A stretch of 34,790 nt of DNA from Anaerolineales bacterium (GTDB lineage: Bacteria; Chloroflexota; Anaerolineae; Anaerolineales; Villigracilaceae). The notes beneath the pieces are model-generated. The model had not been told where the DNA came from. It was given only the letters and a program-made list of their open reading frames with translations, and did no database searches. Location: assembly GCA_017882125.1 (NCBI GenBank), contig JADGQC010000008.1, positions 1 to 34,790 of the forward strand. Reading direction: 5' to 3'. Each line of letters opens with the position of its first letter. Position 1 is the first letter of the stretch. Made by a program: the position numbers and the translations under genes. This document shows positions 1 through 34,790 of this stretch, one piece after another.

Positions 1-483
1 TGCCCGTGCGGGTACTATGGGGATCCAGTGAAGCCTTGTACCTGCTCATCCATGGTGGTGACAAAGTATCAAAAACGCATTTCTGGTCCATTGCTGGACC
101 GGATTGATATCCACGTGGAAGTCCCTCGAATCGAATATGATAAGCTTTCCGAGAAACGGTTAGGAGAATCTTCCATCTCGGTGCGGGAACGCGTTGAAAT
201 GGCACGGAGCCGTCAAAGGACCAGGTTTAGCGATGATGGAGGAACTCACGTCACGTGCAATGCGGACATGCGTCCAGCCGATCTGCGAAAATACTGCGTC
301 CTAGATGAGACTGGTCAGGCGCTTATGCGAACAGCCATGAACCAGTTACAATTATCAGCGCGCGGATATCACCGCGTGTTAAAACTTGCACGCACAATCT
401 CGGATTTGGCCGGGAGCGAGAATATTGTCCCGGCTCACCTAGCCGAAGCATTACAATATCGGCCACGATTGAACATGTTGTAG
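1..483 (+). CDS. comM: ComM/YifB family Mg-chelatase-like AAA+ ATPase, C-terminal part (5' truncated by window)
   Basis: The reading frame is open from base 1, so the gene begins before the window; the first internal candidate start (GTG at 28) is not the real one. The residues encoded before it (CPCGYYGDP) form the Cys-rich loop typical of this family, followed by KYQKRISGPLLDRIDIHVEV, the end of the AAA+ core with its conserved arginine region (SGPLLDR). The last ~100 residues (roughly 60-160 here) match the Mg-chelatase C-terminal helical domain, with the family phrase SARGYHRVLKLARTI. Family members are ring-forming helicases; ComM of naturally competent bacteria promotes branch migration during transformation. 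The Walker motifs lie upstream of the window. The stop is 7 nt before the next gene, so the two are probably co-transcribed. Family call is firm; a role in competence here is inference. Confidence 0.93.
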   Translation, partial: CPCGYYGDPVKPCTCSSMVVTKYQKRISGPLLDRIDIHVEVPRIEYDKLSEKRLGESSISVRERVEMARSRQRTRFSDDGGTHVTCNADMRPADLRKYCVLDETGQALMRTAMNQLQLSARGYHRVLKLARTISDLAGSENIVPAHLAEALQYRPRLNML

Positions 484-490
484 GCATGTT

Positions 491-1216
491 ATGAAAGATG
501 GATTGTATCAATTCATCGTAGGAGTTGTGGATCTCTTCCTTTGGGGGGGAAAACTAATTGGAGAAGAGAACCTGCCCAAGCGCGGACCAGCGGTTTTCAT
601 CGCCAACCATCTGGACGCCACCGGCCCAATCGCAGCAGCTTGTTCAATACCATTGCGGTTTCACCCGTGGGTGATTGCAGACATGATGGATAAAGAGCTT
701 GCTCCCATATGGTTGCAGTCAGACTTCACAGAACGCCAATTGCATCTCAAGCCCCCAGTCAGCCGATGGGTCGCCAAAGCACTCTGCCGCATAAGCGTCC
801 CCCTGTTTTACTCGCTGGGATGTATTCCGGTTTATGCCAATGATTACAGTCGAATGCACGAGACCCTCGAGATGAGCATGGAAGTAATGCGGGAGGGCAA
901 GTTCTTACTGGTCTTTCCTGAGGATTATCGGCTGCCAAAAGATCCGGTTACCAAAATCCAGCCTTTTCAACATAGTTTTGTACGTGTTGGGGAAAGATAT
1001 TACGCTGAGACTGGAGAAAGGTTGGAATTCTATCCATTAACGATCCACGGGACTGGAAACTTGGTAGTGGGTAAACCAGTAGTTTTCAATCCACTCAACC
1101 AAGTGGGAGCGGAACGGCGACGACTGAATGAATTAATGGAAGATTCCATCTCAGCCATGTATATGAATCTCGAGGGTGGAAATGCCTCAGGCGCACTTTC
1201 GGCAGAAAGAAAATAG
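491..1216 (+). CDS. PlsC-like 1-acyl-glycerol-3-phosphate acyltransferase family protein
   Basis: 241 residues, the usual length for the lysophospholipid acyltransferase (PlsC/LPLAT) family, which transfers an acyl chain to a lysophospholipid or related lipid at the cytoplasmic membrane. The N-terminus is hydrophobic (QFIVGVVDLFLWGGKLIG). The first active-site block is FIANHLDATGP near residues 35-45: the catalytic His of the NHX4D motif is present, but the Asp expected five residues later is Gly, with an Asp at +2 instead. A FPEDYRLP segment near residue 140 occupies the place of the family's FPEGTRS block. It follows comM by 7 nt. The substrate cannot be told; with the unusual block I it may be a divergent or non-phosphatidate member. 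No clear terminator follows before the convergent giant gene. Confidence 0.8.
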   Translation: MKDGLYQFIVGVVDLFLWGGKLIGEENLPKRGPAVFIANHLDATGPIAAACSIPLRFHPWVIADMMDKELAPIWLQSDFTERQLHLKPPVSRWVAKALCRISVPLFYSLGCIPVYANDYSRMHETLEMSMEVMREGKFLLVFPEDYRLPKDPVTKIQPFQHSFVRVGERYYAETGERLEFYPLTIHGTGNLVVGKPVVFNPLNQVGAERRRLNELMEDSISAMYMNLEGGNASGALSAERK

Positions 1217-1283
1217 ATCTTTAGGACTAAATCGGACAATCCATTCGTGCCAGGGCTGCTGAGTTTACGAAGTGTACAATTAT

Positions 1284-4200
1284 TTATTTCTGGCTTGCCA
1301 TTAACGCCATAAATGCATTTACTACCCGGGGCTCAAAATGCTTCCCTGATTGTTCGAGGATATATTCCAATGCTTTCTCACGAGTCCATGCCTGGCGGTA
1401 AGGACGGTTGGTGGTGAGTGCATCAAATACGTCAACTATGGCGAAAATTCGCGCAACGATTGGGATTTCTTCGCCTTTTAAACCTCGCGGGTAGCCACTA
1501 CCATCCCACTTTTCATGGTGACAATAAGGGATGTTGATTGCCGGACGCAGGTAAGTAATAGGAAAGAGTAAATTATACGCATATTGCGGGTGCTGGCGCA
1601 TAATATTCCACTCGCGCTCATCCAGGGGACCAGGCTTTAGAAGGATTTTATCCGGGATGGCAATCTTGCCAATGTCGTGCAGAAGGGAGCCACGCCGGGC
1701 ATGTTCCGTTTCCACTTCTTCAATACCCATATCCTGGATCAGTTGCAAGGTCAAATCAGTGACCCGCAGGGTGTGACCTTCCGTATCTTCATCCCGCAAT
1801 TCCAATGCTTGTGACCAACCCTGAATAGTTGCATCATATGCCAATGTCAGCTCAAGGTTGGACTGTTGCAAGTTTACAAAGAGGCGGCCATTATCAATGG
1901 CTATAGCGGTTTGCCCTGCCAACATCTCAAAGAAACTTATCCATTCCTGGTCAACCTGCATGGGAGAACGACGGAAGATTTCAAGGACACCCTGGATCTG
2001 ACCTTTGGCGATCAAGGGGATGGCATGATAGCCGACGAAATTTTCTCCTTCCAGATACTTAACCAGCAAGGAAGCTGAATTGGACACAGGATGTTCCATA
2101 ACCTGTGCCACCTCATCGGTCTTTTGAAGATCCGTGATATTTATGGCACGCCTCTGCAAAGCGGACTGCCCAGCCAAACCTTCTCCCAGCCGCAGGCGTA
2201 ATCCTTCGACGGAATGCGCCCGGAAGCCACGCCCGGAGGCATATTCGAGCATCCTTGTCAACGGGTTGAAAAGCAAAACGGCAGCGGCATCCGCCTTCAG
2301 TTCCGTCATGATATTTTCCAGGACGATATTAAGAGTGACATTCGTATCCACACTTGCACCGATAGCTGCATCAATAGAATGCAAGGCTGAGAGTCGGTGC
2401 AAGCGCAGTTGGGTCTCAGAGAAAAGCCGGGCGTTTTCAATTGCCACTGCAGCCTGGGAGGCAAAAGTTACCAACAAGCCCAGGTCAGATTCCGTAAATG
2501 CAGATTTTCGAGAGACATTGTCCAGGGATATGACTCCAATTACCTTTCCTTTAACAATTAGAGGAGCGGCAATTCCGCTTAGCACGGCATCAATCTCTTC
2601 AATTTCACCCTTAAATGGAATCTCATATTCAGAATGGACATCATCAATCTTTAAAGGTGTCCGCTCACGAGCAACCCGAGCCGCATACCCATTCTGATTT
2701 GGAAGGAATAAGTCGATTAAGCGGGGATCTGAGTAGCCTGTGAGAGCATGAAGGCGGAGTAAACCGTCAGGTTCTGTAAGAAGGATGGCTCCTTTTTCAG
2801 CTGCGGGAATTGCCTTCCTGGCCCCTGCCAGGATATTTTCAAGTAATGGCTGCAATTCAACTGCACTCGTCAAGGAGACGCTCACCTGAGAAAGAGATTC
2901 GAGCTCAGCCAAACGGTGACGAGTTTCTTCGAACAGGCGGGAATTTTCAATGGCAATCCCGGCATAAGCTGCCAGTGTTTTCAAAAGAATCTCATCCTCT
3001 TCAGAATAGATGTTTGGACGATAATCCTGAACTGAAAGGACGCCAACTATTTTGGCCCCAGAATGAAGTGGTAATGCAATAATGGACCGTGGAGTACCCG
3101 GCTTCCCAAACCTGGCAGTTTTGACCGGTTTTTCCTTCAGGGAATCTAATACGCGAAAAGACTTTTTCGCATCGATGACGTAGCCGGCCAACCCTGAACC
3201 CCAATCGGAATCAAAAGCTGGAAAGCGTTCACCCCGATCAAAAAGGTATACTGCTCGAAGCACTTTCCGGTTTTCATCTGCCAGCGAGATTGTGAAGACA
3301 TCCAGGGGCATTAATTGTCTAATCGCCTGATGGATGGAATGGTAAACCTGTTCAAGGTCGAGACCGGCTGAAGCAATTTCCTGACCGGCGCGATATAGCA
3401 CCGCTCGGCGTTCCGCTGCGCTGACGACATCCTGGTACAAACGAGCGTTCTCAAAGGCATTGGCTGCTTCGGATGCCAAGGTTTCCATAAAGATCTGGTC
3501 TTCCGCACTATAGACATCCGGATCGCTGCTTTGTGCAGATATCACCCCGACGATCTTATCCTGCACCAACAGGGGAACTGACAAGACCGCCCGAGCTGGC
3601 TCCCCACCATCGACCAAAACAGGTTTTGTCCCCCTGATATTCAGCACATCCTTAATTCGTAAAGATTTTTTACTTTTTACTACTCGCCCTGTTATGCCTC
3701 CATTTTTTGGCATTCGGGTATTAGGGTGGCGAATGCCGCGGTCGTACATGTAAGGAGCTACAAGCTCACGACCATCCTCGGTTATGAGTGAGACAACAAA
3801 GGCCTCCGCGGGCATTACCTGCTGAGCGGCCTGGTGAATTGCGTGACAAAGAGCCTCCACATCCTGCCCAGCCCGAACAATATCGAGACCGCCCTGGTGC
3901 AAGGCATCCTTGCGTTTCGCGGCTTTTACTGCCTCTTGATACAAACGTGCATTCTCAAAGGCAATCGCGGATTGTGTCGCAAGTGTTTGAAGCAGGTGCT
4001 CATCTTCTTCGCTAAAGCGATCAATTTGGCGACTTTCCACAATGACAGAACCAAGAACCCGCTCACCAATCATCAAGGGTACATAAAGCCCTGAACGAAT
4101 TTCAGGGAAAGCAGATATGTAGCGATCATCAGCAAGTACATCCCCACTTCGGATCGTCTTGCCGTGGGATACCACCCAACCACTTAATCCCTGCGTTGTG

Positions 4201-7200
4201 GTTGCAAACATTTGATTTAGGCGGTCAATTTCAACCTTAATTTCGGTGGGATTTAGACCTGGTCTATTGAAAGCAAGTAATTCAACTTGTTTTGTTTCAG
4301 GATGGTACAACCGGATGGCGGCATTATGCCACTCCAGTTTTTGCGACAGAATATCAATCATTTTTTGCGCAATAGCCCGAGGATCGAGCAACACGCTTAC
4401 GCTAAGACCATTTTCATAAAGGACTTCAAGGTCAGCCACCCGACGCTGTATCTCCTCTTCCGCCTGCCTGCGCTCGGTGATATCGTGCATATTAATTACC
4501 AGACCCTGAACCGCTGATTCATTAAGCAGATTGGAGGCAGTCGCTTCAATCCAGTGCCAAGACCCATCTTTATGCTGGTTCCGAAAGGTTGATTGGCGAA
4601 TCTCTCCCGGATGCTGGACCAGGTCGTTTATAACCCGGGCAACAACGCTTTTGTCATCGGGATGAATATATTCGTACCCGCTTTTGCCAAGGCGCTGGCT
4701 GGAAGCCCAGCCCATCATTCTTGAGTAGGCAGGGCTTTCATACAGGATTAATCCACGTGGGTCGACCAGGACAACGGCATCAGTATTATTCTCGATCAAA
4801 GCGCGGAAATATTTTTCACTATTCTGAAGCGCTTCCTGAGCTATTTTACGTTCGCTAATGTCTCTGCCTGAACCTAAAATACCAAATGGCTGTCCCTGTG
4901 GATTACGGATAAGAGTGAAAGTTATTTCGCTCCAGTAACTGGTTCCGTCCTTTTTATAAAACTCCAGCTCAATGTCCCGGGACACGTGACGGTGGGGGTG
5001 GGCAGTGTTTTCAGGGGACAAGATATCGGAAAACAGTTTTAAGGCTCGTTGAAGTGATTCCGGGTGCATTTGCCGATCAAGCGGGATATTATTGAGTTCA
5101 TCGAGGGTAAAACCGCGGAGACGTGACACGGAAGGGCTGGCATAGGTTGTGCGCAGACTCATATCCATCAACCAAACCGTATCGCTCATATTCTCGGCGA
5201 GCATACGGTAGCGTTCCTCGCTGAGACGGATCTGTTCCTCAGCCATTTTACGAGCGGTGATATCCCGAAACGACCAAACCCGGCCTTGAATTTTGGAGCC
5301 TTGGATTAATGGACATGATAATCGCTCAAAGACCCTTCCATCCTTAAAATTAATGGTATCGAAACTTTCCTTCCTGGATCTATAAAGGTCCTGAACCTTC
5401 TTGAGGAAAATTTGCGGGTCGTAAAGTTGATCGAGGACGCTTTGAAGGAGTAGAGCGTCATCTTTACTGGCCATGATTTCCTTGGAAATTCGCCATATAT
5501 CAGCGAAACGTTCGTTTGCATAAAGCACATTATTGTCAGTTCCAACCGCTAAAATACCATCTGCTGTAGACTGAAGAACTGCCTGCAACGAAGATTCGCT
5601 CTGCCTCAAGGCATCTTCTGCCTTCCTGCGTTCTGTTATATCAGTCAGGGTCCCCTCAAAGTAGAGCGCATTGCCCTGCCAATCGCGGATTACCTGGGTG
5701 TTTTCAAGTACATTGATCTTGTGACCATCCTTGCGCCGCATGGAGGCTTCAGCATTGCGCAACTCCCCTTTTTGCATCAAAATGGTGGCCCAAGATTGGC
5801 GGGCATCGGGATTTATGTACAGATCGCGGGCGATATCTACCTTAAGAAATTCATCTGCGGAGGAATAGCCAAAGATCCTGACCAACGCCGGGTTTACCGA
5901 TAAAAATTTTCCATCTATAGTGCTACGATAAACCCCATCTGGAATGTTTTCAAATAAGCTGTGGTAATTCTTCTCGGCTTCAAGCAGGGCTTTTTCGGCC
6001 ATGAAACGCTCGGTAATGTCGCGCGCCACCCAGAGGGTGGAATTTTCCGTCATTGGAGAAATGGATGTCTCAAACCAAACAGTCCTTCCACTTATGTTTA
6101 AATCATATTCTATTTGGGAGGTTTGTTTTGTATCAAGAACCTTTTGAACAACGTGGATAAAGTTTTCCGCCTGTTCAAGCGGGAATACTTCCCGTAAGGT
6201 TTTTCCAACCAATCCACCAGAAGACACGACCAGCAGTTCGGGATTAGTGGTGGCGACTTTAAGATAAACCCCGTTCCGGTCAATCACCAGTACCACATCT
6301 TCCATGGATGTGAACAAAGCGCGCAACTCTGCATCTGAAGCTGCCAAAGCCTCTTCAGCATGGGTGCGTTCTACAATTTCCAGTTGGGCTTGCTCGTACA
6401 AATGGGCATTCTGTAGGGAAATGGCTGCCTGATTCCCAAACGCAGCAATAGCAGGAATATCCGCGGAAGAAATGTCAGGACCAGTGACGGCCAAGATTCC
6501 AATCGCTTCATCACCCACTTTTAAAGGAGTGAAAATTGATTGATCTAATTTGAAAAGAGAAGTTATTGTGCGAACAAGAGAACGAAATTTTCGAGGTAAA
6601 GTTTCTGCGACGGCAAGGGCAGGATCTGAAACAAAAATAGTCTCCCCCTGCTGAATGGCACGCTGATAAATACTGTTTTTTTCCGGATGAAATCGGAAAT
6701 TTCGAAGTATAAGTCCAGTTGCTTTTTCAGCCTTGCGTATCAAATCTGCTTTATAGTTAATATATAAAATATGCAGGGATTGGTCATCCGCTGAAATTTC
6801 GAAACCCGTGGTGTGGTAACCCAACTTGGTAAACTGGGTCTGGATCGCCTGATAAACTCCAGAAGTGGTCCGAGAGCTTTGGACTGCCTGCGCTGCCTGA
6901 TTAAGAGCTAATAACAAACGATTGGCGTGCGCAGTCTCTTCCTGAGAGTGAAGTAAATCCTGTTCGACTTGCCTGCGCTCCTTGATCTCTTGTTGCGCCT
7001 GTTCGAACAGGCGCGCATTGTCAATGGCAACTGCGGCATGACCGGCCAGCATTTCAAGCAATTCCCGATCCGCTGTAGTGTAAGCGCCTGGGTGGTAACT
7101 CTGAGCGGAAACCATGCCTGTAGCTTTTCCTTTTAGCAACAGCGGTACGGCCAAAATCGACGCTGTTTCAGGCCCAGTGCCATAGGGTACAAAATTGATT

Positions 7201-8279
7201 CCACTCGCACTAATTTCTTCCAGGTTGTTCAAGATTAAGGATTGACCTGAATGAATGATATACCCACCCAACCCGTGGTCTGCTTTATAGGGATTTAGCG
7301 ATATTCTTTTCCCATTCTCCAGAATGTAATTTCCCACCATTTCATTCGTCGTTTCATTATATAAACTGATTAAGAAATCTTCGCACGACATAACCTGTTT
7401 AACAGCACGTTTGACGGCTACGAAAACCTGTTCAGTATCAAGGCTCGCACCAATCGCTTCCCCGGCACGATATACAATGGACCAACGTTCCACCATACGT
7501 TGAAGGTCCTGTTCAGCCTGTTTCCGCTCAGTGATGTCATGTGCATTGATTATGATGCCTTTAATCGCGGAATCATTTAGCTGGTTGCTCCCCGAACCTT
7601 CGAGAATTCTCCAAGACCCATTTTTATGATGAATCCGTAATTGCATTGATACCGGTACCGGGGTTAGTGATTGGATAAGCTTACGGAAAGTCTCAATAAA
7701 ACCAGGCATTTCTTCGGGATGGATGTAATCCTGAAGACCAGACCCAATAACAACATCTTCCGGTGAATATCCCAGAAGATGCTCGAGAGAAGGACTGATA
7801 TATTTCAGGGTTGCATCGGAGTTCAAGATGCAAATAAGGTCGGAAGAGTTTTCAATGAGAGAGCGGAAACGGGCTTCGCGTTCAAGAAGAGCATGGCTTG
7901 CAGAGTGTTTTTCAGAGGCCCGGCGAATAGCCACCAGGAGCTGATCCACCTCGTAAGGTTTTTGAAAATATGAATATGCCCCCAAATTGACTGCTTCGAT
8001 CGCAGTGGCCTGTGAGGCATGACCAGTAAGCATGATGCACTCTGTCTCGGGAGAAACCGACTTGATGCTGCGCAGGACATCCAGACCAGATATCCCTTCC
8101 AACTTGATATCGATTAGGACAACATCTACATCCTGCTTTTGTATATAGGCTAAAGCAGCTGGTCCGGTTTCAACTGGTACCGATTCAAAACCCTTGACCT
8201 TGAGGATATCGCTCAAAACGCCGCGCAGATTGGGATCATCGTCCAACAGCAGAACTTTGGTCATCTTGTCATCCACCAT
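1284..8279 (-). CDS. Giant response regulator: REC, 6 PAS, 7 GAF, HD-GYP (putative cyclic-di-GMP phosphodiesterase)
   Basis: 2331 residues from the ATG at 8279, chosen because GGGAG lies 5 nt upstream. An ATG at 8336 would add 19 residues but has a poor ribosome site; an ATG at 8264 is also possible. Domains in order: receiver (6-123; acidic pocket DDD, phospho-acceptor D57, T85, K107), PAS (136-255), two GAF (265-425, 455-630), five PAS (650-755, 770-885, 897-1008, 1020-1143, 1155-1270), five GAF (1282-1445, 1458-1615, 1627-1785, 1795-1953, 1962-2135), HD-GYP (2150-2330). PAS units end in the usual DITER linker. The HD-GYP domain keeps HD at 2201-2202, HH at 2254-2255 and GYP at 2262-2264, the residues needed to hydrolyse cyclic di-GMP. 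No histidine-kinase or GGDEF domain and no membrane span is visible, so it looks like a soluble integrator of many signals. Cognate kinase unknown; a kinase remnant lies about 1 kb upstream. Confidence 0.93.
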   Translation of the reverse strand: MVDDKMTKVLLLDDDPNLRGVLSDILKVKGFESVPVETGPAALAYIQKQDVDVVLIDIKLEGISGLDVLRSIKSVSPETECIMLTGHASQATAIEAVNLGAYSYFQKPYEVDQLLVAIRRASEKHSASHALLEREARFRSLIENSSDLICILNSDATLKYISPSLEHLLGYSPEDVVIGSGLQDYIHPEEMPGFIETFRKLIQSLTPVPVSMQLRIHHKNGSWRILEGSGSNQLNDSAIKGIIINAHDITERKQAEQDLQRMVERWSIVYRAGEAIGASLDTEQVFVAVKRAVKQVMSCEDFLISLYNETTNEMVGNYILENGKRISLNPYKADHGLGGYIIHSGQSLILNNLEEISASGINFVPYGTGPETASILAVPLLLKGKATGMVSAQSYHPGAYTTADRELLEMLAGHAAVAIDNARLFEQAQQEIKERRQVEQDLLHSQEETAHANRLLLALNQAAQAVQSSRTTSGVYQAIQTQFTKLGYHTTGFEISADDQSLHILYINYKADLIRKAEKATGLILRNFRFHPEKNSIYQRAIQQGETIFVSDPALAVAETLPRKFRSLVRTITSLFKLDQSIFTPLKVGDEAIGILAVTGPDISSADIPAIAAFGNQAAISLQNAHLYEQAQLEIVERTHAEEALAASDAELRALFTSMEDVVLVIDRNGVYLKVATTNPELLVVSSGGLVGKTLREVFPLEQAENFIHVVQKVLDTKQTSQIEYDLNISGRTVWFETSISPMTENSTLWVARDITERFMAEKALLEAEKNYHSLFENIPDGVYRSTIDGKFLSVNPALVRIFGYSSADEFLKVDIARDLYINPDARQSWATILMQKGELRNAEASMRRKDGHKINVLENTQVIRDWQGNALYFEGTLTDITERRKAEDALRQSESSLQAVLQSTADGILAVGTDNNVLYANERFADIWRISKEIMASKDDALLLQSVLDQLYDPQIFLKKVQDLYRSRKESFDTINFKDGRVFERLSCPLIQGSKIQGRVWSFRDITARKMAEEQIRLSEERYRMLAENMSDTVWLMDMSLRTTYASPSVSRLRGFTLDELNNIPLDRQMHPESLQRALKLFSDILSPENTAHPHRHVSRDIELEFYKKDGTSYWSEITFTLIRNPQGQPFGILGSGRDISERKIAQEALQNSEKYFRALIENNTDAVVLVDPRGLILYESPAYSRMMGWASSQRLGKSGYEYIHPDDKSVVARVINDLVQHPGEIRQSTFRNQHKDGSWHWIEATASNLLNESAVQGLVINMHDITERRQAEEEIQRRVADLEVLYENGLSVSVLLDPRAIAQKMIDILSQKLEWHNAAIRLYHPETKQVELLAFNRPGLNPTEIKVEIDRLNQMFATTTQGLSGWVVSHGKTIRSGDVLADDRYISAFPEIRSGLYVPLMIGERVLGSVIVESRQIDRFSEEDEHLLQTLATQSAIAFENARLYQEAVKAAKRKDALHQGGLDIVRAGQDVEALCHAIHQAAQQVMPAEAFVVSLITEDGRELVAPYMYDRGIRHPNTRMPKNGGITGRVVKSKKSLRIKDVLNIRGTKPVLVDGGEPARAVLSVPLLVQDKIVGVISAQSSDPDVYSAEDQIFMETLASEAANAFENARLYQDVVSAAERRAVLYRAGQEIASAGLDLEQVYHSIHQAIRQLMPLDVFTISLADENRKVLRAVYLFDRGERFPAFDSDWGSGLAGYVIDAKKSFRVLDSLKEKPVKTARFGKPGTPRSIIALPLHSGAKIVGVLSVQDYRPNIYSEEDEILLKTLAAYAGIAIENSRLFEETRHRLAELESLSQVSVSLTSAVELQPLLENILAGARKAIPAAEKGAILLTEPDGLLRLHALTGYSDPRLIDLFLPNQNGYAARVARERTPLKIDDVHSEYEIPFKGEIEEIDAVLSGIAAPLIVKGKVIGVISLDNVSRKSAFTESDLGLLVTFASQAAVAIENARLFSETQLRLHRLSALHSIDAAIGASVDTNVTLNIVLENIMTELKADAAAVLLFNPLTRMLEYASGRGFRAHSVEGLRLRLGEGLAGQSALQRRAINITDLQKTDEVAQVMEHPVSNSASLLVKYLEGENFVGYHAIPLIAKGQIQGVLEIFRRSPMQVDQEWISFFEMLAGQTAIAIDNGRLFVNLQQSNLELTLAYDATIQGWSQALELRDEDTEGHTLRVTDLTLQLIQDMGIEEVETEHARRGSLLHDIGKIAIPDKILLKPGPLDEREWNIMRQHPQYAYNLLFPITYLRPAINIPYCHHEKWDGSGYPRGLKGEEIPIVARIFAIVDVFDALTTNRPYRQAWTREKALEYILEQSGKHFEPRVVNAFMALMASQK

Positions 8280-8336
8280 TAATTCTCCCGACGAAGTAAC
8301 GGGTTTTTTGGATATTTCAAATTCAATAAACGGCAT

Positions 8337-8805
8337 GCCTAGATTACATAATCAATATTTCACTATATCAATCAAGGGTGACTGACAGGATCAAATGAAT
8401 GGATTTTCTGTTTAAGATCGGAGAAATGCGCAATCGCTTTATAGTCAAAGGAATAATAAACGCATAAATTTGGCGTGCAACCCTTGTCTAGTCTGAAAAA
8501 CCCATAAAGCTTATTATATACCATAGACCTGTAGAAGAACTTAGGGTTGGGGTTTGATTACACGCAAAACATTCGTTTAGCGGGTAACCTTTAGCTGCTT
8601 CCGAATTTGGGGACCTCCGTATAGGGAGGATGTACAATCGTGCAGTTTTGGCAACAAGAAATCGGTTGAAGTGTATTGACACGTAGAAACGATTAAATCG
8701 AATGATTATTTTTGAAGGTTACAAATGAAAATCCGGAGATTTTTCATAAAGAGGTTATATATTCGTTAGAATCCTTATTGAAGAATTCAATTAATTTTTT
8801 GGTAA
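8337..8805. other. AT-rich intergenic stretch upstream of the giant regulator
   Basis: I see no convincing gene here. The short open frames have no ribosome site and no recognisable product. It holds a short inverted repeat, CCTCC at 8614-8618 and GGAGG at 8625-8629, next to an AATTTGGGG string (8604-8612) that recurs at 9518-9526 before the cold-shock gene. The promoter of the giant regulator should lie in the first 150 bases, read leftwards, but I could not settle on one pair of boxes. Confidence 0.5.
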
Positions 8806-9069
8806 TTTTTTTCGGATGCACTTCCAAGGGCTCCTTACGCGGGCATTCCCGATTTCAAGAGAGTAAAAATTACCGAATATGGTGGAGAGAGACCCACAGG
8901 GGTGGGGGATACGATACGCGGAGTGACAGGGGTGGAGGAACAATTGAGGAACAACTACCTTGCGGGGGAGCGACGTGGCTATGATGACGGAGTTGCAGGG
9001 GAGGTTTCCGTGATGCCAGAAGAGATAGTGAGATCGCCTGGGCTACGCACTCCGCACAATGGCATATGA
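8806..9069 (+). pseudogene. Possible coding remnant (unidentified, no start codon)
   Basis: A stop-free frame of 87 codons between TAA (8803-8805) and TGA (9067-9069). It has no ATG before codon ~70 and no ribosome site, yet from 8821 to about 9060 the DNA is much more G-rich than its AT-rich flanks. The translated text looks protein-like: GIPDFKRVKITEYGGERP, then GDTIRGVTGVEEQLRNN near the middle. The GVTGVEEQLRN stretch faintly recalls the end of a BON domain, but I cannot assign a family. It may be an exon-like scrap of a lost gene or chance. Low confidence. Confidence 0.3.
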
Positions 9070-9183
9070 TAGAAAATTTAAGAAATATTGATACTTTTCA
9101 TCGCAGGGTAGATGAAAACCTTTTCTCGTTACAAAGTTTAGGAAAAATCAGAAATTTAAAAAGAAAATGTCCTGCTTATATTG

Positions 9184-9212
9184 ATTGTAGCACACATGTT
9201 CTGTTTTGACAA
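9184..9212 (-). promoter_or_regulatory. Orphan promoter with SOS-like operator
   Basis: Read leftwards: TTGTCA (9207-9212), a 17-nt spacer, TACAAT (9184-9189). The spacer holds AGAACATGTGTGCT (9189-9202 on the complement), which matches the Gram-positive-type LexA box GAAC-N4-GTTC with one mismatch. Spacing and operator offset are the same as in the promoter before the FtsK-like ATPase at 27.65 kb. No intact gene lies downstream, so it is probably left over from a decayed gene. Confidence 0.5.
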
Positions 9213-9305
9213 TTTCCCCTGATTGGATCTTATTAAGGAAATCCGCCAATGCCTCGAAATCGGAAAGGACGTCATCAATAATAAAGGTTGCATAGGGTTC
9301 GGATT

Positions 9306-9456
9306 CTACTCCCCATTATTTATATCCAGCGAGCGCAGCACCAAGGTAAATGCGCTGCCTTTTCCAGGATCGCTTCGGACATCGATGCGACCTCCATTGG
9401 CTTCAGCCAATTTCTTGCTGACGGCCAATCCCAGGCCGATACCCTTACCTATGTAC
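9306..9456 (-). pseudogene. Histidine-kinase C-terminal remnant (HATPase G2 box to stop)
   Basis: On the complement, the frame ending at TAG (9306-9308) encodes IGKGIGLGLAVSKKLAEANG followed by GRIDVRSDPGKGSAFTLVL and a short tail. This is the glycine-rich G2 lid and last strands of the ATP-binding domain of a sensor histidine kinase. Homology stops abruptly upstream at about 9456, where AT-rich DNA begins, so the N box, the phospho-accepting His and all sensor domains are missing. About 48 codons survive without a frameshift, suggesting a fairly recent deletion. A second stop-free frame just downstream on the same strand (to about 9150) could be part of a lost neighbour but is not recognisable. 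Confidence 0.75.
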
Positions 9457-9482
9457 AATATTTGGGGGGCAAGATGATTGTA

Positions 9483-9509
9483 TCCCCATATATACTATCT
9501 CTATGGGGA
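9483..9509. repeat. Inverted repeat in cspA upstream region
   Basis: TCCCCATA (9483-9490) and TATGGGGA (9502-9509) form a perfect 8-bp inverted repeat with an 11-nt spacer. Flanking it are two imperfect direct copies of ATTTGGGG...GATG...GTAT (about 9460-9482 and 9519-9541), 59 nt apart. It could be a regulator site for the cold-shock gene or a scar of the event that truncated the kinase. Confidence 0.4.
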
Positions 9510-9578
9510 ATCCCTTGAATTTGGGGCAAAATGATGTGTATGTATATACATTGTACCCCGTTCAGCCTCATTCTTCCC

Positions 9579-9607
9579 TTGACACTGATTGTCAGCCATG
9601 ATAATCT
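9579..9607 (+). promoter_or_regulatory. Promoter of the cold-shock gene
   Basis: TTGACA (9579-9584), a 17-nt spacer, TAATCT (9602-9607). Transcription would start near 9614, giving a leader of about 70 nt. CGCCCAT (9610-9616) and ATGGGCG (9648-9654) can pair across the leader, which could make it temperature-sensitive as in other cold-shock mRNAs. GGAGAAAG lies just before the ATG. Confidence 0.65.
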
Positions 9608-9682
9608 TGCGCCCATTATGTGCCAGACTTGCCAGAAATGGGTCGGTATGGGCGTAATAAATTTTAAGCTGGAGAAAGCCAA

Positions 9683-9898
9683 ATGTCAGAAGAACGTCAT
9701 GTCGGTATGGTCAAGTGGTTCAATGCAACCAAGGGTTTTGGGTTCATAGGACGAGAGGACGGCGAGGATGTATTCGTGCACTTCTCCGCCCTCCAAATGG
9801 AAGGTTACAAGCGTCTGGAGGAGAATCAGAAAGTTGAGTTTTCAATCGAGCAAGGCCCCAAGGGACTCCAGGCATCCAACGTCGTACCCATCGAGTAG
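9683..9898 (+). CDS. csp: Cold-shock protein (CspA family)
   Basis: 71 residues, a single cold-shock domain of normal length. It carries both RNA-binding motifs: KGFGFIG (RNP1, residues 17-23) and VFVHFSAL (RNP2, 30-37), and the family opening [13 protein letters not shown] after a seven-residue extension. Such proteins bind single-stranded RNA and DNA and melt secondary structure, aiding translation in the cold or in normal growth. It has its own promoter (9579-9607) and a strong terminator (9919-9949), so it is a single-gene unit. It sits between decayed DNA and the electron-transfer cluster with no evident link to either. Confidence 0.96.
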
Positions 9899-9918
9899 TT
9901 GCATCATTTCTGCAGATG

Positions 9919-9949
9919 CCGGGTCTCGAAGGGGACCCGGTTTTTATTT
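9919..9949 (+). terminator. Rho-independent terminator after the cold-shock gene
   Basis: Stem CCGGGTC (9919-9925) pairs with GACCCGG (9934-9940) across an 8-nt loop and is followed by TTTTTATTT (9941-9949). It ends the csp transcript and separates it from the ferredoxin gene, which must therefore have its own promoter between 9950 and 10015. Confidence 0.85.
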
Positions 9950-10015
9950 CCCAAACAAAATCGAAAAGCCACCAGACCTGTTCATTTCGCCAAATTAGGT
10001 TAGGATTGTCAGCTT

Positions 10016-10279
10016 ATGGGTATCCAAATTTCTTTGAGTCGTGAATCTCAACGCCGGGAAGTCCTGGTATCTGGGCATGTTGTTCCAAAGCCAGGACGGT
10101 GCGTTCAGTGCGGGATTTGTTCCTTCAATTGTCCAATCGGGATTGATGTGCGCAGACATGCCTGGCTGGGAGAACATATTGAAGCATCCCAGTGTTTGAC
10201 CTGTGGTGAATGCGTCAGGCGCTGCCCACGTGGAGTATTGAGCTTTGAAAGAACCGAACTGTTCATGAAGGGATTTTAA
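10016..10279 (+). CDS. Small ferredoxin-type protein with two [4Fe-4S] motifs
   Basis: 87 residues. Two clusters of cysteines, C29-x2-C32-x2-C35-x3-C39-P and C60-x2-C63-x2-C66-x3-C70-P, each match the [4Fe-4S] ferredoxin pattern. The 20 residues between them are longer than in classic clostridial ferredoxins and resemble the 4Fe-4S domain of HdrC- or GlpC-like electron carriers. Its stop codon overlaps the ATG of the next gene (TAATG at 10277-10281), so the two are translationally coupled and the proteins probably form a complex or a redox pair. No signal peptide, hence cytoplasmic. The exact partner and potential cannot be read from sequence. Confidence 0.88.
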   Translation: MGIQISLSRESQRREVLVSGHVVPKPGRCVQCGICSFNCPIGIDVRRHAWLGEHIEASQCLTCGECVRRCPRGVLSFERTELFMKGF

Positions 10280-11592
10280 TGAACCGATATGTAATCGTTG
10301 GTACTGGTGTGACCGGAGTGACAGCCTTAAATACTTTGCGGACCAATGACCCATCTGCGAAAATAAGCATGGTGGGAGATGACCCGCACGGGTTTTACTC
10401 GCGCCCGGGCATAGCTTACTACCTAAACGGTGAGATTCCTGAAAACCAACTCCCGATATTTTCAAAGAAGGATTGGAAACCATTGAACGTAGACATTGTT
10501 AAGGGAGTCGCTTCCCGGTTAGACCTCCGAAACCACCTGTTGGAAATCGATTCTTCAAGCGTCTTGAAATACGATCGACTGCTGATAGCAAGCGGATCAA
10601 CTGCTGTGACACTTACCATTCCAGGAGCAGGTTTGAAGGGAGTAGTTAAACTCGATGATTTTGAAGATACGCGCCACATCATATCATTGGCAAGACATGC
10701 CAATTGCGCTGTTGTGGTCGGAGGGGGGATCATTGCTGTCGAACTGGTGGAAGGTTTGATGGCAAGAGGTCTCAAGGTTCACTATTTCCTGCGCGGGGAC
10801 CGATACTGGCCCAATGTTTTGGATGAAAAAGAATCCCGTCTGCTCGAGCATCGGCTTGCCGAAGATGGAGTAATTCTCCATTATCAAACAGAAGCCGCGG
10901 AAGTGCTCGGTAAACGTGGAAAAGTTGTGGGTGTGCGCACCACCAAGGGCGAAACCATCCGCTGCCAGGTAGTAGCAGTAGGGATCGGCGTGAAGCCACG
11001 CATGGAACTAGCGAAATCCGCAGGGCTCGCAACCGACCGGGGAATCCTGACGGATGAAACCCTGCAGACCAGCAGCCCCGATGTCTTCGCGGCCGGGGAC
11101 GTTTCCCAAGTTCACGATCCCCAAAGTGGGAAATCCATTGTTGATACATTATGGCATCCAGCTCTCGATAAAGGTAAGGTCGCTGCCATCAACATGACCG
11201 GTAAGAGGAACACTTACGTTAGAACCTTAACGACGAATGTTCTTCGCCTGGCGGGTGTATTGACGTCCATCATCGGTGCGGTGGGAAGCGGGGTTGACGA
11301 CGACCTGGTCAGTGTGGCACGCGGATCGAGCGAGACCTGGCATGAATTACCAAATACCATCTCCCTGGAAAGCAATGGAGATGTGAACCATGTGCGCCTT
11401 ATGATCGGCGAAAAAAACCTGGTGGGGGCAATTGTAATGGGAGATCAAAAACTATCCGATCCCATACAGGAATTAATTTCTTCGAAAGTTGATATTTCCT
11501 CCATACGAAATCTACTCATCCCCGGCGCTCCATTGGGTCAGATAATCATGGATTTCTGGTCGGCGCATAAACTGCCAGTAAGAAGTGCATAG
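10279..11592 (+). CDS. FAD-dependent NAD(P)-disulfide-type oxidoreductase
   Basis: 437 residues. It has the FAD dinucleotide fold at the N-terminus (VIVGTGVTG, residues 5-13), a second nucleotide fold for NAD(P)H (VVVGGGIIAVE, 145-155) and the FAD-closing motif VFAAGDV (269-275). This is the layout of the NADH-dependent reductases related to rubredoxin reductase and the N-terminal part of NirB. The redox-active CxxxxC of true disulfide reductases is absent from the first domain, so it should pass electrons from NAD(P)H to a protein partner, most simply the ferredoxin encoded immediately upstream (1-nt overlap), or the reverse. It lies 109 nt before the large cytochrome genes. Substrate not known. 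Confidence 0.87.
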   Translation: MNRYVIVGTGVTGVTALNTLRTNDPSAKISMVGDDPHGFYSRPGIAYYLNGEIPENQLPIFSKKDWKPLNVDIVKGVASRLDLRNHLLEIDSSSVLKYDRLLIASGSTAVTLTIPGAGLKGVVKLDDFEDTRHIISLARHANCAVVVGGGIIAVELVEGLMARGLKVHYFLRGDRYWPNVLDEKESRLLEHRLAEDGVILHYQTEAAEVLGKRGKVVGVRTTKGETIRCQVVAVGIGVKPRMELAKSAGLATDRGILTDETLQTSSPDVFAAGDVSQVHDPQSGKSIVDTLWHPALDKGKVAAINMTGKRNTYVRTLTTNVLRLAGVLTSIIGAVGSGVDDDLVSVARGSSETWHELPNTISLESNGDVNHVRLMIGEKNLVGAIVMGDQKLSDPIQELISSKVDISSIRNLLIPGAPLGQIIMDFWSAHKLPVRSA

Positions 11593-11658
11593 GGCCTCAT
11601 TTGTTGCAGTCCAGTTGGGTCAAGGGATTGGAGTCACAAGATTCCTCCCCTCTTAATT

Positions 11659-11697
11659 GGTAACCCATTTTATTCTGAAGCCTTGCTGAAATAGGAG
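11659..11697 (+). pseudogene. Possible scar of a second cytochrome b gene 3' end
   Basis: Just before the first cytochrome c gene, one frame reads FYSEALLK then stop. The intact cytochrome b gene ends LYYATLLK then stop at the same distance before the second cytochrome c gene. The 13 bases TTGCTGAAATAGG are identical at both places. It suggests that a cytochrome b-cytochrome c unit was duplicated and the upstream cytochrome b lost. The match is short, so chance is possible. Confidence 0.4.
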
Positions 11698-11701
11698 AAC
11701 C

Positions 11702-14242
11702 ATTAAAAATACCCGGCTAGGTTGCTTAACTGCTACAGGTGTCATGGCTGCAGTACTAACTCTCCTAATCACTGCAGGGTTCGCTTTAGCATCGGGTGGA
11801 ATGTTATTCAGCCCCGGCGCCCTCAATGCGCGTATGGGCATTCCCTTGGGCGGCACAGGTTCAAATAATGCACGAGAAGGTGCTCCGCTTGGCGGAGTAA
11901 GCTCGCATGCGGAAATTACAGGCCAATGCGATTTATGCCATGCCCCATTCTGGAGTCCGACAACAATGGCGGACAGGTGCGTGGCCTGTCACACCGATGT
12001 TGCTGCACAATGGCTTGACCCCGCCACATTGCACGGGACGCTGCGCCAAAATAACCCAGATTTGGCCTGCCGCGATTGCCATCCCGACCACCGGGGTCCA
12101 GATTCCCCGTTGGTAGACCTAAGTAAAGCGAGTTTCCCCCACACCACTTTCGGTTTTTTGTTGACAGCCCACCAATTTAAAAGTGATGGATCACCATTCA
12201 GCTGCAACGATTGTCATGCGAAGGTTTACACGGGGTTCGACCAGAACGCCTGTACCAGCTGCCATTATCAAATAGATGCAACTTTCGTGGCAGGTCATGT
12301 GCTTGATTTCGGCATTGACTGCATAGCATGCCATAATGGGGTGGACAACTATGGTCATAATTTCAACCACAACAAGGTAACCTTCCAGTTGACCGGAGGT
12401 CATACCCAGGTGGCGTGTGCGAAGTGCCATGTAAATACGCGCACCCTGGCAGACCTTAAGTCAACCCCGCAAGACTGCAAATCCTGTCATGCAGGGAATG
12501 ATGTCCACCAAGGGCGCCTTGGAAGCGATTGCGGTTCGTGCCACACAACCGCGGGTTGGACTCCAGCAACTTATGACCACAACCAGTCCGTGTTCAAATT
12601 AATCGGGCTTCATTCCGATGTTGCCTGTGCAGATTGCCACATCAATCATGTTCTCCAGGGTACTCCCACGGACTGCAATAGCTGTCACGCGCCTAAAGAT
12701 GTTCACCAGGGTCGTCTTGGGACAGATTGTGGATCCTGCCACACAACCGATGGGTGGACACCAGCCACATATGACCATAATCTGTCAGCATTTAAACTGA
12801 GTGGACAACACACAATAACCGCGTGTGCGGACTGCCATGTCAATCAAGTGCTGCAGGGTACACCGACTGACTGCTTTGCATGCCACGCCCAAAAAGACGC
12901 CCACAAGGGTGCTCTAGGTAATGCCTGCGGTACCTGCCATAATGCTGCAGCATGGAAACCCGCATCCTACAACCACGACCTGGCAACTTTCAAATTGACG
13001 GGGCAACATACAACTGCCACCTGCCTGAGCTGTCATGCCAATAACGTTTATAAAGGCACTCCCGCTGACTGTAATTCCTGCCACGCAGCAAAAGATGTCC
13101 ATAATGGGAATTTGGGTAAGAATTGTGGTTCCTGCCATTCAACCAACGCATGGAAACCATCCAGCTACAACCACAACCTTGCAACATTTGCATTAACCGG
13201 GCAACACATTAATATTGGTTGTACAAATTGTCATGCGAATAATGCATTCTGGGGAACTCCAAGCGACTGCAATTCCTGCCATTCTGGGAAGGATACTCAT
13301 CACGGTCAGTTGGGACCGAATTGCGGACAATGCCACTCAACCAGCGCATGGCTACCTGCAACTTTCAACCATAATATGTCCAGTTTTAAATTGACCGGTA
13401 AACATGCGAACGTTGATTGTACCGGATGCCACAGCAATAATGTCTTTAAAGGTACTCCCACCAGTTGCAATGCATGCCATGCCACCCAAGACCCTCACGG
13501 TGGTCAATTCGGGAGTAATTGCGGTTCCTGCCATACAACCAGCGGCTGGCTCCCGGCAACGTTCGATCACAATCTTTCCTCCTTCAAGTTGACAGGAGCA
13601 CATACGAGCGTTAATTGTGCCCAATGCCATCCTGGCGGCAACTTCAGTAGTGCTTCTTCAACCTGCTCAGCTTGTCATGCTCAGCCAAGTAGTCATTTCG
13701 GGAACGATTGCGCACAATGCCACACGACCAGTAATTGGAATGCTTCCTATTCACATACCGGATTTGCATTGACTGGTGCGCATTCGAACCTGACGTGCAC
13801 TAAGTGCCATACTGGCAGTGGTTATACGGGGCTTTCGACAGACTGCGCGTCCTGTCATGCTGAGCCGTCTGGCCATTATGGCACCAATTGTTCTTCATGC
13901 CACACCACCAGCAATTGGAACGCCTCCTATTCACATACGATTTTCCCGCTAACCGGCGCACACTCCAGCCTGGCCTGCACACAGTGTCATACCGGGAGCG
14001 GTTATACGGGGCTTTCAACAGACTGTGCGTCCTGCCATGCTCAACCATCTGGCCATTATGGTACCAACTGTTCATCCTGCCACACGACCAGCAATTGGAA
14101 CTCAACTTTCTCTCACCCAAATTCTTGTGGGGGAAGCTGCACCAGTCACCATCGAGCCACCTGCACTGATTGTCACCCCAGCAGCAACTATTCCACTTCC
14201 GATTGTCGAAAATGCCATGACAGCAACAATCCCGGAGGCTAG
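11702..14242 (+). CDS. 35-heme c-type cytochrome, N-terminally anchored or secreted
   Basis: 846 residues when read from ATT at 11702; the first ATG in frame is 11744. I prefer 11702 because AGGAGA stands just upstream, and IKNTRLG there aligns with MKNTQLG at the start of the paralogue at 14949; the ATG start would cut the signal sequence short. After one hydrophobic segment (about residues 10-35) I count 35 CXXCH heme sites: six in an N-terminal head, 27 in nine tandem three-heme modules, and two at the end. The first six modules are about 66 residues long (CADCH..TPTDC..CH..DVHQG..CGSCH..DHN..GQH), the last three about 60. Histidines outside the motifs recur in each module and could supply the second axial ligands. 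The tail has a non-heme CGGSC pair. Likely function: long-range electron transfer outside the membrane, fed by the adjacent cytochrome b. Confidence 0.93.
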   Translation: MKNTRLGCLTATGVMAAVLTLLITAGFALASGGMLFSPGALNARMGIPLGGTGSNNAREGAPLGGVSSHAEITGQCDLCHAPFWSPTTMADRCVACHTDVAAQWLDPATLHGTLRQNNPDLACRDCHPDHRGPDSPLVDLSKASFPHTTFGFLLTAHQFKSDGSPFSCNDCHAKVYTGFDQNACTSCHYQIDATFVAGHVLDFGIDCIACHNGVDNYGHNFNHNKVTFQLTGGHTQVACAKCHVNTRTLADLKSTPQDCKSCHAGNDVHQGRLGSDCGSCHTTAGWTPATYDHNQSVFKLIGLHSDVACADCHINHVLQGTPTDCNSCHAPKDVHQGRLGTDCGSCHTTDGWTPATYDHNLSAFKLSGQHTITACADCHVNQVLQGTPTDCFACHAQKDAHKGALGNACGTCHNAAAWKPASYNHDLATFKLTGQHTTATCLSCHANNVYKGTPADCNSCHAAKDVHNGNLGKNCGSCHSTNAWKPSSYNHNLATFALTGQHINIGCTNCHANNAFWGTPSDCNSCHSGKDTHHGQLGPNCGQCHSTSAWLPATFNHNMSSFKLTGKHANVDCTGCHSNNVFKGTPTSCNACHATQDPHGGQFGSNCGSCHTTSGWLPATFDHNLSSFKLTGAHTSVNCAQCHPGGNFSSASSTCSACHAQPSSHFGNDCAQCHTTSNWNASYSHTGFALTGAHSNLTCTKCHTGSGYTGLSTDCASCHAEPSGHYGTNCSSCHTTSNWNASYSHTIFPLTGAHSSLACTQCHTGSGYTGLSTDCASCHAQPSGHYGTNCSSCHTTSNWNSTFSHPNSCGGSCTSHHRATCTDCHPSSNYSTSDCRKCHDSNNPGG

Positions 14243-14359
14243 GGTCTTCCGGAAGATGTATTTGCTGTAATTCCTAACTGATTGATACGGTAAAATTACA
14301 AATACGAGATTGACTGACCTCATCCGGTCGGACAACAGGGAAAGTTATGGAGGATATTT

Positions 14360-14941
14360 ATGACGCATTACATGACACGATATAGTGGGAACCGGGGATT
14401 ATGGTTGTCTTTTTTGGCCGCCATTCTCATCAGCGCAATTTATGCTGTTGTCGTCTTTTTTACCAGAGCGATTCCTCCTGCGGGTGCATTATTTGGTCAC
14501 CTGCTGGGAATTGTTGGTTTTATTCTCATGCTGATGACCGAAATCCTGTATTCCATCCGCAAGCGCAGCCGGTCAGCTCGGTGGGGAAGCATGGCCTCAT
14601 GGCTCCAATTCCACATTTTCACCGGCCTGGTTGGACCCTTCATGGTCCTGCTGCACTCCTCCTGGAAGTTCAACGGCCTGGCAGGAGCCACCACCCTTTT
14701 AACCATCCTTATCGTAATCAGTGGGTTTATCGGACGATATATCTACACCCAGATCCCGCGCTCACTGGAGGGGGTTGAGATTGAGACGACCGCCGGACAG
14801 TCCCAGGCCTCAGGCCTGGCACGCGCTCGACGTTTACTTGCGATCTGGCACATCATCCACATACCGATCGGGATGGCCCTCTTCGTAGCAGCATTCATTC
14901 ATATCGGTGCGGCGTTGTATTATGCTACGTTGCTGAAATAG
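14360..14941 (+). CDS. Diheme b-type cytochrome, membrane protein
   Basis: 193 residues with about five membrane spans (roughly 15-36, 43-64, 82-101, 107-130, 162-189). Two of them carry a pair of histidines 14 residues apart, H85/H99 and H167/H181, the classic geometry for two stacked b hemes across a membrane, as in ferric-reductase-type and other diheme cytochromes b. H47 and H164 are additional candidates. A loop at 131-160 with several charged residues separates the last two spans. GGAGG lies 7 nt before the ATG. It sits between two large cytochrome c genes and ends 7 nt before the second, so it is the obvious membrane link between the cytoplasmic redox pair and the external cytochromes. 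Family name uncertain; the diheme call comes from the histidine spacing. Confidence 0.8.
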   Translation: MTHYMTRYSGNRGLWLSFLAAILISAIYAVVVFFTRAIPPAGALFGHLLGIVGFILMLMTEILYSIRKRSRSARWGSMASWLQFHIFTGLVGPFMVLLHSSWKFNGLAGATTLLTILIVISGFIGRYIYTQIPRSLEGVEIETTAGQSQASGLARARRLLAIWHIIHIPIGMALFVAAFIHIGAALYYATLLK

Positions 14942-14948
14942 GTAATTG

Positions 14949-16727
14949 ATGAAAAATACCCAACTGGGTTTCTTTACTGTTTCCGGTATCATTGCTGCCG
15001 TCCTTACCATCATAATAGTGGCGGCGTTTGCGTTAACGTCGGGAGGGATGTTGTTCAGTCCAGGCGCTCTCAATGCCCGGACCGGTATCGCATTGGGCGG
15101 TGTGGGTTCAAATAACGCACGTGCGGGAGCCCCCCTTGGCGGGGTGAGTTCACACGCGGAAATTGCGGGTAAATGCAACCTGTGTCACGTCCCATTCTGG
15201 AGTTCATCCACGATGGCCGACCAATGCCTGGTTTGTCATAAAGATGTAGCCGTTCAACTGCTAGTCCCGACACCACTGCACGGGACTCTCCACCAGGAAT
15301 ATCCCAGCCTGACCTGCAGCAACTGCCACCCTGACCACCGTGGTCCAACCCCACCTCTTACTGACCTAAGCAGCATAGGTTTTTCCCACAATTCGTTCGG
15401 TTTTTTATTAACCAATCACCAGGTTAAAAGCGATGGATCGCAATTCATTTGTGTCGATTGCCATACGCAGAACTACACCAGTTATGACCAGAGCAATTGC
15501 AGCACTTGTCATGCCCAAATTGATACCAGTTTTACTCAAAGCCACGTCAAGGATTTCGGGGCAAATTGTCTGGCATGTCATGATGGAGTGGATACTCTCG
15601 GTCATAATTTCGATCACAATTCCGTCACATTCCAGTTGACAGGGAATCATGCCCAAGTAGCTTGTGGGCAGTGCCATATTAATGACAAAACCCTGGCAGA
15701 TCTCAAATCCACTCCGCAAGACTGCGTTTCCTGCCATTCAGCGAAAGATGTACACTGGGGCCGGCTCGGCCCAGATTGCGGGGCGTGCCATACCAACACT
15801 GGCTGGGTGTCTGCCGCCTATAATCACGATCTGGCTGCCTTCAAATTGAACGGACAACATTTAATCGTAAGTTGCGGGGATTGTCATGTCAACCATGTTC
15901 TTCAGGGAACACCGACCACATGCAGTGCCTGCCATCAAGATAAAGATGTTCACCAAGGCCGACTTGGGGCCGCTTGCGATTCATGCCATACCACCCATGG
16001 TTGGACACCCGCAACATATGACCACAACCTGTCTGCTTTTAAACTGACAGGATTACATACTACAACAGCCTGCGCGAATTGCCATATCAATCACGTGCTG
16101 CAAGGTACGCCAACCGACTGTTATACATGCCACGTATCACAAGACAAGCATAATGGCCAGTTCGGTAGTGACTGCGGTACCTGCCATTCAACAGGAGGCT
16201 GGCTGCCAGCATCATTCGACCATCCCCGCTTTGGGTTTACTTTAACCGGTGCTCACGCACCTTTAAATTGTGCGCAATGTCATTCAGGGGGCAGTTACAC
16301 TGGATTATCGACCGCTTGTGTTGCCTGCCACGGCGAACCACCCGTGCATGCCGGAATGTTCGGGACAAACTGCGCACAATGCCACAGTACCAGCAATTGG
16401 AACGCTTCTTTTTCCCACTCAAACTTCCCAATGGATGGCGCACATGCCAACCTGGCGTGTTCACAATGTCATTCCAGTGGAAGTTTTGGGGGCCTTTCAG
16501 CAGATTGCGCTTCCTGTCACGCGGAACCATCGGGGCATTACGGCTCTAACTGTTCATCCTGCCACAATACCAGCAACTGGAATGCATCTTTCGCACATCC
16601 CAACTCATGCGGTGGCAGCTGCCTCAATCACCACCGGGCGACCTGTGCCGATTGTCACCCAAGTGGCAGTTATTCTTCATCAGATTGCCGTAAATGCCAT
16701 GACAGCAACAACCCAAATGGTGGCTGA
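14949..16727 (+). CDS. 23-heme c-type cytochrome, paralogue of the 35-heme protein
   Basis: 592 residues from ATG at 14949 (a TTG at 14946 directly precedes it), 7 nt after cytochrome b. The hydrophobic N-terminal segment, the following FSPGALNAR...GAPLGGVSSHAE stretch, the six-heme head and the tail are near copies of the 35-heme protein. I count 23 CXXCH sites: six in the head, 15 in five three-heme modules (three of the ~66-residue kind, two of the ~60-residue kind) and two at the end. The twelve-heme difference from the paralogue equals exactly four modules. The closing CGGSC, HHRATC and SDCRKCHDSNNP segments are shared. Exported by the Sec route and anchored or released; it should carry electrons away from the membrane. 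Followed by a hairpin region at 16763-16823. Confidence 0.94.
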   Translation: MKNTQLGFFTVSGIIAAVLTIIIVAAFALTSGGMLFSPGALNARTGIALGGVGSNNARAGAPLGGVSSHAEIAGKCNLCHVPFWSSSTMADQCLVCHKDVAVQLLVPTPLHGTLHQEYPSLTCSNCHPDHRGPTPPLTDLSSIGFSHNSFGFLLTNHQVKSDGSQFICVDCHTQNYTSYDQSNCSTCHAQIDTSFTQSHVKDFGANCLACHDGVDTLGHNFDHNSVTFQLTGNHAQVACGQCHINDKTLADLKSTPQDCVSCHSAKDVHWGRLGPDCGACHTNTGWVSAAYNHDLAAFKLNGQHLIVSCGDCHVNHVLQGTPTTCSACHQDKDVHQGRLGAACDSCHTTHGWTPATYDHNLSAFKLTGLHTTTACANCHINHVLQGTPTDCYTCHVSQDKHNGQFGSDCGTCHSTGGWLPASFDHPRFGFTLTGAHAPLNCAQCHSGGSYTGLSTACVACHGEPPVHAGMFGTNCAQCHSTSNWNASFSHSNFPMDGAHANLACSQCHSSGSFGGLSADCASCHAEPSGHYGSNCSSCHNTSNWNASFAHPNSCGGSCLNHHRATCADCHPSGSYSSSDCRKCHDSNNPNGG

Positions 16728-16762
16728 AGAATAAGCATATCCAGATCGAAGACCCCTTTTTA

Positions 16763-16780
16763 TTTCCCTTGCCTGGGAAA
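16763..16780 (+). terminator. Weak terminator-like hairpin after the cytochrome cluster
   Basis: TTTCCC (16763-16768) pairs with GGGAAA (16775-16780) over a 6-nt loop. The run after it is A-rich rather than T-rich, so it is a weak stop signal for the rightward transcript. Confidence 0.35.
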
Positions 16781-16795
16781 TAAAGAAATAAATAT

Positions 16796-16823
16796 ACAAG
16801 CCGGCTTCCACGAGCCGGCTTGT
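16796..16823 (-). terminator. Terminator of the MFS exporter gene
   Basis: A perfect 11-bp stem, ACAAGCCGGCT (16796-16806) with AGCCGGCTTGT (16813-16823), 6-nt loop. Read leftwards it is followed by TATATTTATTTCTTT, so it fits as the end of the MFS gene and may also stop the cytochrome transcript coming from the other side. Confidence 0.75.
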
Positions 16824-16848
16824 ATCATTACAATAAGAATGAGTCGTT

Positions 16849-18189
16849 TTATTGCAGCTGAATATTTACAGACTCAGCCTTTATTTCCGCAGCTGAAGAT
16901 GTCTCAGACGGTGGAGGTTGATTACGGTTATGCTCGATATTTATAATCGCCGGAATGGAAAAGGCAACCAGGGTAATAATAATGCACAATCCTCCCCCAA
17001 TAAGGTACCAAATTCGAACTCCCAGCCAGTCTGAAATAGGCCCAGCCACCATCAAGCTGAGAGGCATCATAGCTGTGGCGCCGGCATTTATTAGGGAGAA
17101 GACACGTCCCTGCATATCCGGTTCGATCGCCGTCTGGAAAATTGCGGTCAATGGGCCATTGGCAAACACTTGAGTCACACCAATTACAAAGTTGGCTACG
17201 AGGATCAGGAGGAACAAATTGGATGGTGCAGCGCCAATCAGGATAACCCCCGCGCCGATGCCGATGACTCCAGTCAGAGAGGTGCTTATTTTCCTTTTAA
17301 ATCCACCCCAGGCGCTGAGTACCAATCCACCAGTAATGACACCCACCCCAAAGACGGTCTCCGTCCAACCAAGTTCAGCCACCCCTTTCCCGAATACTTT
17401 GGTAATTACCAAAGGGGTAAGAGAACTGCTGGGAATGAGCAAAAAATTGAGCATCATTGCCAACAGAATCAACCCGAGCAACCCCGGCCATTTCACCACA
17501 TAAGTGAAACCTTCACGCAGATCGTGCCAATAAGAAGTTTTATTTATCGAACCATTTGCCTGGGCGATCTGTCTGGGTGGATTGGGTATGGAAAGAACCA
17601 ATAATGGTAAAACCGCAAGAGCTGCCGTCCCAATGTCGATTGCCAGCACATTTTGCATGGGTAACAAACCAATGAGCAGTGCTCCAAGGGGTGGGGCAAA
17701 GATACTGAGCACGCCTTGAAGGGTCTGGTTCAACCCGGAGAGACGCGCCAAATGTTTTTTAGGTACCATCAGTGAAGTGGAAGCAGTCATGGCAGGACTG
17801 TGGAAGGCTCCACCGAGCGATCTAATTAACAAAATTAAATATACCTGCCAGACACTGACATTACCAGCCGCGAAAAGGAGAATAAGAACGCCCGTAGCGA
17901 CCGCAATTCCCGTGTCAGCGATGATCATTATGAGGCGCCGGTTCCAACGATCGACTAATGTACCAACGAAGGGACCCAGCAGGATTTGCGGGAGGAGGGC
18001 AACCAGCGTGGCAGTAGCCAATACGGTGGCTGAACCAGTTGTCTTTGTCATCCACCAAACCAATGCAAATTGAACCAATGCGGAACCGATCAGTGAGAAT
18101 GCCTGCCCGGTCCAGATTGTAAAGAATTTGGGTGCCCAGCGCTCTGGGGTGGGGGAAGAAGAAAAGGGGGTAAATTCAGAATTTTCCAT
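16849..18189 (-). CDS. MFS efflux transporter (MFS_3/EntS-like)
   Basis: 446 residues from ATG at 18189, with TGGA a few bases upstream; a TTG at 18201 would add four residues. It opens with FFTIWTGQAFSLIGSALVQF and continues through about twelve hydrophobic spans. LVDRWNRRLIMIIAD between spans 2 and 3 is the family's loop motif (D-R-x-x-R-R). The second half starts after a cytoplasmic loop near residue 205-215. This group includes exporters for siderophores and macrolides, driven by the proton gradient. A ribbon-helix-helix regulator lies 103 nt upstream on the same strand, which may control it. The last ~30 residues are a polar tail. Substrate cannot be deduced. Confidence 0.88.
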   Translation of the reverse strand: MENSEFTPFSSSPTPERWAPKFFTIWTGQAFSLIGSALVQFALVWWMTKTTGSATVLATATLVALLPQILLGPFVGTLVDRWNRRLIMIIADTGIAVATGVLILLFAAGNVSVWQVYLILLIRSLGGAFHSPAMTASTSLMVPKKHLARLSGLNQTLQGVLSIFAPPLGALLIGLLPMQNVLAIDIGTAALAVLPLLVLSIPNPPRQIAQANGSINKTSYWHDLREGFTYVVKWPGLLGLILLAMMLNFLLIPSSSLTPLVITKVFGKGVAELGWTETVFGVGVITGGLVLSAWGGFKRKISTSLTGVIGIGAGVILIGAAPSNLFLLILVANFVIGVTQVFANGPLTAIFQTAIEPDMQGRVFSLINAGATAMMPLSLMVAGPISDWLGVRIWYLIGGGLCIIITLVAFSIPAIINIEHNRNQPPPSETSSAAEIKAESVNIQLQ

Positions 18190-18292
18190 TATTATTTCCA
18201 ATTCTTAAGGGGGCTATTAATAGACCAAGCCATGAGAAATCATAACTAGATTTTTCGGGAATTTTTCTTCATATATTCAAAAAGCATCCAGA

Positions 18293-18679
18293 TCATTTTA
18301 TCCGATCGATAAGTGCAGCTTTGACCTCATCGCTGGCATGGAAAATGCCTCGCACTTGAATGGATTCGACGACTTCCTTTGCAAGCTGGGGGGAGATATC
18401 ATCAGCGAGATGCAGGTACCCTAGGATGGTCATCTTGACCTTCTCACCCTTTGACCGATATTTTTCCAGTGCAGCCTTGTTATAAATTATCGCTCCGATC
18501 ACATACGAATTGCGAGTCACCGACTGCTGGATTTCCAGATCGTGTTTATCCAGGAGGTTGCGGATGGCTGTTCGAATGAAATCGGTCCTGTTGGAGAAGA
18601 GACCTTCCTGAACAAGAAGATCAATCTTCCCAAGATCCACCGCTGACATATTAATTGTGATTTTTTCAGAATTTGGCAT
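18293..18679 (-). CDS. CopG-type ribbon-helix-helix transcriptional regulator
   Basis: 128 residues. The N-terminal ~45 residues (ITINMSAVDLGKIDLLV, then SNRTDFIRTAIRNLLDK) fit the ribbon-helix-helix DNA-binding fold: one beta strand followed by two helices with the N-cap turn at SNRT. The C-terminal ~80 residues do not match a domain I recognise; NikR-type metal-binding His/Cys residues are not obvious. AAGGAG precedes the ATG. Its promoter (18731-18758) and a 16-bp palindrome between promoter and start (18695-18710) suggest that it represses itself. The next gene on the strand is the MFS exporter, a plausible target. It could instead be half of a toxin-antitoxin pair, but no toxin gene is adjacent. 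Confidence 0.8.
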   Translation of the reverse strand: MPNSEKITINMSAVDLGKIDLLVQEGLFSNRTDFIRTAIRNLLDKHDLEIQQSVTRNSYVIGAIIYNKAALEKYRSKGEKVKMTILGYLHLADDISPQLAKEVVESIQVRGIFHASDEVKAALIDRIK

Positions 18680-18694
18680 AATGCACTCTCCTTA

Positions 18695-18720
18695 CCATCC
18701 ACATGGATGGCTTATGGATG
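18695..18720. promoter_or_regulatory. Palindromic operator candidate of the ribbon-helix-helix regulator
   Basis: CCATCC (18695-18700), ACAT, GGATGG (18705-18710) is a perfect 6+6 inverted repeat. A further GGATG at 18716-18720 lies 11 bp from the first, one helical turn. It sits between the predicted transcription start and the ribosome site of the regulator gene, a natural place for autorepression. Confidence 0.5.
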
Positions 18721-18730
18721 ATATTTTTGC

Positions 18731-18758
18731 ATTATAGCCAATTCGTTCGAGGTGTCTA
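18731..18758 (-). promoter_or_regulatory. Promoter of the ribbon-helix-helix regulator
   Basis: Read leftwards: TAGACA (18753-18758), 16-nt spacer, TATAAT (18731-18736). A perfect minus-10 box with a good minus-35; transcription would start near 18724. Confidence 0.7.
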
Positions 18759-19138
18759 GAGGATAAACATCTATTTACCGCCCTTCAGGATGACATAGAA
18801 CTCGTACGGGGAGAATTTTCCCATTGATCACCTTACTGGGAAGCAGAAATCATACGAAAAAATATATACACAATGAATGAAACGTCATAGGAAACAGAGA
18901 GGGATTTTGCGGAGGTGATAGAGATATAATCGCCCTGTATCTTTACGGGTAAGTTGAGAATTTGTATCAAAAAAACTTGCATGCAATCGCGTTGCCCTGG
19001 AAAACCGATATAGCCTGAATCCAAACAATAGCGTTAATCAGATCCAACCTGCCGGAAATGTTGCGCTACTTGAACCCGGTTTCCAGCCGGTCGGGTCCAC
19101 CGGAACCATTTGAATAATAAGAAAAGGATCTTTGACTA
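18759..19138. other. Intergenic stretch before purB
   Basis: No gene recognised. Short open frames lack ribosome sites and protein-like composition. A TATAAT near 18924 could be a rightward minus-10 box for purB but has no good partner. Between about 19072 and 19106 several CCGG strings could fold in the purB leader, possibly an attenuator; I cannot identify a known riboswitch. Confidence 0.45.
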
Positions 19139-20539
19139 ATGCCCGATTTCGAAAATTACCTCTCTCCTTTCTCCTGGCGCTACGGCAGCGTCGAAATGCG
19201 AAGCCTTTGGAGTGAATCCAACAAGCGTTTGATATGGAGACAGCTTTGGGTGGCATTAGCGGAAGTCCAGTGCGAATTTGGACTAGTAAAACCCGAGCAG
19301 GTCACAGACTTGCGACAACATATGGCTGAAATCAATATTCCACATGCGCTGGAAATCGAGGCCGAAATTCAACACGACCTGATGGCCGAACTAAAAACAT
19401 TTGCAGGCCAAAGCCCGATTGGCGGCGGGATCCTGCATTATGGAGCCACGTCATCGGATATCGAAGATAATACCGATGCCCTACGCCTGCGAGCTGGACT
19501 TGAGATCCTACTCAGAAGTCTGTCGACCCTTTTGGAGAGTATGGTCGCGCTTATTACAAAATGGGCCGATATCCCAGTGATGGCTTATACCCACCTACAA
19601 CCAGCCGAACCAACGACTCTTGGTTACCGACTGGCGCTCTATGGACAGGATTTATTGCATGATTACCAACTAATCATTGACCTGGTAAATGGAATTATGG
19701 GGAAAGGATTCAAAGGCGCCGTTGGTACTTCGGCGGCTTATGCTGAAATCCTCGGCATAGAAAACCTAACTGAATTCGAAATTAAGCTATCGCAAAAACT
19801 GGACCTGAGATTTTATTCGATTGCTTCACAGGTATATCCCCGAAAACAGGATTACGATATTGTTTCAGCACTGGCAGGATTAGGTGCTTCACTCCATAAG
19901 CTAGCCTTCGATATTCGCCTTTTGCAATCCCCATCCATTGGCGAGCTCGCCGAACCGTTTGGAGAGAGTCAGATCGGGTCATCGGCCATGCCGTTCAAAC
20001 GCAATCCAATCCAGTCGGAAAAAATAAATTCCCTGGCGCGCTACCTGGCAACACTGCCGCGCATTGCTTGGGATAATGCAGCAAATTCGCTCCTTGAGCG
20101 GACCCTGGACGATTCTGCCAACCGAAGGATCCTGCTCCCCGAAGCTTGTCTCACGGCAGACGAAATGCTTCTGACTGCAAACAAGATTATCTCCAACCTG
20201 CAAATTGACGAGGCTGCGATTGCTCGAAACCTTGCCACTTATGGACCTTTCGCAGCAACTGAGAGGTTGCTAATGGTGTTAGTCAAGGCTGGGGCAGATC
20301 GACAGGAGATGCACGCCTGTTTACGTTCGCATGCATTAAAGGCCTGGCAGACTCTTGAGCTGGGCGTCGATAACCCGCTAATTGAAGACATTTGCATGGA
20401 CGCTAAATTTGCAGAATACCTGTCAAACCAAGATATTCGGCAATTAATGGAAGCGAAATCACAAATTGGGGATGCACCGGAGAGGGCGCGACGACTGGCA
20501 AATGAGATCAAGGAGATTGTTAATATTAAATCGCGATAA
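19139..20539 (+). CDS. purB: Adenylosuccinate lyase
   Basis: 466 residues, normal length for PurB. The enzyme removes fumarate from SAICAR and from adenylosuccinate in purine synthesis, in the cytoplasm. The three conserved stretches of the fumarase/aspartase superfamily are present: HYGATSSDIEDN (100-111), YTHLQPAEPTTLG (150-162, with the catalytic T-H) and GSSAMPFKRNP (280-290), the signature loop holding the catalytic serine. The whole protein looks intact. AAGGA stands about 10 nt before the ATG. It stands alone; no other purine gene is in the window. Confusion with 3-carboxymuconate cycloisomerase or argininosuccinate lyase is unlikely given the loop sequence and the R-Y-G opening. Confidence 0.96.
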   Translation: MPDFENYLSPFSWRYGSVEMRSLWSESNKRLIWRQLWVALAEVQCEFGLVKPEQVTDLRQHMAEINIPHALEIEAEIQHDLMAELKTFAGQSPIGGGILHYGATSSDIEDNTDALRLRAGLEILLRSLSTLLESMVALITKWADIPVMAYTHLQPAEPTTLGYRLALYGQDLLHDYQLIIDLVNGIMGKGFKGAVGTSAAYAEILGIENLTEFEIKLSQKLDLRFYSIASQVYPRKQDYDIVSALAGLGASLHKLAFDIRLLQSPSIGELAEPFGESQIGSSAMPFKRNPIQSEKINSLARYLATLPRIAWDNAANSLLERTLDDSANRRILLPEACLTADEMLLTANKIISNLQIDEAAIARNLATYGPFAATERLLMVLVKAGADRQEMHACLRSHALKAWQTLELGVDNPLIEDICMDAKFAEYLSNQDIRQLMEAKSQIGDAPERARRLANEIKEIVNIKSR

Positions 20540-20571
20540 AAGACAGAACCGTCCAGTGGGCTGTTCTATCA

Positions 20572-20712
20572 TTAATGGGAAGTTTTAGTCTTTGCCGCTG
20601 CAGATCGTGGGGAAGAATCCGGGTATGATTGGCCAGGTAGAAGCGGAATGATACTCAAAACGATGAATAACACAGACAAGATCAGAATGACAATAATCGT
20701 GAACGGGGACAT
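20572..20712 (-). CDS. 46-residue single-span membrane protein
   Basis: I place the start at ATG 20712, where AAGGAG lies 7 nt upstream; the frame is open for 25 more codons but they look non-coding. The product begins MSPFTIIVILILSVLFIVLS, a clear membrane span, and ends in a polar, Ser/Lys-rich tail of about 20 residues. No family recognised. It lies tail to tail with purB and upstream of nothing on its own strand, so it seems a single-gene unit. Confidence 0.6.
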   Translation of the reverse strand: MSPFTIIVILILSVLFIVLSIIPLLPGQSYPDSSPRSAAAKTKTSH

Positions 20713-20950
20713 ATGGTTCTCCTTGCAATTGGATACATATACCTGTACGCTTAAATCTCGGTTTTGGTTTCCTGAATAATTAAACACGTTCAGCTGCGAT
20801 TCGTTGCTTACAGGAATCGTACAAAAAGCGTACTGTCTATCGCGAGTGCGATTGAAGTGAATATTTGGACAAAGCAGTGCTATTTACGAATTTGTGTACC
20901 GGGTTATAAAGAGAGTCAAGCCGGAAATACCCAGCCAACTCTTTTCAACA

Positions 20951-20969
20951 CCCAACTCAACGAGTTGGG
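20951..20969 (-). terminator. Hairpin after the FprA-like reductase gene
   Basis: CCCAACTC (20951-20958) and GAGTTGGG (20962-20969) form an 8-bp stem with a 3-nt loop, 12 nt past the stop codon. The T-run that should follow on the minus strand is poor, so it is a weak or protein-assisted terminator. Confidence 0.4.
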
Positions 20970-20981
20970 AAAGGTTCAGCT

Positions 20982-22316
20982 TCAAAATCCCATCGCGGTG
21001 AACATCTCATCGTTTGTCGGGAATTTGTATTCTTCAACACCCCGCGTCTGCGCCTCTGTTTTTTCAACCTCTTCCAACTTGGCCAAATGGGGTTTATCCA
21101 CGAGTTGTTCATGTGTTTCAGCCAGGCGTTGCTCGAATTTCTCCAAAACATTTTCCAAGTCACGCATGGGCGGTTGAGTTTCCAAATATGCCAGCATTGC
21201 TTCCGCCGCATTCTCGCCATCTTTGCGGGCATATCCGACCAAGCCGGTGCTCGCCTGTCGAGCCCAACCGGCCAGGAATACTCGCTCCATCGGCAAATTT
21301 GAATCCGGGTTGAAAGCTTCATAGGATAAATTGTCCACAGGGTAACGCGGAACCTTTATAGTCACATAAGAATCGTTGTATATGGGAACACAAAAATCCT
21401 TATCCACGGTATCCCCTATGGCGAAAATAATCGTGTCAGCGTCGACTTGTCGGGTGTTGCCAGTGCCGCGTGCTTTGACATTACCATCAGCAGCCACGAG
21501 GGTATTTTCCTCAACTTTGAGCCCTGATACGCCATTGATCCAATCACCAGTTACCCTTACCGGAGTTGCCAGGAATTCGAAGCGGAAGCTCGTTTGGGAG
21601 ATGGGCGGAAGTGCCTTGGGTAATGCATCAGAAAATGCTGCTTTAGCTGCAACCGGATCCTGCCCTGCAGACTGCATGATTGAAGCCACGCGGGCAAATT
21701 CCGCATCCAGCAAAGGCAAATCAAGGTTGGAGGCCACGCTTTCCATTTCCTTGCGAGTAAATTTCACATCGGCCGGACCACGCCGGACGACCGCAACCAC
21801 TTCATCCGCTTTACAAACACGGATGAGGTAGTGGGCAACATCCATCATCACATTTCCAGCGCCAACAATAACAACACGCTTGCCGAGTAAATATTTTTTT
21901 TCACTAAATGGAGGTAACAAGTTGTAGTGAAACACTATATTTTTTGCGTGATAAACACCGGGAAGGTTTTCTCCCGGCAGACGGAGCCACTTTGTCCCCT
22001 GAGCGCCAGTGGTTACAAGTACAGCCTGGAAACCTGATTCAAGCAGATCCTCCAGAACGATATTCCCCCCACAACAAACAGTCACATTCCCATAATAATC
22101 GATTCGTGGATTGGATAAGATCAGTTTAAACTGGTTGCGCAAACCAAGTTTCATTTTGTATTTGTCCCAATAAATCCCATACTCGGCAAGTCCGCCTGGT
22201 TTAATATCCCGATTGAACAGCACCACGCGCGCCCCACCTTCAGCCAACTTTCTGGCGGCGAACAAGCCAGCAGGTCCGGCACCAATGACTGCCACCATCC
22301 ATTTTAAATCAACCAT
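20982..22316 (-). CDS. FAD-dependent ferredoxin-NADP reductase, adrenodoxin-reductase type (FprA-like)
   Basis: 444 residues; AGGAG lies 7 nt before the ATG. VIGAGPAGLFAARKL (10-24) is the FAD fold, GGLAEYGI (41-48) matches the adrenodoxin-reductase/FprA signature, and VVIVGAGNVMMDVAHYL (148-164) with VRRGPADVKFTRKE (177-190) is the NADP fold and basic loop of that family. These enzymes move electrons between NADPH and ferredoxins. GltD-like enzymes are the next closest possibility, but the VRRGP..FT stretch favours FprA. The last ~50 residues, from about 395, are a charged, helix-rich extension (EKFEQRLAETHEQLVDK and on) not expected in FprA, perhaps a docking or dimer helix. A role in the same redox network as the upstream ferredoxin cluster is inference. 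Confidence 0.82.
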   Translation of the reverse strand: MVDLKWMVAVIGAGPAGLFAARKLAEGGARVVLFNRDIKPGGLAEYGIYWDKYKMKLGLRNQFKLILSNPRIDYYGNVTVCCGGNIVLEDLLESGFQAVLVTTGAQGTKWLRLPGENLPGVYHAKNIVFHYNLLPPFSEKKYLLGKRVVIVGAGNVMMDVAHYLIRVCKADEVVAVVRRGPADVKFTRKEMESVASNLDLPLLDAEFARVASIMQSAGQDPVAAKAAFSDALPKALPPISQTSFRFEFLATPVRVTGDWINGVSGLKVEENTLVAADGNVKARGTGNTRQVDADTIIFAIGDTVDKDFCVPIYNDSYVTIKVPRYPVDNLSYEAFNPDSNLPMERVFLAGWARQASTGLVGYARKDGENAAEAMLAYLETQPPMRDLENVLEKFEQRLAETHEQLVDKPHLAKLEEVEKTEAQTRGVEEYKFPTNDEMFTAMGF

Positions 22317-22463
22317 CCATGATCTCCTGATAAGAATGAAGGAATTATAGCCGTTGGTTAACTGACAGGCAAGAAAAAAGTTGTTGCAAAATTTCGCCTC
22401 TCAAAACTCCCGATTTCTCAAACTCTATGCTATATTTATATATATATCAGGAGGAACAAAACC

Positions 22464-23459
22464 ATGTCTTCATTAAATGTCAACGATTCACCCGAAGAGG
22501 ATCAAAACAAACCGGAACCTGATGAGGAATCCCAACCAGCATTTGAACCAAAGCGGATCATCCATCTCTCCAAGCCACTCACCAACATCGGTGAGAAGCC
22601 CTCATGGCTCGGGACAATTTTCCGACATAAAATCGACTCGGATTCCATGGATAATGATGAAGATGAAGACGAAGGCGAAGGCGAGGACGTACCAACCATT
22701 CAGCCCGATCCATATTCCGAGCCTAGCGAACCCGAAAGCACTCCAACGCGCGGCGACCGAACAATTCCAGATCTATCAGACAAAAAAATCAACCCGGGTC
22801 TGCGGTTGCGCGCCCTATTATCAGGCGGAAAAAAACCCCCTGCTCAAGTCCCTGAGAGTGAAACCCAGCCACCCACCAAGCAGACCGGACCGCGTCTCGT
22901 ATATTTGTATTTCGCAGTGGGGATATCACTCCTTGCAAACGCCATCCTGGTGATTGCACTTATTATGATGTCTGGCCGAATTAATTCCTTAAAGACGAAT
23001 ATGAACGGCCTGCTCAGTGGACTCTATGGAAATTTCAACGGATTGGACACCGCCAGCATCAGCACAACCATTACCGTGCAAACGCAGGTCCCGATGAATT
23101 TCACTCTACCGATCCAGCAAAACACGGATGTGTTGCTCACAGAAAACCTTGCCATCCCGCATGCCTATGTAGTCATCAACTCAGGCGGGCTCTCTATCAA
23201 TGCACCAGCAAGTATCACCCTGCCAGCCGGAACAAACCTGCCGGTGGCTCTGAATGTTGCTGTTCCCGTCCAGGTGAGCATTCCGCTGACATTGCAGATC
23301 CCCGTGAACATTCCCCTTTCCCAGACCGGTTTACATCAACCGTTAATCGGCTTGCAGGAGACCGTCCGATCGTATTATTGTCAGATCGATAAGAATGCCC
23401 AGGATTCTCAAGGCATTTACCTATGCCAAAACAGTAATAATTCCACGCCCACTCCATAA
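22464..23459 (+). CDS. Acidic single-span membrane protein, unknown function
   Basis: 331 residues; AGGAGGA stands 7 nt before the ATG. Residues 1-143 are polar and disordered-looking, with a Glu/Asp run (62-75) and many prolines. One membrane span lies at about 145-169. The remaining 160 residues, presumably outside the cell, are rich in short hydrophobic/proline strands (LPVALNVAVPVQ, then IPLTLQIPVNIPL at 273-285) that suggest a beta-rich stalk or adhesin-like fold, and contain two cysteines (C306, C321) that could form a disulfide. It ends 3 nt before the first M16 peptidase gene, so they form an operon; it may be a scaffold or substrate for the peptidases. No family recognised. Confidence 0.72.
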   Translation: MSSLNVNDSPEEDQNKPEPDEESQPAFEPKRIIHLSKPLTNIGEKPSWLGTIFRHKIDSDSMDNDEDEDEGEGEDVPTIQPDPYSEPSEPESTPTRGDRTIPDLSDKKINPGLRLRALLSGGKKPPAQVPESETQPPTKQTGPRLVYLYFAVGISLLANAILVIALIMMSGRINSLKTNMNGLLSGLYGNFNGLDTASISTTITVQTQVPMNFTLPIQQNTDVLLTENLAIPHAYVVINSGGLSINAPASITLPAGTNLPVALNVAVPVQVSIPLTLQIPVNIPLSQTGLHQPLIGLQETVRSYYCQIDKNAQDSQGIYLCQNSNNSTPTP

Positions 23460-23462
23460 CCG

Positions 23463-24755
23463 ATGACCAAAATTTACAGTAAGACGATCCTGGAAAATGG
23501 TCTTAATGTGCTGTTAAAAGAAATCCATACTGCACCGCTGGTCAGTTCCTGGATCTGGTACCGGGTGGGATCGCGTGATGAAATTACCGGTCACACCGGT
23601 ATCTCGCATTGGTGCGAGCATATGCAATTCAAGGGGACTCCTAATTTCCCATCCAACTTATTAGAGCGTGCAGTCGCCAGGGATGGCGGCATGTGGAATG
23701 CGTTCACCTATTTCGACTGGACAACCTTTTTCGAGACCATGCCTGCTGACAAGATCGACCTCGGGCTGCGAATTGAAGCCGACCGGATGATCAACAGCGT
23801 GTTCGACGAAAAAGAAATTGCATCCGAGCGGACAGTCGTCATTTCCGAACGGGAAGGGAGTGAAAACGATCCTTCATTCCTATTGGGAGAGGCCGTCCAG
23901 AATGCAGCCTTCCGCACGCATCCATATCACCACGAAATCATCGGTGACCTGCCAGACTTAAAGTCGATGAGCCGTGACGATCTTTACAATCATTACCGGA
24001 CATTCTACGCACCCAATAATGCCATTTTAAGCGTTGCGGGAGATTTCAAAACGACAGAAATGCTAGCAAATATCCGGGATATCTATGGCAAAATTCCCAT
24101 GGGGGCCGCTCCACCCCGGATAACCCGCCCAGAACCCGCAGCGATTGGAGAACATCGGTTGACAGTGGAAGGACCAGGGGAGACCACTTACCTGGATATT
24201 TCCTTCCATGCCCCGGCAGCCAATGATTTGGAATTCTTCCCGGTCACCGTGTTAAACAGCCTCCTGGCGGGACCGAGTAGTTTAAACATGTTTGGCGGTG
24301 GGGGTACTTCGAACAAAACATCGCGCCTTTATCGAGCCCTGGTGGAAAAAGAACTGGCGGTGTCTGTCGGCGGCGGGTTGGCAGCAACAGCTGATCCATT
24401 CTTGTACAGCGTTGTCATTACGCTAAACCCAAAACGAAAACCGGAAGAAGCGCTGGCTGCCTTCGATGTTGAAATCAAGCGCCTCCAGGACGAGCTCATC
24501 CCGCTGAACGAAATCACACGTGCCATCAAACAAGCACGCGCTTTATTTGCTTATGGTTCTGAGAACATTACGAACCAGGCATTCTGGCTGGGACACGCAG
24601 AAATGTTCGCAGGGTATGATTGGTTCCTGACCTACCTGGATAAACTCGCAAAAGTCACTCCCGCTGAGTTACAAAAAATTGCCCGGAAATATTTCCGTCC
24701 CCAAAACCGGGTAGTAGGCACCTATATCCCAAGAGGTGAAGAGGTGCGAGTATGA
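23463..24755 (+). CDS. M16 family zinc peptidase, catalytic subunit
   Basis: 430 residues, the length of bacterial M16B peptidases. The inverted zinc motif HXXEH is present as HWCEH (49-53), inside GISHWCEHMQFKGT, and the third ligand is probably E129 in VVISERE, about 75 residues later as the family requires. Related enzymes (processing-peptidase-like) cut small peptides inside a closed two-subunit clamshell. The following gene encodes the non-catalytic partner, with ATGA overlap at 24752-24755. The gene lies 3 nt after a membrane-protein gene. Location is probably cytoplasmic, as no signal peptide is seen. Substrate unknown. Confidence 0.92.
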   Translation: MTKIYSKTILENGLNVLLKEIHTAPLVSSWIWYRVGSRDEITGHTGISHWCEHMQFKGTPNFPSNLLERAVARDGGMWNAFTYFDWTTFFETMPADKIDLGLRIEADRMINSVFDEKEIASERTVVISEREGSENDPSFLLGEAVQNAAFRTHPYHHEIIGDLPDLKSMSRDDLYNHYRTFYAPNNAILSVAGDFKTTEMLANIRDIYGKIPMGAAPPRITRPEPAAIGEHRLTVEGPGETTYLDISFHAPAANDLEFFPVTVLNSLLAGPSSLNMFGGGGTSNKTSRLYRALVEKELAVSVGGGLAATADPFLYSVVITLNPKRKPEEALAAFDVEIKRLQDELIPLNEITRAIKQARALFAYGSENITNQAFWLGHAEMFAGYDWFLTYLDKLAKVTPAELQKIARKYFRPQNRVVGTYIPRGEEVRV

Positions 24756-26026
24756 AAGCAATTTTCCAGCACTCTCTTCCAGGTCCAGACGATATAACCA
24801 GGGACATCCTCCCGAATGGGATTACAGTGCTTGCACGCACAAACTTCAACAGCCCGTCGGTGGTCATCGGCGGGTACCTCCCGTGCGGCAGCCTGTTCGA
24901 CACAGACGATAAACTAGGCCTTGCAGACTTCACAGCAAGCGGTTTGCTGCGGGGCAGTGAGAAGCGGGATTTTCAAAAAATCTTCGATGAGCTCGAATCT
25001 GCAGGTGCCAGCCTGTCCTTCAGCGCGGGAGGTCATACTGCGGGGTTTTCTGGCCGCTGCCTTGCTGAGGACCTGCCACTCCTGCTTGAACTTCTGGCGG
25101 ATGCCCTGCGCCGACCAGTCTTTCCGAAAGAACAAGTGGAACGGCTACGCGCGCAATCGCTAACCGGATTGTCCATACGAGGCCAGGATACTGCAGGAAT
25201 GGCTTCCCTGACGTTTGACCAGATCGTTTTCGAAGGTCATCCATATGCCCGTCCAGATGACGGATGGCCTGAGACAATCAAAGCCATTAAGCGAAATGAC
25301 CTCGCAGACTTTCACCAAACTCATTATGGGCCACGCGGCCTAGTTCTGGCAATCGTCGGATCGGTGGATCCGAAAACCATCGCCATACAAGTTACCAAAG
25401 AGTTGGGTGACTGGACCAACTCATCACAGCCAGAAATCCCGGCATTGCCTGCACTCAAACCTTTGAAAAGGATCGTCACGCGCAAGGTCAAAATCCCAGG
25501 CAAGTCCCAATCGGACCTGGTCATAGGAACCTCTGGTCCCCGCCGCAAAGATCCCGAATTTATGCCTGCCTCACTGGGGAATTCGGTTCTTGGTCAATTT
25601 GGCATGGCGGGGCGAATCGGGGAAGTTGTTCGTGAAAAATCTGGCCTGGCATACTATGCCTCGTCATCTCTAAGCGCAGGAATCGGGCCGGGATCATGGG
25701 ATGTAAGCGCAGGGGTCAATCCAGCAAACGTTCAAAAGGCGCGTGATCTTATCTGCAAAGAAATTGAACGCTTTGTCGAGAAGGGTGTGACTATACAGGA
25801 ATTATCAGACAGCCAATCCAATTTTGTCGGCCGGCTGCCACTCTCTTTGGAATCCAATGCCGGAGTGGTTGGTGCACTGCTGAATATTGAACGTTTTGAC
25901 CTAGGATTGGATTATTACCGCCGTTACCCGAACCTAGTCCAGTCGGTTACACCAGAAGAAGTATTATCAGCAGCTAAAAAATACTTGCATCCTGATAGAC
26001 TGGCAGTGGCAATTGCAGGATCATGA
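24752..26026 (+). CDS. M16 family peptidase-like protein, non-catalytic partner subunit
   Basis: 424 residues with overall M16 architecture, but where the zinc motif should be it reads GLADFTASGLLRG, so HXXEH is absent and no zinc can bind. It keeps the R...GLAYY element (REKSGLAYYASS, around residue 290), which in M16 heterodimers shapes the substrate pocket opposite the active subunit. With the catalytic subunit encoded just upstream and overlapping by four bases, the two should form a heterodimer like the alpha/beta mitochondrial processing peptidase or the two-subunit bacterial enzymes. Start chosen at the ATGA overlap. Confidence 0.9.
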   Translation: MKAIFQHSLPGPDDITRDILPNGITVLARTNFNSPSVVIGGYLPCGSLFDTDDKLGLADFTASGLLRGSEKRDFQKIFDELESAGASLSFSAGGHTAGFSGRCLAEDLPLLLELLADALRRPVFPKEQVERLRAQSLTGLSIRGQDTAGMASLTFDQIVFEGHPYARPDDGWPETIKAIKRNDLADFHQTHYGPRGLVLAIVGSVDPKTIAIQVTKELGDWTNSSQPEIPALPALKPLKRIVTRKVKIPGKSQSDLVIGTSGPRRKDPEFMPASLGNSVLGQFGMAGRIGEVVREKSGLAYYASSSLSAGIGPGSWDVSAGVNPANVQKARDLICKEIERFVEKGVTIQELSDSQSNFVGRLPLSLESNAGVVGALLNIERFDLGLDYYRRYPNLVQSVTPEEVLSAAKKYLHPDRLAVAIAGS

Positions 26027-26063
26027 GAAGATATTTTGTGACATTCTCCTTAACAAGCCACGA

Positions 26064-26432
26064 ATGATATTGAAAACCGGAATTGACATCATAGAGATCC
26101 CGCGCATCCAAGCTGCGCTTGACCGGCACGGCGATCGTTTCCAGCAACGGGTTTTCACTAAAACCGAGATTGCTGAGTGCAACGGACGTGCGGACGCGCT
26201 TGGATTGAGATTCGCAGCCAAGGAAGCAACCACAAAAGCGCTGGGAACCGGTATCGGACCGGTGAGTTGGCGTGAAGTGGAGACGCTACATAAACGAAGC
26301 GGGGAACCATATCTCGTCCTGCATGGTCGGGCAGAATTGATTGCGAAGTACCTGGGGTTGACCACCTGGGCGGTCAGCCTGAGTCACAGCCAGGAAAACG
26401 CAATTGCAGTAGTAGTGGCAACAGGGGAATAA
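26064..26432 (+). CDS. acpS: Holo-[acyl-carrier-protein] synthase
   Basis: 122 residues from ATG at 26064, matching the family length and its usual opening (TGIDIIEIPRI after the start). It transfers 4'-phosphopantetheine from CoA to acyl-carrier protein, activating fatty-acid synthesis. The Mg-binding Asp of GIDII (residue 8) and the RFAAKEATTKALGTG helix with its catalytic Glu (about 51-65) are intact, as is the WAVSLSHSQENAIAVV end. The frame is open back to a TTG at 26013 inside the preceding gene, but homologous residues begin only at 26064. That ATG has no good ribosome site, so translation may depend on coupling to the upstream peptidase genes. A strong hairpin follows. Confidence 0.95.
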   Translation: MILKTGIDIIEIPRIQAALDRHGDRFQQRVFTKTEIAECNGRADALGLRFAAKEATTKALGTGIGPVSWREVETLHKRSGEPYLVLHGRAELIAKYLGLTTWAVSLSHSQENAIAVVVATGE

Positions 26433-26435
26433 ATA

Positions 26436-26466
26436 AGTGTCTCCACTGTTTATCTGTGGAGACACT
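26436..26466. terminator. Bidirectional terminator between acpS and the 80-residue gene
   Basis: AGTGTCTCCAC (26436-26446) pairs perfectly with GTGGAGACACT (26456-26466), 9-nt loop. TTGATTC follows on the right; on the complement the tail is TATTTATT. It can end both acpS (rightward) and the FtsK-like operon (leftward). Confidence 0.8.
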
Positions 26467-26505
26467 TTGATTCCCGGATGATCAACTGGACCATATTCCT
26501 ACAGC

Positions 26506-26748
26506 TTAGTTATTATCCTCACAAGCAATCCAAAGATGACCTGGCAGGATAGTACGGCACGGACGAATTGTGACCTTTTCAGCGCTTCCCATGACCAGAT
26601 CAGGTGGTCCGTTTATCATGGAAGGGTGAACCAGACAAAGGTCCGGAACAACCCCATATTTCATCCGATAATGATCGGCCGCACATGCGACCTTTGCAGC
26701 GAGGACAGTATGCGGGTCGTTGTCAAACCATAACATTCCAACTTCCAT
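26506..26748 (-). CDS. Conserved-looking 80-residue protein, unknown function
   Basis: 80 residues, start ATG 26748 with AAAAGG 6 nt upstream. It opens MEVGMLWFDNDP, has two cysteines in the first half, a KYGVVPDLCLVHPSM segment in the middle and ends IRPCRTILPGHLWIA. From memory, small proteins of this make-up occur in Chloroflexota genomes, but I know no function. It follows the FtsK-like ATPase by 34 nt on the same strand and no promoter is seen between them, so both should be under the SOS-like promoter at 27634-27682. Composition is that of a compact globular protein without membrane span. Confidence 0.7.
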   Translation of the reverse strand: MEVGMLWFDNDPHTVLAAKVACAADHYRMKYGVVPDLCLVHPSMINGPPDLVMGSAEKVTIRPCRTILPGHLWIACEDNN

Positions 26749-26782
26749 AACAACCTTTTATAGATTTGAAGATAAATCCTGA

Positions 26783-27574
26783 CTAATATACGGAAGGTAA
26801 CCGGAATTTTAGCCAGTAATCCTGTCGCCATAAGCCGTATTGCCTCGTTTGCGTCAGACCCGCAAGATCAATTTCCGGGTCGTCCACCAAAAGATGAGCG
26901 GTTTGAGAGCGTTTAACCCGCCCAAAAATGCGCGTCTGGAAATATCCCAACCATGAATCGGGATCAAGCAACCGCCCGGGGTTAATCGATACAACCGGCC
27001 AAACCTGCCGACGGGGACCATACGTCAGCAACCACCGCAAATCGTGCAGGTCATGAAAACCATTCACTGTCATCAGGTCAAGACCGTCCACCATGACGAC
27101 CACCACCTGACGGGTACGGGGGAGAACTTCCGTCCATGAAACAAGCTGCGAAAGGAAGCGGGGCGCGGCTGCGTGATAAGCAGGCCAGATCCCCAAGCAA
27201 TTAGACAATACTTCAAGCTCCGCCCATTCCTCGGGGAAGGGAGTAAGCACTCCAAAAAGGATTTCCCCGGGATCCTGGAGATCGGAGCAATGCGTGAGAG
27301 ACTGGAGAAAGGCCGTTTTACCACTGCCCCCATCTCCTGCCACCAGCAATGGACCAGGAGCCGGGTTGTATAGGTCAACCAGGATTGGAAGTCCATTTTC
27401 GGCTACACCAAGCTGAAAAGATCCATGCAAAAGCGGGAATGTTGTCCGAATTGAAGGCGTTCCCAGGGTGGAAATCGCATCACCGAAAGGCAAGTACAGC
27501 GCACCAGGGTGCAATCCAGCCGTAATATCCTGGTGAGTTTGTTGAGATAAAGAGATTTGCTCAATTGAGGACAT
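26783..27574 (-). CDS. FtsK/HerA-like P-loop ATPase
   Basis: 263 residues from ATG at 27574, where AGGTG lies 5 nt upstream; a TTG six codons earlier is less likely. Walker A is GDGGSGKT (80-87), Walker B is VVVVMVDGLD (157-166). The lead-in GLPILVDLYNPAPGPLLVAG (61-80) is the standard entry to the motor domain of FtsK/SpoIIIE-type ATPases, and the end (WLKFRLP) also resembles that family. It lacks the FtsK membrane spans and gamma DNA-reading domain, so it is a stand-alone short motor or a degenerate relative. It is the first gene of a two-gene unit whose promoter carries two SOS-like boxes, which suggests a role in the DNA-damage response. Function otherwise unknown. Confidence 0.75.
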   Translation of the reverse strand: MSSIEQISLSQQTHQDITAGLHPGALYLPFGDAISTLGTPSIRTTFPLLHGSFQLGVAENGLPILVDLYNPAPGPLLVAGDGGSGKTAFLQSLTHCSDLQDPGEILFGVLTPFPEEWAELEVLSNCLGIWPAYHAAAPRFLSQLVSWTEVLPRTRQVVVVMVDGLDLMTVNGFHDLHDLRWLLTYGPRRQVWPVVSINPGRLLDPDSWLGYFQTRIFGRVKRSQTAHLLVDDPEIDLAGLTQTRQYGLWRQDYWLKFRLPSVY

Positions 27575-27633
27575 ATGACACCTTTTTTTCAATCGTTTCT
27601 GAGGAACGAATACCCTTAGAATAGTCGGGGTTT

Positions 27634-27682
27634 AGAACTCATGTTCTAGTCCTATAGTAGCACATCTGTTCTGGTGTGTCAA
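27634..27682 (-). promoter_or_regulatory. Promoter with two SOS-like (LexA-type) operators
   Basis: Read leftwards: TTGACA (27677-27682), 17-nt spacer, TACTAT (27654-27659). One box, AGAACAGATGTGCT (27659-27672), fills the spacer; the second, AGAACATGAGTTCT (27634-27647), a perfect GAAC-N4-GTTC with matching outer bases (TAGAAC/GTTCTA), covers the start of transcription. Two repressor sites placed like this would block the promoter tightly. The LexA assignment rests on motif similarity only. Confidence 0.7.
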
Positions 27683-27721
27683 GGGAAGGCAGCGCTCTTT
27701 TCCAAATTCCCCAAAATAAAA

Positions 27722-27744
27722 GACGGCAGGAAATTCCTGCCGTC
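27722..27744 (-). terminator. Rho-independent terminator of clpC
   Basis: Stem GACGGCAGGA (27722-27731) with TCCTGCCGTC (27735-27744), 3-nt loop, followed leftwards by TTTTATTTTGG. It lies 19 nt past the clpC stop, a textbook terminator. Confidence 0.9.
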
Positions 27745-27763
27745 CCGACCCAGTATTGGTCTT

Positions 27764-30244
27764 TTACTTCCTGACCTCTTCCTTTTCCTTTTCCTTCTTT
27801 ACCTTCCCCTCTTTCGTCTTGAATTCCAAACCACTATCGTCAGCGCAGGTATCAACCTGCACGGACGAACCACTGGGAATTTTCCCACCCAACAATTCCA
27901 CAGAAAGGGGACTCTCGACAAATTTCTGCAAGGCACGTCGCAACGGACGGGCACCAAAAGCAGGGTCATAGCCGGTTTTTGCCAACCATTTGCGGGCTGA
28001 GGCACTTAATTCAACCTTGACGCCAAAATCGGTGAGACGGTCCTGGATTTCCTTCATTTGAAGAGTAACAATCTTCTCCATCTGCTCAATCGTCAATGGC
28101 GAGAACATGATGATCTCGTCAACACGGTTTAGGAACTCGGGGCGGAAGGTGCCTTTCAGCGCCTTCTCAATTTTTTCATGATTCTTGCGGTCTTCGTCAG
28201 TTATTGTCGGTTGGAGGAAGCCCAAGGTGCCACCTTTGCTCACATATTCAGTACCCAAGTTCGAGGTCATAATGAGGACCGTATTGCGGAAGTCGACAAC
28301 ATTACCCTGACCATCGGTCATGCGACCATCGTCAAGGATCTGCAGAAGAGCGTTCCATACTTCCGGATGGGCCTTCTCGATCTCGTCAAATAACAACACC
28401 CGGTAGGGCCGACGCCTGACGGCTTCTGTCAACTGACCACCCTCTTCATAACCAACGTATCCGGGGGGGGCACCGAACAAGCGCGATACTGTATGTTGTT
28501 CACGATATTCTGACATGTCGATCCGCACCAGAGCTTCTTCATCGTCGAACATGAACCAAGCCAGGGCTTTTGCCAACTCGGTTTTACCTACACCCGATGG
28601 ACCAATAAAGATAAACGAGCCAATAGGCCTGGACGGGTCTTTCAGACCTGAACGGGCGCGCCGGATGGCATCCGAGATGGCATGAATGGCTTCATCCTGA
28701 CCGATAATGCGCTCATGCAGGCGCTCTTCCATTTGCAGAAGTTTCGCGGACTCGGTTTCCATCATCTGGTTTACCGGGATGCCGGTCCACTGATGGACGA
28801 CTTCAGCAATATCATTCACGTCGACTACTTCATCAAGATGGTGCTCGGATTCCCACTTATCACGCTTTTCCTTGAATTCACCTTCCAACCGCAAACGGTT
28901 GACCTTGATCTCGGCAGCATGCTGGTAATCGCGGGCATTTGAGGCAGCATCTTCTTCGGCCTGCAAATGGTCAATTTCCGTTTTAGCAGCTTTTAAATCT
29001 TCAGGTAATGAGTAGAGCGCCACACGCAATTTTGCAGCGGATTCATCCATCAGGTCAATTGCCTTGTCAGGTAAATGACGGTCAGTAACATAACGGTCAG
29101 CGAAGCGAGCAGCCGCCACCAGAGCCTCATCAGAAAAACGAACTTTGTGGTGCGCCTCATAACGATCGCGCAGACCCTGAAGCATTTTGATCGTGTCGTC
29201 GACACTCGGTTCTTCAACGTAAACGGGAGCGAAACGGCGCTCGAGAGCAGCATCCTTTTCGATATATTTGTGGTACTCATCCAAAGTTGTGGCGCCTATA
29301 CACTGCAACTCGCCACGTGCCAGGGCAGGTTTAAGCATATTTGAAGCATCCATGGCGCCCTGTGCCGCCCCTGCCCCCACCACGGTATGCAGTTCATCAA
29401 TCATCAGGATGACTTCCCCCGCAGAGCGTTGAACGTCTTCGATAGCGGATTTTAAGCGTTCCTCGAACTCGCCGCGGAAGCGCGAGCCTGCAATCATCGC
29501 ACCCAAATCGAGAGAAACGACGCGTTTCCCTGATAAGATCTCTGGCACATCATTGGAAGCAATTTTTTGTGCAAGGCCCTCGACAATAGCGGTCTTACCG
29601 ACGCCTGCCTCTCCGATCAAAACCGGGTTGTTCTTGGTGCGGCGAGAAAGGATCTGGATGACACGCATGATCTCGTTATCGCGGCCGATGACAGGATCCA
29701 GTTTTCCTTCGCGGGCAAGCTGGGTCAGGTCGCGTGAATATTTCTCCAAGGTGCGGTATCTTGTCTCGGCCTGGGGATCGGTAACGCGCTGTCCGCCCCG
29801 TAATTGCATGATGGAATCCAGCACCCGTTCACGAGTAAGACCAGCTCCTTCCAGAATCCGCGCAGCGGAAGTGTTCCGTTCGCTCATGATAGCCAGGAAA
29901 ATGTGTTCGGTGGAGATATATTCGTCCTTCAAGCGGTTGGCTTCTTCATTGGCAAGGTCGATAATCCGCTTGACGCGTGGAGTAATGAAAATCTGTCCCG
30001 CTCCACCCCCAAATATATTGGCTTTAGGAGTCATGCGCAAAGTCTGATCGAGACGTTCGGTCAATGCCTGAGCGTTTACGCTCAGGTTTTCAAGAATTTG
30101 CGGAATCACACCGCCAGGCTGCTCGATTAGCGCCAGCAGGATGTGTTCGGTATCAATCTGGTTGTGACCGTAGCGTTGGATGATCTCAGCAGCGCGCTGG
30201 GCGGCTTCCTGTGCCCGTTCAGTAAATCGGTCAAATCGCATCAT
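27764..30244 (-). CDS. clpC: ATP-dependent Clp protease ATP-binding subunit ClpC
   Basis: 826 residues from ATG at 30244, with AAAGGA 9 nt upstream; an earlier GTG at 30265 would put that ribosome site inside the gene. Order of parts: two-repeat Clp N domain (1-150), AAA-1 with GEAGVGKT (211-218) and VILMIDE (278-284), a UVR-like middle segment with coiled-coil character (about 420-465), AAA-2 with GPSGVGKT (548-555) and LLFDEIE (617-623), and the C-terminal small domain (720-800). LGF at 674-676 is in the place of the ClpP-docking loop, so this is a protease partner (ClpC), not the disaggregase ClpB, whose middle domain is far longer. The Lys/Glu-rich tail ([16 protein letters not shown]) is unusual. 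A candidate promoter is TTGGGC-17 nt-TATTAA upstream; no CIRCE or CtsR box was seen. Function: unfolding of damaged or regulated proteins. Confidence 0.96.
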
Positions 30245-30265
30245 AGGTTTCTGTCCTTTTATCAC

Positions 30266-30622
30266 TAGTTGCGGTAATATTTAATACTTGCTTGAATAAA
30301 ATGGCCCAAATTGGGGGTTTCCGTTCGGAATTACTGGTTGTACCCTATTAGCATACAAGCAATGGAAGGATTATAACAAAAGGAAACCAACAAATCAGCT
30401 ACAGGTCATTAGAATTCTATATGAGTCTTTGATATTTACCAACATTTTTTCCCATTCAATTTATTTAACCATTTGGCACAATTGGTGTCCATCCCCGAGA
30501 GATAAGAGTTGCTTGAGAAGTAATTTTGCGCTTATAGTGCACTAAATTAAGCCCAGGAAGGCCCAAACATAATGCAAAATCCATTTCCCGGTTATCTGAT
30601 AGGAGGAAAATTAATATCCGTT
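30266..30622. other. Divergent intergenic region between clpC and the acetyltransferase
   Basis: No gene seen. Leftward, TTGGGC-17 nt-TATTAA about 30 nt before clpC is a candidate promoter. Rightward, TTGCTT (30509-30514), 18 nt, TATAGT (30533-30538) could drive the acetyltransferase gene. An AGGAGG near 30602 is not followed by a usable start codon. The middle is AT-rich. Confidence 0.4.
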
Positions 30623-30655
30623 TACAACCCCTCTCCTGAGCAAAGAGGGGTTGTA
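30623..30655 (+). promoter_or_regulatory. Perfect 12-bp hairpin just before the acetyltransferase start
   Basis: TACAACCCCTCT (30623-30634) pairs with AGAGGGGTTGTA (30644-30655) over a 9-nt loop. TATAAT (30654-30659) overlaps its right edge and is 6 nt before the ATG at 30666. It could be a repressor site on a leaderless promoter, a 5'-leader hairpin if transcription starts at the 30.5 kb promoter, or a terminator without a gene. Confidence 0.45.
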
Positions 30656-30665
30656 TAATACTCGA

Positions 30666-31667
30666 ATGACTTCCATCGCAATCCCCATGTCTGCTCAAAC
30701 CCCGCAACTACGTGCCCTAAATATCGTGCATGACCTGCCCGGTGTGGCAGATCTCGTGGAAAAATGCTTTGCGGACACCATGGACGCTGATGGAAGAAAC
30801 TACATCCAACAAATGCGCCACGCAGGGCAGGATAATGTCTTTTTACGGTGGGCGAGCAATGCGGTGGAAACGGTCTCCATGCCGCTCTCGGGATATGTCT
30901 GGGAAGAAAATGGGGAAATCATCGGGAATGTCAGCCTAATCCCCCACCGGCGGGGACGGAAAAAATACTACCTGATAGCGAACGTTGCGGTCCGACCGGA
31001 ATACAGGAAAAGAGGGATAGGACGAGCACTGACACGAGCTGCCATTGAGCATGCCAAACTTCACCGAGCTGACGAAACATGGCTGCACGTGCGTGAAGAC
31101 AACCCAGTGGCAATTGGACTTTACCTTTCCATGGGATTTGTGGAACTCGCCCGCAGGACCTCGTGGCAAGCAGAGCCGGATCGAAACCCTGGTGGCAATA
31201 ACCTGTTCAAGGAAGTTACCAATCGCACTTCTCGTGACTGGCCCGACCAGGAAAACTGGCTGCGGAGACTTTACCCGGATATTATTAACTGGTACCAGCC
31301 GATGCCTTGGAAATCCCTGCGACCAGGAGTGGGACCCGCCCTTTACCGTTTCATGTCAGATTACGAGGTTCGGCATTGGGTAGCCCGGGTTAACAACCTC
31401 CCGGCAGCGATGGTAAGCTGGCAGGCAATGGCGGGGCGCAACAACCGGTTATGGATCGCCATACCACAAGAAGGCAACAAGGATACCCTGACCGGTCTGC
31501 TGCAACATGCCCGTCACCAGTTAGCCTGGCGGGAAAAGATCGGCCTGGATTTTCCGGCCGGCCTATACAAAGAAGCAATAGAAGCAGCAGGGTTTTATCC
31601 TTTGCGCACGTTGTTATGGATGAAAAGCAATGAAACCTCGACTGATAATACTCGTAAATCCATCTGA
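30666..31667 (+). CDS. GNAT family N-acetyltransferase
   Basis: 333 residues from ATG at 30666; an in-frame TTG (30651) and another ATG (30687) are alternatives. No ribosome site precedes it and a TATAAT lies 6 nt upstream, so the message may be leaderless. The acetyl-CoA site is VAVRPEYRKRGIGRAL (about 104-119), the R/Q-x-x-G-x-G/A core of the family, followed by a helix and the typical N-P-V-A-I-G-L-Y-L-S-M-G-F strand near 144-156. The GNAT fold occupies roughly 20-165; the second half, about 165 residues, may be a second degenerate GNAT domain. Substrate unknown. Confidence 0.85.
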   Translation: MTSIAIPMSAQTPQLRALNIVHDLPGVADLVEKCFADTMDADGRNYIQQMRHAGQDNVFLRWASNAVETVSMPLSGYVWEENGEIIGNVSLIPHRRGRKKYYLIANVAVRPEYRKRGIGRALTRAAIEHAKLHRADETWLHVREDNPVAIGLYLSMGFVELARRTSWQAEPDRNPGGNNLFKEVTNRTSRDWPDQENWLRRLYPDIINWYQPMPWKSLRPGVGPALYRFMSDYEVRHWVARVNNLPAAMVSWQAMAGRNNRLWIAIPQEGNKDTLTGLLQHARHQLAWREKIGLDFPAGLYKEAIEAAGFYPLRTLLWMKSNETSTDNTRKSI

Positions 31668-31697
31668 GAAAATCCGATTAACTATAAGGAGGTTAGA

Positions 31698-32099
31698 ATG
31701 AAATTCATCCTGCGTTGGGTAATAAACATGGTGGCGCTATACGCTGCCATCGCTTTACTGAGGAACACTTACATTATTTACACTGGAAACTGGATTGATC
31801 TCATCTGGTTGGCACTGATCTTTGGGCTGGTCAACGCCATCCTACGACCACCATTTAAAGCACTTTCCTGCCTTTTAATCATCGTGACCCTGGGACTTTT
31901 CACACTGGTCATTAACGCCCTGCTATTTGCACTTACCGGCTGGATCGGTTCCCAATTTGGGGTTGGATTCACTTTGCAAGCCCCCTGGTTTATCAGCGCT
32001 TTCCTGGGTTCACTAATCACAACCACGATAAGCCTGGTACTCAGCCTGATATTGCGTGATGAATTAAGAGGCCGGCGCAACAAGAAACACAATAGCTAA
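31698..32099 (+). CDS. YvlD/phage-holin-4 family membrane protein
   Basis: 133 residues, start supported by AAGGAGG 6 nt before the ATG. Four membrane spans are visible (about 8-24, 33-50, 57-80, 92-118), with the family core AILRPPFKALSCLLIIVTLG and LVINALLFALTGW. Although databases name the group after phage holins, chromosomal members such as Bacillus YvlD have no phage context, and none is seen here. Function unknown, probably envelope-related. It lies 30 nt after the acetyltransferase gene and is followed by a strong terminator. Confidence 0.88.
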   Translation: MKFILRWVINMVALYAAIALLRNTYIIYTGNWIDLIWLALIFGLVNAILRPPFKALSCLLIIVTLGLFTLVINALLFALTGWIGSQFGVGFTLQAPWFISAFLGSLITTTISLVLSLILRDELRGRRNKKHNS

Positions 32100-32122
32100 G
32101 CAGATAGATCACATTAAAACAT

Positions 32123-32158
32123 CAAATCAGGGGCATGACGACTCATGCCCCTGATTTG
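32123..32158. terminator. Strong bidirectional terminator
   Basis: A perfect 16-bp stem, CAAATCAGGGGCATGA (32123-32138) with TCATGCCCCTGATTTG (32143-32158), 4-nt loop, between two convergent genes. TAATTAAT follows on the right and ATGTTTTAATGTG on the complement, so it can serve both. Confidence 0.88.
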
Positions 32159-32161
32159 TAA

Positions 32162-33508
32162 TTAATACGTAAACATGAATACCAAGTCGTTCCCATTCGT
32201 TCCGGTTGGGCCCGTTTTAATCAAATCGCCCAATGCAGAAAAAAACGTGTAGGAGTCGTTTCGTTCCAGGAATACTCCCGGTTCCAAGCCCAACGCGGCT
32301 GCGCGGCGAAATGTGTCACCGGTGACGACTGCCCCGGCCGCGTCGGTGGGGCCATCTTCTCCATCCGTGGCAAGAGTAATAAACATCACTCCAGGAAAAT
32401 CAGCCAGTTCAGTGACGGCAGCCAGAGCCAGTTCCGTGTTGCGCCCACCTTTCCCATTCCCGTTCAAAGTAACCGTGGTTTCACCACCAGCAACGATACA
32501 GGAAGGGACCGGAACAGGATCGCCAGTTATACTTGCCTGGCGGACAACTGTGGCAAGTTCAAATGCGACCTGGCTGGCTTCGCCCTGTAATTCAACGGTG
32601 AGGAGATAGGGGTGAAATCCTTCGAGCTGAGCCTGGGTCAACGCAGCCTGGGCAGCCTGCAAGTTGCCCCCCACAATAACATTTTGAACATTAGCAAACA
32701 AAGGATCGCCTGGCTTGAGGGTTTCCGGGGAGGTCTTGATAGAAAAGAGGATGGATGTTGGAATGCTGTTTTCCAACCCATATTTTGCCAACACGGAAAG
32801 GGAGTGAACACGCGAGGCCGGATCGGGGGCTGTGGGACCAGAGGCAATCGCTTCAAGCGAATTGCCAACAACATCTGACAGGATGAGACTGACAATGGTT
32901 GCTCCTGAAGACAACTTAACCACCCCCCCACCCTTGAGCAAGTCGAGCCGGCGTCGAAGGGCGTTGATCTCATCAATGCGCGCTCCACAGGCAAGCAGAG
33001 CCGAGGTCAACGACTGGATATCTGCCAAAGATATTCCGCTGACAGGTGCAGCCACCAGAGCTGATGCGCCCCCTGAAATCAGGCAAAAAAGCAAATCGTT
33101 CGGACCCAAGGATGAGACAAGTTCAATAGCTTTTTTCCCAGCTTCAAGGCTTCGTTCATCAGGGATGGGATGACCGCCAACCATAATATCAACCGGAGGA
33201 TGGGAATCAAGGGGGGCTTGTTTGGATACGATCAACCCTTCATAAAGCCGGTCAGCAAGAATATTTGCCAAAGCTTCCGACATGGAAACCGAGGCTTTGC
33301 CCATCCCAAGCAGAACCACACGGTGAAAAAAACTCAGGTCGTATACTCTCCCTGCGACAGTGAGCAAGTCCCCTTCCCGCTGGACATCGCGTCTCACTGC
33401 CAAGCCCGGATCAATGGAATTTATTGCCATAGATAAGATACGGGTGACGCGCTCCCCATCGGGTAACTGGCGAAGGCTGGAAGCCCAGAACGACTCAGCA
33501 GAAAGCAT
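32162..33508 (-). CDS. Glycerate 2-kinase (GckA/TtuD, MOFRL family)
   Basis: 448 residues, usual length. It phosphorylates D-glycerate with ATP, giving 2-phosphoglycerate in this class. The N-terminal domain has GMGKASVSMSEAL (about 69-81) and VGGHPIPDERS; the substrate loop SGGASALVAAP lies near 148-158; the C-terminal MOFRL domain has the GGRNTELALA stretch (about 368-377) and DGEDGPTDAAGAVV (about 396-409), where the nucleotide binds. The ATG is preceded by TATCAT with only 6 nt between, so the mRNA may be leaderless. It is transcribed divergently from a glyoxylate/hydroxypyruvate reductase, which makes its substrate. Confidence 0.93.
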   Translation of the reverse strand: MLSAESFWASSLRQLPDGERVTRILSMAINSIDPGLAVRRDVQREGDLLTVAGRVYDLSFFHRVVLLGMGKASVSMSEALANILADRLYEGLIVSKQAPLDSHPPVDIMVGGHPIPDERSLEAGKKAIELVSSLGPNDLLFCLISGGASALVAAPVSGISLADIQSLTSALLACGARIDEINALRRRLDLLKGGGVVKLSSGATIVSLILSDVVGNSLEAIASGPTAPDPASRVHSLSVLAKYGLENSIPTSILFSIKTSPETLKPGDPLFANVQNVIVGGNLQAAQAALTQAQLEGFHPYLLTVELQGEASQVAFELATVVRQASITGDPVPVPSCIVAGGETTVTLNGNGKGGRNTELALAAVTELADFPGVMFITLATDGEDGPTDAAGAVVTGDTFRRAAALGLEPGVFLERNDSYTFFSALGDLIKTGPTGTNGNDLVFMFTY

Positions 33509-33590
33509 AGTCGTATGATAGCATTAATTTATCTGAAAGAAGCTTGGTCCTGCAAAACCGTCAGGAAACCGCCGTCCCCAGAGGAGCCTG

Positions 33591-34616
33591 ATGAACAAAC
33601 CCAAAGTATTTGTGACCCGTCACATCCTGGAAAGCGGCCTTAGATTGGTTATGGATTTTTGTGAAGCCGATGTTTGGCCTGGAGAACTTCCACCCAACCG
33701 CGAAGAAATTTTGAACCATGTCCGCGGGCAACAAGGCCTGTTATGCCTGTTGACCGACAGGATCGACCGTGAAGTAATGGAAGCGGCCGGACCGGGATTA
33801 AAGGTCATTAGCAACTGCGCGGCAGGCGTGGATAATGTGGATGTGCCTGCAGCGACCGCCCGCGCTGTGCCGGTGGGAAATACTCCAGGTGTTTTAACCG
33901 ATGCCACAGCCGATTTTACCTTTGCACTGCTGATGGCGGCCGCACGCCGGTTAGCAGAGGGTGAACGGCAGGTCCGGTCCGGAGCCTGGAAGACCTGGAG
34001 CCTGGATAACCTGCTCGGTGCAGATTTTTCCGGCGCGGTGCTCGGCCTGGTTGGCTTCGGGCGGATCGGACAAGCAGTGGCCCGGCGTGCCTGTGGGTTT
34101 GGGATGCAAATTATTTATTCAGATCCAAATCCCAATGTGCCCCCAGATCAAAATCGGGTGAGGACAAATGAAACAAGGATAAAGGCCAAACGCGTTGAGT
34201 TAGACACCCTCTTGCGTGAATCGGATTTCATCAGCCTGCATACCCCACTGACGGGTGAAACACGCGGCCTGATAAATGCTGCCGCTTTTGCGAAGATGAA
34301 ACCCAGCGCTGTGCTGGTCAACACTTCGCGCGGACCAGTGGTAGACCAAGTGGCGTTATTCGAGGCGCTCAAATCCCACCACATTTTCGCAGCTGCCCTG
34401 GATGTAACCGAACCGGAACCACTCCCGACAGACAGCCCGCTCCTAAAATTGGACAACTGCATTGTGGTCCCACACATCGCCAGTGCAAGTTGGCGAACAC
34501 GTCAAAATATGTCCCGCATGGCAGCGGAAAACCTCATCGCTGGGTTGAAAGGGGAACATCTGCCGAATTGCGTGAACCCGGAAGTTTATTCCCGAAGTAA
34601 GCAAGTGCCCAATTAA
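33591..34616 (+). CDS. gyaR: D-isomer-specific 2-hydroxyacid dehydrogenase (glyoxylate/hydroxypyruvate reductase)
   Basis: 341 residues; AGAGGAG lies 5 nt before the ATG. The NAD(P) fold is LGLVGFGRIGQAVARRA (about 147-163). The catalytic trio of the family is present: Arg in NTSRGP (near 245), Glu in TEPEPLP (near 275) and His in VPHIASAS (near 294). The substrate loop CAAGVDNVDV (near 76-85) and the opening VFVTRHILESGL match GyaR-type enzymes that reduce glyoxylate to glycolate and hydroxypyruvate to D-glycerate. Phosphoglycerate dehydrogenase is less likely, as it lacks an ACT domain. The divergent glycerate kinase, with an 82-bp shared spacer, completes a hydroxypyruvate to 2-phosphoglycerate route. 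Confidence 0.93.
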   Translation: MNKPKVFVTRHILESGLRLVMDFCEADVWPGELPPNREEILNHVRGQQGLLCLLTDRIDREVMEAAGPGLKVISNCAAGVDNVDVPAATARAVPVGNTPGVLTDATADFTFALLMAAARRLAEGERQVRSGAWKTWSLDNLLGADFSGAVLGLVGFGRIGQAVARRACGFGMQIIYSDPNPNVPPDQNRVRTNETRIKAKRVELDTLLRESDFISLHTPLTGETRGLINAAAFAKMKPSAVLVNTSRGPVVDQVALFEALKSHHIFAAALDVTEPEPLPTDSPLLKLDNCIVVPHIASASWRTRQNMSRMAAENLIAGLKGEHLPNCVNPEVYSRSKQVPN

Positions 34617-34621
34617 AAAAG

Positions 34622-34649
34622 AAAAAATAAGGAAGGTCTCCTTTTTTTT
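34622..34649. terminator. Terminator between convergent genes
   Basis: AAGGA (34629-34633) pairs with TCCTT (34639-34643); the stem is extended by an A-rich left arm and T-rich right arm. TTTTTT follows on the right and the A-run gives a T-run on the complement, so it can serve both gyaR and the oxidoreductase gene coming from the right. Confidence 0.6.
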
Positions 34650-34679
34650 CCTTTGATTCTTCGTCCCAAGCAGTTAATA

Positions 34680-34790
34680 CTAAAGGGATACCGGCTTCCC
34701 GGTTTTTGCTGATTCGAAAAGCGCAAGGATGGTGGCAGTATTTATGCGACTATCCTCAAGGGTTACCCGAGGCGGTTTTCCAAGGAGGAT
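34680..34790 (-). CDS. Gfo/Idh/MocA-type oxidoreductase, last 36 residues (window cuts the 5' part)
   Basis: On the complement, an open frame enters from the right edge and ends at TAG (34680-34682). It reads LGKPPRVTLEDSRINTATIL and then ALFESAKTGKPVSL, the usual end of sugar-type NAD(P) oxidoreductases of the Gfo/Idh/MocA family (the P-V-x-L-E-D...A...ES...G-x-P-V pattern). The NAD fold and active site lie outside the window, so substrate cannot be judged. Convergent with gyaR. Confidence 0.72.
   Translation of the reverse strand: MLLGKPPRVTLEDSRINTATILALFESAKTGKPVSL

Follow-up and report, generated by a model that had tools for sequence, protein, structure and literature searches.

Organization of the gene cluster

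Five genes, all on the forward strand, span positions 10016-16727 of the analysed stretch of DNA (34,790 nucleotides; hereafter called the window) and encode a ferredoxin, an FAD protein, a first multiheme cytochrome c (MHC1), a membrane cytochrome b (cytb) and a second multiheme cytochrome c (MHC2), in this order (Table 1). The open reading frames and their motifs bore out what had been read from the sequence beforehand, namely a same-strand set of ferredoxin, FAD reductase, cytochrome b and two long cytochromes c. Two details of that reading were found as described: the ferredoxin and FAD genes overlap as TAATG at the junction TTTTAATGAACC, and 7 nt lie between the stop codon of cytb and the ATG of MHC2. 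Its description of the cluster as "complete" was overstated, since the links to quinone and complex I and the hold of the MHCs at the surface are not covered. No porin gene was found among the genes of the unit. Terminator-like stems lie on both sides, so the five genes may be transcribed together; the terminator scan of the region was weak, with 6 sites compared to 8.1 in its shuffles.

Table 1 Features of the gene cluster, with positions in the window
Feature	Position	Strand	Basis
Ferredoxin (Fd), 2[4Fe-4S], 87 aa, 8 Cys	10016..10279	+	ORF, Pfam Fer4, conserved cluster Cys
FAD-dependent pyridine nucleotide oxidoreductase, 437 aa	10279..11592	+	Pyr_redox_2, PDB best match 8c0z_E, R172
MHC1, 35-heme cytochrome c	11702..14242, from the probable start (called from ATG 11744, 832 aa)	+	35 CXXCH, Cytochrome_C7, plan 6+9x3+2
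MHC1 triheme units, nine (six of 66-70 aa, three of 60 aa)	12383..14122	+	spacing, unit alignment
Membrane cytochrome b (cytb), 193 aa, five predicted long helices, two H-x13-H pairs	14360..14941	+	ORF, model, alignment
MHC2, 23-heme cytochrome c, 592 aa	14949..16727 (start ATG 14949)	+	23 CXXCH, spacing, plan 6+5x3+2
MHC2 triheme units, five	15630..16604	+	unit listing
Terminator-like stem 5' of the unit, after the preceding small gene	9918..9941	+	consensus scan; 10 pairs, T-rich tail
Terminator-like stem between the unit and a convergent MFS gene	16794..16825	- (reported on - only)	consensus scan; 13 pairs

Conservation of the gene order

A scan of named genomes with cytb gave 184 relatives, of which the best 79 loci, all from Anaerolineales, Anaerolineae or other Chloroflexota, were used together with the window (80 loci, with L129 and L130 being a single palindromic contig seen twice). 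Because these loci were picked by cytb alone, their gene neighbours are an independent result, with counts that ignore kinship. In this set (the best 79 of 184 plus the window), an MHC gene directly follows cytb in 77 of 80 loci, that is, in all 77 that have room for it; in the other three the sequence stops before the MHC or just inside it. In 73 of the 80 loci the FAD gene precedes cytb at a distance of at most 600 nt, and the remaining seven comprise five without room, L128 with a distance of 738 nt and the window itself with 2771 nt. The ferredoxin gene adjoins the FAD gene in 69 of 80 loci, the 11 misses having no upstream sequence. The conserved core of these 80 loci consists of four genes in the order Fd-FAD-cytb-MHC, and an MHC between FAD and cytb occurs in the window alone. 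The sequence-only reading had proposed to look for its five-gene order in related genomes: the order is indeed conserved, but as the four-gene core and not with five genes.

Cytb occurs in 30 of 61 relatives, in 92 of the 152 family genomes and in 45 out of a sample of 400 genomes of the phylum, about half of the latter being distant matches. The FAD and cytb genes were jointly present or jointly absent in all 11 genomes of the genus. Farther away, in other families of the order, the genes remain neighbours but can be arranged differently (L055, L059-L061).

A coupling of the cluster to beta-oxidation was considered and not used, as neighbours of the EtfA or acyl-CoA dehydrogenase type are on the opposite strand in every locus listed below and most of the 79 loci have none nearby. 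Genes for an electron-transfer flavoprotein and an acyl-CoA dehydrogenase lie nearby in L035, L038, L040, L045, L057, L064, L069, L070 and L092, and EtfA only in L085; some of these loci are one genome seen twice.

Ferredoxin and FAD protein

Among 69 aligned sequences, the ferredoxin keeps all eight cysteines of its clusters. The FAD protein matched Pyr_redox_2 with an E-value of 1.4e-46, and its nearest kin are the ferredoxin/rubredoxin-NAD reductases; no conserved redox cysteine pair was found in it. In 75 sequences R172 is invariant, and the end of the second Rossmann strand usually carries leucine and not an acidic residue. As a rule, a preference for NADPH goes along with an arginine, and the lack of an acidic residue, behind this strand. 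Since R172 is conserved and the acidic residue is absent, the sequence suggests that the FAD protein uses NADPH.

The best match among solved structures was 8c0z_E, which is annotated as a potential subunit of aldehyde oxidoreductase. This protein and the epsilon subunit of NADH-dependent phenylglyoxylate dehydrogenase are likewise FAD proteins that connect NAD with a ferredoxin-like subunit. In contrast to aldehyde oxidoreductase and phenylglyoxylate dehydrogenase, the cassette has no tungsten or 2-oxoacid enzyme subunit, and its FAD protein scored below the NCBIfam cut-off (154 of 475 bits).

Membrane cytochrome b

The two H-x13-H pairs noted earlier in cytb proved to be real: they are H85/H99 and H167/H181, and they are invariant in relatives. 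Among sequences drawn from the best 79 of 184 relatives and the window, H47, H85 and H99 are invariant in 80 of 80, H167 and H181 in 79 of 79, and H164 is kept in 98.7% of 79. At least two such pairs arose by chance in 1.4% of the shuffles of the protein, which contains no cysteine. Judged against relatives, translation probably starts at the second ATG (14372).

The AF2 model of cytb (pLDDT 80) has five long helices, and the loops 2-3 and 4-5 are rich in arginine and lysine. Because of these loops, the positive-inside rule would place H85 and H167 on the cytoplasmic side and H99 and H181 on the outer side, so that the histidine pairs would lie near both membrane faces and hold two stacked hemes spanning the membrane. 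Two pairs of the H-x13-H type on two helices are the rule in the NADPH oxidase/ferric reductase superfamily, and cytb has them. NADPH oxidases, ferric reductases and STEAP proteins share with the proposed arrangement of the cassette the succession of NAD(P)H, FAD and two bis-His hemes that H-x13-H pairs bind across the membrane. In contrast to them, the cassette encodes the FAD part as a protein of its own that is unrelated to theirs, has a ferredoxin in between, and would have a multiheme cytochrome as acceptor. In its layout cytb would thus work like NOX; SpNOX (8qq7) was listed in the fold search, without a sequence match, and its Z score of 5.7, like that of CybB (5.9), was in the same range as those of unrelated helical proteins. 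When cytb was compared with PDB sequences, no match was obtained as a single protein, and the profile search remained at chance level.

Modular architecture of the multiheme cytochromes

The MHCs matched Cytochrome_C7 and Cytochrom_c3_2 in Pfam, and the Cytochrome_C7 match of MHC1 (E 9.8e-43) was above the cut-off. For MHC2 no match among PDB sequences was found, and its predicted structure was unusable (pLDDT 44). MHC1 has an N-terminal hydrophobic segment, and the called open reading frame begins within it. An in-frame ATT at position 11702, with AGGAG upstream, aligns with the start of MHC2 (IKNTRLGCLT compared to MKNTQLGFFT). MHC1 is probably longer at its 5' end than called, and a rare ATT start at 11702, or a point change there, is likely.

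The CXXCH spacings of MHC1 are 17, 30, 45, 16 and 23, which define a six-heme head, followed by a period of 32, 16 and 18 and then by two hemes. The head and the tail of MHC2 are the same, with five triheme units compared to nine in MHC1, giving heme sums of 6+27+2=35 for MHC1 and 6+15+2=23 for MHC2. The general plan of the MHCs is a six-heme head, repeated triheme units and an end module. Across the loci (the best 79 of 184 relatives and the window), the spacing of the six-heme head is present in 95 of 99 uncut MHCs, and heme counts range from 11 to 47 in 98 uncut MHCs. At least two kinds of end occur: some MHCs finish with two tail hemes, others with a unit whose spacing is 13, 26. Taken modulo 3, the heme counts of the 98 uncut MHCs gave 2 in 52 cases, 0 in 45 and 1 in a single one, so that 97 of 98 were 0 or 2; the corresponding binomial p of 4e-16 is valid only under independence, which does not hold.

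Nine triheme units from the window have three CXXCH motifs and three further invariant histidines in common, and the latter might provide one distal ligand per heme. This agrees with the c7 triheme repeat, a unit of about 66 aa that carries three CXXCH and three distal histidines. The profile of the triheme unit had its best match in the nonaheme cytochrome 1duw and matched 3ov0 with an E-value of 0.0003. We rejected the idea that MHC1 represents a separate lineage: among 95 heads, that of MHC1 matched best with that of MHC2 and vice versa (66%), so that MHC1 seems to have arisen by local duplication. The accessible part of PMC7399161 remarks that heme motifs were possibly gained or lost in pairs or multiples, and growth by whole triheme units would sharpen this remark.

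Host genome and oxidases

The genome to which the window belongs is 91.8% complete, and the searches for COX1 and Omp85 in it had working controls. No match to the Omp85/BamA family, which was found in 7 of 14 control genomes, was obtained in this genome; therefore, an outer membrane is not expected, in agreement with the single-membrane cell assumed in the sequence-only reading. Cytochrome-c assembly genes are present, as are complex I-type and NiFe families and a pentaheme-molybdopterin-FeS locus, which in our reading resembles alternative complex III. A second locus, on contig C254 of the same genome, encodes a ferredoxin, an FAD protein (58% identical) and a 14-heme MHC; as it has no adjacent cytb, the latter is possibly shared or not needed there.

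The argument drawn earlier from a missing oxidase stood for this genome, where no heme-copper oxidase (COX1) was found, and failed in general: COX1 is present in 130 of 152 family genomes and in 84 of the 92 that carry cytb (for two of the eight carriers without it, G529 and G533, this was deduced from their absence in the COX1 list). Because of these 84 carriers, the absence of the oxidase characterizes this genome and part of its genus and not the cassette. The cassette as a replacement of the oxidase was likewise rejected, since most carriers have COX1 and no negative association was seen: Fisher's odds ratio was 3.2 (p 0.018) for the 152 genomes and 3.5 (p 0.12) for the 88 high-quality ones, in both cases with kinship ignored.

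Proposed electron conduit

Starting from the observed genes, motifs, gene order and heme plan, we consider it moderately probable that the cassette is an export conduit leading from NAD(P)H and ferredoxin via cytb to surface heme wires in a single-membrane cell. As to protein partners, cofactor choice and topology, we infer that the cytoplasmic FAD protein would oxidise NAD(P)H and exchange electrons with the 2[4Fe-4S] ferredoxin, and that the ferredoxin, or the FAD-ferredoxin pair, would dock on the positive cytoplasmic loops of cytb. The electrons would cross the membrane via the two stacked bis-His hemes (the inner one bound by H85/H167, the outer one by H99/H181), enter the conserved six-heme head of the secreted MHC and, if the flow is outward, pass along the triheme repeats to an external acceptor, which may be a mineral, humic matter or a partner cell; the number of triheme units would set the length of the wire. 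Since electrons would, by this reasoning, exit without protons, the conduit itself would conserve no energy and would spend membrane potential, and its role would be to reoxidise NAD(P)H and ferredoxin as an electron sink, like a redox valve.

We favour this conduit because the order Fd-FAD-cytb-MHC is conserved and five histidines of cytb are invariant, because the six-heme head is constant and FAD and cytb co-occur in the genus, and because the host genome has cytochrome-c assembly and neither COX1 nor Omp85. The kinship of the FAD protein with ferredoxin/rubredoxin reductases, the terminator-like stems on both sides and the anodic and cathodic current made by a monoderm Chloroflexi isolate (accessible part of PMC5808234) argue in the same direction. 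The proposal is weakened by the oxidase gene in most family carriers and by the second locus without cytb, and it also counts against it that, in the accessible part of PMC7399161, the large-MHC Anaerolineales of bioanodes are described as mostly planktonic and not electrode-bound.

Given that Ardenticatena produces current of both signs (PMC5808234, same part), the chain might also run inward and reduce ferredoxin and NAD(P)+ with electrons taken up from minerals, electrodes or partner cells, or it might work in either direction as needed. We regard this as unlikely, even though the genes do not fix the direction and a strong internal acceptor is often present, as the frequency of COX1 among family carriers indicates. 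The reduction of ferredoxin or NAD(P)+ requires an external donor of very low potential, which an inward course would need, and the host genome has no COX1. Somewhat less likely still is that cytb is a menaquinol dehydrogenase feeding the MHC, while the ferredoxin and the FAD protein serve another partner or regulate. The weak similarity of 18 of 22 cytb members to prokaryotic cytochrome b561 (PF01292, E up to 0.01) would suit such a function, with the cytb of the window at 24.9 bits and thus under the gathering cut-off of 30.1, and the complex I-type genes could supply the quinol; however, the predicted cytoplasmic-side ligands of the two stacked hemes and the constant Fd-FAD neighbours point to an input from the cytoplasm. 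That the MHCs are mainly a surface charge store or redox buffer and not a conduit to an acceptor seems improbable to us: a capacitor role has been proposed for large MHCs (accessible parts of PMC7399161 and PMC11495043) and the cassette is common in oxidase-bearing genomes, but storage, though compatible with fixed head and ends and variable repeats, does not explain them alone.

Returning to the export conduit, we suggest, more tentatively, that it represents a novel NOX-like layout made from unrelated parts and widespread in uncultured Anaerolineales, in which NAD(P)H, the FAD protein and ferredoxin would feed a diheme cytb that directly charges modular heme wires, and these wires would evolve in length by gain or loss of whole triheme units between a fixed docking head and a fixed end. 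If true, this would be a quinone-independent electron outlet for single-membrane bacteria, and the conduit could let them dispose of electrons on solids or partner cells. Outside the Firmicutes, little is known about the way in which electrons leave single-membrane, porin-less bacteria. Anaerolineales, mostly uncultured, occur in large numbers in sediments, digesters and anammox reactors, and the four-gene marker would allow their electron exchange to be tracked and tested.

Comparison with known systems

Multiheme conduits for extracellular electron transfer (EET) are marked by cytochromes c with at least 10 hemes, and MHC1 and MHC2 have 35 and 23. Multiheme EET is already known as a kind, whereas its Fd-FAD-cytb-MHC variant looks new; no description of this cassette or of the head-repeat-end heme rule was found in the open-licence literature. 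The outer-membrane beta-barrel porin that defines the porin-cytochrome complexes (Mtr/Pcc) is absent from the unit, in a genome without Omp85.

Large Anaerolineales MHCs with variable heme number are described from bioanode and aquifer genomes in the accessible part of PMC7399161, and they share with those of the cassette the absence of a porin-cytochrome complex and a suggested single membrane. In contrast, the ferredoxin/FAD/cytb partner and the triheme-unit rule are not named in that part, the two systems being compared by description only. The corresponding part of PMC3971608 reports a 24-heme cytochrome in RBG-9. According to the accessible part of PMC5808234, Ardenticatena maritima is a monoderm member of the Chloroflexi with EET, surface cytochromes and a measured current in both directions; however, none of its MHCs has more than seven hemes.

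The chains built from c7-like triheme units are a feature in common with the triheme c7 cytochromes and the dodecaheme c7 polymer of Geobacter (3ov0). In comparison with 3ov0, the MHCs of the cassette add the six-heme head, the end module and a size of up to 47 hemes, and their fixed head with counted triheme repeats is a natural length series for the study of heme wires.

Further loci and additional features of the window

The source genome of the window carries a further ferredoxin-FAD protein-cytochrome c locus (L154), whose FAD protein is 58% identical to that of the window and whose multiheme cytochrome has 14 hemes. No cytochrome b gene adjoins these three genes. The locus may thus encode either a conduit that uses the cytochrome b of the window in common, or one that does not need a cytochrome b. 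In the same genome, the consecutive genes of L153 resemble alternative complex III, and no match to a heme-copper oxidase was found in this genome.

In the distant cassette version (L062), the FAD protein is 806 aa long; besides an iron-sulfur protein, this locus encodes a protein of 826 aa that combines a cytochrome b region and five CXXCH motifs in one chain. In the L094 cytochrome, head-like segments (spacings 37,17,23,32,20) recur within the chain, departing from the simple plan of a six-heme head, repeated triheme units and an end module. The inverted cassette duplication on C62 is likely an assembly artefact.

In the 35-heme cytochrome of the window (MHC1), the codon aligned to the start of the 23-heme cytochrome (MHC2) is ATT, preceded by AGGAG; this ATT is possibly a rare start codon. 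Judged by eye, the signalling protein of the window would begin with a response regulator, continue with numerous PAS/GAF-like segments and close with an HD-GYP-like region.

Coordinates of the loci and features discussed
Location	Genome, contig	Feature
L154:6019-8802	source genome, C254	ferredoxin-FAD protein-multiheme cytochrome locus
L153:7718-12026	source genome, C252	consecutive genes for pentaheme cytochrome, molybdopterin protein, FeS protein
L062:3994-10671	G011, C115	distant cassette version
L094:12422-15889		47-heme cytochrome
L050/L129/L130	G028, C62	cassette and flanks duplicated, inverted about a single centre, perfect-looking
11692-11744	window	no ATG in MHC1 at the position matching the MHC2 start
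1284-8336 (-)	window	signalling protein, 2350 aa

Follow-up and report, generated by a model that had tools for sequence, protein, structure and literature searches.

Two giant cytochromes of unequal length, MHC35 and MHC23, are encoded on either side of a b-type cytochrome gene in an Anaerolineales bacterium. This raises the question of what sets their length and where the electrons they carry might come from and go to. The DNA analyzed, hereafter the window, is a stretch of 34,790 nucleotides (contig JADGQC010000008.1 of assembly GCA_017882125.1), and its source is a MAG of the Anaerolineales (Chloroflexota). All features described below lie on the + strand.

MHC35 and MHC23 are built from the same triheme modules

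Direct counting of CXXCH motifs gives 35 in the frame at 11690-14242 and 23 in the frame at 14946-16727, exactly the numbers proposed in an earlier sequence-only reading of this DNA. When each protein was shuffled 2000 times, the mean number of motifs was 0.5 for MHC35 and 0.3 for MHC23, with maxima of 5 and 3, respectively. MHC35 (11702..14242) has a hydrophobic N terminus, which may be a membrane anchor or a cleaved signal peptide, and a six-heme head (11927..12334), in which motifs are spaced by 17, 30, 45, 16, and 23 (then 32). As assessed by motif spacing, nine triplets follow, i.e. six long modules, M1-M6 (12416..13615), of 70 and then 66 residues, and three short modules, M7-M9 (13616..14161), of 60-62 residues, giving periods of 70, 66 (five times), 60 (twice), and 62. 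The count and spacing of CXXCH motifs define a two-heme tail (14162..14242). The paralog MHC23 (14949..16727, with ATG 14949 or TTG 14946 as start) has the same head spacing and tail, and five modules (M1-M5, 15663..16643) with periods of 70, 66, 66, 63, and 62, whose best matches in MHC35 are, in turn, M1/M2, M2, M6, M7/M8, and M9. Its head is 67% identical to that of MHC35, and the two group together in a tree of heads. The spacing confirms the layout of head, three-heme modules, and tail that had been read from the sequence. Because the proteins share head and tail and have nine and five triplets, the 12-heme difference between them corresponds to exactly four modules, also as claimed.

The start of MHC35, previously placed at 11702, is less clear-cut. 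An AGGAG sequence lies a few bases upstream, but the codon is ATT and the first ATG occurs only at 11744. A start at this ATG would drop basic N-terminal residues that are present in relatives, and ATT 11702 is the likely start.

Length changes by tandem duplication in the interior of the array

The window pair belongs to what we define here as a length-variable MHC cassette family of Anaerolineales, in which a head with spacings of 17, 30, 45, 16, and 23 is followed by triheme modules and a two- or three-heme tail. Whether other genomes have different module numbers, a check suggested by the sequence-only reading, can be answered in the affirmative, since related proteins contain from 11 to 57 hemes, in steps of three. 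These lengths are quantized: among the 97 proteins that could be classified, 94 have 6+3n+2 or 6+3n+3 hemes. The other three show irregular motif spacing, consistent with the loss of single motifs.

First and last modules are positional, being most similar to a module of a different protein in 72/73 and 70/73 cases, respectively. Interior modules of long arms match best within their own protein in 32/75 cases, and the partner of interior modules matching their own protein is the adjacent module in 38 of 50. At the DNA level, giants contain 198-bp tandem repeats (7.0 copies at 86% in locus L078 and 5.4 copies at 83% in L101), and a 180-bp repeat is found in the window itself (13717-14101, within M7-M9 of MHC35; 2.1 copies, 82%). 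Changes in length thus stem from tandem duplication of interior units of 198 or 180 bp, and the earlier idea that module copying underlies the length difference is considerably strengthened by the family-wide counts, interior matches, and DNA repeats. Giants, defined as proteins with at least 26 hemes, account for 14/47 proteins in multi-copy genomes vs 1/56 in single-copy genomes, a comparison that ignores kinship among the proteins. At the genome level, giants go with extra copies in 13/14 genomes, but this link is partly trivial because extra copies raise the maximum length, and the per-protein comparison is therefore preferred.

Candidate heme ligands and relation to known folds

Every module of MHC35 and MHC23 has three non-motif His, at DxH, DHN, and GxH positions. 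In the family as a whole, at least three such residues are present in 367/369 modules (exactly three in 296), and Met occurs in only 73 of the 369. Head and M1 together have nine invariant non-motif His for nine hemes (14 sequences). Because three of these His are conserved per module, the pattern fits bis-His coordination of the module hemes, in line with the earlier suggestion, as judged from sequence.

Pfam Cytochrome_C7 (PF14522) scores 144.3 bits against MHC35 and 99.4 bits against MHC23 (cut-off 24.8), over 10 and 5 stretches, respectively, and MHC35 also has four Cytochrom_c3_2 matches. We class the modules as distant c7/class III-type triheme units. A single-sequence search of the PDB was of no use (best 1rwj, E 0.04). 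Profile searching returned the HmcA-type cytochrome 1Z1N as best match (E 4.6e-8), and weak matches to GSU1996 (3OV0, E 2.5e-5) and to 8E5G, a cytochrome of an archaeal filament (E 0.003); OmcS, OmcE, and OmcZ, which the sequence-only reading had named as an example of an already characterized family, were absent at E ≤ 0.1. A full-length AlphaFold2 model (43 sequences) was poor (pLDDT 61) and had no Foldseek match. A three-module segment (125 rows) was modeled confidently (pLDDT 86), with no significant fold match by Foldseek or VIA-align (best 3ov0, E 4.6, TM 0.13).

Three specific identities were considered and rejected. For TIGR04257 (nanowire_3heme), MHC23 scores 17.3 bits vs a cut-off of 40, MHC35 is unmatched, 6/125 three-module segments match at E ≤ 0.01, and the ligand pattern also differs. 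Scores and ligand pattern likewise speak against HmcA (NF045713, 15.6-21 bits vs a cut-off of 400) and the OmcS/OmcE/OmcZ filaments.

A conserved FeS-FAD-cytochrome b cassette accompanies the arms

The strongest functional clue is the gene context. The sequence-only reading was right about the cytochrome pair but overlooked this conserved cassette. Its first gene, FES (10016..10279), encodes an 87-aa 4Fe-4S dicluster ferredoxin-like protein, with Pfam Fer4_9, Fer4_10, and Fer4_17 above cut-off and two copies of a CxxCxxC..CP motif that is also found in 19/20 scanned loci of relatives. The ATG of the next gene overlaps the FES stop codon. It encodes a 437-aa FAD/NAD(P)-dependent oxidoreductase (10279..11592; Pyr_redox_2, 1.4e-46, and Rubredoxin_C), in which GxG and AGD motifs are conserved (69 sequences) and whose closest NCBIfam models, NirB, PadH, and HcaD, each score far below cut-off. 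CYB (14360..14941) is a predicted transmembrane diheme b-type cytochrome, with a weak Ni_hydr_CYTB match below cut-off and five TM segments, counted by inspection of hydrophobic stretches. Two of its helices have an H-x13-H motif (H85/H99 and H167/H181), with His at least 95% conserved (57 sequences).

The order FES-FAD-CYB-MHC is nearly invariant across ∼95 loci, which come from Anaerolineales, further members of the Chloroflexota, and Planctomycetota. The window is unusual in that MHC35 lies between FAD and CYB, but it still counts as having FES, FAD, and CYB adjacent. Among 301 Chloroflexota genomes, the MHC head is found in 19 and the b-cytochrome in 20, with both in 19. The genome encodes cytochrome c assembly genes and, beside the 35- and 23-heme arms, an additional 14-heme arm outside the operon. 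No porin of a porin-cytochrome conduit (MtrAB/PCC) is present among the annotated operon genes, and PMC7399161 found no PCC in Anaerolineales.

A putative electron conduit across the envelope

We propose that the five genes at 10016-16727 form one electron conduit across the Anaerolineales envelope, which probably takes electrons outward from cell metabolism. The FAD protein would oxidize NAD(P)H in the cytoplasm and pass electrons to the 4Fe-4S dicluster protein and then to the five-helix diheme b-cytochrome, which would take them through the membrane to the six-heme head of a putatively membrane-anchored MHC. From there, electrons would hop along bis-His triheme modules, possibly stacked like a rod, to the two-heme tip and a putative extracellular acceptor or partner. 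Arm length would be set by the number of triheme modules and would shift as 198- or 180-bp units in mid-array are duplicated in tandem or lost, while the head, the first and last modules, and the tail are retained. We put the probability of this envelope-crossing NAD(P)H-to-outside conduit, with arm length set by module copy number, at roughly two in three. Counting against it are the poor full-length model, the lack of a significant fold match for the three-module model, and the low scores of the models nearest to the FAD protein. In addition, the genome has another copy of the system (L024) from which the b-cytochrome is missing, and Anaerolineales carrying MHCs were mostly planktonic rather than electrode-attached in the one relevant study (PMC7399161). 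Judging only from its NAD(P)H, FAD, and FeS partners, the conduit would be quinone-independent. A more specific picture is offered tentatively, at somewhat less than even odds: bacteria lacking an outer membrane would have a conduit dedicated to taking electrons from NAD(P)H to the outside independently of quinone, with a single-polypeptide wall-spanning arm whose length has been tuned in evolution in three-heme steps (11 to 57 hemes) by tandem duplication, long and short arms being used side by side.

The same cassette could instead serve arms whose main task is to hold electrons (35 in one molecule and 23 in the other), with length tuning capacity rather than reach and no obligatory terminal acceptor beyond the wall. 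Such a role has been proposed for the periplasmic GSU1996 of Geobacter (PMC10138318), and giants being mostly an extra copy next to a shorter one would suit it. We nevertheless regard storage as unlikely, as nearly all loci have their own transmembrane b-cytochrome together with an NAD(P)H module, which suits throughput at least equally well, and ordered ends with a variable interior suit a linear conductor. Still more doubtful is a reversed path, in which Fe(II), a cathode, or a partner cell would supply the electrons for reducing NAD(P)+ or ferredoxin. The chain is chemically reversible, and Ardenticatena maritima (Chloroflexota) transfers electrons both anodically and cathodically (PMC5808234), but reduction of NAD+ by Fe(II) is uphill and would have to be driven by energy, for which the cassette shows no coupling subunit.

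Weak matches, far below cut-off, to HmcA, NrfH, DmsE-family, and ExtN/ExtO models might point to a multiheme enzyme, such as an oxyanion, nitrite, or sulfur-compound reductase. This seems very improbable, since conserved candidate distal His equal hemes in head and modules, leaving no obvious open catalytic heme, and module number varies freely among relatives, unlike in an active-site protein. Least likely of all is that the arms polymerize into an extracellular filament as OmcS, OmcE, OmcZ, or the archaeal ECNs do; many hemes in line and the single weak 8E5G match could be cited for this. One chain already encodes length, known filament subunits are far smaller, and the OmcS, OmcE, and OmcZ structures went unmatched at E ≤ 0.1.

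Comparison with known systems

The earlier reading did not recognize this architecture as described, which holds only in part. Large MHCs of variable heme number were pictured in Anaerolineales in 2020 (Fig. 5 of PMC7399161), and triheme nanowires are known in Geobacter (PMC10138318), but two features of the GSU1996 type do not hold for the present pair. The MHCs of PMC7399161 resemble ours in taxonomic order, size, and heme number differing among close relatives, and are likely the same proteins. Its authors suggested that motifs come and go in pairs or multiples, and also suggested some form of EET; modules, repeats, and cytochrome b, all of which the present family has, go unmentioned in the text of that paper.

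The monomeric "nanowires of hemes" of Geobacter sulfurreducens, GSU1996 (12 hemes) and GSU2210 (27 hemes), which have been put in the same group (PMC10138318), resemble the window pair in having tandem triheme c7-type domains in one chain (nine and five triplets here). In GSU1996, one heme of each domain has His-Met ligation, whereas the present modules, with three His and few Met, appear to differ; GSU1996-type proteins have a c7 fold with heme spacing of 3-5 Å. The present family further differs from GSU1996/GSU2210 in its six-heme head and in an operon with b-cytochrome, FAD, and FeS genes. HmcA-type 16-heme cytochromes (1Z1N) share the class III/c7-like CXXCH pattern, but no regular tandem of triheme units shows up in the alignment. 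The filaments of OmcS, OmcE, OmcZ, and the archaeal ECNs (PMC12954529) are also multiheme electron conductors, but consist of short polymerizing subunits with no significant sequence relation to our pair except the weak 8E5G match. The OmhA pathway of monoderm Carboxydothermus ferrireducens likewise performs multiheme extracellular electron transfer with no outer membrane, but uses several separate smaller multiheme proteins rather than single-chain arms, and its electron-entry candidates are quinol-oxidizing, in contrast to the NAD(P)H/FAD/FeS/cytochrome b cassette here (PMC7829351).

Significance

How far electrons can hop along a protein, and how heme number limits the rate, are open questions, for which designed proteins or a small number of Geobacter filaments are the usual study objects. 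The present family is a natural length ladder, with identical types of head, module, and tail and widely differing module numbers; since the ends are the same and the interior is variable, length can vary without altering the ends. The family also provides a concrete and testable answer to how bacteria that have no outer membrane, and therefore no porin conduits, might export electrons taken from NAD(P)H. The class concerned occurs in digesters, sediments, and groundwater.

A pair of paralogous cytochromes that differ by interior modules

By direct count, the two cytochromes contain exactly the 35 (11702-14242, + strand) and 23 (14949-16727, + strand) CXXCH motifs claimed by the sequence-only reading, against 0.5 and 0.3 expected in shuffled proteins. 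Motif spacing bears out the proposed architecture in both. Each open frame encodes, in order, a hydrophobic N terminus, a six-heme head (heme spacing 17,30,45,16,23), nine (35-heme protein) or five (23-heme protein) triheme modules and a two-heme tail, with a density of ∼22 residues per heme. The 35-heme protein has six long modules, of 70 or 66 residues, and three short ones of 60–62 residues, the latter showing a 180-bp tandem repeat (2.1 copies, 82%); the 23-heme protein has three long modules and two of 63 and 62 residues. The heads are 67% identical. Module 1 of the shorter protein is closest to module 1 or 2 of the longer one (61–62% identity), module 2 to module 2 (79%), module 3 to module 6 (61%), module 4 to module 7 or 8 (60–63%), and module 5 to module 9 (74%). 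The twelve extra hemes are thus interior modules rather than an added end, which upholds the earlier proposal of module copying. At 11690-11744, the 35-heme gene lacks an ATG/GTG/TTG where the start of its paralog aligns; an ATT following AGGAG aligns instead, and is either a rare start or a sequence error.

Length variation in the family follows a three-heme rule

The window comes from a 2.8-Mb MAG of 274 contigs, and its named relatives are MAGs of Anaerolineales and other Chloroflexota, with a few Planctomycetota. Module number varies among them, while head and module spacing are nearly constant. Family members have 11, 14, 15, 17, 18, 20, 21, 23, 24, 26, 29, 30, 33, 35, 38, 41, 47, or 57 hemes, with one of 19. 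Because most of these counts derive from MAGs, mis-assembly may have affected near-identical arrays; the closest modules within the window share 77% DNA identity. Heme number is 8+3n with a two-heme tail and 9+3n with a three-heme tail in 94 of 97 classifiable proteins, and in the three exceptions motifs are spaced irregularly, which loss of single motifs could explain.

First and last modules find their closest match in another protein (72/73 and 70/73), interior modules of long arms find it inside their own protein in 32/75 cases, and same-protein partners of interior modules, at all lengths, are adjacent in 38/50. Giants (at least 26 hemes) contain 198-bp DNA tandem repeats. In the 57-heme (L101, 7944-11963, 1340 aa) and 47-heme (L123, 6971-10435) proteins, the spacing of head hemes 4–6 recurs internally beside triheme modules, indicating that larger blocks are copied too. 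Close relatives have unequal counts (15 and 24 in L090/L093; 15 and 18 in L041/L085). Duplication inside a genome seems to have happened independently in several lineages, namely in the window pair (beside which a relative's 20-heme copy nests), L006/L026, and L053. Giants represent 14/47 proteins in multi-copy genomes versus 1/56 in single-copy genomes, in raw counts that ignore relatedness.

The cytochromes belong to a near-obligate cassette

Upstream of the 35-heme gene lie genes for a 4Fe-4S dicluster protein (FES, 10016-10279) and, directly adjacent, an FAD/NAD(P) oxidoreductase (FAD, 10279-11592); a b-type cytochrome gene (CYB, 14360-14941) separates the two multiheme cytochrome (MHC) genes. 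CYB has five hydrophobic helices by inspection, and two His pairs (His85/His99 and His167/His181), each 13 residues apart and conserved at 95% or more across 57 sequences. This is the pattern of two stacked b hemes, as in cytochrome b and ferric-reductase-like proteins. Nearly all loci with sufficient flanking sequence show the order FES-FAD-CYB-MHC, Planctomycetota included; the window is unusual in that the 35-heme gene sits between FAD and CYB. Among 301 Chloroflexota genomes, 19 encode the MHC head, 20 CYB, and 19 both. The genome encodes cytochrome c assembly proteins.

A second locus in this genome (L024, G000:C254) comprises FES, FAD, and a 14-heme cytochrome, without CYB. In L037 (G028:C62), one contig carries the cassette twice in inverted orientation, which may be an assembly artefact. 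Beside the window cassette, 16849-18679 (- strand) encodes an MFS exporter and an RHH_8 ribbon-helix-helix regulator; genes that look similar to these also border the cassette in several relatives, L026, L028, and L038 among them. The product of 1284-8336 (- strand), farther away, is 2350 aa long and combines a response-regulator receiver domain with many PAS and GAF domains and, at the C terminus, an HD domain (HD_5). A different multiheme type (L035, L104, L111, and L114; spacing 16,17,24,17,...; 10–24 hemes, also in regular steps) adjoins a divergent 15–18-heme head family near the cassette.

The sequence-only reading had not recognized this architecture, which is partly justified. Large Anaerolineales MHCs differing in heme number appear in a 2020 report (PMC7399161), which noted that motifs are gained or lost in multiples and suggested a role in EET; tandem triheme monomers are known from Geobacter (PMC10138318). 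The text of the 2020 report mentions neither modules nor cytochrome b, and searches among open-access papers yielded no description of an FeS-FAD-cytochrome b cassette. Apparently new are the rule of three-heme length steps, length change by interior tandem duplication, the near-obligate FeS-FAD-cytochrome b cassette, and, within this family, the 57-heme extreme.

Most likely function of the cassette

Most likely, the cassette conducts electrons across the membrane, from NAD(P)H to an outward-reaching heme arm. Electrons would pass from NAD(P)H to FAD, Fe-S, and b hemes, and then to the arm. Rival readings would have the cassette conduct inward, or make the cytochromes an electron reservoir, a multiheme enzyme, or a filament subunit. 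Bearing on an enzyme, head and first module together have nine hemes and nine invariant non-motif His; at least three such His occur in 367/369 family modules (exactly three in 296), and Met of any kind in only 73/369. The recurrent His noted earlier is thus general, and the counts fit bis-His ligation throughout, with no obvious open catalytic heme in head and modules.

A three-module profile matched, among solved structures, HmcA (E 4.6e-8), multiheme cytochrome 6QVM (E 1.4e-7), GSU1996 (E 2.5e-5), and, weakly, archaeal filament cytochrome 8E5G (E 0.003); common CXXCH motifs inflate these values, which thus indicate superfamily kinship only. The Pfam domains are Cytochrome_C7 and Cytochrom_c3_2. 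Full-length prediction was poor. A three-module segment model (125 aligned segments; pLDDT 86) shows regularly repeating secondary structure; with it, Foldseek returned GSU1996 as sole match, without significance, and VIA-align returned none.

The extended GSU1996 crystal structure covers ∼1 nm per heme, and by analogy arms of 23 or 35 hemes might reach over some tens of nanometres. If so, the arm would be long enough to matter in crossing the cell wall.
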